Assembly (NCBI RefSeq): GCF_024809975.1
Contig: NZ_JANUDY010000008.1
Span: forward strand, 124,001-188,000
DNA length: 64,000 bases
From: Comamonas sp. BIGb0152
GTDB taxonomy: Bacteria; Pseudomonadota; Gammaproteobacteria; Burkholderiales; Burkholderiaceae_C
Direction: 5' to 3'
Shown here: positions 1 through 64,000 of the stretch, piece after piece
Position numbering within the stretch: position 1 is the first letter of the stretch
Layout of the letters: each line of letters starts with the position of its first letter
Made by a program: the position numbers and the translations under genes
The notes under the pieces: model-generated
Told to the model about the DNA's origin: nothing
Database searches by the model: none
The model's input: only the letters and a program-made list of their open reading frames with translations

Positions 1-722
1 ATCACCTTGGCGGCATAGCCTCCGTCGGTCGGCAGGTTGGCAGCGCCCACATAGTATTTGAGCCCACCTTCAAGCGAGCCAGCCCGCTCAATGCACTCTT
101 GCAGCACCTTGACGCCCACGCGCAAATTGGTAACCGGATCGAAGGCCGCAAAGTGGCCGCCGAAATTCTCGTACTTGTCCGTGTGGATCTTGGTCATCAC
201 CTGCATCAGGCCCTGGGCACCGACCGAGCTTTGGGCAAAGGGGTTGAAACTGGATTCGACAGCCATGATCGCGAGGATCAGGGTGGGGTCCAGCTTGGTT
301 TCCTTGCCGACCAGGTAGGCCTCAGACACCAGGACCGCCAGCGGCTCGGGCGCAACCCGGTACTTCTTGGCCAGCCAGTAAGCGACAGCTGCCTGGTTTC
401 TGGGCAACTGCTGCGGATTGGTGGCCGTGGCGCGATCGACCGCAGCCATCATGGCGGCATCATCGCCCACGGTGGCCTCTGCCTCTGCCTCTGCACCAGC
501 CAGGTCCGGAGTCGTTGCAGTGTGGGTGCGGGCCTGCAGCCAGCTGCGCAGCTGCGCCTCTCCGGCATGGCGCAGGTCATCACGCGACACCAGGGTGAGG
601 GCGCAGAACGCCACCACCAGACCAATCAAAGCAAAACTGTTGTGCGCCATGGTCATCAGACCACGACTGATGGTGGCGCTCAATGAGCGCACACCGGCAT
701 CCACTTGCGCGGGAGCCGTCAT
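1..722 (-). CDS. Lytic transglycosylase, SLT domain (C-terminus beyond window)
   Basis: Predicted membrane-anchored murein lytic transglycosylase that cleaves the MurNAc-GlcNAc bond. About 240 N-terminal residues are visible; the rest lies off the left edge. There is a short cytoplasmic N-terminus, one hydrophobic segment at about residues 28-46, an Ala/Glu-rich linker, then an SLT fold. The catalytic-glutamate region reads ILAIMAVESSFNP, followed by GAQGLMQVM and a GxxYY-like motif (GGLKYYVGAANLP), all as in Slt70-type enzymes. The ATG at 722 is preceded by an AAAGGA-type ribosome site and by a long structured leader with its own promoter. The exact MltC/MltE/Slt subclass cannot be fixed from the part visible. 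Confidence 0.85.
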   Translation of the reverse strand, partial: MTAPAQVDAGVRSLSATISRGLMTMAHNSFALIGLVVAFCALTLVSRDDLRHAGEAQLRSWLQARTHTATTPDLAGAEAEAEATVGDDAAMMAAVDRATATNPQQLPRNQAAVAYWLAKKYRVAPEPLAVLVSEAYLVGKETKLDPTLILAIMAVESSFNPFAQSSVGAQGLMQVMTKIHTDKYENFGGHFAAFDPVTNLRVGVKVLQECIERAGSLEGGLKYYVGAANLPTDGGYAAKV

Positions 723-944
723 AGGGATTTTTCCTTTCTAAGTCCCACCACCTCCAATAGCCCGGCGGATAGTGCACCGGGCTGGGGTCTGGCAGGGTGG
801 AGCCGCACTGTCCTGTGCGGTCACCGGCAGGCTGTCTGCGTTGCAGACGGCCCTTTGTCGTTTCAAGCACGCTCTTGCGTGTCAGGGGCTACGATCAAAA
901 CACCGTGAGGGGTGTTGACTAAAAAATCAGCAATTAATGCGATG
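723..944 (-). promoter_or_regulatory. Long structured 5' leader of the transglycosylase gene
   Basis: Between the predicted transcription start (about 944) and the ATG, the minus strand folds into consecutive perfect hairpins. Stems (plus coordinates) are 899-904/911-916, 868-872/877-881, 834-839/843-848, 803-808/815-820 and 759-765/777-783. A further weak stem (GGGA/TCCC) surrounds the ribosome-binding site just before the ATG. No U-run follows the stems, so this is not a plain terminator. I could not match it to a riboswitch class from memory. The stems are seen; a regulatory role is inference. Confidence 0.5.
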
Positions 945-950
945 GGGTGA

Positions 951-980
951 ATTCTAGAAGCTTGCTTAATAAGCAGTCAA
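951..980 (-). promoter_or_regulatory. Sigma-70 promoter with palindrome in spacer
   Basis: On the minus strand TTGACT (980-975) and TAGAAT (956-951) are separated by 18 bp, a near-consensus housekeeping promoter driving the leader and transglycosylase gene. The spacer contains the palindrome TGCTTA-A-TAAGCA at 963-975, placed where a repressor would block RNA polymerase. Confidence 0.6.
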
Positions 981-2082
981 CACTATTGATTTGTAAAATC
1001 AGAATAAAAAGTAATAAGAAAAGGTGTATAGCAAGACCGGGCATCGGCGTTTGCGGCTGGGGCCGGCAAGGCGGCAAAGACCCGGCGGGAAGGCGGAAAA
1101 AGTGCCAACCGGTTCCGCCATCAGCGCAGCGCTGCGGCGGCTTGAATAGCCTGCATCAACTGTTTTTTATAAGGTGATGCAGATGGTTGAACTGCTGAAA
1201 TCTGAATCTTTGTCAAATGCTGTATGCATTTAACGCTCTTTTTTTATCTGTGCCGCCAGCCATCGCGGGCCTAAAAGCGGCGCCAGCCCCGCGCAGCGGC
1301 TTGGCAAGTGAGATGCCATCCTGCGCAGGGGTGCAGCAGAAAATGCTGTCCTCATTTGGGCCGAGCGACTTTCGTCATCAAGCGGTCATCTGCGCAGGAG
1401 TCGATGGGCTTGTAAACATCAAAAAACTGTATAAAAACCAGGATAAAAATGCCAATAACCCGCTATCGGCACAGGTTTTTGGTATTTGTACCCTGGTATA
1501 AATGCTTTTTTTCCAAAAATCACTGCCATGGCGTTGGATTTTTGCGCTGCCCGCCGTCTTGTACGGGCTTGGCGGGCCCGCCGTGGAAGGGGGCGATGCG
1601 CTGACCGGGGTGATGGCGCCAAGCAAGAGCCGCTTTGGCACAACCCTGGCCCTGTGCGGAGGATGGAGGCGAATGGGGATGCACTGCAGGGCAACTTTTG
1701 CAGGCCTGCCGCAGCGGTGGACAAAGCAGGCCCTGCAGCGGATCGCCGGGAGCCATGTTCGATCCAAGCCAGGGCCTTGGGCTGGTCGCCCAGGGTTTCA
1801 GCGTCGTCGCTATGGAAACTCCGTGCATCCCTCTATATATATAGGCAGTGTTCCAGCGCTCCTTGGACGGTGGACTGTGGCGTCGCCGCCATCAACGATT
1901 GTGAACCAGCCGCAGATGCCGCCTTTGTGTGCTAAGTCAGCGTCGCCGCAGCGGCGTATTTGTGCACAATGGCCCATGGACGCGCCAGGCCGCTGCCACG
2001 CTGGGCAACAGGCTGTCGCCGCCGTCCCTGCAGTGGGGCCTTATGCATTGGGCCGTATTGACTCTGACTGAGGATCGTCGCC
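981..2082. other. About 1.1 kb with no supportable gene
   Basis: Open frames here are short, overlap each other on both strands and resemble nothing I recognise. Visible items are a small inverted repeat (TGATTT/AAATCA, 987-1001), an AT-rich patch around 1420-1510 and an alternating TA tract near 1836-1848 that could be part of a promoter for the gene at 2083. It may hold an sRNA or a decayed gene, but I see no direct support. Confidence 0.4.
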
Positions 2083-5000
2083 GTGAGCGAAACACAAGAA
2101 ACCATCAAGAAAAAAGCCCTGGGCCTGCGCTGGCTACGCCGTCTGGGTTGGTGCCTGCTGGCGCTGCTGCTGCTGTGGGCATTGTCCTGGCTGCTATTGC
2201 CGTGGCTGCTGCGCACCCAGGGTGAGAAGCTCGCCACGGAAAAGCTGGGCCGTGCGGTCCACATCGGGGCGGTGGAGTTCAAGCCCTGGTCGCTGGAGCT
2301 GACGCTGCGTGACCTGCAGATTGCCGGGCCCCAGGCGGGCAGCGCGGCCATGCTGGCGGTGGAGCGCATCTATGTGGATGCCGACATCCAGTCCCTGTTT
2401 CGGCTGGCGCCGGTGCTCGATGCCATCCAGGTGGACAAGCCGGTGCTGCGTGTTGCGCAGACTGCGCCGGGCACATTTGATTTTGACGACATACTGCAAA
2501 AGCTGCGCAGCCCGCAGCCGACGCCCGATGACGGCAAGACGGCCCACTTTGCGCTCTACAACATCGAGTTGAAAGAGGGCCAACTGCAGTTCCGTGACGA
2601 CACGGTGGGCCAGACCCATGAGCTCAAGGACCTGCAGCTGGGCATTCCGTTTCTGAGCAACCTCGAGTCCAAGCGCGAGATCAAGGTGCTGCCCCAGCTG
2701 GCCTTTGCACTCAATGGCAGCCAGTTTGCCAGCCGTGCCGAGGCCACGCCCTTTGCCGACGACCGCAAGGCCGAGGCCAAATTTGCGATCAAGGACCTCG
2801 ACCTCCAGCCCTACCTGGCCTATATCCCCGCGTCCTTGCCTGTCAAGCTGGTTGCCGGTGTGCTCAATGCCGACCTGGCACTGGCCTTTGAGCAGCAGGA
2901 CAAAACGCAGGTGCGCCTGAGCGGCGAGGTGCATGCCACCGGTGTGCAGGTGCACGATGCGGCCAACGGCGAATTGCTGGGCTGGGAGCGGCTCGATGTG
3001 CAGCTGGCGGATGTGCAGCCTCTGCTGGGCAAGGTGCATATCTCGCAGCTGGCGCTGGATGGCGCGCAGCTGTCCCTCAAGCGGGGCAAGAATGGCCAGC
3101 TGAGCCTGCTCGATGCCCAGGGCCAACCACTGCCCGGCCGCCAAAGCGAGGCGGTGGCGGACAAGGACCCTGGTGCTGCGCCGCAGGCGGAGAGCGGCGC
3201 TGCGCCAGCGCCGGCCAGCGCCAGCAGCAGCAGCAAAACGCCGTGGTCGCTGCAGATTGATGCGATCAAGCTGAGCCGTTTGCGCGGGGTGTGGCTGGAT
3301 GAGAGCGTGCCCTTGCCTGCGCGCGTGCAGCTCGATGACTTTAGCCTGGAGGCGCAGCAGCTGGCCTGGCCGTTTCAGGAACCGTTCAGCTTCTCCGGCG
3401 AATCGGGGCTGTCGGGCGCGCAAGGCGTGCCGTCGACAGGCCGGCTGGTGTTTTCCGGCAAGGCGACGGACCAGATGGCCGAGGTGGACGTGACCACCAC
3501 CGGCCTGCCTTTGCAGCTGGGCGCCTCCTACCTCACCGGGGTGATTGAGCCCGGCGTGACGGGCACGATTGACAGCCAGATGCACCTGAGCCGCGATGGT
3601 GCCGCGCTCAAGATTCAGCTGGCGGAGCTGCAAGTGTCCCAGGTGGCTTTGCAGTGCAACAGCCCCAGCAATTGTGCCTCGCCCCATGGGCCGGCAATCG
3701 GGTTGAAAGGCAAAAACAACCTGCTGGAGCTGCGCCAACTGTTGATCAAGGATGGCGTGATGGACACCGCCGCCCAGACGGTCAAGCTCGGCACGGTGCA
3801 ATTGCTGGAGCCGGCACTGGGCGTTTCGCGCGACAAAAGCGGCCGCATGATGTTTGAAGACTGGCTTGCCGCATCGCAAGCAGGCAAAAGCGGCGGCAAG
3901 CCCGGGTCCAAGCCAGTGCCCGAGCCCAAAGCAGGTGCGGCGGCCAGCAAACCCTGGGATGTGCAGCTGGACCTGCTGGCCATCAAGGGTGCCAATGTGG
4001 CCTTTTTGGATGAATCGACAGCGCGCAAGGTGAGCGCGCGGCTGACGGGTTGGGATATGGAGCTGCGCAACTTTGCGCCTTTGGCTACCAAGGCCAAGCC
4101 CTCGCCGCTCAAAGTCTCGGGCCGCATCGGCAGCGGCCGGGCCGAGCCCGGTCGGGTCGCGTATGAAGGAACCGTCGGTTTGCTGCCCTTAGCCGTGGCG
4201 GGCCGCCTGAATGTGAGCCAGTTGCCCGTCCATGCGTTTGAGCCCTATGCCGCTGCGGTGTTACCGGTGCGCCTGATGCGGGCGGACGCCAGCTTCAGAG
4301 GATCGGTTGACTTTGCCCAATCGGACAAAGGGCCGGTGCTGCGGCTGAAAGGGGATGCAGGTCTGGACGATGTCCGCGTGCGGCCTTTGGTGGCTGCGCC
4401 AGCCTCTGCCAGCAACGAGGAGGGCGACACGGACAGCGCAGCGGCTGCCGAGCGCCGAGCTGCAGCGGTCGGGCGGTCTGGAACCCTGGGCATGGGGCTG
4501 ATGGGTGCGGGCGATGACCTGCTGAACTGGAAACTGCTGAGCCTGCGGGGCCTGGCCGTGGACATGGTGCCGGGTCAGCGCATGAAGGTCCAGGTGGGCG
4601 AGACGGCCTTGACGGACTTCTATGCGCGCCTGGTGGTCCAGGAAAACGGCAAACTCAATCTGCAGGATTTGGGCGCCAGCGCGGGCTCAGCGCCGGAGGC
4701 CGCCACCCCTGCGGCGGCAGAGGCTGCCCAGGCCAGTGCTGGCGCTGTGCCCGCGCCCGCCCCCAGCCCCGAGCCGGCTACGGGCCCGGTCATTGACATG
4801 GGGCCTATCACCTTGGCCGGTGGTTCGGTCAAGTTCAGCGACCATTTTGTGCGGCCCAACTACTCGGCAGACCTGTCTGAACTGGCCGGCCGCATGGGCG
4901 CCTTCTCGTCTGAGACCAAGGCGGGCAGCTTGCAGCTGGCCGACCTGGAGCTGCGCGGCAAGGCCGAAGGCACCGCTTCGCTGGAGATCACCGGCCAACT

Positions 5001-5985
5001 CAATCCGCTGGTCAAGCCGCTGGCCCTCAATATCCATGGCAAGGTGCGAGATCTGGAGCTGTCGCCGCTGACGCCGTATAGCATCAAGTATGCCGGCCAT
5101 GGCATCGAGCGCGGCAAGATGAGCGTGGATGTGCAGTACGACGTAACGCCAGAGGGGATGCTGACGGCCAGCAACAAGTTGGTGCTGAACCAGCTGACCT
5201 TTGGCGATGCGGTGCAGGGCGCGCCGGCCAGCCTGCCCGTCAAGCTGGCGGTCGCCTTGCTGGCTGACCGCAATGGTGTGATCGACCTGGACCTGCCCAT
5301 CAGCGGCTCGCTCAACGATCCGCAGTTCCGCCTGGCGCCCATCATCTTCAAGGTCATCGGCAACCTGATCATGAAGGCCGTGACCTCGCCGTTTGCACTG
5401 CTCTCGGGTGCCTTTGGTGGCGGCAGCGAGGCCAGCCATGTGCCTTTTGCCGCCGGCAGCGCGCTGCTTGACTCCGCCAGCAAGGACAACCTGAACAAGG
5501 TGGCCAAGGCGCTGGAAGACCGCCCGGCGCTGCAGCTGACGGTGGCCGGCCAAGCCGATCTGGAGCGCGAAAAGGACGGCTGGCGCAAGGCGCGCATCGA
5601 TGACCTGGTACTGGCGCAAAAGCGCCGCAGCGCGGTACGCGCTGGCGGCAAGCCCGAGGATGTGCAGGAGGTAAGCGCTGCCGAGTACCCCGCGCTGCTC
5701 AAGGACGTGTACAAGCGTGCGGACATCCAAAAGCCGCGCAACATGGTGGGCATGGCCACCGACATCCCGACCGCCGAGATGGAAACCTTGCTGCTCACCA
5801 GCATCAGCGTGCCGGACAACGCCATGCGCGAGCTGGCCCTGGCCCGGGGCGTGGCCGTGCGCGACTACCTGGCCAGCAAGGGCGTCAAGCTGGAGCGCCT
5901 CTTCCTGGGCAATGCCAAGACCGAAGGCTTTGGCGAGGACAAGGACTGGGCACCGCATGCCCAGCTCAGCCTGGCGCCACGCTGA
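2083..5985 (+). CDS. DUF748 (AsmA-like) envelope protein with OmpA-like C-terminal part
   Basis: A 1300-residue protein of the DUF748 family, related to AsmA/TamB/YdbH-type proteins proposed to bridge the periplasm. A basic N-terminus and one membrane helix (about residues 20-42) anchor it, followed by AsmA-like beta-rich repeats. These are interrupted by Ala/Ser/Pro-rich linkers near residues 350-390, 600-630 and 860-900. Residues from about 1121 (VPFAAGSALLDSASKDNL) resemble the start of an OmpA-like domain, and the matching end (RELALARGVAVRDYLASKG) is near 1245-1270, so about 90 residues are inserted in that fold. Start is GTG with GAGGAT upstream; no upstream in-frame ATG was seen. A role in envelope lipid transport is inferred from family. 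Confidence 0.8.
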   Translation: MSETQETIKKKALGLRWLRRLGWCLLALLLLWALSWLLLPWLLRTQGEKLATEKLGRAVHIGAVEFKPWSLELTLRDLQIAGPQAGSAAMLAVERIYVDADIQSLFRLAPVLDAIQVDKPVLRVAQTAPGTFDFDDILQKLRSPQPTPDDGKTAHFALYNIELKEGQLQFRDDTVGQTHELKDLQLGIPFLSNLESKREIKVLPQLAFALNGSQFASRAEATPFADDRKAEAKFAIKDLDLQPYLAYIPASLPVKLVAGVLNADLALAFEQQDKTQVRLSGEVHATGVQVHDAANGELLGWERLDVQLADVQPLLGKVHISQLALDGAQLSLKRGKNGQLSLLDAQGQPLPGRQSEAVADKDPGAAPQAESGAAPAPASASSSSKTPWSLQIDAIKLSRLRGVWLDESVPLPARVQLDDFSLEAQQLAWPFQEPFSFSGESGLSGAQGVPSTGRLVFSGKATDQMAEVDVTTTGLPLQLGASYLTGVIEPGVTGTIDSQMHLSRDGAALKIQLAELQVSQVALQCNSPSNCASPHGPAIGLKGKNNLLELRQLLIKDGVMDTAAQTVKLGTVQLLEPALGVSRDKSGRMMFEDWLAASQAGKSGGKPGSKPVPEPKAGAAASKPWDVQLDLLAIKGANVAFLDESTARKVSARLTGWDMELRNFAPLATKAKPSPLKVSGRIGSGRAEPGRVAYEGTVGLLPLAVAGRLNVSQLPVHAFEPYAAAVLPVRLMRADASFRGSVDFAQSDKGPVLRLKGDAGLDDVRVRPLVAAPASASNEEGDTDSAAAAERRAAAVGRSGTLGMGLMGAGDDLLNWKLLSLRGLAVDMVPGQRMKVQVGETALTDFYARLVVQENGKLNLQDLGASAGSAPEAATPAAAEAAQASAGAVPAPAPSPEPATGPVIDMGPITLAGGSVKFSDHFVRPNYSADLSELAGRMGAFSSETKAGSLQLADLELRGKAEGTASLEITGQLNPLVKPLALNIHGKVRDLELSPLTPYSIKYAGHGIERGKMSVDVQYDVTPEGMLTASNKLVLNQLTFGDAVQGAPASLPVKLAVALLADRNGVIDLDLPISGSLNDPQFRLAPIIFKVIGNLIMKAVTSPFALLSGAFGGGSEASHVPFAAGSALLDSASKDNLNKVAKALEDRPALQLTVAGQADLEREKDGWRKARIDDLVLAQKRRSAVRAGGKPEDVQEVSAAEYPALLKDVYKRADIQKPRNMVGMATDIPTAEMETLLLTSISVPDNAMRELALARGVAVRDYLASKGVKLERLFLGNAKTEGFGEDKDWAPHAQLSLAPR

Positions 5986-6020
5986 GAGCCAGGTGCTCCA
6001 GGCGCTGCAAGCGCCATCAG

Positions 6021-6056
6021 AAGGGCTGGGCCGCAGGGCACCAGCCCTTTGTTTTT
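6021..6056 (+). terminator. Intrinsic terminator of the DUF748 gene
   Basis: AAGGGCTGG (6021-6029) pairs with CCAGCCCTT (6041-6049) and is followed by TGTTTTT. Confidence 0.7.
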
Positions 6057-6099
6057 GGCCCTGTGGCTGGGGAATTACCTTATAGCGATGCCGGTGTGC

Positions 6100-6128
6100 T
6101 TGGAGTCCTTGCCAATCCCGGTCAAAAT
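6100..6128 (+). promoter_or_regulatory. Candidate sigma-70 promoter for the DUF349 gene
   Basis: TTGGAG (6100-6105), 17-bp spacer, CAAAAT (6123-6128), 100 bp before the ATG. Confidence 0.4.
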
Positions 6129-6228
6129 AGCACCCTGGATGCAGGCCCAGCCCTGCCTCCCTCTTTTTTATGTGCCAATGGCTGCGTTGCTTTGCGATGC
6201 AGGCCGTATTTACGACTGAACTGACTCC

Positions 6229-9021
6229 ATGTTCCCCTTTATCTCGCGCAACAAGACGCCCGAAACTCCTGAGCCAACCCCCGCACCTGCCAAGGCGGCC
6301 GCTGCACCCCATCCACTCGATGGTGTCACCGGTGGTGCTTTTTCGGCAGCCACCTCGGGTGAGCGTGCGGCCAAAGTGCGCGAATGGCTGGCGACCAACC
6401 CTGGCGCCGAGCAGCTCCAGGAAGTGTTCAAGGAGCTGTCTGGCCGTGACAAGGGAGCTGCCAAGGCCATCCGCGAACGCCTGGAAGAGCTGCGCCGCGC
6501 CAAAGGCCAGGAGGCCATTGCCGCCGAATGGGCCGACAAGGCGGGCAAGCTGCTGGGCGCTTCCAAGCTGAACATTGCCGATGCTCTGGCCTGGCAGCGT
6601 GATGCGGCCAAGGCCGGTGCGCCGCTGTCCAAGGAGCCGCTGGCGGCACTCAAGATTCAGCTGGCCGAGCGCGTCAAAACCATTGAAGACCTGCAGCACC
6701 GCGTGCAGGTGCAGCGCGAGGCCGCTGTGCTGCTGGCCCAGCGCGTCGAAGTGCTGTCCACCAAATCCTACAAAGATGCGCAAGGCGCAGAAGCGGCGCT
6801 GGCCACCGACGTGCAGCACTGGCAAGACCAGGCAGCCGTGCTCGAAGGCGATGCCAGCTGGGGCAGTGTGGAAGCGCGTTACCCCACCATGCTGGATGCG
6901 TCCAAGTCGCAGCTGCTGCTGGTCTGGGATGCTTTCCAATCCGCACTCAAGCTGACCTTGGCTGCGGCCGAAGATGCACAAGCACCGCTGCCTACCGTGC
7001 CGGTCTGGGCCGATGAGATCCGCGCCGCACGTGGCCTGCCCACCGAAGCGGAACAAGCCGCCGCCCGCGCTGCAGCCGCCAAGCCTCCCGTCGATCCGCA
7101 GGAAGCCAAGCGGGGCAAGCAGGCTGTGCAAGAAGCCTTGAAAGCCTTGCAGGCCCACACGGCCGAAGGCCATGGCAAGGGCGCATCCAACGCTGCGCAG
7201 CAGCTGCGTGCTGTTCTGAAGCAGCACGGCAAGCAGATCGACCAGGAGCTAGAGTCGCAAGTCAATACCGCGCTGATTGCCGCTGGCGAGCTGGAAGGCT
7301 GGCAGCGCTGGAGCACGGACAAGGTGCGTGAGGAGCTGCTGGCCAAGGCCCAGGGCCTGCTGACCCGGCCCGAAGGCCAGGAGCTGGGCGGCCGCAAGCT
7401 GCAAGAGTCGCTGCGCCAGCTGCGCGAAGATTGGAAGAAGGCCGACCAAAGCGGCCCCACCAACCATGCGCTGTGGAAAAAATTTGACGAAGCCTGCAAC
7501 GCTGCCTACAAGCATGTCGAGGTCTGGCTGTCCAAGGTGCGCGAAGAGGGTGCCAAGCACCGCGCTGAGCGCGAGGCACTGATCGCTGAGCTCAAGGCCT
7601 GGGTGGAAGCGCACCAGGCGTCGACCGACTGGAAGCGCGTGCAGCGCGACCTGTTCCAGTTTGGCGACCGCTGGCGCGCCAGTGGCCATGTGGGCGAAAA
7701 GGCCTATGCCGAGCTGCAAGATGCCTGGAAGGCCGCACACCATGCGGCCACCGCGCCTTTGCACGCCGCCCAAAAGGCCAGCATTGCACGCCGCGAAGCG
7801 ATGATTGCCCAGGCCGTGGAGCTGGCCGCTGCGCCGAGCCTGAACATTGATGCCGTGCGCGAACTGCAGCGCCTGTGGCAGGCCGAGGCACAAGGCGTGC
7901 CGATGGATCGCCGCCATGAGCAAAAGCTTTGGGATGCCTTCCGCAAGCCCCTGGATGAAGCCTTTGCCCGCAAGACGCAGCAGCGCGAGCGCGTGCAGCA
8001 CCACATGAGCGCCCGCGACCAAGCCGTGCTCGATGCCTCCAAGGCATTGGAAGCGGCCAACCACAGTGGCGATGCCGCAAAGATCCAGGCCGCCTTGGAT
8101 GGCTTGCAGCAAGCACTGCAAGCCCAACAAGCGCCTGTGGAGCAAGAGCCTGCTCCAGCTCCAGTGCCGGCAGCTGCACCTGTTGCCAGCGCTGAGCCAG
8201 AGACTGCAGCCCCTGCTGCGGACCTGGACGTTGCTGCTGAAACAGAGGTTGACGCAGAGGCAGAAGTGCCACAAGACGGTGCCGCCGAGCCGCAGCCTGA
8301 AGAAGCTGCAGCCCCCGCACCTGCGCCAGCGCCCGTTGCCAAGCGCGTTATTGCACAGCGCAGTGGCGACGACCGCCCCGGCATGCGCCGCGATGCGCCG
8401 GCAGCGCCTGCGGGCCGTGGTGGCAAGCCGGGTGATCGCCGTGACAGCCGCGATGGCCGCGACAGCCGGGGCCCGCGTCCCGACCGGGGCCAGGAGCGCC
8501 GGGGTCCGGACGACCGCTTTGGCCGGGGTGACCGCATGGACCGTGCACCGCGCGAAGACCGTGGCCCGCGCCTGGGCGATGCCGCCTTCCGCGCCCAGCG
8601 CGATGCGGTGGAGCATGCCCAAGCTGCCTTGCGCAAGCTCGCTAGCCAGGCCCATGGCCAGGCATTGACCCAGATGATGGATGCCTGGAGCCAGCGCAAT
8701 GCCGAGCTGCTGCCCAACGCCCAGGATCTGGGCCGCTTGGCCAGTGGCGCGCGCAATAGCTGGGGCCAGGCCATTGCGGCGCCTGCCGCCGGTGATGGCC
8801 GCGAAGCCATGTTGCGCCTGGAGATGGCGGCCGAAGTGCCGACACCTGCCGAGCACATCACTGCCCGCCGTGCACTGCAATTGCAGCTGCTGACGCGCCG
8901 CAATGATCCATCGCCGCAAGAGACCTGGCAGCAGGACGTGGCCAAGGTGCTGGCCACCGGCAGCGACGAGGCATCTGCCCGCCGCCTGCAAAACGCCTTG
9001 AAGGCGCTGCTCAAGAAGTAA
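6229..9021 (+). CDS. DUF349 domain protein with E/A/P- and R/G/D-rich insert
   Basis: A 930-residue, highly charged, mostly helical protein with repeated DUF349-type helical units. Characteristic patches are LRQLREDWKKADQSGPTN, LWKKFDEACNAAY and LRRLWQAEAQGVPM-like. No enzymatic motif is visible. Residues about 640-703 form an acidic Ala/Pro/Glu tract, and about 704-783 form a disordered Arg/Gly/Asp tract with RGG-like steps, before a final helical domain. Such tails often bind RNA, which is inference here. No signal peptide, so probably cytoplasmic. ATG at 6229 is the first start. It has its own promoter candidate and a terminator, so it is likely monocistronic. The function of DUF349 proteins in Burkholderiales is not established to my knowledge. 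Confidence 0.8.
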   Translation: MFPFISRNKTPETPEPTPAPAKAAAAPHPLDGVTGGAFSAATSGERAAKVREWLATNPGAEQLQEVFKELSGRDKGAAKAIRERLEELRRAKGQEAIAAEWADKAGKLLGASKLNIADALAWQRDAAKAGAPLSKEPLAALKIQLAERVKTIEDLQHRVQVQREAAVLLAQRVEVLSTKSYKDAQGAEAALATDVQHWQDQAAVLEGDASWGSVEARYPTMLDASKSQLLLVWDAFQSALKLTLAAAEDAQAPLPTVPVWADEIRAARGLPTEAEQAAARAAAAKPPVDPQEAKRGKQAVQEALKALQAHTAEGHGKGASNAAQQLRAVLKQHGKQIDQELESQVNTALIAAGELEGWQRWSTDKVREELLAKAQGLLTRPEGQELGGRKLQESLRQLREDWKKADQSGPTNHALWKKFDEACNAAYKHVEVWLSKVREEGAKHRAEREALIAELKAWVEAHQASTDWKRVQRDLFQFGDRWRASGHVGEKAYAELQDAWKAAHHAATAPLHAAQKASIARREAMIAQAVELAAAPSLNIDAVRELQRLWQAEAQGVPMDRRHEQKLWDAFRKPLDEAFARKTQQRERVQHHMSARDQAVLDASKALEAANHSGDAAKIQAALDGLQQALQAQQAPVEQEPAPAPVPAAAPVASAEPETAAPAADLDVAAETEVDAEAEVPQDGAAEPQPEEAAAPAPAPAPVAKRVIAQRSGDDRPGMRRDAPAAPAGRGGKPGDRRDSRDGRDSRGPRPDRGQERRGPDDRFGRGDRMDRAPREDRGPRLGDAAFRAQRDAVEHAQAALRKLASQAHGQALTQMMDAWSQRNAELLPNAQDLGRLASGARNSWGQAIAAPAAGDGREAMLRLEMAAEVPTPAEHITARRALQLQLLTRRNDPSPQETWQQDVAKVLATGSDEASARRLQNALKALLKK

Positions 9022-9041
9022 GCGTCCCAATCGTTGCATCG

Positions 9042-9075
9042 AACGCCCTGTGCTCATCGCGCAGGGCGTTTTTTT
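9042..9075 (+). terminator. Intrinsic terminator of the DUF349 gene
   Basis: AACGCCCTG (9042-9050) and CAGGGCGTT (9062-9070) form a stem followed by a run of T to 9075. Confidence 0.8.
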
Positions 9076-9139
9076 ATGCCGTTTGCGAATGTGCTGCTGA
9101 GGGATTGCTTCGGAGATGGAAGCGTTTGGAGCAGACAAC

Positions 9140-9170
9140 AAAAAAGCCATTGCACGTTGTGCAATGGCTT
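9140..9170 (-). terminator. Terminator of tRNA-Leu copy 1
   Basis: On the minus strand AAGCCATTGCAC, loop AAC and GTGCAATGGCTT form a 12-bp stem followed by a U-run (A-run 9140-9145 on plus). Confidence 0.8.
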
Positions 9171-9176
9171 GATGTT

Positions 9177-9261
<85 letters not shown>

Positions 9262-9276
9262 TTTCAGGATGGAGCA

Positions 9277-9282
9277 ATTATA
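9277..9282 (-). promoter_or_regulatory. -10 box of tRNA-Leu copy 1
   Basis: Perfect TATAAT on the minus strand, 16 nt before the mature 5' end. Flanking bases (about 9261-9290) are nearly identical to those at 9516-9545 before copy 2, so the promoter was duplicated with the gene. No convincing -35 is visible. Confidence 0.6.
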
Positions 9283-9392
9283 GGGGTGGGTTGGACGCAG
9301 TTTTGGGGAAAGCGCAAAAATTTTCTCAAAAAAGATAGCGATGAACGCTGGCCTGCTGGGTGCTGCCGAGCTTTTGGTGGCCAGCAAAGCGA

Positions 9393-9425
9393 AAAGGCTG
9401 CTGCACATGGTGTGCAGCAGCCTTT
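9393..9425 (-). terminator. Terminator of tRNA-Leu copy 2
   Basis: A 15-bp perfect stem (9393-9407 with 9411-9425) just after the tRNA 3' end, with a short, interrupted U-run on the minus strand. Confidence 0.65.
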
Positions 9426-9431
9426 GCTGTT

Positions 9432-9516
<85 letters not shown>

Positions 9517-9531
9517 TTTCAGGAAGCCGCA

Positions 9532-9537
9532 ATTATA
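9532..9537 (-). promoter_or_regulatory. -10 box of tRNA-Leu copy 2
   Basis: TATAAT on the minus strand, 16 nt upstream of the mature 5' end, in the same context as copy 1. Confidence 0.55.
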
Positions 9538-9751
9538 GGGGTGATTTTTTGCGCCAAATCTGAAATGGCGGAAAATTTTGGTGCGGCCCTGTTGTCAGCG
9601 GATCCAGCACGGCAGTGCGGGTGGATGCATTCCGCAAAGGCGCTGTGGCTGCCTGGTGCGCCGCCGTTTGTCTTGCCATGGGCCGCCGGAAAGCATCCCT
9701 GCAGTGAGATGGATGCCGTAAGGGTGGAAGGCGGTTGGGCTACAGGCAAAG

Positions 9752-9783
9752 AAAAAGCCGCTGCACAAAAAGTGCAACGGCTT
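9752..9783 (-). terminator. Terminator of tRNA-Leu copy 3
   Basis: Minus-strand stem AAGCCGTTGCAC / GTGCAGCGGCTT with loop TTTTT, followed by a U-run. The stem has one G-T wobble and is clearly related to the terminator of copy 1. Confidence 0.75.
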
Positions 9784-9788
9784 ATGTC

Positions 9789-9873
<85 letters not shown>

Positions 9874-9964
9874 TGATGATGCAGGGCAGTGCCCTTTATC
9901 GACTTTCCTAAAAAACCACTGTAGAAACAGTCAGTAAAGACTGATTTTTCACCGTTTTCACAAA

Positions 9965-9985
9965 ACAAGTTGTACTTGTCGTTAA
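9965..9985 (-). terminator. Weak terminator of tRNA-Leu copy 4
   Basis: ACAAGT (9965-9970) and ACTTGT (9974-9979) form a short stem; a TTTTG run follows on the minus strand. Confidence 0.4.
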
Positions 9986-9988
9986 ACT

Positions 9989-10073
<85 letters not shown>

Positions 10074-10134
10074 ATTTCAGGAAAGAATCAGATTGTATAT
10101 CAAAAAAACGGCTTCCAAAACAGGAGCAGATAAT

Positions 10135-12402
10135 TTGTCAGAAGAAATTGAAGGTGTAGTCCAAGGCCACCGTGAAGGCCACGGCTTTGTGATCCGGGAT
10201 GACAACGAAAGTGACATCTACATCCCCGCCAATGAGATGCGCGCCGTACTGCACCGCGATCGGGTACGAGCCCGCATCGTGCGCACCGACCGCCGCGGCC
10301 GCCCCGAGGGCCGCATTGTTGAAATCATCGAGCGCTCTGCGCAACCCATCATCGGCCGCTTGTTGCAGGAAAGCGGCGTCTGGCTGGTGGCGCCTGAGGA
10401 CAAGCGCTACGGCCAGGATGTACTGATCCCCAATGGCGCCATCGGCGCTGCCAAGACTGGCCAGGTCGTCGTGGTCGAGCTGACCGAGCCGCCGGCTTTG
10501 TTTGGCCAGCCCGTGGGTCGCGTGATCGAGGTGCTGGGCGAGATTGACGACGCCGGCATGGAGATCGAGATTGCGGTGCGCAAATATGGCGTGCCCCATG
10601 AGTTCTCCGAAGAATGTCTGGCCCTGGCCAAGAAGCTGCCCGACAAAGTGCGGCTGGCAGACCGCAAGGGGCGGATTGACCTGACGGATATCCCGCTGGT
10701 CACCATCGACGGTGAAGATGCGCGTGACTTTGATGATGCCGTGTACTGCGAGCCCACCAAGATTGGCCGCACCAAGGGCTGGCGCCTGTTGGTGGCGATT
10801 GCCGATGTGAGCCACTATGTGCAAAACGGCAATGCCATCGATGTCGATGCCTATGACCGTGCCACCAGCGTCTACTTTCCGCGCCGCGTCATCCCGATGC
10901 TGCCCGAGAAGCTCTCCAACGGCCTGTGCTCGCTGAACCCGAATGTGGAACGCCTGTGCATGGTGGCCGATATGCTGGTCTCCGCCGATGGCGAGGTGCA
11001 GGCCTACCAGTTCTACCCGGCGGTGATGCACAGCCATGCGCGCTTTACCTATACCGAGGTGGCGGCGATTTTGGCCAATACCCGGGGGCAAGAGGCGATC
11101 AAGCGCAAGGAGCGCGTGGCTGATCTGCTCAACCTGCACGATGTCTACAAGGCCTTGCTGCTGGCGCGTGGCCGCCGTGGCGCGGTGGATTTTGAGACCA
11201 CTGAAACCCAGATCATCTGCGATGAAAACGGCCGCATCGAGAAAATCGTGCCGCGCACCCGCACCGAGGCGCACCGCTTGATCGAAGAGGCCATGCTGGC
11301 GGCCAACGTCTGCGCGGCAGACTTTATCCAGCAAGGCGGCCAGCCGGGGCTCTTCCGCGTGCACGAGGGCCCCACGCCCGAGAAGCAAGACATCTTGCGC
11401 GGCTACTTGAAGGCCATGGGTGTGGGCATGTCCATCAGCGACGATCCCAAGCCCGCCGAGTTCCAGGCGATTGCGCAGGCCACCAAGGACCGGCCCGACG
11501 CCCAGCAGATCCACACCATGCTGCTGCGCTCCATGCAGCAGGCGATCTACACACCGATCAACAGCGGCCACTTTGGTTTGGGCTACGAGGCCTACACCCA
11601 CTTCACCAGCCCCATCCGCCGTTACCCGGATTTGCTGGTGCACCGGGTGATCAAGGCCATCTTGTCGGGCAAGCGCTACCAATTGCCCCTGCTGCCCACG
11701 CCGGGCGAGGCGGAGGCCAAGCTCGCCAAGCGCCTGGCCAGCCGCGTGGCTGCGCCCAAGCAAAAACTGCAAGCCGAGCGCGTGCAGCGCGTCTCGCGCG
11801 AAGTGCAAGCCTGGGAGGCTGCCGGCCTGCACTGCAGTGCCAATGAGCGCCGCGCCGATGAAGCCAGCCGCGATGTGGAGGCCTGGCTCAAGTGCAAGTA
11901 CATGCGCGAACACCTGGGCGAGGAGTATGGCGGCATGGTCTCGGCGGTCACCTCGTTTGGCTTGTTCGTGACCTTGGACCAGCTCTATGTGGAAGGCCTG
12001 ATCCATATCACCGAGTTGGGCGGGGATTACTTCCGCTTTGACGAGATGCGCCAGGAGCTGCGCGGCGAGCGCACCGGCATTCGCTACACGATTGGCACGC
12101 GCTTGCAGATCCAGGTCAGCCGGGTTGATCTGGATGCGCGCAAGATCGACTTCCGTCTGGTGCGCGATGGCGAGGATGGTTCCAAAACGCCGGCCTCGCC
12201 CGCCCGCGCTGCCAAGGTGGCAACGTCGCCAGGCAGTCGCCAGCGCGACGGACGGGATGAGGCCTATGACGCCCAGCGCGCCAGCCTCAAGCGTGGCAAG
12301 CCCAAGGGTGCACCGCACGGTGCCAGCAAAACGCGCGGCAATGACCGCAGCGCTGGGGCCAGTAAACAGCCGGGACAGAAGACCCCGCGCAAGCGCCGTT
12401 AA
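10135..12402 (+). CDS. rnr: Ribonuclease R
   Basis: 3'-5' exoribonuclease of the RNB/RNase II superfamily that degrades structured RNA. Order: N-terminal cold-shock/OB regions (GHGFVIRDD, IIGRLLQESG), the RNB catalytic core with the metal-binding motif DGEDARDFDDAV, an S1 domain near the end (GGMVSAVTSFGLFV), and a Lys/Arg-rich tail. It is 755 residues from the TTG at 10135, which has AGGAG at the right distance. The N-terminal helix-turn-helix extension of the E. coli enzyme is missing. A second in-frame TTG at 10093 follows AGGAAAG and would add 14 residues, but it overlaps the -10 box of the divergent tRNA. Confidence 0.93.
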   Translation: MSEEIEGVVQGHREGHGFVIRDDNESDIYIPANEMRAVLHRDRVRARIVRTDRRGRPEGRIVEIIERSAQPIIGRLLQESGVWLVAPEDKRYGQDVLIPNGAIGAAKTGQVVVVELTEPPALFGQPVGRVIEVLGEIDDAGMEIEIAVRKYGVPHEFSEECLALAKKLPDKVRLADRKGRIDLTDIPLVTIDGEDARDFDDAVYCEPTKIGRTKGWRLLVAIADVSHYVQNGNAIDVDAYDRATSVYFPRRVIPMLPEKLSNGLCSLNPNVERLCMVADMLVSADGEVQAYQFYPAVMHSHARFTYTEVAAILANTRGQEAIKRKERVADLLNLHDVYKALLLARGRRGAVDFETTETQIICDENGRIEKIVPRTRTEAHRLIEEAMLAANVCAADFIQQGGQPGLFRVHEGPTPEKQDILRGYLKAMGVGMSISDDPKPAEFQAIAQATKDRPDAQQIHTMLLRSMQQAIYTPINSGHFGLGYEAYTHFTSPIRRYPDLLVHRVIKAILSGKRYQLPLLPTPGEAEAKLAKRLASRVAAPKQKLQAERVQRVSREVQAWEAAGLHCSANERRADEASRDVEAWLKCKYMREHLGEEYGGMVSAVTSFGLFVTLDQLYVEGLIHITELGGDYFRFDEMRQELRGERTGIRYTIGTRLQIQVSRVDLDARKIDFRLVRDGEDGSKTPASPARAAKVATSPGSRQRDGRDEAYDAQRASLKRGKPKGAPHGASKTRGNDRSAGASKQPGQKTPRKRR

Positions 12403-12426
12403 ACGCGCATTGTGTGACTATGATTA

Positions 12427-12461
12427 AAGCCAGGCCATCACTGCGATGGCCTGGCTTTTTT
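12427..12461 (+). terminator. Intrinsic terminator of rnr
   Basis: Perfect 13-bp stem, AAGCCAGGCCATC (12427-12439) with its complement at 12445-12457, followed by six T. Confidence 0.85.
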
Positions 12462-12480
12462 GTTGACCCAAGGAGTACGA

Positions 12481-13239
12481 ATGACCGAGAAGACGCGCAA
12501 GATTGCGGTGGTGACGGGTGCTGGCACCGGCATAGGTCGCGCAGCGGCGCTGGCCTTGATGAAGGATGGCTGGTCTGTGGTGCTGGCCGGCCGCCGTGCG
12601 CAGCCGTTGCAGGAAGTGGCCAGCCAGGCGGCAGATGCGAACCAGGCTTTGGTGGTGCCCACCGATGTGGCCGACCCGGTCGCGGTGAAGGCGCTGTTCG
12701 ATGCGGCAGTGGCCCATTTTGGCCGGGTGGACATGCTGTTCAACAACGCCGGGCGCGGCGCGCCAGCCGTGCCGATTGACGAGCTGCCGATCGAGACCTG
12801 GCAGGATGTGGTCAATGTCAATCTCAATGGCATGTTCTATTGCTTGCAGCAAGCCTTCCGCGTGATGCGCCAGCAGTCACCGATGGGCGGGCGCATCATC
12901 AACAACGGTTCGATCTCGGCGCATGCGCCCCGGCCCATGTCGATTGCCTACACCGCCACCAAGCATGCGGTGATGGGCCTGACCAAGACCGCCGCGCTCG
13001 ATGGCCGCAAGCACAACATTGCCGTGGGCCAGATCGACGTGGGCAATGCCGGCACCGAGCTGGCGATGCGCATGACCCAGGGCGTCATGCAGGCACATGG
13101 TGAGATTGCGCCCGAGCCGCTGATGGATGTGGATGTGGTGGGGCAGTCGGTGCTCTATATGGCCAATCTGCCGCTGGAGTGCAATGTGCTGTTCCACACC
13201 GTGATGGCGACCAAGATGCCGTTTGTGGGGCGCGGCTGA
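12481..13239 (+). CDS. SDR family NAD(P)-dependent oxidoreductase
   Basis: Short-chain dehydrogenase/reductase of 252 residues with the classical layout: Rossmann motif TGAGTGIG near the N-terminus, FNNAGRG, Ser in [10 protein letters not shown], and catalytic YTATK. The Arg of AGRRA after beta-2 suggests NADP(H) preference. The start is the ATG at 12481 with AGGAG 5 nt upstream. It lies alone between the rnr terminator and a convergent gene. The substrate cannot be read from the sequence. The unusually long C-terminal part ([19 protein letters not shown]) resembles that of cytoplasmic SDRs annotated as 3-oxoacyl-ACP reductase-like. Confidence 0.85.
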
Positions 13240-13252
13240 GGCGCGCTGCAAG

Positions 13253-14833
13253 CTAGCCCGGGCGCTGCAGGCTGCGCGCCAGGCGTGAGGCCGTCAGCAT
13301 CCGCTGCGGCGGCCAGGTGTCGGCGGCATGGCCGTGCAGCCAGACGGCGTTGAGCAAGGGCTGCCAGGCATCGGCCCATGCAGCGCCTGGCGGCAAGGCG
13401 GCCAGGTGCGCGCCGATGCAGCCGGCCAGCACATCGCCGGTGCCGCCTATAGACAGGCGTGCATTGCCGCTGTGGTTGATGGCGTAGCGGCCGTCGGGCG
13501 CGGCCACCACCGTGCCGCTGCCTTTGAGCACCACCAGGCACTGCCATTGCTGCGCGGCTTGCCGTGCCGCGCCAATGCGGTCGCGCTGGAGGGTGGCGGT
13601 ATCCGTGGCCAGCAGGCGGGCCAGCTCTAGCGGATGGGGCGTGAGCACCGTGGGCCCGGCTAGGCTGGCACGCTGTACCAAGGCTTGTTGCAGCGCTGCG
13701 CTGCTGGCGATGGCATTGAGCGCATCGGCATCCAGCACCAGGCTGCCCGCATGCGCCAGCGCCTGGGGCAGAGCTGCCGCCACCAGACTGCCCCCGCCGC
13801 AGCCGCAGACCAGGCTGCCGCGCAGCGCCTGCAGCCCGGGCAGCGAGCGCAGCATGATGTCTGCTGCGATGCCTGCCGGCCGCGCGGACTGGGTGCTGCT
13901 GCCCAGCAGGTGGAGCATGACGCGGCCTGCGCCGGCATGCAAGGCGGCGCTGGCCGCCAAGATGGCGGCGCCTTCCATGCCCTGGCCTTCTGCGCCCCAT
14001 GCCTGTCCCCCCAACACCCCGACATCCCCAAATTGGCCCTTGTGGCTGTGGTGCACCAGCGTCGGTGCCTGCGCATGGCTGACCAGGCGGCCTCCATCCA
14101 GCCCTGTGCCATCCAGGGGAGCTGCCTGGTCGCAGCGCCAGATCGGGTTGTGTGCGTCGAGCGGGGCCAGCCAGACCTCGCCAGCCCAGTCGCGGCCGTG
14201 CAGCGTGAACAGGCCGGGCTTGAGCCCCAGCATGCTGAGGGTGAAGCGCCGCCCGCGCGGTGCTTGCGGTACCGCATCCGCCAGCCAGTCTGCCCATGCG
14301 CCGGTATCGGCGCTCAGGCCAGAAGGGGTGTCAATGCACAGCACATCGCGCTCGGTGTGCAAGAGCTGTTGCAGCCAGGATAGGGCAGGGCCCTGAGGCA
14401 TGGAGGCGGTGTCCGTGCGCAAGCCGATACCCCAGAGGGCGTCGATGGCCAGGTCGAAATCAGCCGGCGGCGCATTGCTGCAGACCAGGCCTGCAGCCTG
14501 GGCGCGTTGCAGCGCTTGCGCAGCGTCGGCTGGCGCAGCGTCGGCTGGGCCCGTGCGCCCCGCGCCCGTCGCCAGCGACAGGTGCACAGCCTTGCCGGCA
14601 GCCCGCAGGTGGATGGCCGCTTCCAGGCCGTCGCCGCCGTTGTTGCCCGCGCCGCAGGCAATCCAGATTTGCCGGGCGTGGGGTGCCAGGGCCAGTGCCA
14701 AACGTGCCGTGGCTTCGCCGGCACGGGCCATCAAGGTATAGCGGGGGAGTTGGCTGGCCATGCCATGCTCGCGCGCCCGTATCTGCTGGGTGCTGAGCAG
14801 CGCAGGGTAGGGGCGGTCGGCGGCGGGGTGCAT
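13253..14833 (-). CDS. nnr: Bifunctional NAD(P)H-hydrate epimerase / ADP-dependent dehydratase
   Basis: Metabolite-repair enzyme that epimerises and dehydrates damaged NADHX/NADPHX. The N-terminal half (about residues 1-220) is YjeF_N-like with GAGNNGGDGLEAA and IDALWGIGL; the C-terminal half is the ribokinase-like dehydratase with GCGGGS, LDADALN, TPHPLELARLL and the catalytic GGTGDVLAG. It is 526 residues, normal for the fusion. The gene lies 21 nt downstream of the DadA-like gene on the same strand, so co-transcription is likely. A perfect 15-bp tandem repeat (14518-14547) duplicates five residues (PADAA) in the linker after the epimerase nucleotide motif. Confidence 0.9.
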   Translation of the reverse strand: MHPAADRPYPALLSTQQIRAREHGMASQLPRYTLMARAGEATARLALALAPHARQIWIACGAGNNGGDGLEAAIHLRAAGKAVHLSLATGAGRTGPADAAPADAAQALQRAQAAGLVCSNAPPADFDLAIDALWGIGLRTDTASMPQGPALSWLQQLLHTERDVLCIDTPSGLSADTGAWADWLADAVPQAPRGRRFTLSMLGLKPGLFTLHGRDWAGEVWLAPLDAHNPIWRCDQAAPLDGTGLDGGRLVSHAQAPTLVHHSHKGQFGDVGVLGGQAWGAEGQGMEGAAILAASAALHAGAGRVMLHLLGSSTQSARPAGIAADIMLRSLPGLQALRGSLVCGCGGGSLVAAALPQALAHAGSLVLDADALNAIASSAALQQALVQRASLAGPTVLTPHPLELARLLATDTATLQRDRIGAARQAAQQWQCLVVLKGSGTVVAAPDGRYAINHSGNARLSIGGTGDVLAGCIGAHLAALPPGAAWADAWQPLLNAVWLHGHAADTWPPQRMLTASRLARSLQRPG

Positions 14834-14854
14834 GGCGCTATCGTAGCGCAGGGG

Positions 14855-16111
14855 TCAGCGCAGGCGCTGCAGGCCAAAGGCTTGGGGGTCGACGGTGGGG
14901 CTGTGGCCCATCAGGCTTTGGCGCAAGTGGTGGGCGCAGCCCATGGACAAGCCCCAGCCATAGCCACCATGGGCGGTGTTGAGCCAGATGCCCGGGATGC
15001 CCGATGGGCCCACGACGGGCAGGCCGTCGGGCACGGTCAGGCGGGTGCCACGCCACATCTGCAAGATGGACTGGCTGGGTTGGATGCAGCCGGGAAACCA
15101 TTCGAGCAGCACGCTGGTGAGCAGGTGGCGGGCCTCTTCCATGCGCTCGGCGCTTTCGGGGTAGCCCAGCTCTGCGCCGCCGCTGATGCGCAATCGTGAC
15201 CCCTGGCGGGTCAGGATCATGCTGTTTTCCAGGTCAATCACCGAGCCGCGCGGCGCCAGCGATTCCTCACTGATCTGGATGCTGGCGCTGTAGCTGCAGA
15301 TGGCGGCGCTGGGCAGTTGCACATCCAGCGGGCGCAGAAGGCGGTTGGTGTCGCCGCCGGCGCAGAGCACGGCGGCATCGAAGTGCTGCTCGCTGTCCGC
15401 CAGCTGCAGCCGCACCCCGCTGCCTGTGCTGTGGATGCTGCGCACGGCATGCTGCGTGTGCAATTGCAGGCCATGGGGCTGCATTGCCTGGAGCAGGCCT
15501 TGGGAGAAAAGGCGTCCATTGCCAGACCAGGCCTCGGGCAGGTGAATGGCGCAGGCCATCTGTATATCAGTGGCCAAGCCGGGCTCGATGGCGCGGGCCT
15601 CCGCTTCGTTGCAGCGCCGGTAGTCCACATGCGCGGCCGACAGGCGGCGGGTGAGTTCATACAGCGCTGCGGCACCGGGCTCCTTGCGCAGCGGCAGCAG
15701 CAGGCCCTGGCTGAACTGGCCACCGATGTCCAGCAGCTCCTGGACATGCTGCATGCGCTGCATCGCCAATAGCTCCAGTGCTTGCAGTGCAGGCAAGGTT
15801 TCGGCGTCGCGCTGCTTTTTTGCAAAGGCCTGCTGGCGGCGGGCCCAGCGGCGCGGGGCCGAGAGCACGGCGCCTTGCGCGCGCAGCTCTGCGAAGGGTG
15901 GGCGAGCCATGCCCAGCTGCAAGGACTGGCTAAAGGCGCTGGCACCCCAGGGGTTGATGACGCAGGGCCACATCAGGCCGGAGGGTGCAAAGCTGGCTTC
16001 TTCGCCGGCAGCGCGGTGCTGTTCAAAAACACGGACCTCGTTGCCGGCCTCCATCAGCTCAAATGCAGTTGCAATACCTGCAATGCCTGCACCAACGATC
16101 GCAATTTTCAT
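14855..16111 (-). CDS. DadA-like FAD-dependent D-amino acid dehydrogenase
   Basis: FAD oxidoreductase of the DAO/DadA family, 418 residues. The N-terminus has the dinucleotide-binding GAGIAGIATAFEL, then SFAPSGLMWPCVINPWG, a counterpart of the SFANAG...SPWA region in DadA. The C-terminus has RGTRLTVPDGLPVVG and TAHGGYGWGLSMG, matching the FAD-contact end of DadA. It probably deaminates D-amino acids and passes electrons to the quinone pool; substrate is inference. The ATG at 16111 gives the expected N-terminus, with no good ribosome site visible. The frame stays open 49 codons upstream, but those residues do not look like protein. Confidence 0.8.
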   Translation of the reverse strand: MKIAIVGAGIAGIATAFELMEAGNEVRVFEQHRAAGEEASFAPSGLMWPCVINPWGASAFSQSLQLGMARPPFAELRAQGAVLSAPRRWARRQQAFAKKQRDAETLPALQALELLAMQRMQHVQELLDIGGQFSQGLLLPLRKEPGAAALYELTRRLSAAHVDYRRCNEAEARAIEPGLATDIQMACAIHLPEAWSGNGRLFSQGLLQAMQPHGLQLHTQHAVRSIHSTGSGVRLQLADSEQHFDAAVLCAGGDTNRLLRPLDVQLPSAAICSYSASIQISEESLAPRGSVIDLENSMILTRQGSRLRISGGAELGYPESAERMEEARHLLTSVLLEWFPGCIQPSQSILQMWRGTRLTVPDGLPVVGPSGIPGIWLNTAHGGYGWGLSMGCAHHLRQSLMGHSPTVDPQAFGLQRLR

Positions 16112-16308
16112 AACAACACAAGGGGGGCGGTTCAGAGGAGGGACGGCACGGCGTATGCAAGCGTTTGCAAAAACCGTGCATTCGAGTGCCAGATTGTGCC
16201 CAGGTTTTCTATGCCCCCGCGGTTGCGGGCGCCACTGCTTGCCAAAAAAGGCAAGCAATGGTCAAACAAGGCCGCATGGGGTTTGTCGCAGCCTGACCGG
16301 AGCTATGT

Positions 16309-16462
16309 TAGAATCCTAGGGTTTTGCCGAGTGTAGCTTGCTGCGCTGGGTAAAAACAAAATCGCAAACCTGCCTACCTAAGGTGTTGCGGCTGCCAGCG
16401 TTCAAAGCATGGCGGCCGTGATAGTTGGGCAGAATTTTAGACCTAACCTTCGGAGAAGATAT
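16309..16462 (+). promoter_or_regulatory. rpsB promoter (-10) and leader
   Basis: A -10-like TAGAAT at 16309-16314, without a clear -35, precedes a leader of about 145 nt before rpsB. In E. coli, S2 represses rpsB-tsf through its leader. A similar role here is inference; no conserved element was recognised. Confidence 0.35.
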
Positions 16463-17215
16463 ATGTCCGTTACGATGCGCGAGATGCTGGAAGCCGGCGT
16501 CCACTTTGGCCACCAAACCCGTTTCTGGAACCCCAAGATGGGCCAGTACATCTTTGGTAGCCGCAACAAGATTCACATCATCAATCTGGAAAAGAGCCTG
16601 CCTCTGTTCCAGGATGCACAGAAGTTCATCAAGCAACTGACCGCCAACCGCGGTACCGTGCTGATGGTCGGCACCAAGCGCCAAGCGCGTGAGACCCTGG
16701 CTGCCGAAGCACAACGTGCTGGCGTGCCTTACGTTGACCAACGCTGGTTGGGCGGCATGCTGACCAACTTCAAGACCGTCAAGACCTCGATCAAGCGTCT
16801 GAAGGACATGAAGGCTCAGCAAGAAGCCGGCCTGGAAGCCATGAGCAAGAAAGAGCAACTGATGTTTGCTCGTGAGCTGGAAAAGCTGGAAAAGGACATC
16901 GGCGGCATTCAAGACATGAACGCACTGCCAGATGCCATTTTCGTGATCGACGTGGGCTACCACAAGATTGCCATCGCTGAAGCCAAGAAGCTGGGCATTC
17001 CTCTGATCGGCGTGGTTGACACCAACCACAACCCAGAAGGTATTGACTACGTGATCCCTGGTAACGATGACTCGGCCAAGGCTGTGGAGCTGTATGCTCG
17101 CGGTATCGCTGACGCGATCCTGGAAGGCCGTGCCAACGCTGTGAACGACGTGGTCAAGGCTGTGTCCGGCGAAGAAGGCGACGAGTTTGTGGAAGTGGAA
17201 AACACCGCTGCTTAA
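16463..17215 (+). CDS. rpsB: 30S ribosomal protein S2
   Basis: Small-subunit ribosomal protein, 250 residues, normal for the family. It begins [19 protein letters not shown] with the S2 signature, and contains [32 protein letters not shown] and the C-terminal [24 protein letters not shown] at 16463 follows GGAGAAG. It is first in the rpsB-tsf pair; a terminator-like hairpin before tsf probably lets only part of the transcripts continue. Confidence 0.98.
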
Positions 17216-17250
17216 TCCACAGGGCTGCCCATTGGGCCGCGAATGAAAAG

Positions 17251-17279
17251 CGGGGCTCCAGATTAGCCCCGTTTTTTTT
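17251..17279 (+). terminator. Terminator-like attenuator between rpsB and tsf
   Basis: CGGGGCT (17251-17257) pairs with AGCCCCG (17265-17271), followed by eight T. Placed inside an operon, so it probably reduces tsf expression relative to rpsB. Confidence 0.8.
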
Positions 17280-17328
17280 AACCTACGTTTCCACAAACCC
17301 CCTAATTGAACTGAATACGGAGAGAAAA

Positions 17329-18219
17329 ATGGCAATTACCGCAAGCATGGTGGCAGAACTGCGCGCAAAGACCGATGCGCCAATGATGGAATGCAAGAAG
17401 GCCCTGACCGAGGCTGATGGCGACATGGCCAAGGCGGAAGAGCTGCTGCGCGTCAAGCTGGGCACCAAGGCCGGCAAGGCAGCATCGCGTATTGCTGCTG
17501 AAGGCGTGATCTCCGCTTTCGTCGAAGGCAACAACGGCGCCATCATCGAAGTCAACAGCGAAACCGACTTCGTCTCCAAGAACGACAGCTTCCTGGCTTT
17601 GGCCAATGCGGCTGCCAAGCTGGTTTCCGAGAAGAACCCTGCCGATGTGGCTGCGCTGGGTGCGCTGGCCTACGAACAAGACGGCTTTGGCCCAACTTTG
17701 GAAGATGTGCGCAAGGGCCTGATCGGCAAGATCGGCGAGAACATGTCTTTCCGCCGCTTCAAGCGCTTTGAAGGCACCAGCCTGGCGCTGTACCTGCACG
17801 GCACCCGCATTGGTGTGATGGTCGAGTTCGAAGGCGACGCCCAGGCTGCCAAGGATGTGGCCATGCACGTGGCTGCGATGAAGCCAGTGGCACTGACCAG
17901 CGCCGATGTGCCTGCAGAGCTGATCGAAAAAGAGCGCGCTGTGGCGGCTGCCAAGGCTGAAGAGTCGGGCAAGCCAGCGGACATCGCTGCCAAGATGGTT
18001 GAAGGCTCGGTGCAGAAGTTCCTCAAGGAAGTCTCGCTGTTCAACCAGATCTTCGTGAAGGCTGCGGACGGCAAGCAGACCGTTGAGCAGATGCTCAAGG
18101 CCGCCAACACCACGATCAAGAGCTTCACGCTCTACGTGGTGGGTGAGGGCATTGAGAAGAAGGTGGATGACTTCGCTGCCGAGGTCGCCGCGCAGGTTGC
18201 GGCCGCCAAGGGCCAGTAA
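17329..18219 (+). CDS. tsf: Translation elongation factor EF-Ts
   Basis: Guanine-nucleotide exchange factor for EF-Tu, 296 residues. It starts with the UBA-like domain ([15 protein letters not shown]), then the EF-Tu contact motif [12 protein letters not shown] and the core motifs [11 protein letters not shown] and [11 protein letters not shown] at 17329 follows GGAGAG. It lies 113 nt after rpsB across an attenuator, and a strong terminator follows. Confidence 0.98.
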
Positions 18220-18227
18220 TCATCCTG

Positions 18228-18254
18228 ACAAAGGGGCTACGGCCCCTTTGTTTC
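18228..18254 (+). terminator. Terminator of tsf
   Basis: ACAAAGGGGC (18228-18237) pairs with GCCCCTTTGT (18242-18251), followed by TTT. Confidence 0.7.
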
Positions 18255-18300
18255 ACCTATCGTTTTTTCACCCATCCCCACACACCTGGAGCTTTTCACC

Positions 18301-19020
18301 ATGTCCAACAGCCCTGCCCACAAGCGCATTCTTCTCAAACTCTCCGGTGAAGCTCTGATGGGGGATGATGCCTTCGGTATCAACCGCGCAACCATTGTGC
18401 GTATGGTGGAGGAGATTGCCGAGGTCACCCGCCTGGGTGTGCAGGTGGCCGTGGTGATTGGTGGTGGCAATATTTTCCGCGGTGTGGCTGGCGGCTCGGT
18501 CGGTATGGACCGTGCGACGGCGGATTACATGGGCATGCTGGCCACGGTGATGAATGCACTGGCTCTGGCCGATGCGATGGACAAGCAAGGCCTGACGGCC
18601 CGCGTGATGTCGGCCATTGCCATTGAGCAGGTGGTCGAGCCCTATGTGCGTCCCAAGGCGCTGCAGTACCTCGAAGAGGGCAAGGTGGTGGTGTTTGCTG
18701 CAGGTACGGGCAACCCCTTCTTCACCACCGATACCGCAGCAGCACTGCGTGGTGCTGAAATTGGCGCAGAATTGGTGCTCAAGGCCACCAAGGTCGATGG
18801 TGTGTACACGGCCGATCCGATGAAGGATCCCACTGCCACGCTCTACACCAAGCTGAGTTTTGATGAGGCGATGAGCCGCAATCTGGGCATCATGGATGCC
18901 ACAGCCTTTGCGTTGTGCCGGGATCAGAAGCTGCCTATCCGTGTATTCTCCATCATCAAGAGTGGCGCGCTCAAGCGTGTAGTGATGGGCGAAGAAGAAG
19001 GTACGCTGGTCTACGCCTGA
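18301..19020 (+). CDS. pyrH: UMP kinase
   Basis: Hexameric bacterial UMP kinase of the amino acid kinase family, 239 residues, making UDP for pyrimidine nucleotides. Motifs: [11 protein letters not shown] at the N-terminus (phosphate-binding Lys), [26 protein letters not shown]-like region (seen as [13 protein letters not shown]), [16 protein letters not shown] and the C-terminal GTLV. ATG at 18301 follows TGGAG. It forms the usual pyrH-frr pair 51 nt apart. Confidence 0.97.
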
Positions 19021-19071
19021 GGGCTGACTGGTGAGCGCCAAGTGCACAAATAAGGTAGTTAGGAGTTGATA

Positions 19072-19632
19072 ATGACAGTCGCAGAAATCAAGAAGAATCT
19101 CGAAGGCAAGATGGACCAATCGATTGCCGCCTTCAAAAACAACCTGACCAAGATCCGCACCGGCCGCGCCAACCCCGCGCTGCTCGATAGCATTCAGGTG
19201 GACTACTATGGCTCGATGGTGCCTTTGTCCCAAGTGGCCAACGTGGCCTTGGTCGACAGCCGCACCATCAGCGTGACACCCTGGGAAAAAGGCCTGTCTG
19301 CCAAGGTGGAAAAGGCCATTCGCGAAAGCGACCTGGGTCTGAACCCGGCCTCTATGGGCGATCTGATCCGTGTGCCCATGCCGCCGATGAGCGAAGAGCG
19401 CCGCAAGGAAATGACCAAGCTGGTCAAGGCCGAAGGCGAAAACGCCAAAATCGCCATCCGCAACCTGCGCCGCGATGCCAATGAAGGCGTCAAGAAGCTG
19501 GTCAAGGACAAGGAAGCATCCGAGGACGACCAAAAGCGCTCGGAAGCCGATGTGCAGAAGGTCACCGACAAGCACATCCAGTTGATCGACCAACTGGTGG
19601 TCGAGAAAGAAAAAGACATCATGGCGGTTTGA
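19072..19632 (+). CDS. frr: Ribosome recycling factor
   Basis: Dissociates post-termination ribosomes together with EF-G. 186 residues, normal length. Conserved parts are KTRTGRA-like (seen as [14 protein letters not shown]), [14 protein letters not shown] and the C-terminal [11 protein letters not shown]. Start ATG at 19072 with AGGAG 7 nt upstream; an in-frame TTG at 19066 is less likely because it lies too close to the Shine-Dalgarno sequence. Lies 51 nt after pyrH and 29 nt before the uppS start. Confidence 0.97.
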
Positions 19633-19661
19633 TCCGCCTCGATGGATCTGTTTTCTCTCGC

Positions 19662-20375
19662 ATGACTGCAGCTGTAATACCCCACCACATCGCCATCGTG
19701 ATGGATGGCAATGGCCGCTGGGCCAAGCGCCGGTTCTTGCCGCGCCTGGCTGGCCACAAGCAAGGCGTTGATGCGCTGCGCCGCTGTGCCAAGGCCTGCG
19801 CGGAGCGGGGCGTCAAGGTGCTGACCGTGTTTGCCTTTTCTTCCGAGAACTGGAACCGGCCCACCGACGAAGTCGATGGCCTGATGAATCTGCTGGCAGG
19901 CGCCCTGGCCAAGGAAGTGCCCTCGCTGGCGCGCGATGGCATTCGTTTGTTCTTTGTGGGCGACCGGGCGTCTTTGTCGGCCAAGGTGCAGGCCGGCCTT
20001 GCGCAAGCAGAGGCAGCCACGGCACACAATGAGCGCATGGTGCTCAATGTCTGCTTCAACTATGGCGGCCGCTGGGATATTGCCCAGGCGGCAGCCAAGC
20101 TGGTGGCGGCCCAGCAGCCGATCACCGAGATGGCCATGAACCAGGCGATGGCGCTGGCCCATGTGCCGGACCCGGACCTGCTGATTCGCACCGGCGGTGA
20201 GATGCGCATCAGCAATTTTCTGCTCTGGCAGTCGGCCTACTCGGAGCTGTATTTCAGCGACAAGTGGTGGCCCGATTTTGATGAGCAGGCCCTGGATGCG
20301 GCGATTGCCGAGTTCCAGCAGCGCGAGCGGCGCTTTGGCAAGACCTCGGAGCAGCTGGCTCCATCCCCTGCTTAG
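19662..20375 (+). CDS. uppS: Isoprenyl transferase (undecaprenyl diphosphate synthase)
   Basis: Cis-prenyltransferase making undecaprenyl diphosphate, the lipid carrier for peptidoglycan and O-antigen. 237 residues. Motifs: IAIVMDGNGRWAKRR with catalytic Asp15, FAFSSENWNRP, and DLLIRTGGEMRISNFLLWQ with YSELYF following. ATG at 19662 chosen; a TTG at 19629 overlapping the frr stop is possible but adds 11 residues not typical of the family. First gene of the envelope series that runs to rnhB. Confidence 0.95.
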   Translation: MTAAVIPHHIAIVMDGNGRWAKRRFLPRLAGHKQGVDALRRCAKACAERGVKVLTVFAFSSENWNRPTDEVDGLMNLLAGALAKEVPSLARDGIRLFFVGDRASLSAKVQAGLAQAEAATAHNERMVLNVCFNYGGRWDIAQAAAKLVAAQQPITEMAMNQAMALAHVPDPDLLIRTGGEMRISNFLLWQSAYSELYFSDKWWPDFDEQALDAAIAEFQQRERRFGKTSEQLAPSPA

Positions 20376-20437
20376 TGCGCACATGACTGGTACCTGCCTC
20401 GGCGGGCCCCAGTCTTCTTTTTTTCCAGGAGAACCAT

Positions 20438-21292
20438 TTGCTCAAACAACGCATTCTCACGGCCATCGTTCTCCTGTTGATTCTGGTGCCGGCCATTGTG
20501 GCTGGCAACCCCGTTCCCTTTGCCGCGCTGATGCTGTTGGCTGTGGTGGCCGCTGCCTGGGAATGGGCGCGTCTCAACGGCTTGAAAGCTGTGGCCAGCT
20601 ATGGCCTGGCTGCGCTGGCCTTGCTGATGTGTGGCGCCGCCTGGGCCATGGGCTGGACGCAGGCCGCACTGCCGCAGCTGTGGCTGGTGGCGGGTGCTGC
20701 CTGGGTGCTGGTCGCGGCCTATCTGCTCAAGGCCGGGGTGCCTGGCTGGGCACCTATCCCCCGCGCGCTGCGCCTGGTGGTGGGTGTGCTGGCGCTGTGG
20801 GTGGCCTGGCTGGCGATCGCCCAGGCCAAGTGGATGGGGGTGAATTTTCTGCTGTCGGTGTTTGCCTTGGTCTGGATGGCCGATATCGGTGCCTATTTTG
20901 CAGGCCGCCAGTTTGGCCTGCGGTTTACCAAGAGCAAGCTCGCTCCGGCGATCAGCCCTGGCAAAAGCTGGGAAGGCGTTTGGGGCGGTGCACTGGGTGT
21001 TGTGCTGATGGCTTTGGTATGGAGCTGGGCGGACCGCCATGTCGGCGCGCAAGTACCCAGTCTGTATAGCCGCTTGTGGGATTTCTCGCCTTGGCTGATG
21101 GTGCTGGCCTGCGTGTTTCTGGCCGGTATGAGCGTGGCGGGTGACCTGGTGGAGTCACTGGTCAAGCGCAGTGCCGGCATGAAGGACAGCAGCCATCTGC
21201 TGCCTGGCCACGGCGGCGTGCTCGACCGCATCGATGCCATCTTGCCAGCGGTACCGCTGGCGCTGATGCTGCTGCAATTTTTGGATAAGTGA
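20438..21292 (+). CDS. cdsA: Phosphatidate cytidylyltransferase
   Basis: Integral membrane enzyme converting phosphatidate and CTP to CDP-diacylglycerol, precursor of all phospholipids. 284 residues with about eight membrane helices. The C-terminal CdsA signature is clear (SLVKRSAGMKDSSHLLPGHG then GVLDRIDA), with WMADIGAYFAGR before it. The start is TTG at 20438 after CCAGGAG. The stop TGA overlaps a possible GTG start of dxr by three bases, which favours translational coupling. Confidence 0.95.
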   Translation: MLKQRILTAIVLLLILVPAIVAGNPVPFAALMLLAVVAAAWEWARLNGLKAVASYGLAALALLMCGAAWAMGWTQAALPQLWLVAGAAWVLVAAYLLKAGVPGWAPIPRALRLVVGVLALWVAWLAIAQAKWMGVNFLLSVFALVWMADIGAYFAGRQFGLRFTKSKLAPAISPGKSWEGVWGGALGVVLMALVWSWADRHVGAQVPSLYSRLWDFSPWLMVLACVFLAGMSVAGDLVESLVKRSAGMKDSSHLLPGHGGVLDRIDAILPAVPLALMLLQFLDK

Positions 21293-21300
21293 AACTCGCG

Positions 21301-22479
21301 ATGACCATGCAAGTTACCGTGCTCGGATCGACGGGCTCGATTGGAACCAATACCCTGGACGTGGTGGCGCGCCACCCCGATCTCTACCAGGTGTTCGCCT
21401 TGAGCGCGCACTCGCGCGCCGACCTGATGCTGGCGCAGTGCCTGCAGTTCCAGCCGCGCTATGCGGTGATGACCAGTGCCACGGCCGCGCGTGCCTTGCG
21501 CGAAGGCCTGCAACAGGCGGGCAGCCGGGTCGAGGTGCTGGAGGGCGAAGCGGCGCTGGAGATGGTGGCCTCCCACAGCGATGTGCATGCGGTGATGGCG
21601 GCCATTGTGGGTGCGGCTGGCCTGCGCCCTGCGGTGGCGGCGGCCAAGGCGGGCAAGCGTTTGATGCTGGCCAACAAAGAGGCTTTGGTGGTCGGCGGCC
21701 AGCTCTTCATGGATGCCGTCACCGATGGTGGCGCGACCTTGCTGCCGATCGACAGCGAGCATTCGGCCATCTTTCAGTGCCTGCCGGAAGACCCGGCGGT
21801 CTGGCCTGCGCGGGTGGACCACATCATCCTGACCGCATCGGGTGGCCCGTTTCGCACCCGTGATCCCGCCACTTTGCGCGATGTAACGCCGCAGCAGGCG
21901 GGCAACCACCCCAACTTTGCGATGGGCCGCAAGATATCCATCGATTCGGCCACGATGATGAACAAGGCGCTTGAAGTCATTGAGGCGCGTTGGCTGTTCA
22001 ATCTGCAGCCCGAGCAGATCAAGGTGGTCATCCATCCGCAGCAGATTGTGCACTCCATGGTGCAGTTTTGCGATGCCTCGGTACTGGCCCAGCTGGGCAC
22101 GCCCGACATGCGCGTGCCCATTGCTTGCGGCCTGGCCTGGCCCAAGCGGGTGGCCAGTGGCGCGGCACCGCTCGATTTCGTCAAGCTGGCGGCATTGACC
22201 TTTGAAGAGGCCGATGCCCACCGGTTTCCGGGGCTGCACCTGTCTTGGCAGGCCTTGCGCGCCCCGCAGGGTACGACCACCGTGCTCAATGCCGCCAACG
22301 AGGTGGCCGTGGCCGCTTTCCTCGATGGCCGCATGCGCTTTGACCAGATCTACCAGGTCAATGCGCAGGCGCTGGAAGGGGTGCAGCCCCAGGCGCCGGA
22401 CAGCATTGATGCGCTGCTGGCGCTCGATGTGGAAGTGCGCGCCTACGCCGAAACCTGTATCTCGGAGCTGGCGGTTTGA
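21301..22479 (+). CDS. dxr: 1-deoxy-D-xylulose 5-phosphate reductoisomerase
   Basis: NADPH-dependent enzyme of the MEP isoprenoid pathway (IspC), feeding IPP to UppS encoded upstream. NADPH motif TVLGSTGSIGTNTLD at the N-terminus, LANKEALVVGG, metal-binding DSEHSAIFQCL, and the flexible-loop region LTASGGPFRT. 392 residues from the ATG at 21301. Alternative starts are GTG 21289, overlapping cdsA, and ATG 21307; all keep the NADPH motif intact. Confidence 0.95.
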   Translation: MTMQVTVLGSTGSIGTNTLDVVARHPDLYQVFALSAHSRADLMLAQCLQFQPRYAVMTSATAARALREGLQQAGSRVEVLEGEAALEMVASHSDVHAVMAAIVGAAGLRPAVAAAKAGKRLMLANKEALVVGGQLFMDAVTDGGATLLPIDSEHSAIFQCLPEDPAVWPARVDHIILTASGGPFRTRDPATLRDVTPQQAGNHPNFAMGRKISIDSATMMNKALEVIEARWLFNLQPEQIKVVIHPQQIVHSMVQFCDASVLAQLGTPDMRVPIACGLAWPKRVASGAAPLDFVKLAALTFEEADAHRFPGLHLSWQALRAPQGTTTVLNAANEVAVAAFLDGRMRFDQIYQVNAQALEGVQPQAPDSIDALLALDVEVRAYAETCISELAV

Positions 22480-22534
22480 GAGGGCTATTGCCCGCCTCAG
22501 TAGAATCGCGTTTTTGATAGCAAGGACTTGAGCA

Positions 22535-23896
22535 ATGTTGACCGTTGTCGCATTCGTCGTTGCGCTGGCCATCTTGATCGCCGTGCACGAATATGGCCAC
22601 TACCGCGTGGCGGTGGCCTGTGGCGTGAAAGTACTGCGTTTTTCGCTGGGCTTTGGCCGCCCCTTGCTGCGCTGGAAGAAGAAGGGCGCAGACACTGAAT
22701 TTGTCATCAGCGCCATCCCGCTGGGCGGCTATGTGCGCATGCTCGATGAGCGTGAGGCGCCGGTCGCTGCCGAGGAGCGCCACCTGGCCTTCAATGTGCA
22801 GCCGCTGCGTGCGCGTGCTGCCATTGTGGCCGCAGGCCCGCTTGCCAACCTGTTGCTGGCTGTGCTCTTGTATGCCTGCGTGAACTGGGTGGGTGTGCGC
22901 GAGCCCGCTGCCATTGTGGGCACGCCACCTGCCGCCAGCCTGCTGGCCCAAGCGGGTATGCAAGGTGGTGAAGAAATTGTGTCTATGGGTTTCCCCGATG
23001 CGGAGCCCGAAGCCGTGCGTTCGCTGGATGACCTGCGCTGGTTTGTGGCGCAAGCGGCACTGAGCGGCAAGGATGTGGCACTGAGCGCCCGCCCGGGTGC
23101 TGGTGCGGCAGAGCGCAGCTACCGGCTGCCTTTGTCCAGCATCGATGCGCGCGAAGCGGATGCCAAGTTGCTCGAAAAAATTGGTCTGACCCACCCCTGG
23201 ACCGATGCGGTGCTGGGCGATTTTGAGGCCGGCAGCGCCGCTGCGCAATCGGCCCTGCGCAAGGGCGACAAAGTGCTGTCGATCGACGGCGCGCGCGTAG
23301 GCGATGGTGGCGAGCTGCGCCGCATGATTCGTGCCTCGGGCCAGCAAGCAGTGCCTGCCGTGCAGGACTGGCTGGTTTCGCGCAATGGCGCGCAACTGCA
23401 TGTGCCCGTACAGCTGGCGCAAAGCGAAGACGGGGGCAGCAAGATTGGGCGCCTGGGCGCTTATATTGGCGCGCCACCGGCCATGGTGGATGTGCGCTAT
23501 GGCCTGTGGGAAGGCCTGGCCAAGGGCGCACAGAAAACCTGGGAAGTCTCGGCACTCACCGTCAAGATGATGGCCAAGATGGTGATCGGCCAGGCCTCGT
23601 TGCAGAACATCAGCGGGCCGCTGACGATTGCCGAATACGCAGGCAAATCTGCTGAAATCGGACTGACCCAGTACCTGGCCTTCCTGGCGCTCATCAGCGT
23701 GAGCTTGGGCGTGCTCAATCTGCTGCCGCTGCCGGTGCTCGATGGTGGCCACCTGATGTATTATCTTTGGGAGGCTGTCACCGGCAAGCCACCCACCCTG
23801 CAATGGATGGAGCGCTTGCAAAAAGGCGGTATAGCCGTTTTGCTGCTCATGATGTGCATTGCGTTCTTTAACGATTTGTCTCGGCTCTTGGGCTGA
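22535..23896 (+). CDS. rseP: Site-2 intramembrane zinc protease RseP
   Basis: Regulated intramembrane protease that cleaves anti-sigma factor RseA after DegS, releasing sigma-E. 453 residues. The zinc motif HEYGH is at residues 18-22 inside the first membrane helix. Two PDZ domains lie in the middle (GxLANLLLAV precedes them), and LPLPVLDGGHL in the third helix carries the third zinc ligand region. ATG at 22535 with AAGGA upstream. It is directly followed by bamA, a standard sigma-E-linked arrangement. Confidence 0.96.
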   Translation: MLTVVAFVVALAILIAVHEYGHYRVAVACGVKVLRFSLGFGRPLLRWKKKGADTEFVISAIPLGGYVRMLDEREAPVAAEERHLAFNVQPLRARAAIVAAGPLANLLLAVLLYACVNWVGVREPAAIVGTPPAASLLAQAGMQGGEEIVSMGFPDAEPEAVRSLDDLRWFVAQAALSGKDVALSARPGAGAAERSYRLPLSSIDAREADAKLLEKIGLTHPWTDAVLGDFEAGSAAAQSALRKGDKVLSIDGARVGDGGELRRMIRASGQQAVPAVQDWLVSRNGAQLHVPVQLAQSEDGGSKIGRLGAYIGAPPAMVDVRYGLWEGLAKGAQKTWEVSALTVKMMAKMVIGQASLQNISGPLTIAEYAGKSAEIGLTQYLAFLALISVSLGVLNLLPLPVLDGGHLMYYLWEAVTGKPPTLQWMERLQKGGIAVLLLMMCIAFFNDLSRLLG

Positions 23897-23943
23897 CTTT
23901 CTTGGCACTGCTGCATAATGAGCGGCTCTGGTTGCTATCACAA

Positions 23944-26241
23944 ATGACATATTCCATCCCTTCTTCGCTTCTTCGCAAGACCACGGCTGCAGCTGCGTTG
24001 ATGCTGCTTGCCAAGCTGTCGTGGGCTTTGGACCCATTTACCATTCAGGACATCCGTGTCGAAGGCCTCCAACGCGTAGAGCCCGGCACGATCTTCGCGT
24101 CCATGCCTTTGCATGTAGGCGACGACTACAACGATGAAAAGGGTTCCGCCGCGATCCGTGCCCTGTTCGCGCTGGGCCTGTTCAAGGACGTTCGGCTCGA
24201 AGCCAACGGCACGGTGCTGGTGGTCGTGGTCGAAGAACGCCCCACCATTGCCAACGTCGACTTCCTGGGCACCAAAGAGTTCGACAAGGACGCGATGAAG
24301 AAGGCCATGCGTGATGTGGGCCTGACCGAAGGCCGGCCTTACGACAAAGCCCTGACTGATCGTGCCGAGCAAGAGCTCAAGCGCCAGTACATCAACAAGA
24401 GCCTGTATGCGGCCGAAGTGGTGACCACGGTCACCCCTATCGAGCGCAACCGGGTCAACCTGACCTTTACCGTCACCGAAGGTGATGCGGCCAAGATCAA
24501 GGAAATCCATATCTCCGGCAACAAGGACTTCAAGGAATCGACCTTGACGGACCTGTTTGACCAGGACACCGGTGGCTGGCTCAGCTGGTACACCAAGAGC
24601 GACCGCTACTCCAGCTCCAAGTTCAATGCCGATCTGGAGACGCTCAAGTCCTACTACCTCTCGCGCGGCTACCTGGAGTTCCGCATCGAGTCGACCGAAG
24701 TGTCGATCTCGCCGGACAAGGAGCGCATCTCCATCAATCTGCAGGTCTATGAAGGCCCCAAGTATGTGGTCTCGGGCGTCAAGCTCGAAGGCAACTACCT
24801 GGAGCGCGAGGACGAGTTCAAGTCGCTGATCTCGATCAAGCCCGGTGAGCCCTACAACGCCGACCGCGTGACCGAAACCACCAAGCGTTTCACGGACCAC
24901 TTCGGCAGCTTTGGCTACGCCTTCTCGCGTGTCGAGGCTGTGCCTGAGATCGATCGCGAAAACAACCGCGTTGATCTGGTGCTCAAGGCCGAGCCCTCGC
25001 GCCGTGCCTATGTGCGCCGTGTCAATGTGGCGGGCAACAACCGCACCCGTGACGAAGTGGTGCGCCGCGAGATTCGCCAGTACGAAGCATCCTGGTATGA
25101 CTCGGACAAGATCAAGCTGTCGCGTGACCGTGTGGACCGTCTGGGCTTCTTCAACGATGTCTCGGTGGACACCCAGGAAGTGCCTGGCGCACCCGACCAG
25201 GTCGATGTGACCATGACCGTGCAGGAAAAGCCCACGGGCTCGCTGCAACTGGGCGCGGGTTACTCCAGCGCCGAGAAGGTCTCGCTGACCTTTGGTATCA
25301 AGCAGGAAAACGTCTTTGGTTCGGGCAACTACCTGGGCATTGACGTGAACACCAGCAAGTACCACCGTACCTTGGTGGTGAGCACCACCGATCCGTACTT
25401 CACGCCGGACGGTATCTCGCGCACCTATGACATGTACTACCGCACCGACCGTCCTTATGACGAGCAGGGCGGTAACTACCAGATCGTGACCACGGGCGGT
25501 AGCGTGCGCTTTGGCATTCCGTTCAGCGAGTCCGACACCATCTATGTGGGCGGCGGCCTGGAAAATACCCGCATCAAGCTGGGTACCAATATGCCGGCCG
25601 CTTACCTGGACTACGCAACGCGCTATGGCGACACCAGCCTGAACTTCCCGCTGACCCTGGGTTGGTCGCGCGACAGCCGGGACAGCGCGCTGGCACCTAA
25701 TTCAGGACGGCTGCAGAAGCTCAGCTCCGAGTGGTCGCTGTTTGGTGATGCCCGTTATCTGAAGGGCAACTACCAAATCCAGCAGTACCTGCCTTTGAAC
25801 AAGCGCTACACCATTGCGCTCAATGGTGAAGCGGGCTGGGGCAAGGGCATGGGCGGCCGTGTCTTCCCCGTGTTCAAGAACTACTTCTCCGGTGGTCTGG
25901 GCTCGGTGCGCGGCTTTGAGCAAAATACCCTGGGTCCCCGTGACGTGACCGGTGCTACCCTGGGTGGTGCCAAGAAGGTCACTTTGAATGCCGAGTTCAT
26001 CGGCCCCATGCCAGGTACCGGCAATGACCGCACCTTCCGCTGGTTCGCGTTTGTGGACGCCGGTAATGTCTGGGGTGATGAGCAGGATTTGAAACTGAAT
26101 GAAATGCGTGCGTCTGCAGGTATCGGGTTGAGCTGGATTTCCCCACTGGGACCGCTGCGATTGGCGTATGCTCAGCCAATTCGCAAATTCACAGGCGATA
26201 AAATCCAGAAATTGCAATTCCAAATCGGAACATCTTTCTAA
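23944..26241 (+). CDS. bamA: Outer membrane protein assembly factor BamA
   Basis: Central Omp85 component of the BAM complex inserting beta-barrel proteins. Signal peptide at about residues 1-28 (ends LSWALD), five POTRA domains (first FTIQDIRVEGLQRVEPGTIF), then a 16-strand barrel. The loop-6 signature VRGFE is near residue 655, and the last strand ends in Phe (QFQIGTSF). 765 residues from ATG 23944. An upstream in-frame TTG at 23902 would spoil the signal peptide. Its stop overlaps the ompH start (TAATG). Confidence 0.97.
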   Translation: MTYSIPSSLLRKTTAAAALMLLAKLSWALDPFTIQDIRVEGLQRVEPGTIFASMPLHVGDDYNDEKGSAAIRALFALGLFKDVRLEANGTVLVVVVEERPTIANVDFLGTKEFDKDAMKKAMRDVGLTEGRPYDKALTDRAEQELKRQYINKSLYAAEVVTTVTPIERNRVNLTFTVTEGDAAKIKEIHISGNKDFKESTLTDLFDQDTGGWLSWYTKSDRYSSSKFNADLETLKSYYLSRGYLEFRIESTEVSISPDKERISINLQVYEGPKYVVSGVKLEGNYLEREDEFKSLISIKPGEPYNADRVTETTKRFTDHFGSFGYAFSRVEAVPEIDRENNRVDLVLKAEPSRRAYVRRVNVAGNNRTRDEVVRREIRQYEASWYDSDKIKLSRDRVDRLGFFNDVSVDTQEVPGAPDQVDVTMTVQEKPTGSLQLGAGYSSAEKVSLTFGIKQENVFGSGNYLGIDVNTSKYHRTLVVSTTDPYFTPDGISRTYDMYYRTDRPYDEQGGNYQIVTTGGSVRFGIPFSESDTIYVGGGLENTRIKLGTNMPAAYLDYATRYGDTSLNFPLTLGWSRDSRDSALAPNSGRLQKLSSEWSLFGDARYLKGNYQIQQYLPLNKRYTIALNGEAGWGKGMGGRVFPVFKNYFSGGLGSVRGFEQNTLGPRDVTGATLGGAKKVTLNAEFIGPMPGTGNDRTFRWFAFVDAGNVWGDEQDLKLNEMRASAGIGLSWISPLGPLRLAYAQPIRKFTGDKIQKLQFQIGTSF

Positions 26242-26762
26242 TGAAAACCGTATCTCGTTCTTTCCCATTGCTGGTGTTGGCAGCAGCGCTGTCTTTTGGC
26301 GCTGCAGCGCAGGCCCAAGAGTTCAAGGCAGGTTTTGTCAATACGGATCGTATCTTCCGCGAAGCCAACGCCGCCAAGGCTGCACAAACCAAGCTGGAGG
26401 CAGAGTTCTCCAAGCGTGAAAAAGACCTGCTGGACCAAGGCAACGTCCTGAAGACGGCTGGTGAGAAGTTCGAGCGCGACGCGCCGACCCTCTCTGAAAG
26501 CCAACGCGTGACGCGCCAGCGCCAGCTGGTGGACCAGGACCGTGAATTCCAGCGCAAGCGCCGCGAATTCCAGGAAGACCTGAGCGCTCGCAAGAGCGAA
26601 GAGCTGTCGCAGGTGCTTGAGCGTGCCAACAAGGTCGTCAAGCAAGTGGCAGAACAGGAAAAGTACGATGTGGTGCTGCAAGAGGCGGTCTACATCAACC
26701 CCAAGTTCGACATCACTGAAAAAGTTCTGAAGGCGCTGAACGCGACTGCCGCTGGCAAATAA
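26241..26762 (+). CDS. ompH: OmpH/Skp family periplasmic chaperone
   Basis: Periplasmic holdase delivering unfolded outer-membrane proteins to BAM. 173 residues with an N-terminal signal peptide (about 1-25, cut after AQAQ), then [12 protein letters not shown] typical of Skp/OmpH, and two long charged coiled-coil helices (about 45-145) forming the tentacles of the trimer. The start overlaps the bamA stop by one base, implying coupling. Confidence 0.93.
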
Positions 26763-26775
26763 GGCAGAGGTACGC

Positions 26776-27762
26776 GTGAGTCTGCAGCTAGCACAGATCA
26801 TTGAGGTCCTGGGAGGCCAGCTTGAACAGGCGGACCCCAGCCTGGAAATCCAGGCGATTGCCTCGCTCGAAGATGCGGGCCCCCAGGACTTTAGTTTTCT
26901 CAGCAATCCCAAGCTGCAGGCGCAAATGCTCGCGTCCCGGGCGGGCTGCATCGCAGTCAGCCCGCAGATGCAAGCCCAGGCCCGCCAGCGTGGCGGCGCT
27001 TACTTGGTGGTCGACAACCCCTACCTTTTCTTTGCACGGCTGACGCAGCTGTGGCGCAAGCACCATGCGATACGCCCCATGCCCGCGGGCATACACCCCT
27101 CTGCCGTGGTGGAGGAGGGTGCCGTGATTCACCCCACTGTCTCGGTAGGCCCGCTGTGCCATGTGGCCAGTGGTGCCGTGATTGGCGCGGGTTCGGTGCT
27201 GACATCACGCGTCAGCATTGGTGCTGATTGTGTGCTGGGCGAGCGGGTGCTGGTGCAGCCCGGCGCCGTGATTGGCGGTGATGGTTTTGGCTTTGCCAGT
27301 GACCAGGGGCGCTGGATCAAGATCGAGCAACTCGGCGGTGTGCAAATTGGCGATGATGTGGAAATTGGCGCCAATACCTGCATTGATCGTGGAGCGCTGC
27401 GCGACACCGTGATTGCCAACGGCGTCAAGATCGACAACCAGGTACAGATCGGCCACAACGTGGAGATCGGTGAGCATTCGGCCATGGCCGGCTGCGTTGG
27501 CATTGCAGGCAGCGCCAAAATTGGCCGCCATTGCACCGTCGGGGGGGCCGGAATGATTCTGGGTCACCTGGAAATCGCCGACAATGTGCATATCTCGGCG
27601 GCCACCGTGGTCAGTCGTTCGATCAGACAGCCGGGCCAGTACACCGGCTTCTTCCCCATCGACGACAATGGCAGCTGGGAGAAGAACGCCGCTACCCTAA
27701 AACATCTCCATGCGTTGAGGGACCGAATCAAGGCCTTGGAGCAAACTCAGAAAAACGGCTAA
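26776..27762 (+). CDS. lpxD: UDP-3-O-acylglucosamine N-acyltransferase
   Basis: Third enzyme of lipid A synthesis, adding the N-linked hydroxyacyl chain. 328 residues: an N-terminal uridine-binding domain, then a left-handed beta-helix of hexapeptide repeats (for example [30 protein letters not shown]), and a C-terminal helix. The catalytic-His region is [16 protein letters not shown]. The start is GTG at 26776 after AGAGG. It sits between ompH and fabZ. Confidence 0.96.
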
Positions 27763-27774
27763 GCCGAGTTCACA

Positions 27775-28215
27775 ATGATGGATATTCAAGCAATTCTCAA
27801 GCAGCTGCCTCACCGCTACCCCTTCTTGCTGGTGGATCGCGTGCAGGAGCTTGAGCGCAACACTCGCATCAAGGCAATCAAGAACGTCACGTTCAACGAG
27901 CCGTTCTTCACCGGTCATTTCCCCGGGCGCCCTGTCATGCCTGGTGTGCTGATCCTGGAGGCGCTGGCCCAGGCGGCTGGCCTGCTGGCGTTCGATGCCA
28001 TGGGCCAGGTGCCTGACGAGAACAATATCTACTACTTCGTGGGTATTGATTCCGCCCGTTTCAAGCGTCCTGTGGTGCCGGGAGACCAGCTGGTGCTGGA
28101 GATCACCATTGACCGCGTGCGTGGTGGTATCTGGAAGTTCAATGCCGTGGCCAGCGTCGAAGGCGAAGTGGCCGCCGAAGCGCAGCTGATGTGTACCATG
28201 CGCCACGTGGAATAG
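27775..28215 (+). CDS. fabZ: 3-hydroxyacyl-[ACP] dehydratase FabZ
   Basis: Dehydratase of fatty-acid elongation with a hot-dog fold, 146 residues. Active-site stretch [20 protein letters not shown] carries the catalytic His and Glu; the N-terminal [13 protein letters not shown] is typical. Two adjacent ATGs (27775, 27778) are possible starts. It competes with LpxA for 3-hydroxyacyl-ACP, and the two genes are 6 nt apart. Confidence 0.97.
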
Positions 28216-28221
28216 CGGTAG

Positions 28222-29022
28222 ATGACGGCGGTCAGTCCCATCCACCCCACGGCGATCATTGACCCTGCGGCCCAGTTGCACCCCACGGTGTCAGTTGGGC
28301 CGTACGCAGTTATTGGCCCCCAGGTTCGCATCGGCGCCAACACCAAAGTAGGTTCGCACTGCGTGATCGAGGGCATCACCACGATCGGTGAGTCCAACCA
28401 AATCCATGCACATGCCGCGCTCGGCGGCGTGCCGCAAGACAAAAAATATGCCGGCGAGCCGACCCGCTTGGAGATCGGCGACCGCAACACCATCCGCGAG
28501 TTCTGCACCTTCAACACCGGCACCGCCCAGGATGGCGGGGTGACGCGGATCGGTGATGACAACTGGATCATGGCCTATGTGCATATCGCCCATGACTGCC
28601 AGGTCGGCAACCAGACCATTTTGGCCAACAATGCGACCTTGGCAGGCCATGTGCATGTGTCCGACTGGGCGATCATTGGCGGCCTCTCGGGGGTGCACCA
28701 GTACACCAAGGTGGGCGCCCATGTGATGGCGGGCTTTGCCAGCCATATCAGCCAGGATGTGCCGCCTTTTTGCATGGTCGATGGCCACCCGCTGGCAGTG
28801 CGTGGCCTCAACCTGGAAGGCCTGCGCCGGCGCGGCTTCAGTGCCGAGCGCCTGGCCGTCATCAAGCAAGCCTACCGTGTGGTTTACCGCAGTGGCTTGA
28901 CCTTGCAGGCGGCGATAGAGGCTCTCGACAATCTGCACAGCAGCTGCGAGGCGGAAGCCCAGGCCGATGTACAGCTCATGCTGGATTTTCTGCAGCAATC
29001 CAAGCGCGGTATCGTGCGCTGA
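28222..29022 (+). CDS. lpxA: UDP-N-acetylglucosamine acyltransferase
   Basis: First enzyme of lipid A synthesis. 266 residues with hexapeptide repeats forming a beta-helix ([20 protein letters not shown]), the catalytic His in [13 protein letters not shown], then [18 protein letters not shown] and a helical C-terminus. ATG at 28222. Stop TGA overlaps the lpxB ATG by one base (TGATG). Confidence 0.97.
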
Positions 29023-30203
29023 TGCCCGCGCCCGCTTCTATGCACAAGCATCAAGACCTGTTTTTGGCCATGGTGGCCGGAGAGACCTCGGGCGACCTGC
29101 TGGCCGGCCTGGTGCTGCAGGGGCTGGCGTCCGATTTTCCTGGTATGCGATCGGCAGGCATTGGTGGCCCGCGCATGGCCCAGGCCGGTTTTGCGGCCTG
29201 GTGGCCCAGCGAGCGCCTGGCGGTGCATGGCTACAGCGCCGAGCTGCTGCGCCGCATCTGGGGCATTTTGCGTATCCGCAAACAGCTCGTACAGCGTTTG
29301 ACGGCCCAGCCTCCGCAACTCTTTGTCGGCGTCGATGCGCCGGATTTCAACCTGGGTGTGGAAGAGCGCTTGCGTGCCCAGGGCATCAAGACCGTGCATT
29401 TTGTCTGTCCCTCCATCTGGGCCTGGCGCCCTGAGCGGGTGGAGAAAATCCGCCGCTCGGCCGACCATGTGCTGTGCATCTTCCCTTTCGAGCCCGCCTT
29501 GCTCGCCCAGCACGGTATTGCCGGCACCTATGTGGGCCACCCGCTGGCCAATGTGATCCCGCTGCAGCCCAACCGCGCTGCCGCACGCCAGCAGCTGGGC
29601 TTGCCGCAAGAGGGTGAAGTGCTGGCGGTGCTGCCAGGCAGTCGGGCCTCGGAAGTCAGCTATATCGCCAAGCCGTTTTTTCTGGCCGCAGCACGGCTTT
29701 TGCAGGCACGGCCTTCGCTTACAATCGTCGTCCCTGCCGTTCCGGCTTTGCGTGCACGCATTGATGCGCTGGCTGCTGAATGCGGGATATTGGATCGCAT
29801 CCGCGTGCTCGATGGCCAGTCGCATCTGGCGCTGGAGGCCTGTGACTGCACCTTGATTGCCAGTGGCACCGCCACCTTGGAGGCCGCGTTGTACAAGCGG
29901 CCCATGGTCATCAGCTACCACATGCATGCCATCAGCTGGCATTTGATGCGCAAAAAGCAGTTGCAGCCCTGGGTGGGTTTGCCCAATATCCTGTGCCAAG
30001 ACTTTGTGGTGCCCGAGCTGCTGCAAGCGGCAGCGACCCCCGAGGCCTTGGCCGAGGCGGTGGCGCAATGGTTGGACGCGCCACGCCTTGATCCAGCACG
30101 CCTGGCCCAGTTGGAGCAGCGTTTTCATGACCTGCACCTGGAACTGCGCAGGGATACCCCAAAGCTTGCTGCCGATGCCATCCAAAAAATTCTCTCTGCC
30201 TGA
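29022..30203 (+). CDS. lpxB: Lipid-A-disaccharide synthase
   Basis: GT-B inverting glycosyltransferase (family GT19) joining UDP-diacylglucosamine and lipid X. 393 residues. Motifs: [12 protein letters not shown] near the N-terminus, [31 protein letters not shown] (nucleotide phosphate loop) and [10 protein letters not shown]. The open frame extends much further 5', but the ATG at 29022 overlapping the lpxA stop fits the family start. The last 29 nt overlap rnhB. Confidence 0.96.
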
Positions 30204-30810
30204 CCAGGTAACCCTGCCTTGGCATCCGCCGGGCTTGGTCGCTGGTGTCGATGAGGCAGGGCGTGGCCCCTTGGCGGGCCCTGTGGTGGCTGCTGCCGTC
30301 ATTTTGGATGAGCGCTCACCCATTGCAGGCCTGGCTGATTCCAAGAAGCTCACCGCGCGTTCGCGTGAGCGTCTCTATGACGAGATTTATGCCAAAGCCT
30401 TGTGCTGCTCGGTGGCGCAGGCGACGGTGCAAGAGGTGGACGGCCTCAATATTTTGCAGGCCACGATGCTGGCTATGCAAAGGGCGGTCAATGGCTTGCG
30501 CCTCAAGCCGGTGCGTGTGCTGGTGGATGGCAACCGGATTCCACAGCTTGACGTGCCTGCGGAGGCCATCGTCAAGGGCGATGCGCTGGTGCAGGCCATT
30601 TCAGCCGCGTCCATTTTGGCCAAGGTGCACCGGGATCGCTGGTGCCAGGATATCGACCGGCTGTACCCGCAGTACGGCTTTGCCATGCACAAGGGCTATG
30701 GCACGGCCGTGCATCTGGCAGCGCTGCAAAGTTTTGGGGCCTGCCCGGAGCATCGCCGCTCCTTCTCTCCGGTGGCCCAGGTGATGGGCCTGGTGAAGCT
30801 GGGCGCCTGA
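30175..30810 (+). CDS. rnhB: Ribonuclease HII
   Basis: Endonuclease cutting the RNA strand of RNA-DNA hybrids and initiating ribonucleotide excision. 211 residues. The catalytic start [19 protein letters not shown] (Asp-Glu pair), LADSKKLT, the Asp of LVDGNRIP, and [10 protein letters not shown] are as in RNase HII. ATG at 30175 lies inside the end of lpxB (29-nt overlap), the usual lpxB-rnhB junction. Confidence 0.96.
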
Positions 30811-30869
30811 GCCGGTTTTCACGCTGTTGAAGCGCATGCAGGCCCCAGGTCTGCGCAAAGGAATTATCT

Positions 30870-31655
30870 GTGTCCCATGACAACCAAGCCGTTTTTATCC
30901 AGTCGCGTGACAACGCCTTGGTCAAGGATCTGCGCCGCTTGATGGAAGAGGGCGCCGCCTACCGCAAGCAGGGGCGCTACTGGATCGAGGGTGACCATCT
31001 TTGCCGTGCCGCACTGGCGCGCGGTGTCAAACCCGCCATCGGCGTGTTTTCCGAGCAGTTCTGGCAGTCGCCGGGCAATGTGTACGCCCGGGAGGCCGGC
31101 AAGAATATCGTCATCGATACGGCCTTGTTCGCCAGCCTCAGCCCTTTGCCTTCGCCCGCGCCTTTTGGTTTTCTGATGGATCTGCCCGTGCAGCAAGCGG
31201 GTATCCAGCCCGGGCTGGCGGCGGTGGTGCTGGATCGCGTGCAGGATGCCGGCAATGTTGGCTCCATCTTGCGCAGTGCCTCGGCCTTTGGCTTTGGCCA
31301 GGTGATTGCACTCAAGGGCTCGGCGGCGCTGTGGAGTGGCAAGGTGCTGCGCGCCGGCATGGGCGCGCATTTTGCGCTGCACCTGGTCGAGAATGCAGCG
31401 CTGGACGATGTGCTGGCGCTGCAGCTGCCGCTGCTGGTGACCAGCTCGCACCAGGGTGATTGGCTGCACCAGGCCAAGCTGCCCTGGCCTTGTACCTGGG
31501 TCATGGGCCATGAAGGCCAGGGGGTTTCCGAGCCCTTGCAGGCAGCAGCCAGCCAGCACATCCGCATCACCCAGCCCGGTGGTGAGGAGTCGCTCAACGT
31601 CGGTGCTGCGGCTGCCATCTGCCTGCATGCGAGCGCCGCAGCACGCGCCGCCTGA
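30870..31655 (+). CDS. TrmH/SpoU family RNA 2'-O-methyltransferase
   Basis: SPOUT-class methyltransferase, 261 residues: an N-terminal substrate-binding domain (SRDNALVKDLRRL, RYWIEGDHL), then the knotted catalytic domain with motif 1 LDRVQDAGNVGSILRSA, motif 2 WVMGHEGQGVS and motif 3 ITQPGGEESLNVGAAAAI. It resembles RlmB/TsnR-like rRNA methyltransferases; the target nucleotide is not deducible. The start is GTG at 30870 after AAAGGA. It lies 59 nt after rnhB, so probably in the same transcript. Confidence 0.88.
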   Translation: MSHDNQAVFIQSRDNALVKDLRRLMEEGAAYRKQGRYWIEGDHLCRAALARGVKPAIGVFSEQFWQSPGNVYAREAGKNIVIDTALFASLSPLPSPAPFGFLMDLPVQQAGIQPGLAAVVLDRVQDAGNVGSILRSASAFGFGQVIALKGSAALWSGKVLRAGMGAHFALHLVENAALDDVLALQLPLLVTSSHQGDWLHQAKLPWPCTWVMGHEGQGVSEPLQAAASQHIRITQPGGEESLNVGAAAAICLHASAAARAA

Positions 31656-31822
31656 GCGTTGGTGGCAGCCTTTGAACTTCAGTGGTAACGAGTATGCGCT
31701 TTGCGTATTTTCACCGTTGTTTATACGCTCTGCGTTTTGGTGATGCTGCGCAGAGTGTGTAATTTTTGCGGCTTTGCCCCTGAAATCATCCCCTGCACCC
31801 ACTCAGATTGCAGCTTGCACGC

Positions 31823-31953
31823 TACAATGGGTGGCTTTCAAGTAATCACGTCGCCCGGCTGCACTCAAAGCAATCTCTCATAAGCACAGTCTACGCGGTG
31901 GTCCTCAGGGCCACCACAGGCTCCGGGCGACCCGTAACCATCCGGAGAACCCA
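31823..31953 (+). promoter_or_regulatory. carAB promoter (-10) and structured leader
   Basis: A TACAAT box (31823-31828) precedes an approximately 120-nt leader. GTCGCCCGG (31850-31858) pairs at long range with CCGGGCGAC (31923-31931), enclosing a second stem GGTGGTCC/GGGCCACC (31897-31904 with 31908-31915, one G-T pair). The outer stem ends 8 nt before the GGAG of carA. No U-run, so translational control or RNA stability is more likely than termination. Function is inference. Confidence 0.45.
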
Positions 31954-33141
31954 GTGTTTTTGTCTCAACAGAGCGCGTTTCCTCCCGCCATCCTGGCGCT
32001 CGCAGACGGCACGGTCTTTATTGGCAACTCAATCGGTGCGCAAGGCACCACGACCGGTGAAGTGGTGTTCAACACCGCGATGACCGGTTATCAGGAAATC
32101 CTCACCGACCCCAGCTACTGCCAGCAGATCGTGACACTCACGTATCCGCACATCGGCAACTACGGGATCAACGCGGAAGATATTGAGTCCGACAAAGTCT
32201 TTGCTGCTGGCCTGATCATCAAGAATCTGCCACTGCTGGCCAGCAACTTCCGCAGCACCGAAACCCTGTCGGAGTATCTCGTCCGCAGCAACACGGTCTC
32301 CATTGCCAACATCGATACCCGCAAGCTCACCCGCCTGCTGCGCGACAAGGGTGCGCAAAACGGCGCCATCGTCGGTCTGGCCGCTGGCGAGCAGGTGTCG
32401 CAGGCCCGCATCGATGAAGCGATTGCTGCTGCCAAGGCTGCGCCCAGCATGAAGGGGCTGGACCTGGCCAAAGTCGTCAGCGTCTCCCAATCCTACGAAT
32501 GGGTGCAGACCGAGTGGCAGCTGTTCCGTGCCGACGGCACGCCGGGCTACGGCAAGTTGCAGGATCACCGCTTCCACGTGGTGGCCTATGACTATGGCGT
32601 CAAGAAAAACATCCTGCGCATGCTGGCCGAACGCGGCTGCCGCGTGACCGTGGTGCCAGCCCAGACCCCTGCGGCCGACGTGCTCAAGTACCAGCCCGAT
32701 GGTGTGTTCCTGTCCAATGGCCCTGGCGACCCAGAGCCTTGCGACTACGCCATCGACGCTGCGCGCACCATCATGGACAGCGGTGTGCCGACCTTTGGCA
32801 TTTGCCTGGGCCACCAGATCATGGCGCTGGCCTGCGGTGCCAAAACCTTCAAGATGCAAAACAGCCACCATGGTGCCAACCATCCGGTCAAGGATCTGGA
32901 CTCGGGCCGCGTCTGCATCACCAGCCAGAACCACGGCTTTGCGGTGGATCTGGACACCTTGCCGGCCAACACCCGGGCCACGCATGTGAGTCTGTTCGAT
33001 GGCACCTTGCAAGGCATGGAGCGTACCGACCGTCCCGCCTTCTGCTTCCAGGGCCACCCCGAGGCCTCGCCCGGCCCGCATGATGTGTCGTACCTGTTCG
33101 ACCGTTTTGTGGACCTGATGCGCAAGCACAAGAAGGCCTGA
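31954..33141 (+). CDS. carA: Carbamoyl-phosphate synthase small subunit
   Basis: Glutamine amidotransferase subunit supplying ammonia to CarB for arginine and pyrimidine synthesis. 395 residues. N-terminal CPSase small-chain domain ([32 protein letters not shown]), C-terminal class I GATase with nucleophile Cys284 in [10 protein letters not shown], the His/Glu dyad in [13 protein letters not shown], and [12 protein letters not shown]. The start is GTG at 31954 after CCGGAG. A structured leader precedes it. Confidence 0.97.
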
Positions 33142-33199
33142 TGGCCGGCCTGAGCCGCTGCCAGCCCCAGCCCACCCAGAACCCTAGGAATTTGCTGCC

Positions 33200-33559
33200 G
33201 TGAAACTGTTTTCCTTTCCCGTCGCCACCTTAGAGAAAGCGATCAGCAAGCGCATCATGAGCTTGGCTCCCGAGCACAAGGAGTGGTTCATGGCGCGCTG
33301 GCAGCAAAAGCCCTATAAGAAATCCTTCCTCGACAACAAGGCCTTGCCCCTGGTCACCATCGTGTCCAAGTGCAAAACCATGAAAGACGAGGAATTCGAC
33401 CAGGTGATGGCCGAGTGGGACGCCAAGTTCTACGAAGCCGAGGCGCAGGTGCTGCGCCCCATGGTGCAAGGGGATGGCCTGCTGCAGCTCATGCAGAAGA
33501 GCCTGCCCGAGGCCCGTGTCCTGGCCATTTTGAACAAATTAGATAACGACCGCGTATAA
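33200..33559 (+). CDS. Small conserved-looking protein between carA and carB
   Basis: 119 residues, soluble, basic in the first half, no signal peptide or membrane segment. It begins [19 protein letters not shown] and contains [13 protein letters not shown] and a C-terminal helix [22 protein letters not shown] do not recognise a family. Start is GTG at 33200. It is 58 nt after carA and 65 nt before carB in the same direction, with no terminator between, so it is almost certainly in the car transcript. It could be a regulator or partner of carbamoyl-phosphate synthase, or an unrelated passenger; nothing in the sequence decides. Confidence 0.7.
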
Positions 33560-33624
33560 CCCCAGCGCTGGGCGGCTGCCTACCAGGGCAGCCAGCCAGC
33601 GCGCGCGACTGCAAGGCGAGCCTC

Positions 33625-36873
<3,249 letters not shown>

Positions 36874-36887
36874 TCTTCTAAGCTCCT

Positions 36888-36921
36888 TGCCGATTTTTGT
36901 TCTAAGGCTCAAAAATCGGCA
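36888..36921 (+). other. 12-bp perfect hairpin after carB
   Basis: TGCCGATTTTTG (36888-36899) and CAAAAATCGGCA (36910-36921) are exact complements with a 10-nt loop. No U-run follows on either strand. A weak promoter (TTGTTC 36897-36902, 18 bp, CATAAT 36921-36926) overlaps it. It may be an operator or an RNA-processing stem. Confidence 0.5.
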
Positions 36922-36939
36922 TAATAGAGACTGCCTCGC

Positions 36940-36975
36940 AACCGCCGCGCTCCCCAGCGCGGCGGTTTGCTTTTG
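36940..36975 (+). terminator. Strong hairpin terminator after carB
   Basis: AACCGCCGCGCT (36940-36951) pairs perfectly with AGCGCGGCGGTT (36956-36967), loop CCCC, followed by TGCTTTT. Confidence 0.7.
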
Positions 36976-37054
36976 AATCCCCGCCGCATAGCAGGCGGAT
37001 GTCTACCAGGTGCCAGCGCCATCGCTGGCATCGCGACTGTTTGTGGAGACCGAG

Positions 37055-37531
37055 ATGGCCACTATCCCAATTACCAAGCGCGGTGCAGAAAAGCTCAAAG
37101 ACGAGCTGCAACGCCTCAAGACCATAGAGCGCCCTGGCGTCATTGCGGCCATTGCCGAAGCCCGCTCGCATGGCGACCTGAGTGAAAACGCCGAATACGA
37201 TGCCGCCAAGGATCGCCAAGGCTTTATCGAAGGCCGTATCCAGGAGGTGGAGTCCAAGCTGTCTGCCGCGCAGATCATTGACCCTTCCCAGCTCGATGCC
37301 GGTGGCAAGGTGGTGTTTGGCGCCACGGTGGATTTGGCCGATGAAGACAGTGGCGAGTCCGTGACCTACCAAATCGTGGGTGAAGACGAGGCTGACCTCA
37401 AGCAAGGCCTGATCAACGTCTCCAGCCCCATCGCCCGTGCCTTGATCGGCAAGGAAGAGGGCGACACGGCCGTCGTGCAGGCCCCTGGCGGCGAGCGCCG
37501 CTACGAAGTGGTTGGCGTGCGCTACCTCTGA
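37055..37531 (+). CDS. greA: Transcription elongation factor GreA
   Basis: Binds the RNA polymerase secondary channel and stimulates cleavage of backtracked RNA. 158 residues: N-terminal coiled coil (1-75) with the acidic tip in [15 protein letters not shown], then a FKBP-like C-terminal domain ([29 protein letters not shown]-like). ATG at 37055 follows GGAGA. The frame stays open upstream to 37010, but [14 protein letters not shown] is the family N-terminus. Confidence 0.97.
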
Positions 37532-37558
37532 TCGTTTGAGACTGCCCAGGAGCCAGCG

Positions 37559-37978
37559 ATGAACCACCGCCTTCCCGTATTTGCCGCAGCCCTGTGGTGG
37601 GGTAGCCTGTCGGCCATCGGCTTCATGGCGGTGCCCATGCTGTTTGCCAACCTGCCCCAGGCATCGATGGCCGGCTTTATGGCCGCCAAGCTGTTTGCGG
37701 CGCAGACCTGGGTGTCGCTCGCTTGCGGCCTGGCACTGCTGGTGGTGGCCAAGGACAAGGCCTCCAACGCCATCCAGCCCTGGGCCCGCGCGGCGCTGGG
37801 CTTTGTGTTGGCGGGCATGCTGATGGCGCTGGTGGTGCAGTACGGCGTATCGCCCAAGATCGTGCAGCGGGAGAACCTCAAGTTCTGGCATGGCTTGGGC
37901 ACGCTTTTGTATGCGCTGCAATGGCTGTGCGCAGCCGTCGTGCTCTGGCGGACGTCCGCACCGCCGTCGCGGGCTTGA
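37559..37978 (+). CDS. DUF4149 membrane protein
   Basis: 139 residues with four hydrophobic segments (about 5-28, 45-62, 74-96 and 112-133), the pattern of the DUF4149 family of small inner-membrane proteins. A weak HGLGTLLYALQW motif is near the C-terminus. ATG at 37559 follows CAGGAG; the gene starts 27 nt after greA, so they are probably co-transcribed. Function unknown. Confidence 0.75.
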   Translation: MNHRLPVFAAALWWGSLSAIGFMAVPMLFANLPQASMAGFMAAKLFAAQTWVSLACGLALLVVAKDKASNAIQPWARAALGFVLAGMLMALVVQYGVSPKIVQRENLKFWHGLGTLLYALQWLCAAVVLWRTSAPPSRA

Positions 37979-38024
37979 TCTGGCCCAAGGCGACGGCATC
38001 CAGCCGCGCTACACTGGGCGGGCC

Positions 38025-38909
38025 ATGCAATCTCCCATCGTTTCCATCGACGCCAATGACTGGCGCAACACACCCGGCCGTACCGAATGGACGGCCGCCG
38101 TTGAATCGGGCAAGGTGCTGTACTTTCCCCAACTGGCTTTCACGCTGTCCGAGCAGGAGAAGGCGCTGCTGCGGCCCGATGTGCGCGATCCGAAATCGCG
38201 CAACATCAGCCTGAACGTGGATGGCGCTATCAAGGGCGTGGCCGGTGATGCCGCGACGCAGGCCGCCGTGGCGGCCATGGTCACGCGCTTTCGTGCGCAG
38301 GCCACTGCATTGATTGCCGGCTTGTTCCCCGATTACATGCCCGTGGTGCGCATGGCGCCCACCAGCTACCGCCCGTCCCAAGTCGAGACCCGCGCCCAGT
38401 CCTGGCGGGCCGATGACAAGCGCATGCATGTGGATGCCTTCCCGTCGCGGCCCAATTACGGCGAGCGCATCTTGCGCGTGTTCAGCAATGTCAACCCCGA
38501 CGGCCTGCCCCGGGTCTGGCGGGTGGGTGAGCCTTTTGAGGACGTGGCGCGCAAGTTTCTGCCGCGTGCCAAGCCCTATGTGGCCTGGCAGGCCAAGGCC
38601 TTGGCCCTGCTGCATGTGACCAAGTCACTGCGCAGCGAATACGACCACCTGATGCTGCAGTTGCACGACGGCATGAAGGGCGATATGGACTACCAGCGCA
38701 ATGCGCCGCAAGAGACCATGCCCTTTGCTGCAGGTTCTAGCTGGGTGTGCTTTTCCGACCAGGCGGTGCATGCGGTCATGTCCGGCCAGTACATGCTGGA
38801 GCAGACCTTCTTCTTGCCGCCCGGCAAGGAATACAATCCCGAGGCCAGTCCGCTGGCGATTTTGACGCGCATGCAAGGCCATGCGTTGGTGGCAGCCGGG
38901 CAGCGATAA
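38025..38909 (+). CDS. kdoO: Kdo hydroxylase (KdoO-like)
   Basis: Predicted Fe(II)/2-oxoglutarate-dependent dioxygenase of the Kdo 3-hydroxylase family, which converts Kdo to Ko in lipopolysaccharide in Burkholderia/Yersinia-type bacteria. 294 residues. Supporting motifs are KRMHVDAFPSRPNYGERILRVF (a likely HxD iron site), YDHLMLQLHD and SDQAVHAVMSGQ (second His). ATG at 38025. It shares a bidirectional terminator with a convergent glycosyltransferase. The family call is fairly secure; activity is inferred. Confidence 0.8.
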   Translation: MQSPIVSIDANDWRNTPGRTEWTAAVESGKVLYFPQLAFTLSEQEKALLRPDVRDPKSRNISLNVDGAIKGVAGDAATQAAVAAMVTRFRAQATALIAGLFPDYMPVVRMAPTSYRPSQVETRAQSWRADDKRMHVDAFPSRPNYGERILRVFSNVNPDGLPRVWRVGEPFEDVARKFLPRAKPYVAWQAKALALLHVTKSLRSEYDHLMLQLHDGMKGDMDYQRNAPQETMPFAAGSSWVCFSDQAVHAVMSGQYMLEQTFFLPPGKEYNPEASPLAILTRMQGHALVAAGQR

Positions 38910-38941
38910 GCCTGGCAGCTGCAGCCCCTTTGTGGGCAGAG

Positions 38942-38980
38942 AAAAAGGCGTTGATCGCGGGATCAACGCCTTTGGCTTTT
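38942..38980. terminator. Bidirectional terminator between kdoO and the glycosyltransferase gene
   Basis: AAAGGCGTTGATC (38944-38956) pairs with its exact complement (38961-38973). T-rich sequence follows on plus, and an A-run precedes on plus (a U-run for minus transcripts). Confidence 0.8.
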
Positions 38981-38994
38981 TGGGGCAGGGCCGC

Positions 38995-39738
38995 TTAGCC
39001 CCAGGCCTTCTCAATCCAGCGCGCAGGCTGGATATGGTGAAAGCGCTTGTTGCGCAGGCCTTGCAAGGCGTCAGGAGGGTTCACCTCACCGTGGAAGATG
39101 ACGATGCGTGCATCGGCCGGCGGCACCGGCTCTTTCCAGTAGTTGCTGGGCCAGGCAGGGATGCAGTAGTACTTGAAGCTCGGGCACCAGGCGGCAGGCC
39201 AGTAATCGAGCTTGCCTTGCGCATGCAGAAAGTGCGACAGGTACTCTTGCTCATTGCGGTACTGGGCGCGCAGCTGGTCCGTGTTGGCGCGAAAGTTGGC
39301 CAGCACATCGGCGTGGGCGCCCAAGGTAAAGCGGTAGACCGAGGAGTTGCCCACGATGCGCTTGCCAAAGCGCCAAAAGCGCGGGTAGTCATGGATGATG
39401 CGAAATTCGCCCGGCAGGCTGAAAAACGCGTCCATGCTGCCGACAATCACCACATCCAGATCCAGGAACAAGGCCTGGCCCTTGAGGCCGTGGAGGTCTT
39501 GCTCAAAGGTGGTGAGCTTTTTCCAGGCACCATCGCGCTGGCCCGGGGCCAGTTGGATGTTCAGGTCCGGAATCGGAAAGCACTCCACCTCGCTGCGAAT
39601 CCCTTGCGTGTCATCGGTCAGACAGACAAAGCGAAAATCGCCACTCAGATGGCGGCGCACCATGGCGTAAAGCCTGTTTACATAGTCGGGGCCATATTTG
39701 GTACCCCATTTCATGCAAAGGATGTGGCGATCGGTCAC
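38995..39738 (-). CDS. GT-A-like glycosyltransferase
   Basis: 247 residues, no membrane segment. It begins MTDRHILCMKWGTKYGPDYVNRL, has the DxD-like metal/sugar-nucleotide motif FLDLDVVIVGSMD near residue 93 and a C-terminal HGEVNPPDAL. This resembles glycosyltransferase-like proteins of surface polysaccharide loci; donor and acceptor unknown. The start is GTG at 39738, one base after the yhbY stop, so the two are translationally linked. It converges on the Kdo hydroxylase gene, which hints at a role in LPS core modification (inference). Confidence 0.75.
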   Translation of the reverse strand: MTDRHILCMKWGTKYGPDYVNRLYAMVRRHLSGDFRFVCLTDDTQGIRSEVECFPIPDLNIQLAPGQRDGAWKKLTTFEQDLHGLKGQALFLDLDVVIVGSMDAFFSLPGEFRIIHDYPRFWRFGKRIVGNSSVYRFTLGAHADVLANFRANTDQLRAQYRNEQEYLSHFLHAQGKLDYWPAAWCPSFKYYCIPAWPSNYWKEPVPPADARIVIFHGEVNPPDALQGLRNKRFHHIQPARWIEKAWG

Positions 39739-39739
39739 A

Positions 39740-40216
39740 CTAGCTGCCCTGCTGCTTTTTGATGGACTTTAGCTTGGGCTTCTTGGCGCGCTTGACTTGG
39801 CCGCCGGCCGTCAGGCGCTGGTTGCCCAGGATGCGGATCTGCTTGATTTCGGGCTTTTGCCAGACGTTCTTGCTGAACTTGAGCACCTTGACGTCGCGTG
39901 GACCGGCTTTGCGGTCTTCGTCAATCTGCTTTTCCTTTTCGGGCATCGGGCGCCAGAGCACCAGCAGCTTGCCGATGTGCTGGATGGGCGCTGCATTGAG
40001 CGAGTCGGTCAGCTTCAGGAAGATGGCTTCGCGGTTGGCGCGGTCATCGGAGAAAACACGGATTTTGATCAGGCCATGAGAGTTCAAGGCCAGATCGACC
40101 TCTTTTTCGACGGCTTCGGTCAAGCCGTCACCGCCAATCAGAACCACGGGGTCGAGGTGGTGGGCTTCGGCGCGGTGCTCGCGACGTTGGGCGGGAGTGA
40201 GTTGTATTTGGGGCAT
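39740..40216 (-). CDS. yhbY: YhbY family RNA-binding protein (CRM domain)
   Basis: 158 residues. The first 95 form a CRM domain (LTPAQRREHRAEAHHLDPVV, GGDGLTEAVEKEVDLAL, GKLLVLWRP) as in YhbY, which associates with pre-50S ribosomes. A lysine-rich tail of about 55 residues, absent from E. coli YhbY, follows and would strengthen RNA binding. It diverges from rlmE, another 50S maturation factor, with only 32 bp between starts. Confidence 0.9.
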   Translation of the reverse strand: MPQIQLTPAQRREHRAEAHHLDPVVLIGGDGLTEAVEKEVDLALNSHGLIKIRVFSDDRANREAIFLKLTDSLNAAPIQHIGKLLVLWRPMPEKEKQIDEDRKAGPRDVKVLKFSKNVWQKPEIKQIRILGNQRLTAGGQVKRAKKPKLKSIKKQQGS

Positions 40217-40248
40217 AGCCCGTATTATCGGGGCTCCCGGGAGAAAAC

Positions 40249-40917
40249 ATGAAAGTAAGTACTAAAACCAAGAAAGTCAACAAGACTTGGATCAATCAGC
40301 ATATCAACGATCCCTATGTACGCGCTGCGCAAAAAGACGGCTACCGTGCCCGTGCAGTCTACAAACTCAAGGAAATCGATGAGCACTTCAAGCTGATCCG
40401 ACCGGGCGATGTGGTGGTGGATTTGGGCTCCACGCCCGGTGCCTGGAGCCAGTACGTGCGCCGCCGCCTGTCGCCGGACGGCGCTGCCGTGGGTGCGCTC
40501 AATGGCGCCATCATCGGGCTGGACATGCTGCCCATGGAGCCCATTGAGGGCGTGGACTTCATCCTGGGCGATTTCCGTGAGCAGGAGGTATTGGCGCAGT
40601 TGGAAGCAACGCTGGCCCATCGCCGCGTCGATCTGGTGATCTCGGACATGGCTCCCAATCTGTCGGGGGTGGAGACCGTGGATTCTGCGCGTATCTCGCA
40701 CCTGATCGAGCTGGCCGTTGATTTCACCTGCCAGCACATGAAGCCCGAAGGCACCTTGGTGGTCAAGCTGTTCCATGGCAGTGGCTACTCGCAATTGGTC
40801 GATCTGTTCAAACAGACCTTCCAGGTGGTCAAGCCCTACAAGCCCAAGGCCTCGCGCGACAAATCGTCTGAGACCTATTTGCTGGGCATGCGCCTCAAGC
40901 CTGAAGCCCAACGTTGA
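40249..40917 (+). CDS. rlmE: 23S rRNA 2'-O-ribose U2552 methyltransferase RlmE
   Basis: FtsJ/RrmJ SAM-dependent methyltransferase acting late in 50S assembly. 222 residues. SAM site [14 protein letters not shown], catalytic tetrad K-D-K-E with Lys near residue 42 (YKLKEID), Asp in [10 protein letters not shown], Lys in TLVVKLFHG and Glu in SSETYL. ATG at 40249 with GGGAG upstream. It is upstream of ftsH as in many proteobacteria, but separated by 207 nt holding a promoter. Confidence 0.96.
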
Positions 40918-41047
40918 AGATTCTCTGCAGAACCTGCTGTGCGATGCCGGGGTTCTGCAGAGGCTGTCTAAACACTGAGACAATAGGCGTTAACAGGCTC
41001 TCAATGCAATCCTGCGTGCCACCAAGGGGAAAGCGCAAGCATTTGCC

Positions 41048-41073
41048 CTTGAAAGTTCTAAAATAGCGCATAT
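41048..41073 (+). promoter_or_regulatory. Candidate heat-shock (sigma-32) promoter of ftsH
   Basis: CTTGAAA (41048-41054) matches the sigma-32 -35 consensus exactly. GCGCATAT (41066-41073) partly matches the -10 consensus CCCCATNT; the 11-bp spacer is short. ftsH is heat-inducible in E. coli. Confidence 0.4.
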
Positions 41074-41124
41074 CTGACATAACAGATTCTGTGTCTTTTC
41101 TGATTTCCTACTACTGGAGCCCCC

Positions 41125-43047
41125 TTGAACAATCAGTGGTTTTCTAAGATCGCCGTATGGCTTGTCATTGCCATGGTGCTGTTCACCGTGTTCAAGCAAT
41201 TGGACAACCGTGCAGGCGCCAGCGCGAACAAGGTCCCGTATTCCGAGTTTTTGCAAGAGGTCCGCAATGGCCGTATCAAGGCCGCCACCTTGCAGGAAAG
41301 CCCTGCGGGTACGGTGATCACGGCGACCATGAGCGATGACCGCAAGGTTCAGACGACGGCGACGTACATGGACCGTGGTCTGGTGGGTGACCTGATCAAC
41401 AACAACGTCAAGTTTGACGTGAAGGAGCGCGAAGAAGGCTCGCTGTTGATGAGCCTGCTGATCAGCTGGGGCCCCATGCTGCTGTTGATCGGGGTCTGGG
41501 TCTACTTCATGCGCCAGATGCAAGGCGGTGGCAAGGGCGGTGCTTTCAGCTTTGGCAAGTCCAAGGCGCGCATGCTCGACGAAAACAACAATACGGTCAC
41601 GTTTGCCGATGTGGCCGGTTGCGACGAAGCCAAGGAAGAAGTCAAGGAAGTCGTCGACTTCTTGAGGGACCCCAACAAGTTCCAGAAGCTCGGTGGCCGC
41701 ATCCCCCGTGGTCTGCTGCTGGTCGGCCCTCCTGGCACGGGCAAGACCTTGCTGGCCAAGTCCATTGCGGGCGAAGCCAAGGTGCCGTTCTTCTCGATCT
41801 CCGGCTCTGACTTCGTCGAAATGTTCGTCGGTGTGGGTGCAGCGCGTGTGCGCGACATGTTCGAGAACGCCAAGAAGAATGCCCCTTGCATCATCTTTAT
41901 TGACGAAATCGATGCCGTGGGCCGCCAGCGTGGTGCCGGCATGGGTGGTGGCAATGACGAGCGTGAGCAGACCTTGAACCAGATGCTGGTCGAGATGGAT
42001 GGTTTCGAGACCAATATGGGCGTGATCGTGGTGGCTGCCACCAACCGCCCCGATATTCTCGATGCCGCCTTGCTGCGCCCAGGCCGTTTTGACCGCCAGG
42101 TGTACGTGACCTTGCCCGATGTGCGTGGCCGCGAACAGATCCTGAATGTGCACATGCGCAAGATCCCGGTGGGCCAGGATGTGAACCCCAACATCATCGC
42201 CCGTGGCACACCCGGCATGTCCGGTGCCGACCTGGCCAACCTCTGCAACGAAGCCGCACTGATGGCTGCGCGCCGCAATGCCCGCACCGTGGAGATGCAG
42301 GATTTCGAAAAAGCCAAGGACAAGATCTTCATGGGCCCGGAGCGCAAGTCTGCGGTGATGGACCCTGAAGAGTTGAAGAACACCGCCTACCACGAAGCCG
42401 GCCATGCGCTGCTGGGCAAACTGCTGCCCAAGTGCGACCCGGTGCACAAGGTCACCATCGTGCCGCGCGGCCGTGCGCTGGGCGTGACCTTTACCCTGCC
42501 CGAGAAGGACCGCTATGGTTACGACAAGGAATGGGCGCTGAGCCGTATCGCCATGCTGTTTGGCGGCCGGATTGCTGAAGAGGTCTTCATGAACCAGATG
42601 ACCACGGGTGCATCGGACGACTTCAACAAGGCCACCCAATTGGCGCGTGACATGGTCACCCGCTACGGCATGACCGATGCGTTGGGCCCGATGGTCTACG
42701 CCGAGCAAGAAGGTGAGCCCTTCCTGGGCCGCTCGATGAGCAAGCCCAGCAACATCAGCGAAGAGACCATGCAGAAGGTGGATGCTGAGGTGCGTCGCAT
42801 CATCGACCAGCAGTACAGCCTGGCGCGTCAACTGATCGAAGAGCACAGCGACAAGATGCATGCGATGGCCAAGGCCATGCTAGAGTGGGAAACCATCGAC
42901 TCCGAGCAGCTGGACGACATCATGGCCGGCAAGGTGCCGCGTCCTCCCAAGGATTGGACGCCACGCAACCCGCCGTCGAGCAACAATGACGGCGGCTCCG
43001 GTGGCAGCCCTACGGTGGTGACAGAGCCTGCGCCTACCGCCATCTGA
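41125..43047 (+). CDS. ftsH: ATP-dependent zinc metalloprotease FtsH
   Basis: Membrane-bound AAA+ protease degrading LpxC, sigma-32 and damaged membrane proteins. 640 residues: membrane helices at about 5-23 and 111-131 flanking a periplasmic loop, Walker A GPPGTGKT (from residue 201), Walker [15 protein letters not shown] arginines in LRPGRFDRQ, and zinc motif HEAGH at 423-427. The tail is Pro/Ser/Gly-rich. The start is TTG at 41125 after TGGAG; the next in-frame ATG lies inside the first helix. Confidence 0.97.
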
Positions 43048-43064
43048 TACTGGTAGACCGTACT

Positions 43065-43098
43065 GAAAAGCGCTCCTTGAGCGCTTTTCTTCTTTTTG
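43065..43098 (+). terminator. Terminator after ftsH
   Basis: GAAAAGCGCTC (43065-43075) and GAGCGCTTTTC (43079-43089) form a perfect 11-bp stem followed by a T-rich run. Confidence 0.75.
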
Positions 43099-43111
43099 GA
43101 CAAGGATTTTG

Positions 43112-43969
43112 ATGCGCTATTGGCAAACCTCCCGCTTTCGTATTGACCTGGCCCAGCCGCAAGTCATGGGCATTGTCAATGTCACCCCGGACTCCTTCTC
43201 GGATGGTGGCAGCCATGAAGGGGTGTCTGCAGCCATGGCGCATGCCGAGCAGCTGTTGGCCGATGGGGCGCATATCCTGGATATCGGTGGCGAATCGACC
43301 CGGCCCGGCAGCCCGGCGGTGCCGCTGGACGAAGAGCTGCGCCGGGTGCTGCCCGTGGTCCAGGCGGCGGTGGCCTTGCAGGTGCCCATCTCGGTGGATA
43401 CCTACAAGCCCCAGGTGATGCAGGCGGTGCTCGATCTGGGCGCCGACATCATCAATGACATCTGGGCCTTGCGCCAGCCCGGCGCCCAGGCGGTTGTGGC
43501 GGCGCATAGCCAATGCGGTGTCTGCTTGATGCACATGCATGCCAGCCCCCAGACCATGCACCAGCAGCACATGGACGCGCACAGCGATGTGGCCACCCAG
43601 GTGCTGGATTTTTTGCAGGACCATACCCACCGCCTAGAGGCGCTGGGCGTGGACAAGAGCCGCATCGTCTGGGATGCCGGCACCGGCTTTGGCAAAAGCC
43701 TGGGCCAGAACTTTGCGCTGCTGCAGCAGCAGCCCCGCCTGGCCGCCGCAGGCTATCCCTGGTTGGCAGGTTGGTCGCGCAAGGGCTCGCTGGGCAAGGT
43801 CACCGGCAGGTTGGTGGGCGAGCGCATGCCCGCCAGCATTGCTGCGGCCCTGCTGTCGGTCGAGCATGGCGCGGCCATTGTGCGTGTGCATGATGTGCGC
43901 GAAACCTGCGATGCACTGGCCGTGCTGCAAGCCATGCGCGCGCCGCAATCTTTGGATACGCAGGACTGA
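43112..43969 (+). CDS. folP: Dihydropteroate synthase
   Basis: Condenses 6-hydroxymethyl-dihydropterin diphosphate with p-aminobenzoate in folate synthesis; target of sulfonamides. 285 residues. Motifs: [45 protein letters not shown] and the C-terminal [15 protein letters not shown] at 43112 with AAGGA upstream (a TTG one codon earlier is possible). ftsH-folP-glmM is a standard proteobacterial order. Confidence 0.96.
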
Positions 43970-44096
43970 CACCGCCCGGCGCGGCACCCGCTGCCCAAGC
44001 GCTACACTCTCTGAGCCCCCTTTGCGGGGCAGATGTGCAGCGCCGGCGCATGCCGCCTTTGGCCTTTCTCTCTGGCTCCCGACAACAACGAACACT

Positions 44097-45431
44097 ATGG
44101 CACGACAGTATTTTGGAACCGACGGCATCCGTGGCACGGTAGGCAAGCCACCGATCACCCCTGATTTTGTGCTGCGCCTGGGCCATGCCGTGGGCCGGGT
44201 GCTGCGCCGTGAGCAGGAGCGCCCGACGGTGCTGATCGGCAAGGACACCCGCATTTCGGGCTATATGCTGGAGAGCGCGCTGGAGTCGGGCCTGAACTCG
44301 GCAGGCGTCGATGTGGTGCTGCTGGGGCCCTTGCCGACACCCGGCGTGGCCTACCTCACCCGTGCCCAGCGCGCCAGCCTGGGTGTGGTCATCAGTGCCA
44401 GCCACAATCCCTTTGATGACAACGGCATCAAGTTCTTCAGTGCCGAAGGCACCAAGCTGCCCGACAGCTGGGAGGAATCGGTCGAAGCGGCGCTGCAGGA
44501 GAGCCCGGATTGGGTGGCGTCCAGCGTGCTGGGCAAGGCGCGCCGGCTCGATGACGCGCCGGGCCGCTATATCGAATTTTGCAAAAGCACCTTTGACCAT
44601 CGCCTGACCCTGCGTGGGCTCAAGATTGTGGTGGATGCGGCGCATGGTGCGGCCTACCACATCGCACCCAAAGTGTTCCATGAGCTGGGGGCCGAGGTCA
44701 TCACCATTGGCTGCAGCCCTGATGGCCTCAACATCAACCAAGATGTGGGTGCCACCCATCCCGATGCCCTGGTGCGCTCGGTGCGCTCCAATGGCGCGGA
44801 CCTGGGTGTGGCCCTTGATGGCGATGCAGACCGGCTGCAGCTGGTCGACGCCAAAGGCCGGCTCTACAACGGCGATGAGCTGCTGTACCTGATGGCCATG
44901 GACCGTTTGCGCCGGGGCAAGAAGCTGCCGGGCGTCGTGGGCACCTTGATGACCAATCTTGCCGTCGAGGCGGCCCTGCAAAAGCAGGGTGTGGAGCTGG
45001 TGCGCGCCAAGGTGGGCGACCGCTATGTGCTCGAAGAGCTGAAACGCCGCAACTGGGTGCTGGGCGGTGAGAGCTCAGGCCACTTGCTGGCGCTGGACAA
45101 GCACACCACGGGTGATGGCCTGGTGAGCGCGCTGCAGGTGTTGCAAGCCTGCGTGAGCCGCAACCAGAGCGTGGCCGAGCAGCTCGCCGGGGTGGATCTG
45201 TGCCCGCAGGTGCTGCTCAATGTGCGGCTGCAGCCCGGGCAAGATTGGAGCCGCAACACCAGGTTGGCCGATCTCCAGCGCAGCATCACCGAGGATTTTG
45301 CCGGCCAGGGCCGGGTGCTGATCCGCGCCAGTGGTACTGAGCCGCTGCTGCGGGTGATGGTCGAGGCCTTCGATGCGGCCCAGGCCAGCCGCTGCGCGGA
45401 GCAGTTGGCGGAAGTCGCTCGCCAGTCCTGA
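44097..45431 (+). CDS. glmM: Phosphoglucosamine mutase
   Basis: Interconverts glucosamine-6-P and glucosamine-1-P for UDP-GlcNAc, feeding peptidoglycan and lipid A. 444 residues. N-terminus YFGTDGIRG, active-site Ser102 in [12 protein letters not shown], metal-binding DGDADR, sugar-binding GGESSGH and phosphate-binding [15 protein letters not shown] at 44097; the open frame upstream is an overlap with folP in another frame. Confidence 0.97.
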
Positions 45432-45494
45432 GCGCGGCAATCGCTTTGGGTGGTGGTGCCCGGGGCGCTGTTGCTGCTGCGCCCCATCATGGAA

Positions 45495-45527
45495 CTGTCA
45501 TGTGTTGCACATGGCTTTGTCATAAGG
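45495..45527 (+). promoter_or_regulatory. Candidate Pho box upstream of the olsB-like gene
   Basis: CTGTCATGTGT (45495-45505), a degenerate middle unit (45506-45516) and TTGTCATAAGG (45517-45527) form three 11-bp units; the first and third match the PhoB half-site CTGTCATA with 22-bp periodicity. Confidence 0.45.
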
Positions 45528-45630
45528 CGGCAGGACACTGAAAGCGCTCTGTATCAGCCCGTCGAGCAGCCGGGGCCGCGCAGCGGTCTGGCACCACGCA
45601 AGGGCGGCAGGGCGCTTCAGGAGCTCTGCC

Positions 45631-46458
45631 ATGCACAACAAACACAGTTATTTCAGCGCATCCGAGACCGCCATTGCCACGCCCTCGGCGGCTAAGCAGC
45701 AGGCTCCGATGCCTGCATCCACGGCGGCCAATCCGCTGGATATCGAGGTCTCCTGGGCCTGCCACCTCGATGAGGTGCGCGAAGCCCAGCGGCTGCGCCA
45801 CCAGATTTTTGCCGGTGAGATGGGCGCGCAGCTGCAGACCAGCCTGGAAGGCCATGATGTCGATGGCTTTGATGACTACTGCGAGCATCTGCTGGTGCGC
45901 CAAGGCCAGAGCAAGCAGGTGATCGGCACCTACCGCCTGCTGACACCCGCCCAGGCGCTGCGCGCCGGGCGCACTTATTCTGACGGAGAGTTTGACCTGA
46001 GCGCCATTGATGCATTGCGCCCGCGCATGGTTGAGCTTGGCCGCAGCTGCGTGCACCCGGACTACCGCCAGGGCGGGGTGATCATGGCCTTGTGGGGCGC
46101 GCTGGCGAGCTTCATGCTGCGCAACAAGCTCGATGTGATGATGGGTTGCGCCAGCATCCCCATGTGGCACAACGGCATCGTCAGCGGCGATGCGGCTGCC
46201 AGCATCTGGCGCCAGCTGCTGGCCAAGGGCCAGATCTCGCAGGACTACAGCGTGGTGCCGCACCTGCCGCTGCCGCTAGCGCAGCTCAACGACCATGTCG
46301 ATGTGGAGCCGCCAGCGCTCATCAAGGGCTATCTGCGGGTCGGCACCGAAGTGATTGGCGCACCGGCCTGGGACCCGGATTTCAACACCGCCGATCTGCC
46401 CATGCTGATGCAGCTTGACCGCCTGCCTGCGCGCTACCGCAAGCATTTTTTTGGGTGA
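45631..46458 (+). CDS. olsB: OlsB-like ornithine N-acyltransferase (GNAT)
   Basis: 275 residues. After a variable Ala/Ser-rich N-terminus (1-38) comes the hemolysin-like GNAT fold of OlsB: QRLRHQIFAGEMG, DDYCEHLLV, VIGTYRLLTP, VELGRSCVHPDYR (acyl-carrier contact) and DVMMGCASIPM. OlsB transfers 3-hydroxyacyl from ACP to ornithine, giving lyso-ornithine lipid. No OlsA acyltransferase lies next to it, so the second step must be encoded elsewhere. ATG at 45631 after AGGAG. A candidate Pho box upstream and the nearby pst-pho cluster fit induction by phosphate starvation. An annotation as generic GNAT is the alternative. Confidence 0.8.
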   Translation: MHNKHSYFSASETAIATPSAAKQQAPMPASTAANPLDIEVSWACHLDEVREAQRLRHQIFAGEMGAQLQTSLEGHDVDGFDDYCEHLLVRQGQSKQVIGTYRLLTPAQALRAGRTYSDGEFDLSAIDALRPRMVELGRSCVHPDYRQGGVIMALWGALASFMLRNKLDVMMGCASIPMWHNGIVSGDAAASIWRQLLAKGQISQDYSVVPHLPLPLAQLNDHVDVEPPALIKGYLRVGTEVIGAPAWDPDFNTADLPMLMQLDRLPARYRKHFFG

Positions 46459-46522
46459 GCGGGGATGCGCAGCGGGTTGTTAGAACCCGCTTCTACAAGC
46501 CTAGTGGAAAGTCCTCATAATC

Positions 46523-46556
46523 AAAACACTGTCTGCAGCGCAGCAGTGTTTTTTGT
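46523..46556 (+). terminator. Terminator after the olsB-like gene
   Basis: AAAACACTG (46523-46531) pairs with CAGTGTTTT (46544-46552), with TGC/GCA adding inner pairs, then TTTG. Confidence 0.7.
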
Positions 46557-46570
46557 TATCCAAAGGACTT

Positions 46571-47545
46571 ATGGTGAGCTCTCTCTCGCAATCCCCTCAA
46601 TCGCCCATCACGTTGCTGGTTTTCAACCCCATGGCCGAGCCGCTGTTGGCCCAGATCCGCGACCACGCCCAGGTCATCTATGCGCCTACGCCCGAGCTGC
46701 GCGCCACTGCGGTGGCCTCGCACGGTGCCCAGGCGCAGGCGGTGCTGACCATTGGCTCCATCGGCCTGACGGCGGACGAGATCGCGCAGATGCCGCAATT
46801 GCGCCTGGCCTGCACCCTGGGTGCCGGTTATGAAGGCCTGGCGCTGGATGCGCTGCGCGCGCGCGGCATTGTGCTGGCGACGGGCGCAGGCACCAATGAC
46901 ACCAGCGTGGCCGACCACAGCTTTGGCCTGATTCTGGCGTCCATGCGCAATTTCCGCAGTTTGGACCAGCAGGCGAGGGCGGGCGTGGACCGCTACAGCC
47001 TGCCCCATCCGCCCAGTGTTTCGGGTAAGAAGCTGGGCATTCTGGGGCTGGGCAACATCGGCCTGAAGATTGCCCGGCGCGCCGAGGGCTTTGACATGCC
47101 CGTGGGCTACCACAACCGCCAGCCCAAGGCCGGCGTGGTGCCTCGCTATTTTGATTCGCTCAAGGCCCTGGCCAGCTGGGCGGATATCTTGGTCTGCGCA
47201 ACGCCAGGGGGTGCGGCGACCAAGCACTTGGTGAATGCGGAGATCCTGCAGGCGCTGGGCCCACAGGGTTACCTCATCAATATCGCTCGGGGTTCGGTGG
47301 TGGATACCGTGGCGCTGGCCGCCGCCTTGAAGGACGGGACCATTGCCGGTGCAGGCATCGATGTATATGAGAGCGAGCCGCATCGCCCCGAGCTGCTGAT
47401 CGACCTGCCCAATATCCTCATCACCCCCCATGTGGCGGGCTGGTCGCCCGAAGCCACCCAGGCCAGCCTGGCGCAGTTCATTGGCAACCTGACGGGCGTG
47501 TTCTCCGGCCGGGGGGCGGTAGCGCCTGTTGACCTGGGCGCGTAA
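46571..47545 (+). CDS. D-isomer-specific 2-hydroxyacid dehydrogenase
   Basis: 324 residues, D-2-hydroxyacid dehydrogenase family (GHPR/hydroxypyruvate reductase-like). Rossmann motif LGILGLGNIGLKIARRAEG near residue 150, NIARGSVVDT with the catalytic Arg context, the Glu in DVYESEPHRP and the catalytic His in ILITPHVAGW. ATG at 46571 follows AAAGGA. It stands between the olsB terminator and convergent ppx. Substrate is likely hydroxypyruvate or glyoxylate (inference). Confidence 0.88.
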   Translation: MVSSLSQSPQSPITLLVFNPMAEPLLAQIRDHAQVIYAPTPELRATAVASHGAQAQAVLTIGSIGLTADEIAQMPQLRLACTLGAGYEGLALDALRARGIVLATGAGTNDTSVADHSFGLILASMRNFRSLDQQARAGVDRYSLPHPPSVSGKKLGILGLGNIGLKIARRAEGFDMPVGYHNRQPKAGVVPRYFDSLKALASWADILVCATPGGAATKHLVNAEILQALGPQGYLINIARGSVVDTVALAAALKDGTIAGAGIDVYESEPHRPELLIDLPNILITPHVAGWSPEATQASLAQFIGNLTGVFSGRGAVAPVDLGA

Positions 47546-47590
47546 AGGCCCTGCAGGCACCTGGGCCGCGCCGGCCCAGGCTGCAGTGGC

Positions 47591-49111
47591 TTACTTGGCC
47601 GCGATGCTCAAGGCCTGCTTGAACTGGAAGGTGTAGGGCGTTTTCTGCCAGGCCAGCATTTCCTCTTCCAGCAGGTAGGCTGATTGGGGAAACTGCTCGA
47701 TCCAGCCGGGCGAAACCTTGAGCGACCACTTCTCGGTCTTGTCGCGCAGGCACAGCTGCTCCAGTGCCGGGTCGCGGCGCGCATGGCACAGCAGGGTAGC
47801 CAGGCGCAGGCACAGCAATTCCAGTGCAAAGTCAGGGTCGTGCAAGAAGGCCTCGACCTTGCGCAGCTTGCCTTGCTGCGCAAGCACCAGCGCCGCCAGA
47901 TGGGCCAGCTCGGTCTGAGTGAAGCCAGGCACATCGCTGTGGCCCAGCACATAGGCGCCGTGGTGGTGGTGGTCGGTATGGGAGATGAGGCAGCCGATCT
48001 CATGGAGCTGGCTGGCCCAGTCGAGCATCGACGACTGGAGCTGTGCAGGCGCGGTAACACCGGCATAGCGGCGCGCCTGCTCATAAAGCGTGGCCGCAGT
48101 GCGCTGCACGCGGCCCGCTTGCGTGCGGTCCACCTGGTAGCGCTCCTTGAGCGCGGCAATCGTGCGGTGGCGGATATCGCTGTATTCCTCGTGCTGCACC
48201 ATGTCGCGCAGCAGGCCTTGGCGCAGCGCACCGCTGGCAATGCGCAGCTCCTTGATCTGCAGCAGATCAAACACCGCGCACAGCACGGTGACACCGCCGC
48301 CAATCACGGCGCGGCGCTCTTCTTTGAGGCCATCAAGCCGCAACTGGCTGGCATTGCCTGCGGCCAGCAATTGCTCGCACAGCCAGTGGAGTTGCTCACG
48401 GGTGACCACATCGGGCTGGCCGCCGTGCAGGGCCAGCACATCGGCAATGGCATTGGCCGTGCCCGAGGTGCCATAGGCGCTGTCCCAGCTGCTGGGCACA
48501 AAGTGCTGGGTCGCTTCTTCCATGACAGCCTGGGCGGCGATCTGCGCAGTCTTCAGCGCCGACTTGCTGAACTCGCCTTGCGGAAAGTAGCGCATCGACC
48601 AGGCCACGCTGCCCACGGGGAAGGAGGCGACGCGCTGCGAGGTGTAGCGCTGCCCCAAAATCAGCTCGGTGGAGCGGCCGCCGATGTCCACCACCAGGCG
48701 CCGCTCATCGGACGGCGGCAGCGAGTGGGCTGCACCCTGGTAGATCAGACGCGCTTCTTCCGGGCCGGAGATGATGCTGATCGGGTAGCCCAGGATCTGG
48801 TTGGCGCGCTGGATGAAGACATCGCTGTTGCGGGCCTCGCGCAAGGTCTGGGTGGCCACGGCGCGTACCTGCGCGGCCGGGAAGCCTTCCAGCCGCTCGG
48901 CAAATCGGGCCAGGCAGTCCCAGCCGCGCTGCATGGCCTCGGCGGTCAGCAGGCCTTGTTCATCGAGCCCGGCGCCCTGGCGCACCATTTCCTTGAAATA
49001 CTGCACGCGTTCAATATGGCCAGCGGCGTAGCGGCCGATTTCCAGCCTAAAACTATTGGATCCCAGATCCACGGCGGCGAGCAAGGTGCCATCAAGCATA
49101 AGTGTCGTCAT
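47591..49111 (-). CDS. ppx: Exopolyphosphatase, Ppx/GppA family
   Basis: Hydrolyses terminal phosphate from polyphosphate (or pppGpp in GppA-type members). 506 residues. ASKHA fold: phosphate-1 loop AAVDLGSNSFRLEIGR at the N-terminus, ISGPEEARLIYQG, phosphate-2 loop VVDIGGRSTELILG, then a C-terminal HD-like helical domain with HEIGCLISHTDHHHHGAY. ATG at 49111; a TTG one codon earlier is possible. It is divergent from pstS, with a PhoB half-site (CTGTCATA, minus, 49230-49223) between them, so phosphate control is plausible. Confidence 0.92.
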   Translation of the reverse strand: MTTLMLDGTLLAAVDLGSNSFRLEIGRYAAGHIERVQYFKEMVRQGAGLDEQGLLTAEAMQRGWDCLARFAERLEGFPAAQVRAVATQTLREARNSDVFIQRANQILGYPISIISGPEEARLIYQGAAHSLPPSDERRLVVDIGGRSTELILGQRYTSQRVASFPVGSVAWSMRYFPQGEFSKSALKTAQIAAQAVMEEATQHFVPSSWDSAYGTSGTANAIADVLALHGGQPDVVTREQLHWLCEQLLAAGNASQLRLDGLKEERRAVIGGGVTVLCAVFDLLQIKELRIASGALRQGLLRDMVQHEEYSDIRHRTIAALKERYQVDRTQAGRVQRTAATLYEQARRYAGVTAPAQLQSSMLDWASQLHEIGCLISHTDHHHHGAYVLGHSDVPGFTQTELAHLAALVLAQQGKLRKVEAFLHDPDFALELLCLRLATLLCHARRDPALEQLCLRDKTEKWSLKVSPGWIEQFPQSAYLLEEEMLAWQKTPYTFQFKQALSIAAK

Positions 49112-49286
49112 CAATCAGTTCTGCAAACGAGGCAGGCAGCATAGCACCTGGGCCCATGGCTATTTGGCGCTGGAGTGCCATGCTGACAAAACTTCTAAAG
49201 TAAGTCTTTTCCATGAATTTAATATGACAGTCCTGTGCGGTGTTGTTGTGTGACATCGATGGATTTCCAAGGCAATATGACCAGAA

Positions 49287-49308
49287 GTGTCATATCAATG
49301 TCATATAC
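49287..49308 (+). promoter_or_regulatory. Pho box of the pst operon
   Basis: Two adjacent 11-bp units, GTGTCATATCA (49287-49297) and ATGTCATATAC (49298-49308), match the PhoB direct repeat. TACAGT at 49316-49321 sits where a -10 box is expected. Confidence 0.75.
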
Positions 49309-49356
49309 ATTTTTTACAGTTCACTCCATTGCGTTTCATCACCAACAGGAGTTTTC

Positions 49357-50394
49357 ATGAAAGTGTCCGCGATTCGAGTGCTGGTTGCCGGTTTGGTTGC
49401 TGCAGGTGCGTTTGCCCAGGTTCAAGCACAAGAGGCCACCGGCGCAGGCGCCAGCTTCCCCGCTCCACTGTATTCCAAGTGGGCTGCGGATTACAACAAG
49501 GCGACGGGCGTCAAGATCAACTACCAATCGGTGGGTTCGAGCGCCGGCATCAAGCAAATCGATGCCAAGACGGTGGACTTCGGTGCCTCCGACATGCCTT
49601 TGAAGGATGAAGAGCTGGCGCAAAAGGGCCTGGTGCAGTTCCCCACCGTGATCGGCGGCATTGTGCCCGTGGTCAACATCAAGGGTATCGCTGCTGGCCA
49701 GCTCAAGCTCAACGGCCAGGTGCTCGGCGACATCTACCTGGGCAAGATCACCAAGTGGAATGACGCCGCGATCACCAAGCTGAACCCCGGCGTGGCGCTG
49801 CCTGATGCCACCATCGCTCCCGTGCGCCGCGCTGACGGCTCGGGCACCACCTTCGGCTTCACCAACTACCTCTCCAAGGTCAACACCGAGTGGAAAGAAA
49901 AAGTGGGTGAGGGCGCTGCCGTGAACTGGCCTACCGGTGCCGGCGGCAAGGGCAACGAAGGCGTGGCCGCTTATGTGGGTCGCCTGCCAAACTCCATCGG
50001 TTACGTCGAGTACGCTTACGTCAAACAAAACAAGATGACCTTCGCCCAGCTGCAAAACGCCGACGGCCATTTTGTCAGCCCAGAAAGCGCCAACTTCAAG
50101 GCAGCTGCTGCCGGTGCCGACTGGAACAAGAGCTTCTACCAGATCCTGAACAACCAGCCTGGCAAGGATGCATGGCCTATCACCTCGGCCACCTTCATCC
50201 TGATGCGCAAGCTGCAGGAAAAGCCAGCCCAGGGCACCACCTCGCTGAAGTTCTTCGAGTGGGCCTACACCTCTGGTGACGGCACGGCGGATGGCCTGGA
50301 CTACGTGCCTATGCCCGCCAGCGTCAAGGACATCATCTACAAGTCCTGGGGCGAGATCAAGGACGGCAGCGGCAAGGCTGTGTTCGCCAAGTAA
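49357..50394 (+). CDS. pstS: Phosphate ABC transporter substrate-binding protein PstS
   Basis: Periplasmic phosphate receptor, 345 residues. Signal peptide at 1-24 (AFAQVQAQ), then GAGASFPAPLYSKW, the phosphate-binding SVGSSAGIKQI, DFGASDMPL and RRADGSGTTFGFTNYLS. ATG at 49357 with CAGGAG; the longer open frame upstream runs through the Pho box and is not coding. A hairpin after the gene probably boosts pstS over the downstream transporter genes. Confidence 0.97.
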   Translation: MKVSAIRVLVAGLVAAGAFAQVQAQEATGAGASFPAPLYSKWAADYNKATGVKINYQSVGSSAGIKQIDAKTVDFGASDMPLKDEELAQKGLVQFPTVIGGIVPVVNIKGIAAGQLKLNGQVLGDIYLGKITKWNDAAITKLNPGVALPDATIAPVRRADGSGTTFGFTNYLSKVNTEWKEKVGEGAAVNWPTGAGGKGNEGVAAYVGRLPNSIGYVEYAYVKQNKMTFAQLQNADGHFVSPESANFKAAAAGADWNKSFYQILNNQPGKDAWPITSATFILMRKLQEKPAQGTTSLKFFEWAYTSGDGTADGLDYVPMPASVKDIIYKSWGEIKDGSGKAVFAK

Positions 50395-50406
50395 GTCGAA
50401 AATGAT

Positions 50407-50431
50407 GGGCCGCTCGGGTAGCGGCCCTTTT
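50407..50431 (+). terminator. Partial terminator between pstS and pstC
   Basis: GGGCCGCT (50407-50414) and AGCGGCCC (50420-50427) with TTTT after, inside the operon. Confidence 0.7.
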
Positions 50432-50440
50432 CCACACTGA

Positions 50441-51478
50441 ATGGAATCACAAGTGTCGACATCCTTTCCTGTTCAAAACAAAACGGTTGCCGCCGGCAAA
50501 GCGCAGATGCAATCCAGCCAACCTCCAACGCGCAAGCCTTGGCTTTCCAACTCCTTCGCCGATGGTGTCTTTGCCCTGCTGGCGCGCGGCGCGGCGGTGT
50601 TGACCTTGGCCTTGTTGATGGCCATCATGGTCTCGCTGATCGTGGGCGCCTGGCCTGCCATCCGGGAATACGGTATCGGATTTTTCTTCAACAGCGAATG
50701 GGATCCCGTGCAGAACCGCTATGGCGGTCTGGTGATGATCTACGGCACCTTGGCCACCTCCTTCATCGCCATGCTGATTGCAGTGCCTGTCAGCTTTGGC
50801 ATTGCGCTGTTTTTGACCGAGCTCTCGCCGGTCTGGCTCAAGCGCCCACTGGGCACCGCCGTTGAGCTGCTCGCCGCCGTGCCGTCCATCGTCTACGGTA
50901 TGTGGGGTCTGATGGTGTTTGGCCCCTTGCTGGCCACCTATGTGCAGCAGCCGCTGCAGAAGCTGTTTCAGGGCGTTCCTTACATGGAAGCCTTTTTTTC
51001 CGGCCCGCCGGTCGGTATCGGTATTTTCTCTGCCGGTGTGATCCTGGCCATCATGGTCATCCCCTTCATCGCATCGGTGATGCGCGATGTGTTCGAAGTC
51101 ACGCCCGCCTTGCTCAAGGAATCGGCTTACGGCCTGGGTTCCACCACCTGGGAAGTGATGTGGAAAGTGGTGCTGCCTTACACCAAGACTGGCGTGTTTG
51201 GCGGTGTGATGCTGGGCCTGGGCCGTGCGCTGGGCGAGACCATGGCCGTCACCTTCGTGATCGGTAACATGAACCAGCTCAACTCGCTGTCGATTTTCGA
51301 AGCCGCCAACAGCATCACCTCGGCGCTGGCCAACGAGTTCGCCGAAGCCGGCGAAGGCCTGCACCAGGCATCGCTGATCTACCTGGGTCTGGCGCTGTTT
51401 TTCATCACGTTTATCGTCCTGGCCTGCTCCAAGCTGCTGCTGAGCCGCCTGCAAAAGAATGAAGGAGCACGTTCATGA
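50441..51478 (+). CDS. pstC: Phosphate ABC transporter permease PstC
   Basis: Inner-membrane permease, 345 residues, six main hydrophobic segments after a polar N-terminus of about 45 residues. The EAA coupling loop is [28 protein letters not shown], with [10 protein letters not shown] after it. ATG at 50441. Its stop overlaps the pstA start (ATGA). Confidence 0.95.
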
Positions 51479-52356
51479 CCACGGGAGAACGCTTGATTCA
51501 AGCATCCGATCTGGCCAGCCAGCGCGCTGCCAAATACCGTGTACGCAACCGCGTCAACCAAGTCGCGATTGCCCTGTCCCTCTGTGCCATGGCCTTTGGT
51601 GTCTTCTGGCTGGTCTGGATTCTGTGGGAAACCCTGAGGCTGGGCGTGGGTGGTCTGAGTGTGGCCCTGCTCACGCAGATGACCCCCGCGCCCAATGAAA
51701 TTGGCGGTATCGCCAATGCCATCTGGGGCTCGATGGTAATGGTCACCATGGCCACCTTTGTCGGCACCCCCATCGGCGTGATGGCCGGTATCTACCTGGC
51801 CGAGTACAACAAGACCGGCTGGCTCGCCTCGGTGACCCGCTTCGTCAACGACATTCTGCTGTCGGCCCCATCGATCGTCATCGGTCTGTTTGTCTACACG
51901 ATGATCGTGATCCGCTTCAAGAGCTTCTCGGGCTATGCCGGTGTGGTTGCGCTGGCCTTGATCGTGATTCCGGTGGTGATCCGTACCACCGAGAACATGC
52001 TGATTCTGGTGCCATCGAGCCTGCGTGAAGCCGCCTACGCACTGGGTACGCCCAAGTGGAAGGTCATCAGCATGGTGACCCTGCGTGCCGCCCGTGCTGG
52101 CGTGATCACCGGTGTGCTGCTGGCCGTGGCCCGTATTGCTGGCGAAACCGCACCGCTGCTGTTCACGGCGCTGAACAACCAGTTCTGGAACACCGACTTG
52201 TCCAAGCCGATGGCGAGCCTGCCGGTCACCATCTTCAAGTTTGCGATGAGCCCTTATGAAAACTGGCAGCAACTGGCCTGGGCAGGGGTCTTCCTGATCA
52301 CGATGGCAGTGCTGGGTCTGAACATTCTTGCGCGCAGCTTGGCGCGCCAAAAATAA
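51475..52356 (+). CDS. pstA: Phosphate ABC transporter permease PstA
   Basis: Second permease subunit, 293 residues with six membrane segments. EAA loop [22 protein letters not shown] and [16 protein letters not shown] are typical. ATG at 51475 shares four bases with the pstC stop, implying coupled translation and equal stoichiometry. Confidence 0.95.
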
Positions 52357-52375
52357 GTATTCACAGGTGAACTCT

Positions 52376-53167
52376 ATGTTGACGAAAACCAATGCGGCTA
52401 ACGCCAGTGCCCTGAACTCCAAGATCTCGGTGCGTGACCTGAACTTCTACTACGGCAAGTTCCACGCGCTCAAGAACATCAACCTGGAAATCCCGGAAAA
52501 CAAGGTCACGGCCTTCATCGGCCCCTCGGGTTGCGGCAAGTCGACCTTGCTGCGCACTTTCAACCGCATGTACGAGCTCTACCCCGAGCAGCGCGCCGAA
52601 GGGCACATTGTGCTGGACGGCGAGAACCTGCTGACCAGCAAGCAGGACGTGGCCCTTATCCGTGCCAAGGTCGGCATGGTCTTCCAAAAGCCCACGCCTT
52701 TCCCGATGTCCATCTACGACAACATCGCCTTTGGCGTGAAGCTGTTCGAAGACCTGGGCAAGAGCGACATGGAAGAGCGCGTGGAATGGGCACTGCGCAA
52801 GGCGGCGCTGTGGACCGAAGTCAAAGACAAGCTGAGCCAAAGCGGCTCGGGCCTGTCCGGTGGCCAGCAGCAGCGCCTGTGCATTGCCCGCGGCATTGCC
52901 ATCAAGCCTGAAGTGCTGTTGCTCGACGAGCCCTGCTCGGCGCTGGACCCGATCTCTACGGCCAAGATTGAAGAGCTGATCGCCGAACTGAAGGACGACT
53001 ACACCGTGGTGATCGTGACCCACAACATGCAGCAGGCCGCCCGCTGCAGCGACTTCACCGCCTACATGTACCTGGGTAGCCTGATGGAGTTCGGTGCCAC
53101 CGAGCAGATGTTCTTCAAGCCCCAGCGCAAAGAGACCGAAGACTACATCACCGGCCGTTTCGGCTAA
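52376..53167 (+). CDS. pstB: Phosphate ABC transporter ATPase PstB
   Basis: ATP-binding subunit, 263 residues. Walker [14 protein letters not shown]-loop [16 protein letters not shown] (diagnostic of PstB), signature [14 protein letters not shown], Walker [14 protein letters not shown] and switch His in [14 protein letters not shown] at 52376 with AGGTGA upstream. Confidence 0.97.
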
Positions 53168-53210
53168 GCCGGCCCGGTCCCGCCAACCACTACAACGAAA
53201 AGAGCCTGAA

Positions 53211-53912
53211 ATGACAGAAAAACATCTCTCATCGCAGTTCGACAGCGAGCTCAACAGCATCTCCTCGCGGGTGATGGAGTTGGGCGGTCTGGTCGAATCC
53301 CAGATCCAGCAGGCCATCTACGCGCTGTCCCACTTCAGCATGGAAGCGGTGCAACGTGTCGAAGAGCAAGAAAAGCGCGTCAACCAGCTGGAAGTGGACA
53401 TCGACTACGAACTGTCGACCATCATCGCCCGCCGCCAGCCCACGGCCCGTGATCTGCGCTTGCTGATCGCGTTCTCCAAGGCCACGGCCAATCTGGAGCG
53501 CATGGGTGACGAAGCCCACAAGATGGCGCGCATGGTCGGCTCCATCATCGACAGCGGCGCCGCCCGCTCGCTGCCGACGACGGACCTGCGCGTGGCCGCC
53601 GAGCTGGCCTCGGGCCTGCTGCGCAAGACCTTGGATGCCTTTGCCCGGCTGGACACCACGGCCGCGGTGTCGATCCTCAAGGAAGACGACCTGATCGATG
53701 CCGAGTTCGACGGTTTTGTGCGCAAGCTGATCACCTACATGATGGAAGATCCCCGCAAGATCTCCCCGAGCCTGGACCTGCTGTTCCTGGCCAAGGCGAT
53801 CGAGCGCATCGGTGACCACTCCAAGAATGTCGCCGAACTCATCATCTACCTGGTCAAGGGCATTGATGTGCGCCACACCACCATGGATGAAATTGAATCG
53901 AGTGTTTTGTAG
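53211..53912 (+). CDS. phoU: Phosphate signalling protein PhoU
   Basis: Links PstSCAB to PhoR and damps Pho signalling when phosphate is plentiful. 233 residues, all helical, two PhoU repeats. Metal-binding motif patches EERVNQLEVDIDYEL-like (seen as KRVNQLEVDIDYEL) and ERIGDHSKNVAELIIYL are clear. ATG at 53211, 43 nt after pstB. Confidence 0.96.
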   Translation: MTEKHLSSQFDSELNSISSRVMELGGLVESQIQQAIYALSHFSMEAVQRVEEQEKRVNQLEVDIDYELSTIIARRQPTARDLRLLIAFSKATANLERMGDEAHKMARMVGSIIDSGAARSLPTTDLRVAAELASGLLRKTLDAFARLDTTAAVSILKEDDLIDAEFDGFVRKLITYMMEDPRKISPSLDLLFLAKAIERIGDHSKNVAELIIYLVKGIDVRHTTMDEIESSVL

Positions 53913-53922
53913 AGCCTGAGTT

Positions 53923-54630
53923 ATGAAAAAACTGCCACGCGTACTCATTGTCGAAGACGAGCCCGCGATTGCCGAGCTGATCGCGGTGAACCTGCGACAC
54001 AACGGCTGCCTGCCCATCTGGGCAGAAGATGGTGATGCCGCACAGCGCGAATTGGATGCGGTGCTGCCCGATGTGATCTTGCTCGACTGGATGCTGCCCG
54101 GCCAAAGCGGTCTGTCGCTGGCGCGCAAATGGCGTGCGGATGCCCGGGTCAAGGGCATCCCCATCATCATGCTGACCGCCCGTGGTGACGAGCCCGACAA
54201 GATCGCCGGGCTCGACGCCGGTGCCGATGACTACATCACCAAGCCCTTCTCGACCCAAGAGCTGCTGGCCCGCATCCGTGCGGTGCTGCGCCGGCGCATT
54301 CCTGAGCAAGTCAACGACAGTGTGACGATTGGCGAGCTGGTGCTGGACGCGGCGACGCACCGCGTCACTTACCAGGGCGAGCTGCTCAAGCTGGGCCCGA
54401 CCGAGTTCAAGCTGCTGCACTTTTTGATGAAGCATGCCGAGCGCGTGCATTCGCGCTCCCAGCTGCTGGACAAGGTCTGGGGCGACCATGTGTTCATCGA
54501 GGAGCGCACCGTGGATGTCCATGTCAAGCGCCTGCGCGAGGCCCTGGGCGGCGCCAATGTGATGGTGGAGACCGTGCGCGGTGCTGGCTACCGCATCACC
54601 GGCCAGCCCCAGGCTTTGCAGCGCGCTTAG
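53923..54630 (+). CDS. phoB: Phosphate response regulator PhoB
   Basis: OmpR-type response regulator, 235 residues. Receiver domain 1-125 with acidic pair EDEPA, phosphoacceptor Asp55 in VILLDWMLPG, Thr in MLTARGDE and Lys in YITKPFS; C-terminal winged helix (LGPTEFKLLHFLM, RTVDVHVKRLREAL, VRGAGYRI). It would bind the Pho boxes at 49287 and 45495. Starts 10 nt after phoU. Confidence 0.97.
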   Translation: MKKLPRVLIVEDEPAIAELIAVNLRHNGCLPIWAEDGDAAQRELDAVLPDVILLDWMLPGQSGLSLARKWRADARVKGIPIIMLTARGDEPDKIAGLDAGADDYITKPFSTQELLARIRAVLRRRIPEQVNDSVTIGELVLDAATHRVTYQGELLKLGPTEFKLLHFLMKHAERVHSRSQLLDKVWGDHVFIEERTVDVHVKRLREALGGANVMVETVRGAGYRITGQPQALQRA

Positions 54631-54690
54631 CCTTGCACCGTGCCCCGGATGCGGAGATACTGCCGCATTCGGGCACCTTCGGTTTTGTAG

Positions 54691-54715
54691 GCTGCACTGG
54701 TTGCAGCTTTTTTTT
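54691..54715 (+). terminator. Terminator-like hairpin between phoB and phoR
   Basis: GCTGCA (54691-54696) pairs with TGCAGC (54702-54707), followed by eight T. Probably lowers phoR relative to phoB. Confidence 0.7.
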
Positions 54716-54736
54716 GTATTTGAGCGTTAGGCTTGC

Positions 54737-56086
54737 ATGCTGTTTCGCATTGTCAGTTTTTTGGTTTTTCAGGCCCTGGGTGCAGCCCTGGGCTGGTGGC
54801 TGGGGCAGCTGCCCGGCGCACTGTTGGCGGCCATCATCGGTGCCTGGTGCTGGTTTGTCACCGATCTGTGGCGGGGCAACAAGGTCGTGGCCTGGTTGCG
54901 GCACGGCGATGTGGATACCGCCCCGCAATTGCTGGGCCTGTGGGGCGAGGCCACGGACCGGGCGCGCCGCCTGGTGCGCCAGCTCCAAAGAAATGAGACA
55001 CAGGCCGAAGATCGGCTGCACCAGGTGCTGACGGCCATCCAGGCCTCACCCAATGGGGTGGTGCTGCTCGACGAGCACAGCCATATCGAATGGTGCAACC
55101 AGACCGCCTGTGACCACTTTGGTTTCAACCTGGAGCGCGACCACATGCAGGTGGTCACCAACCTGGTGCGCGCGCCCGAGTTCATCAGCTACTTCAACGC
55201 CAACAACTTCAGCAAGGATGTGGTGATGGTCAGCCCGGTGGTGCGGGCGGCCAGCCCGATGCGCATGTCGGTGCAGATGTTTCCCTACGGCGGCAACCGC
55301 AAGCTGCTGCTCTCGCGCGATGTCACCTCGCTGGAGCTGGCCGATGCGATGCGGCGCGACTTTGTGGCCAACGTCTCGCACGAGATCCGCACACCGCTCA
55401 CCGTGCTGACCGGCTTTATCGAGACCTTGCAAACCCTGCCGCTGAGCGCCCAAGAGCAGACCCAGTACCTGGCGCTGATGTCCAACCAGGCCCACCGCAT
55501 GCAGGGGCTGGTGGTCGATCTGCTGACCTTGTCGCGCCTGGAGGGCAACCCGCCGCCCAGCCTCAACGAATGGGTCAGCGTGGGCAGCTTGCTCAGGCGT
55601 TGCGAGGAAGATGCCCACGGTCTGGCGCGCCTGATTGCCAAGGACGGCGACAAGCCGTTGCAGCTGTACTTCCCGGCGGTCGATGCGGAAGAGGGCAGCT
55701 ACGAACTCGCAGGCGCTGGCAACGAGCTGCAAAGCGCACTGTCCAACCTGGTCAACAATGCCGTGCGCTACACCCCGGGCGGCGGCGAGATTCGGGTGCA
55801 GTTCCTGCGCCAGCCCGATGGCTCAGGAAAAATCAGCGTCACCGATACCGGCCCGGGCATTGCGCCCGAGCACATCCCCCGCCTGACCGAGCGCTTTTAC
55901 CGCCTGGACCGCAGCCGCTCGCGCGACACCGGCGGCACTGGCCTGGGCCTGGCCATCGTCAAGCACGTGCTGCAGCGCCACGGCGCGCAGCTACAGATAC
56001 GCAGCACCATGGGCAAGGGCTCGGAGTTCAGCGTCGTGTTTCCACCATCGCGGGTGCGCAAGCAGCTGAGCGAAGAATTGGTTTAA
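54737..56086 (+). CDS. phoR: Phosphate sensor histidine kinase PhoR
   Basis: 449 residues. Two N-terminal membrane helices (about 5-40) with almost no periplasmic part, as expected for a kinase sensing through PstSCAB-PhoU. A charged linker and PAS domain (about 95-200) follow, then HisKA with His215 in NVSHEIRTPLTVL, and HATPase with NLVNNAVRYTPGG (N box), DTGPGIAPEH (G1) and GGTGLGLAIVKHV (G2). ATG at 54737. The stop overlaps the convergent MATE gene by four bases. Confidence 0.96.
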   Translation: MLFRIVSFLVFQALGAALGWWLGQLPGALLAAIIGAWCWFVTDLWRGNKVVAWLRHGDVDTAPQLLGLWGEATDRARRLVRQLQRNETQAEDRLHQVLTAIQASPNGVVLLDEHSHIEWCNQTACDHFGFNLERDHMQVVTNLVRAPEFISYFNANNFSKDVVMVSPVVRAASPMRMSVQMFPYGGNRKLLLSRDVTSLELADAMRRDFVANVSHEIRTPLTVLTGFIETLQTLPLSAQEQTQYLALMSNQAHRMQGLVVDLLTLSRLEGNPPPSLNEWVSVGSLLRRCEEDAHGLARLIAKDGDKPLQLYFPAVDAEEGSYELAGAGNELQSALSNLVNNAVRYTPGGGEIRVQFLRQPDGSGKISVTDTGPGIAPEHIPRLTERFYRLDRSRSRDTGGTGLGLAIVKHVLQRHGAQLQIRSTMGKGSEFSVVFPPSRVRKQLSEELV

Positions 56087-57462
56087 ATACTGTGCCGCAC
56101 CGCATTGCGGGTCACGCGGTGCAGCAAGAGCACAAAGCAGGCGGCCGCCAGCACCAACGCGTAGGCCGCGCACATCCAAAAAGCGATGGGTGAGCCCATC
56201 GCTGGCCGGCCTGCCAGGCCGTGGTAGGCCAGCTGAAAACCGCCCCACAGCCCCACGCCCCACAGCAGGCTGCAGTACACCAGCAAAGGCGCCACCGTGA
56301 TGCGGTAGCTGCGCAATACAAAGATCGAGACCGTCTGGCTGGCATCCGCCAGGTGGTAGAGGCTGACCCAGGCCAGCAGGGCCACGGCAATGGCGGCCAC
56401 CTCGGGCGTCTGGGTGTAGACCGGCACAATCCAGGACTTGGTCAGCCACACCAGCGCTGCCAGTAGGGCGGCCAGCCCCATGGCACTGAACAGGCCCAGA
56501 AAAGCGACGCTGCGCGCCCGCGCCTCATCGCCTGCGCCGCGCCAATAGCTGGCGCGCGCGCTGGTGGCAATGCCCAGTGACAGCGGCACCATGTACATCA
56601 GCGCCGTGACATTGGCGGCAATCTGGTGCGCTGCCGATGACGCCGTGCCCATGCGTGCCACGTACAGCGCCATCAAGGTGAAGGAGGTGATCTCGACCAG
56701 AATCGACAGGCTGGCTGGTACGCCCAGCAGTGAGAACTGTGCCAGGGTCGGCCAGTGCGGCCGCTCCAGCGGCCGCCAGATGGCCGCAGGCGCATACACC
56801 GGCTGATTGCGCAGCAGCCACCAGCCCAGGCCACAGAGCAGAAAGTTCACGCAAAAGGTGGCCCAGGCACAGCCCACCACACCCATGGGCTCCAGCCCCA
56901 GGCCCCCAAAGGTCAGCCAGACGGACAGCGGCAGCTTGATGAGCAGCGACAGCGCCTGCAGCGCAGTGACCATCTTGGGTTTGCCCAGCGACTGGCTCAG
57001 GGTGCTGAAAATGCGAAACAGCAAGGCGGCTGGCAAACTCCAGCCGATGATGGCCAGATAGCTTTTGACCAGCGGTTGCAGCTGCTCGGGTACCTCGGTC
57101 CAGCGCAGGATGGGGGCGGGATTGAACAGCACGGCCCAGCCCAGCAAGGTGGCGGCCAGGCAAATATAGAGGGATTGGCGCAAAGACGCGCCGATATCGG
57201 CATGGCGGCGGGCGCCGTGCATCTCGGACCAGATAGGCATCAAGGCCTGCAGCAAGCCCATCAGCGAAACATAGACCGTCACAAAGATGGCCGAGCCCAC
57301 CGACAAGGCGGCCAAGGAGGCCTCGGCATGGCGGCCCGCCACGATGGTGTCGACCACGCCAAAGCCCATGACCGCGATCTGGCCGACAAACACGGTGCTG
57401 GCATGCTTGGCCAGCACCTGCATGTCGCGGCCGGCCAGCAGACGCGCTAACTTTCCTCCCAT
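56083..57462 (-). CDS. MATE family efflux transporter
   Basis: Multidrug/toxin extrusion antiporter of the NorM/DinF type, 459 residues with about 12 membrane segments in two homologous halves. Typical pieces are LAKHASTVFVGQIAVMGFGVVDTIVAGRHAEASLAAL-like (N-half, shown in part), MPIWSEMHGARRHADIG and MYMVPLSLGIATSARA in the C-half. The start is ATG at 57462, reading MGGKLARLLAG; the longer frame overlaps the upstream gene. It lies 8 nt after the stop of the membrane glycosyltransferase gene, so they are likely co-transcribed. Substrate unknown; a flippase role is a less likely alternative. Confidence 0.85.
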   Translation of the reverse strand: MGGKLARLLAGRDMQVLAKHASTVFVGQIAVMGFGVVDTIVAGRHAEASLAALSVGSAIFVTVYVSLMGLLQALMPIWSEMHGARRHADIGASLRQSLYICLAATLLGWAVLFNPAPILRWTEVPEQLQPLVKSYLAIIGWSLPAALLFRIFSTLSQSLGKPKMVTALQALSLLIKLPLSVWLTFGGLGLEPMGVVGCAWATFCVNFLLCGLGWWLLRNQPVYAPAAIWRPLERPHWPTLAQFSLLGVPASLSILVEITSFTLMALYVARMGTASSAAHQIAANVTALMYMVPLSLGIATSARASYWRGAGDEARARSVAFLGLFSAMGLAALLAALVWLTKSWIVPVYTQTPEVAAIAVALLAWVSLYHLADASQTVSIFVLRSYRITVAPLLVYCSLLWGVGLWGGFQLAYHGLAGRPAMGSPIAFWMCAAYALVLAAACFVLLLHRVTRNAVRHSI

Positions 57463-57470
57463 GCGCGCCG

Positions 57471-59180
57471 TCAATTCTGCTGACGCCGGTAGACCACGAT
57501 CTCCGCGTTCTTGTCGGTCGGGCGGGGGACAGCGGCCAAGCGCAGCCATTCAGCGCCCAGGGTCTCATTGCTGGGGCTACGCAGGGATTCCAGTGGCATG
57601 GCCAGCCATTGGCATGCCTGGCTGGCCTCGTCGTTGAGCGGCACCAGATGCCAGCCGCCCTGGGCCTGCATGGCCACAATCTGGGAGCGGCTCAGGCCGG
57701 CGGTGGCAATGCAGCCGGCCGAAGGCGGCGGCAGCACCTTGGCCAGTGCCTGCACCTGCGCGGTGTAGCTGCGGCCATAGTCAAGCATGGGCATCCAGAT
57801 GCTCATCAGCAAAATCCAGCTGAGCACGGTGCCGCCAGCGGGCAGCACCAGGCTGCGCCAGATCTCGGGCCGGTTGCGGCGGGCGCGCCAGTACACCAGC
57901 GCACACCAAGCCAGGGTGGCCAGCGCGGCAATGACAAACTGGGGCAGCGAGAAATGGGCGACAAAATCGGGGGCGATACGTGCCACATTGGCCGCAGGCT
58001 TGGCCGGCGTGCCGGTGTACACCGCCAGCCAGATCACCCAGATGGTGATGGCCGCCGCGCTAAAGAACAGCAAGGTGAACCAGTCGATCAAGGCGGCCAT
58101 GGCACGGCGGAACGTAGGCAGCGCAAAGGCCGCCAGCGCCGCAAAGGCGGGCAGGCCCAGCAGCAAGGCGCGGTCCGAAGGGGTGGTGATCACGGTGTTG
58201 ACCAGCGCAAGCGTTACCAGCAGGATGGGCAGCCACAGATGGCGGTGTACAAAGCGCCAGTCGGCCACCTGGCGGCGCCAGATCCATAGCGACCACAGCG
58301 CCAGCGGCCAGGCGGGCCAGACATACCAGACCACGAGCTCAAACAGCGGGCGCAGCTGGCGGAAATTCTCGGCCGGCAGGATACGCCATTGCCACTGGTG
58401 CAGGTAGACCGCCAGCAGCAAAGCGGCCACGCCCAAAATAGCAAAGGCGCCTGCAGCCTGCAGGCTGCGTGTGCGCAGCTTGGCATCGACAGGCGTCAAA
58501 GCCAGAATCAAGGCCACGCCCAGGCCCAGGCAGACCGCGTAGGTGGGGGCGCCGCTGAGCGCCAGCATCACCAGGCCAATGGCACCCACGCACAGCGGCG
58601 TGCCAAAACGGATGGGAATACAGGCGGCGGCATAGAACACAAAACACACGCCCGACAACTGCACCACATAGCTGCTCGCTTCGTGCGACGGCTGGGCCAG
58701 GCCCAGGCAGGCGATCAGCGCCAGCAGGCCTCCATCGGCCATCGCGCGTGCATAGTCAATATGGGAGGCTTCGCCGCCAAAGGCAAAGGCCACGGGGCCG
58801 GCGCCAGGGCTGCGCGCGAGGTAGTACACGGCATACCAGGTGGCCATCAAGGCCAGCCACAGCAGGGCAGCAAAGGGCAGGCGGCTGGCCAGCTCGGGCG
58901 ACATGAAGTCGCCAAAGGCCTGGATGGCCCAGGCACCCAGCCAGTAGGGGATCAAGCCCTCGGTATCCGGGCTCAGGCCCAGGATTTCAGGCGCGAGCCA
59001 GGGTGTCTTGCCTTCTGCCAGCGCCATGGCATAGCCAAAGCTGGTGATGTCCAGTGTTTTCCAGGGCGCGCGCGCCACAAAGCCGGGCACCACATAGGCC
59101 AGGCACAGCAGCAGCAAAAGTGCACGCGGCAGGGGCCGTACAGCGGCTTGGGAGACAATGGCAGGGGTTGGAAAATTCAC
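57471..59180 (-). CDS. Membrane glycosyltransferase, GT39/ArnT-like
   Basis: 569 residues with about 12 hydrophobic segments. The N-terminal layout (short cytoplasmic start, helix, PWKTLDITSFGYAMAL periplasmic loop with acidic residue) resembles GT-C enzymes such as ArnT/PMT, which transfer sugars from polyprenyl phosphate. The soluble C-terminus (from about 480) contains CIATAGLSRSQIVAM. The start is GTG at 59180. It is next to a MATE gene; acceptor and donor are unknown. Confidence is moderate because GT-C families diverge strongly. Confidence 0.7.
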   Translation of the reverse strand: MNFPTPAIVSQAAVRPLPRALLLLLCLAYVVPGFVARAPWKTLDITSFGYAMALAEGKTPWLAPEILGLSPDTEGLIPYWLGAWAIQAFGDFMSPELASRLPFAALLWLALMATWYAVYYLARSPGAGPVAFAFGGEASHIDYARAMADGGLLALIACLGLAQPSHEASSYVVQLSGVCFVFYAAACIPIRFGTPLCVGAIGLVMLALSGAPTYAVCLGLGVALILALTPVDAKLRTRSLQAAGAFAILGVAALLLAVYLHQWQWRILPAENFRQLRPLFELVVWYVWPAWPLALWSLWIWRRQVADWRFVHRHLWLPILLVTLALVNTVITTPSDRALLLGLPAFAALAAFALPTFRRAMAALIDWFTLLFFSAAAITIWVIWLAVYTGTPAKPAANVARIAPDFVAHFSLPQFVIAALATLAWCALVYWRARRNRPEIWRSLVLPAGGTVLSWILLMSIWMPMLDYGRSYTAQVQALAKVLPPPSAGCIATAGLSRSQIVAMQAQGGWHLVPLNDEASQACQWLAMPLESLRSPSNETLGAEWLRLAAVPRPTDKNAEIVVYRRQQN

Positions 59181-59263
59181 ACCGAAAAACCAGAAGGGGC
59201 GGGGCTCAGCAGCTTAGCAGGCCCGCCGCTACAAATGTAGGAGAACCGCGCATCCGCTGCGGG

Positions 59264-59300
59264 TCAATAAAAAAAGGCAGTACGGTTTCGCACTGCCTTC
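59264..59300 (-). terminator. Second terminator downstream of rpmE
   Basis: AAGGCAGT (59274-59281) pairs with ACTGCCTT (59292-59299); the minus-strand stem is followed by a U-run (A-run 59268-59275). Confidence 0.75.
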
Positions 59301-59306
59301 TGTCTT

Positions 59307-59348
59307 GCAAAAACAAACTGGGCACCAGGCTTGCAGCCGGTGCCCAGT
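59307..59348 (-). terminator. First terminator downstream of rpmE
   Basis: ACTGGGCACC (59317-59326) and GGTGCCCAGT (59339-59348) form a perfect 10-bp stem; on the minus strand TTTGTTTTTG follows. Confidence 0.8.
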
Positions 59349-59361
59349 TGTGTCGAGCAAA

Positions 59362-59607
59362 TTACTTCTTGCCGAAACGGTTGCGGAAACGCTCCACACG
59401 GCCGCCCATGTTGTCCACCGACTTTTGGGTGCCGGTGTAGAAAGGGTGCGACTCAGACGAGGTATCCAGCTTGAACAGCGGGTATTCCTTGCCTTCGAAG
59501 GTTTCGTTTTCCTTGGTGTTCACGCAAGAGCGGGTCACAAACTTGAAACCGTTGGACAGGTCCACGAACAACACTTCGCGGTAGTCTGGGTGAATGCCTT
59601 CTTTCAT
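59362..59607 (-). CDS. rpmE2: 50S ribosomal protein L31 type B
   Basis: 81 residues. Begins [20 protein letters not shown] and contains [17 protein letters not shown] and [19 protein letters not shown], the type B (YkgM-like) form. Only one Cys is present, so the zinc ribbon of type A L31 is absent. ATG at 59607 with AAAGGA upstream. Because it has a strong promoter and two terminators, it probably serves as the main L31 here rather than a zinc-starvation paralogue; that is inference, as the rest of the genome is not visible. Confidence 0.93.
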
Positions 59608-59697
59608 GATTCTTCCTTTGGTCAAGTGCGGTAGCCGTGCCAAGCCGGATGCAACCTTTGCATCCCAGTAAACTGGGCGTACTTTCCGCAATAAAAG
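59608..59697 (-). promoter_or_regulatory. Structured leader of rpmE
   Basis: In the approximately 90-nt leader two hairpins abut: GGATGCAA/TTGCATCC (59647-59654 with 59658-59665) and CCCAGT/ACTGGG (59664-59669 with 59672-59677). They share two bases, so they may be mutually exclusive at that point. L31 leaders that bind their own protein are known in other bacterial groups; a similar role here is inference. Confidence 0.45.
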
Positions 59698-59703
59698 CCC
59701 TCC

Positions 59704-59732
59704 ATTATTGCATAAGCCAAGCAGGCTGTCAG
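59704..59732 (-). promoter_or_regulatory. Sigma-70 promoter of rpmE
   Basis: Minus strand CTGACA (59732-59727), 17-bp spacer, AATAAT (59709-59704). Confidence 0.65.
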
Positions 59733-59788
59733 AAAAACCTCTGGCTTCCCTCCAGCGTTGGCTTTTTGCGCAGCCCTCTTGGCGCGAC

Positions 59789-60841
59789 TCAGCAGCGCGC
59801 TTGGTGCGCGGCAAGAGGCTTGCGCCCTGTGTGCAGCCACACCGGCGCCATGGGGAAATCCAAACGCCCCAGTGCATGGATCTGTTCAAAGCCAGCGGCC
59901 GCCATATGCTGGCCGATCTCGCCCGGGCGGGGCAGGTAATGGCCCCGCAGCAGAAGGCCTGCATAAAACGGCAGCACGCAGGCGGCCAGCGCCGGGTCAT
60001 CGGGCCGCTCGGCATGGGCCAGCAGCAGCAGGCCGCCGGGTTTTAAGGCCTCCCACATGCCGCGCACGGCCTGGGCCGGGTCCCGCAGAAAATGCAGCAC
60101 GGACGAGCACCAGATCAGGTTATAGCCCTGGCCATAGTCCTGCGCTTGCAGGTCGCAGCCCCTGGCCGACATGCGCTCCGCCAGGCCCGCCTGGGCGATG
60201 TTATCTGCGGCGACGGCCGCAGTGGCGGGCTCATCGCAGACCAGCGCCTGCCATTGGGGCAACTGCCGCGCCAGTGCAATACCGATATGGCCGGGCCCGC
60301 CACCCAGATCGAGCAAGTGTCCGGTCGCGGGCAAGGGGCCCAATTGCGCGAGCAAGTGCGCCACGGCCGGCAGCGTGATGGCGCGCTGCTCCTGGCCGAT
60401 CTGCACGCGGGCGGCCTGGGCCCAGCTGCCCTGGGGGACATTGAGGGCGGCACTGCCTTGGGCCAATAGCTGCGGCCACTGGGCCGCCAAGCCGGACAGG
60501 GACTGCTGGCGGTACTGCCAGGCCTGGGCGCAGTAGTCGGGCGAGCCCTGCAGAAAGTAGCGCTGCGCCAAAGCGGAGCTGCGAAACAGGTCTTCGGCCT
60601 GGGGATCCAGCGCCTGCTGTCGGCACAGCAGGTCCATGCTCCACAGCAGCTCCAGCCAGACGCTGCAGGCCCCTGGCTGCAGGTGCAGGCGCTCAGCCAC
60701 GGCGCTGGCATTGGCGGGCTGGCACAGCTGCTCGAACAGCTGGTGCGCCAGCGCCTGATCCAGTGCCTGGCTTTGCAGGGGAATGGCGGCGAGACGCCAC
60801 AGCGGCTGCAAGGGGTGCGGGGTTTGAAAATCCATTTGCAT
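59789..60841 (-). CDS. SAM-dependent methyltransferase (O-methyltransferase type)
   Basis: 350 residues. N-terminal winged-helix/dimerisation-like region (about 1-110), then a Rossmann methyltransferase with SAM motif [29 protein letters not shown] and [17 protein letters not shown]. This is the architecture of Methyltransf_2/hydroxyneurosporene-type O-methyltransferases in secondary metabolism. ATG at 60841, second ATG at 60835. It is divergent from an AraC-type regulator, with a 13-bp inverted repeat between them. Substrate unknown. Confidence 0.75.
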
Positions 60842-60971
60842 GCTCAGGCCCTATCAGTGGGGTGCTGGGAAGAGTCGATGCCGACAGCGGCAGTGCGGAG
60901 GTGATGGGGGAGTAAAGGCTGTGCCATGGCTGCAGTCCGAGAGATCGGAGGTGAATGCGAAGGTCTCACTA

Positions 60972-61008
60972 TAAATTTCAAATGCAAATAGGTATCATTT
61001 GAAATTTA
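60972..61008. promoter_or_regulatory. 13-bp perfect inverted repeat, candidate operator (Fur-like)
   Basis: TAAATTTCAAATG (60972-60984) and CATTTGAAATTTA (60996-61008) flank an 11-bp spacer. The centre, TGCAAATAGGTATCATTTG (60983-61001), loosely resembles a Fur box (ATCATT plus AAAT). It lies between the divergent methyltransferase and AraC genes. A TATAGT -10-like box for the minus gene is adjacent. Confidence 0.5.
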
Positions 61009-61083
61009 GGCAAAGCGGAGTATTGCTTTGGCATTCCGGAGTACTGCGCGCTGTCTGCCCACTGCCTCCACAGAAAGGCTGCC

Positions 61084-62052
61084 TTGGTCTACCGAATCAC
61101 CCGCGCCGATGCGGGCCCACCTCGCCGCTTGGGTTCATCGGGCTGGTGGCGCTCCAGCCTGCCTGCGCAGCTGGGCCACTGTGTCACCGACCGGCTGCAG
61201 ATTGCGCCCGGGCTGGCCCTCGTTTATATGCACTACCAGGCCCAGCAGCCCTTGCAGGAAAGCAGTCTGCTGGAGCGTGAGAGCCGCTGCCTGACCCTGA
61301 CGCTGGCGCTGCAAGGCCAGTCCTCCACCATCGGGGTGGATGGCCAGCGTTTTGATTTTGTCGCGGGCCACAGCACCTTGGCGGCCTTTGCCAGCGTGCG
61401 CGGTGAGCGCTGCTTTCCGGCCGGCCAGACCGTGCGCCAGCTGCGGCTGGTGGCGGATGAATGCCTGCTGCAGCGCTATGGCCTGGAGGCGCTGGTGGCG
61501 GATGTGCGTTTGGACCAGTCAGCATGCCCCTTGCACTTTGGCGCCTATGGTGCCGCAGCTGCGCAGTGGGCGACGGCGCTGCTGCCGCCGCCGTGCAGCG
61601 GGGCTGGCGGGGACGATAGCGGTGCTCTGTTGGGCATCCAGATTGCAGCGCTCAGCTTGCTGGCCGAGCAAACGCGGCCGCTGCGCCCGCCGCCTGCTGC
61701 GCTTGGCCAGTTGCGGCCCGCCGAGCAGGACAAGATGCTCCAGGCCCGCGACATCATGCTGCGCGACCATGCCCAGCCTTTGACGCTGGCCTATCTGTGC
61801 GCGGCGGTGGGCAGCAACGCATTTGCGTTCAAAACCGGGTTTCGCCAGCTGTTTGGCACCAGCCCCTACCGCATGCTCACGCGCATCCGCATGGAGCGGG
61901 CCTGGGCGCTGCTGGACAGCGGCCAGCGCGTCTCGGCCGTGGCCTACCAGGTGGGCTACCAGCATGTCTCCAGCTTCAGCACGGCCTTTGAGCGCCACTT
62001 TGGCCGAACCCCCAAATCGGTGGCGGGCGGGCACAGGCCAGCGCGGGCATAA
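61084..62052 (+). CDS. AraC family regulator, PchR-like
   Basis: 322 residues. Effector domain about 1-215 (TLTLALQGQSSTIGVDGQRF, LRLVADECLL), with the C-terminal AraC double helix-turn-helix from about 220: ARDIMLRDHAQPLTLAYLCAAVGSNAFAF-like first HTH and AYQVGYQHVSSFSTAFERHFGRTPK second HTH. The SNAFAFKTGFRQLFGTSPYRML pattern resembles PchR-type siderophore regulators. The start is TTG at 61084 after GAAAGG; no earlier in-frame start is better. Probably controls the divergent methyltransferase gene. Confidence 0.82.
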   Translation: MVYRITRADAGPPRRLGSSGWWRSSLPAQLGHCVTDRLQIAPGLALVYMHYQAQQPLQESSLLERESRCLTLTLALQGQSSTIGVDGQRFDFVAGHSTLAAFASVRGERCFPAGQTVRQLRLVADECLLQRYGLEALVADVRLDQSACPLHFGAYGAAAAQWATALLPPPCSGAGGDDSGALLGIQIAALSLLAEQTRPLRPPPAALGQLRPAEQDKMLQARDIMLRDHAQPLTLAYLCAAVGSNAFAFKTGFRQLFGTSPYRMLTRIRMERAWALLDSGQRVSAVAYQVGYQHVSSFSTAFERHFGRTPKSVAGGHRPARA

Positions 62053-62079
62053 AAAAAGCCCCGTCGGGGACGGGGCTTG
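62051..62079. terminator. Bidirectional terminator between the AraC gene and rho
   Basis: AAGCCCCGTC (62056-62065) pairs with GACGGGGCTT (62069-62078). An A-run on plus (62051-62057) serves as a U-run for rho transcripts. Confidence 0.75.
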
Positions 62080-62102
62080 TCGCGTGATGGGCGCAGGCGG
62101 AC

Positions 62103-63365
62103 TTAACCGCCGCGGCGCATCATGTCGAAAAACTCGACATTGCTCTTGGTCTGCTTCATGTTCTTGATCATCAATTCCATGGACTCGATCTCGTCCATGT
62201 TGTACATGAACTGGCGCAGGATGCGGGTCTTTTGCAGGATCTCGGGGGCCAGCAGCATTTCTTCACGGCGGGTGCCGCTCTTGTTGAGCTCGATCGCCGG
62301 GAAGACGCGCTTTTCGTACAAACGGCGGCTGAGGTGCAGTTCGCTGTTGCCGGTGCCCTTGAATTCTTCAAAGATCACTTCGTCCATGCGGCTGCCGGTA
62401 TCGACCAAGGCCGTGGCGATGATGGTGAGCGAGCCACCTTCTTCAACATTGCGGGCCGCGCCAAAGAAGCGCTTGGGGCGCTGCAGTGCATTGGCATCCA
62501 CACCACCGGACAGCACCTTGCCCGACGAAGGCACGACGTTGTTGTAGGCGCGGGCCAGACGGGTGATGGAGTCGAGCATGATGACGACGTCCTGGCCCAT
62601 TTCCACCAGGCGCTTGGCGCGCTCGATGACCATTTCGGCCACGTGCACGTGGCGGGCGGCGGGCTCGTCAAAGGTCGATGCAATGACTTCGCCCTTGACC
62701 GAGCGCTGCATTTCCGTCACTTCTTCGGGACGCTCGTCGATCAGCAGCACCATCATGTGCACATCGGGGTAGTTGGCGGTGATGGCATGCGCAATGCTCT
62801 GCATCATCATCGTCTTGCCGCTCTTGGGAGCTGCGACGATCAACGCACGCTGACCGCGACCAATGGGCGCAATGATGTCAATCAGGCGGCCGGTGATGTT
62901 TTCCTCGGCCTTGATGTCACGCTCCAGACGCATCTGTTCCTTGGGGAACAGCGGCGTCAGATTCTCGAACATCATCTTGTGCTTGTTTTGCTCGGGCGGC
63001 AGGCCGTTGACCTGGTCGAGCTTGGTCAAGGCAAAGTAGCGCTCGCCATCCTTGGGCGTGCGCACTTCGCCTTCAATCATGTCACCGGTGTGCAGGTTGA
63101 AGCGGCGCACCTGGCTGGGGGAGATGTAGATATCGTCGGTGCTGGCCGTGAAGCTCGTGTCGAGGCTGCGCAGAAAGCCGAATCCGTCGGGCAGGATCTC
63201 CAGAACGCCGTCGGCAAAAACTTGTTCGCCGGCCTTGGCTCGCTTTTTGATGATCGCAAACATCAACTCCTGTTTGCGCATGCGGCCGGTATTTTCAATT
63301 TCAAGCTCTTCTGCCAGCTTGAGGACTTCAGACACATGCAGTGCCTTGAGCTCATTTAAGTGCAT
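62103..63365 (-). CDS. rho: Transcription termination factor Rho
   Basis: RNA-dependent hexameric helicase that terminates transcription. 420 residues, family-typical. N-terminal helical domain ([20 protein letters not shown]), OB-fold RNA-binding domain ([22 protein letters not shown]), Walker A APKSGKT, Walker [17 protein letters not shown]-loop/R-loop [10 protein letters not shown] and arginine finger region. The start is ATG at 63365 with TGGAG upstream. The open frame extends 59 codons further but is not typical Rho. Confidence 0.98.
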
Positions 63366-63504
63366 GGATAGACTCCAGAACGGAGTAACTGTTAGAGGTA
63401 GGGGGAATGCAGAGCCGGTGTAGTAAGCGGGAGACCGCGAAGCCGGAGACCACGCGTGATCTATTTTTGGGGAAATAAGATCGGTGATCTGAATGTGGAT
63501 TATA
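63366..63504 (-). promoter_or_regulatory. rho promoter (-10) and leader
   Basis: TATAAT on the minus strand at 63504-63499, without a clear -35, gives a leader of about 125 nt. E. coli rho is autoregulated by termination within its leader. This leader is C-rich in parts; the same control is possible but not shown. Confidence 0.4.
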
Positions 63505-63627
63505 GACAGGTTGTTGCAAGAACATCCCGCGTGAATTATCAACTATATGTATCCATGCCCGGCCGATATCGGCTAGTGCAACCGTATTTGTTATAAAAAT
63601 ACAGAAAAATCAAATGCTTGAGAAATG
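63505..63627. other. Spacer between rho promoter and trxA terminator
   Basis: AT-rich. Contains a perfect 12-bp palindrome GCCGATATCGGC (63562-63573). No gene seen. Confidence 0.4.
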
Positions 63628-63653
63628 AAAAAGCACGGAGGAAATCCGTGCTT
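63628..63653 (-). terminator. Terminator of trxA
   Basis: AAGCACGGA (63631-63639) pairs with TCCGTGCTT (63645-63653); a U-run follows on the minus strand. Confidence 0.75.
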
Positions 63654-63727
63654 CTGGATGGCTATGGCCGTTGGGCATGCGGCTCAAACGCCCCGATTGT
63701 GGGGTGCCAAGCCGATGCGCAGGTCAC

Positions 63728-64000
63728 TCAGGCCAGTTGTTCGTCCAGGAATGCGGTCAGCTGCGCCTTGTTCAGCGCGCCCACCTTGGTGGCGGCCAGT
63801 TGGCCATTCTTGAACAGCATCAAGGTAGGAATGCCACGGATGCCGAACTTGGCCGAGATGGCGCGGTTTTCGTCCACATTCACCTTGGCCACCTGCAGCT
63901 TTTCCTTGTAGCTCAGCGACACTTCTTCCAGCACCGGAGCGATCTGCTTGCAAGGGCCGCACCATTCAGCCCAGAAGTCGACCAGGACGTTGGTATCAGG
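63728..64000 (-). CDS. trxA: Thioredoxin (N-terminus beyond window)
   Basis: The last 90 residues of thioredoxin 1 are visible. Active site WCGPCK, preceded by VLVDFWAE, then the cis-Pro motif [14 protein letters not shown] and C-terminal [15 protein letters not shown]. It reduces protein disulfides in the cytoplasm. trxA upstream of rho is a common proteobacterial order. The 5' end lies off the right edge. Confidence 0.97.

Follow-up and report, generated by a model that had tools for sequence, protein, structure and literature searches.

The 64-kb stretch of Comamonas DNA analyzed here (the window) carries a gene for an SLT-domain lytic transglycosylase, referred to below as SLT, and a long folded leader RNA between the promoter and the start codon of that gene. 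Our observations cover the promoter, the folding of the leader and evidence that this fold is under selection, together with its single-copy occurrence per genome and its link to SLT. With moderate confidence, we favor the reading that the leader is a cis-acting, gene-specific, processed 5' UTR of the SLT mRNA that sets the dose of SLT. The RNA is probably the Comamonas version of a leader described earlier from Burkholderia, and it resembles a control element for one gene more than a ligand-sensing riboswitch.

A folded leader between the promoter and the SLT gene

The initial annotation of this DNA had called a lytic transglycosylase gene downstream of five perfect stems in about 160 nt, with a near-consensus promoter upstream of them. 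The gene call was confirmed by a match to PF01464, and the window holds the N-terminal 240 residues of a 331-aa frame that continues past the window edge. The promoter was also confirmed, at 980-951 on the minus strand, as the better of two matches in a scan of 600-2100; the same scan found no plus-strand promoter in that interval. The features of the locus are as follows.

3..722, minus strand: SLT-domain lytic transglycosylase gene (PF01464, E = 3.8e-17), with its ATG at 722
951..980, minus strand: sigma-70-type promoter of the SLT leader, TTGACT-18-TAGAAT, found by motif search and conserved in relatives
723..944, minus strand: structured 5' leader RNA, from fold, clade alignment and conservation, with a start near 944 inferred from the -10 box
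899..916, minus strand: stem 1, AACACC/GGTGTT, 6 bp, inner 5 pairs invariant in 8 clade members
855..898, minus strand: core, the best-conserved part of the leader, in which the helix TTG(A)TCGT/ACGACAA surrounds stem 2, pairing probability at least 0.92
868..881, minus strand: stem 2, CACGC/GCGTG, 5 bp, inside the core, invariant in the clade
830..852, minus strand: stem 3, GGC.GTCTGC/GCAGAC.GCC (perfect 6 bp at 834-848), with compensatory and wobble changes
803..820, minus strand: stem 4, CCGCAC-AGGACA-GTGCGG, 6 bp, with G-C to A-U compensatory changes
759..783, minus strand: stem 5, AGCCCGG/CCGGGCT, 7 bp, partly kept (85.4% of cells paired)
732..739, minus strand: ribosome binding site AGAAAGGA, from sequence and clade alignment
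864..1014, plus strand (opposite promoter and gene): sub-threshold match to Rfam RF02422 (Bp1_738), 29.1 bits against a cut-off of 45

The five perfect Watson-Crick stems were counted off the window sequence at 759-916 on the minus strand, between the promoter and the ATG, and comprise 6, 5, 6, 6 and 7 bp (30 bp in total). Five stems were reached by 1 of 1000 dinucleotide shuffles and 30 bp by none of 1000, and among 405 tiles of 158 bp over the 64-kb window a single one matched the five-stem level. The MFE z-score of 720-950 was -4.17 on the minus strand, a value as low being found in 0 of 200 shuffles. Because the plus strand of the same interval folds nearly as well (z-score of -3.97), folding alone does not decide the strand. 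When 63 nt of coding sequence were included in the ensemble computation, pairing probabilities reached 0.99-1.0 for stems 2, 4 and 5 and 0.63-0.72 for stem 3, but only 0.33-0.35 for stem 1 in the window. It is possible to draw the sixth, weak stem that had been suggested around the ribosome site (GGGA...UCCC), but by eye it is lost in 2 of 8 clade members and is therefore no conserved part of the leader. An intrinsic terminator, defined as a GC hairpin followed by a U-run, was absent from the minus strand of the window leader. Elsewhere in the window, four consecutive tRNA-Leu(CAG) genes occupy 9177-10073 on the minus strand.

The promoter is conserved well beyond the window. Among the SLT-upstream stretches of relatives (107 loci, 102 unique), TTGAC-19-TA[GAC]AAT occurred 74 times in the 102 unique stretches, and the shorter-spacer pattern TTGAC-17/18-TA[GAC]AAT was found in 21 of 102, against a mean of 0.02 in a shuffle control run on the shorter-spacer pattern. 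When the 74 promoter-aligned stretches were compared, all 74 had an AT within the spacer as well as an A placed four bases ahead of the -35 box, and each position of the CCGCC discriminator agreed in 62-69. An extended promoter pattern including the spacer AT occurred once in the 5-Mb genome from which the window comes, at the SLT leader. For the order's other families, a raw, uncontrolled count gave at least one loose upstream promoter match at 16 of 25 loci with an SLT relative and none at the remaining 9. At 945-1010 on the minus strand of the window, positions outside the hexamers were strongly conserved in relatives, namely the spacer AT, the CCGCC discriminator and two bases preceding the -35 box, an A at a distance of 4 and a T at about 21. 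These positions may form an overlapping regulator site.

Conservation in the window clade and leader types in relatives

Eight leaders served to build R1, a covariance model of the leader core. Of 53 genus genomes R1 matched 8, with a single match per genome that always lay just upstream of SLT, and among 150 family genomes it matched only the genome of the window; filtering was stricter whenever a search spanned more than 40 genomes, so that these and the other genome counts for R1, R2 and RF02422 are lower bounds. An SLT-like match was present in all 53 genus genomes, a few being weak or partial. The 8 R1-positive genomes were those with an SLT 81-100% identical to that of the window, and the remaining near-full-length SLT matches in the genus had at most 73% identity to it.

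Five of the seven relatives in the clade had leaders 89-97% identical to the window leader, with catalytic coding sequences 87-89% identical; for the two farther relatives the values were 70-71% and 85-87%. The core at 851-898 was 92-100% identical to the window in all seven, loops included, and the GAAAGGA of the ribosome binding site was invariant in 8 of 8 clade members. Judging from the five relatives in which the leader is at least as conserved as the catalytic coding sequence, the window leader looks to be under selection. Stem 1 (5 counted pairs), stem 2 and 4 outer-helix pairs never vary in the clade. Since the 9 counted core pairs (outer helix and stem 2) are invariant, the core yields no covariation evidence. 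Stems 3-5 changed on both sides at 4 pairs, giving 7 double-change cells; 7 cells were equaled by 0 of 500 shuffles and 4 pairs by 92 of 500. In stem 5, 3 of 6 counted pairs deviate through unpaired cells only. The covariation sought in relatives' leaders appeared as compensatory changes in stems 3-5, but not in the invariant stems 1 and 2.

Outside the clade the leaders differ. An SLT match at E <= 0.001 was found in 149 of 150 family genomes, some of the matches being weak, and leaders at 108 of 112 loci were read (those left out included L016, at a contig end, and L067 and L130, which have no promoter by the pattern). A loose shared-layout pattern was fitted by 58 of 102 unique family leaders; the other 44 do not fit. 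In this layout a 5' hairpin is followed by a junction of the form CGCUGCCG..CGGC that includes a variable helix, then by a GCGUACCAAUCC-like string, more sequence and the ribosome site. Of the 58 core leaders, 46 entered a plain MAFFT alignment, from which RNAalifold returned just 4 pairs with zero covariation. The variable helix was misaligned in plain MAFFT, and we therefore used an anchored subset and a covariance model instead.

This model of the family layout (R2) was seeded with 18 leaders. At E <= 0.1, R2 matched 69 of 98 searched loci, with the seeds counted in; this locus search covered 98, and a further one 35, of about 192 loci. Among 150 family genomes R2 matched 42, once each, and every match (42/42) lay on the SLT strand, 57-139 nt upstream. 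Its single match among 200 order genomes came from a family member. R2 had no match in the window or elsewhere in the same genome, and the homology of the window RNA to R2 therefore rests on position, promoter and similar layout. In a model-fitted alignment (A8), double changes were present in 16 of 23 R2 pairs, with 165 cells against 55.9 in shuffles, counts that lean towards R2 because the alignment was fitted to the R2 structure and contains the R2 seeds. When the R2 structure was placed on a MAFFT alignment of the 18 seeds (A6), which is not structure-fitted, there were 6 double-change pairs against 2.5 (0/500 shuffles) and 6 double-change cells against 3.0 in shuffles (20/500 as high); the R2 covariation score on this alignment was no better than in shuffles (195/500 as high). 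The conserved promoter, the signs of selection, the compensatory changes and the link to SLT in 8/8 R1 and 42/42 R2 matches support the proposal in the initial annotation that a regulatory RNA precedes the gene for a cell-wall hydrolase.

Several other leader forms were seen. In the genus, 14 of 27 leaders have a hairpin plus U-run located at the leader start. At L175, L178-L183, L185-L189, L191 and L192, a CGCTC-loop-GAGCG hairpin and six T lie about 5 nt past the -10 box. The leader of Delftia tsuruhatensis NBRC 16741 (L060) is the same as that of a genus genome (G006, locus L137), and three named Comamonas loci (L118, L127 and L136) have SLT with leaders of other types. The source of the window is therefore most likely Comamonas as broadly defined in GTDB. 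In another family of the order, three loci (L153, L155 and L163) carry a hairpin, UUCC-GGUCUGG-GGAA, before SLT, the loop of which can by eye pair with a downstream CCAGACC (CCAGGCC in L163). Loop and downstream stretch form a candidate pseudoknot with one G-U exchange.

Tentatively, we suggest that in many lineages of the order the promoter and the gene for a wall-cutting enzyme have been kept, and that the long structured RNA between them has been remodeled repeatedly. The leader would then regulate peptidoglycan cutting as an RNA that evolves quickly but keeps its position, and R2 would be a structured RNA class without an Rfam 15 match in the loci scanned. The forms in question would be the window-clade core, the R2 junction class, the Delftia type with a hairpin and U-run at the very start, the Burkholderia type with a terminator, and the pseudoknot-like type in another family. 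Lytic transglycosylases need careful dosing because they cut the cell wall. The presence of R2 leaders before SLT in 42/42 cases, together with the other form in the window clade, suggests that in part of the Burkholderiales wall cutting is dosed at the RNA level, and offers a case of a stable promoter and gene with a rebuilt RNA between them. The R2 model is one outcome of the analysis; another is a probable strand correction for a Burkholderia sRNA family in Rfam, set out below.

Probable relationship to leader RNAs of Burkholderia

The initial annotation had proposed a comparison with Rfam, which returned no riboswitch match in the leader but did return RF02422 below threshold, as listed above. 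This was the single RF02422 match in the genome of the window (E = 8.9e-4), and its alignment spans the full model length and is carried largely by the promoter end. Among 200 order genomes, RF02422 matched one other genome, above the cut-off, in the SLT leader of locus L143 (66.9 bits). RF02422 is thus located at the SLT promoter-leader in the window and in L143 alike, and at 2587-2791 of L143 it likewise reads on the strand opposite SLT. By eye, the SLT strand of L143 has a terminator-like hairpin and a U-run. Because RF02422 opposes the promoter, the L143 hairpin with its U-run and SLT, we conclude that the strand of the Rfam model is probably reversed relative to promoter, terminator-like hairpin and gene. 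The reverse-complement consensus of the model contains a terminator-like hairpin with a U-run, whereas the window leader does not.

RF02422 originates from Bp1_Cand738_SIPHT, a candidate in an RT-PCR screen of B. pseudomallei, as given in the excerpts of that study (PMC3521395). The excerpted B. thailandensis study describes BTH_s13, an RNA in the 5' UTR of BTH_I1527, which is SLT; it was found as a processed species of 209-400 nt and was about 10-fold over the SLT mRNA in some conditions, with leader and SLT levels varying by condition (PMC4035088). The same excerpts place BTH_s13 next to a SIPHT prediction and report the leader to be more conserved than the gene; the evidence is correlative, from RACE, Northern blots and qPCR (PMC4035088). 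Through RF02422 and L143, we infer that the window RNA is related to BTH_s13 and that the window gene has BTH_I1527 as its orthologue; the SIPHT prediction adjoining BTH_s13 would then be Cand738.

BTH_s13 and the window leader both belong to the 5' UTR of an SLT gene, and the window leader is a structured RNA between the promoter and the SLT start codon. BTH_s13 is reported to be more conserved than its gene; the window leader is at least as conserved as the catalytic coding sequence in 5 of 7 relatives and less conserved in the other 2. Processing was shown by experiment for BTH_s13, whereas the window leader is known from sequence. In B. cenocepacia, ncS18 and ncS33 are described as processed 5' UTRs with a dual mRNA/sRNA nature in the excerpted report (PMC5688073); the window leader would be the same kind of element, a structured, processed 5' UTR, before another gene. 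The excerpts of PMC5688073, PMC4603805 and PMC11109978 name no such SLT leader in these bacteria, and searches of an open-access paper library brought up no further description of Cand738, BTH_s13 or a Comamonas SLT leader.

Proposed processing of the leader and alternative explanations

In the mechanism we favor, the conserved, strong-looking sigma-70 promoter would give a high output of leader. The folded leader would be cut from the coding part, or would decay more slowly than the coding part, such that a stable short leader RNA accumulates and little full-length SLT mRNA survives. Processing would set the enzyme dose. By analogy with the excerpted B. thailandensis report, the Comamonas leader may be processed in the same way, with processing as the regulated step. 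Because R2 misses the window and R1 is confined to 8 genus genomes, a mechanism shared across lineages would rest on position and promoter, not on sequence.

Like the window leader, the 6 other clade members tested have no terminator. In folds that included about 30 nt of coding sequence, the ribosome site was 0.36-0.72 open across 8 clade members; with 63 nt (about 60) the window value fell to 0.19, against 0.48-0.65 for the seven other members. The lack of a terminator in the window and 6 clade members and a ribosome site 0.36-0.72 open together fit processing more closely than they fit attenuation or occlusion of the site. Since the leader occurs in one copy, at a single gene, and diverges quickly, a processed, gene-specific 5' leader is the best reading.

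An alternative is that the leader is a 5' UTR-derived sRNA acting in trans, which would chiefly serve to base-pair with other mRNAs and for which SLT is merely the host transcript. An sRNA with its own promoter had been suggested for this DNA; the promoter is present, but no intrinsic terminator was found in the leader. The conserved GC-rich discriminator in the promoter fits an sRNA, as does the excess of leader RNA over SLT mRNA in some conditions in the excerpted B. thailandensis report (PMC4035088). R2 leaders also keep a conserved stretch, GCGUACCAAUCCAAACGAGG, which the model leaves unpaired except for its first three bases. However, the RNA body differs too much between lineages for R1 or R2 to span them, which makes a shared seed unlikely, and R2 always adjoins SLT (42/42). 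We regard a main role in trans as unlikely, though it deserves serious weight.

We consider it rather unlikely that the structure merely protects or insulates the 5' end of the mRNA with no regulation. By eye, lineages retain the chain of hairpins even as its sequence changes, and 7 of 8 clade members have a ribosome site that is roughly half open or more, both of which insulation would allow. Yet a core 92-100% identical in 7 of 7 relatives, loops included, exceeds the needs of insulation, and leader and SLT levels shift by condition in the B. thailandensis excerpts (PMC4035088).

A transcription attenuator, in which polymerase halts at an intrinsic terminator in the leader and a signal permits read-through, has its best case among relatives. 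Among 108 leaders of relatives, 10 (including two or more repeats) have a terminator-like hairpin with a U-run, against 0.8 expected from shuffles, and others were found in the 14 of 27 genus leaders and, by eye, in L143. The genus hairpins, however, start about 5 nt after the -10 box, very early for termination, and the window leader and 6 other clade members have no terminator. Attenuation is accordingly improbable in our view, though it may act in some lineages.

The initial annotation had raised a ligand-sensing leader, possibly for c-di-AMP. The c-di-AMP riboswitch (ydaO-yuaA) precedes cell-wall hydrolases of actinobacteria and shares with the window leader a place before a wall hydrolase, but the window had no ydaO-yuaA match at the thresholds tried. 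No Rfam 15 riboswitch model matched anywhere in the window at the gathering cut-off; over 500-1500 at E <= 10 no c-di-AMP class appeared, and the riboswitch matches were limited to a 10.2-bit fragment of a Mn2+ model inside the coding sequence. Relatives' leaders, scanned in sets of 18, 3, 11 and 4 loci, gave no Rfam riboswitch either. The c-di-AMP proposal is therefore not upheld. Control of SLT by a new class of ligand-sensing riboswitch would accord with the invariant core in the window clade and with the conserved family junction CGCUGCCG..CGGC..GCGUACCAAUCC. Most riboswitch classes, in contrast, do not occur once per genome before one gene, as this leader does, and known aptamers are not known to diverge as fast between lineages. 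Together with the lack of an Rfam riboswitch match in the window leader or the relatives' leaders scanned, this makes a new class very doubtful.

The Rfam matches listed for relatives' loci were ZTP riboswitches downstream of SLT, RF02422 in L143 and one weak M23 match in L065 outside the leader. The ZTP riboswitch (RF01750) lies between SLT and a frame that is GlyA-like by eye, on the same strand, in 13 of 18 relatives' loci (for example, at 2335-2498 of L012).

RF02422 reads against the gene (plus strand in the window, anti-SLT strand in L143), which would imply an opposite-strand sRNA, and the comparable fold of the plus strand would permit one. We consider such an sRNA scarcely credible, because the conserved promoter and the U-run hairpin of L143 both point along SLT and the scan of 600-2100 found no plus-strand promoter.

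Two further candidates for parts of the leader were rejected. The window MFE hinted at an anti-Shine-Dalgarno role for the 5' U-run GAUUUUUUAGUC. Its mean pairing probability was 0.00-0.27 in 8 clade members, and its pairing with the ribosome site was below that of shuffled 5' ends in 7 of 8, in a control that counts the whole shuffled 5' end and not an equal length; we rejected this role because the pairing values are low. A conserved leader peptide was discarded as well: by eye, the family motif ATGGCGTACCAATCC gives a start and codons in some leaders, whereas others have ATA, ATT, ACG or nothing in place of the ATG, and several have an in-frame TAA. Finally, a pairing seen by eye and lost in two relatives joins the leader to the SLT start codon region in the window through 6 bp (GCCGUC/GACGGC).
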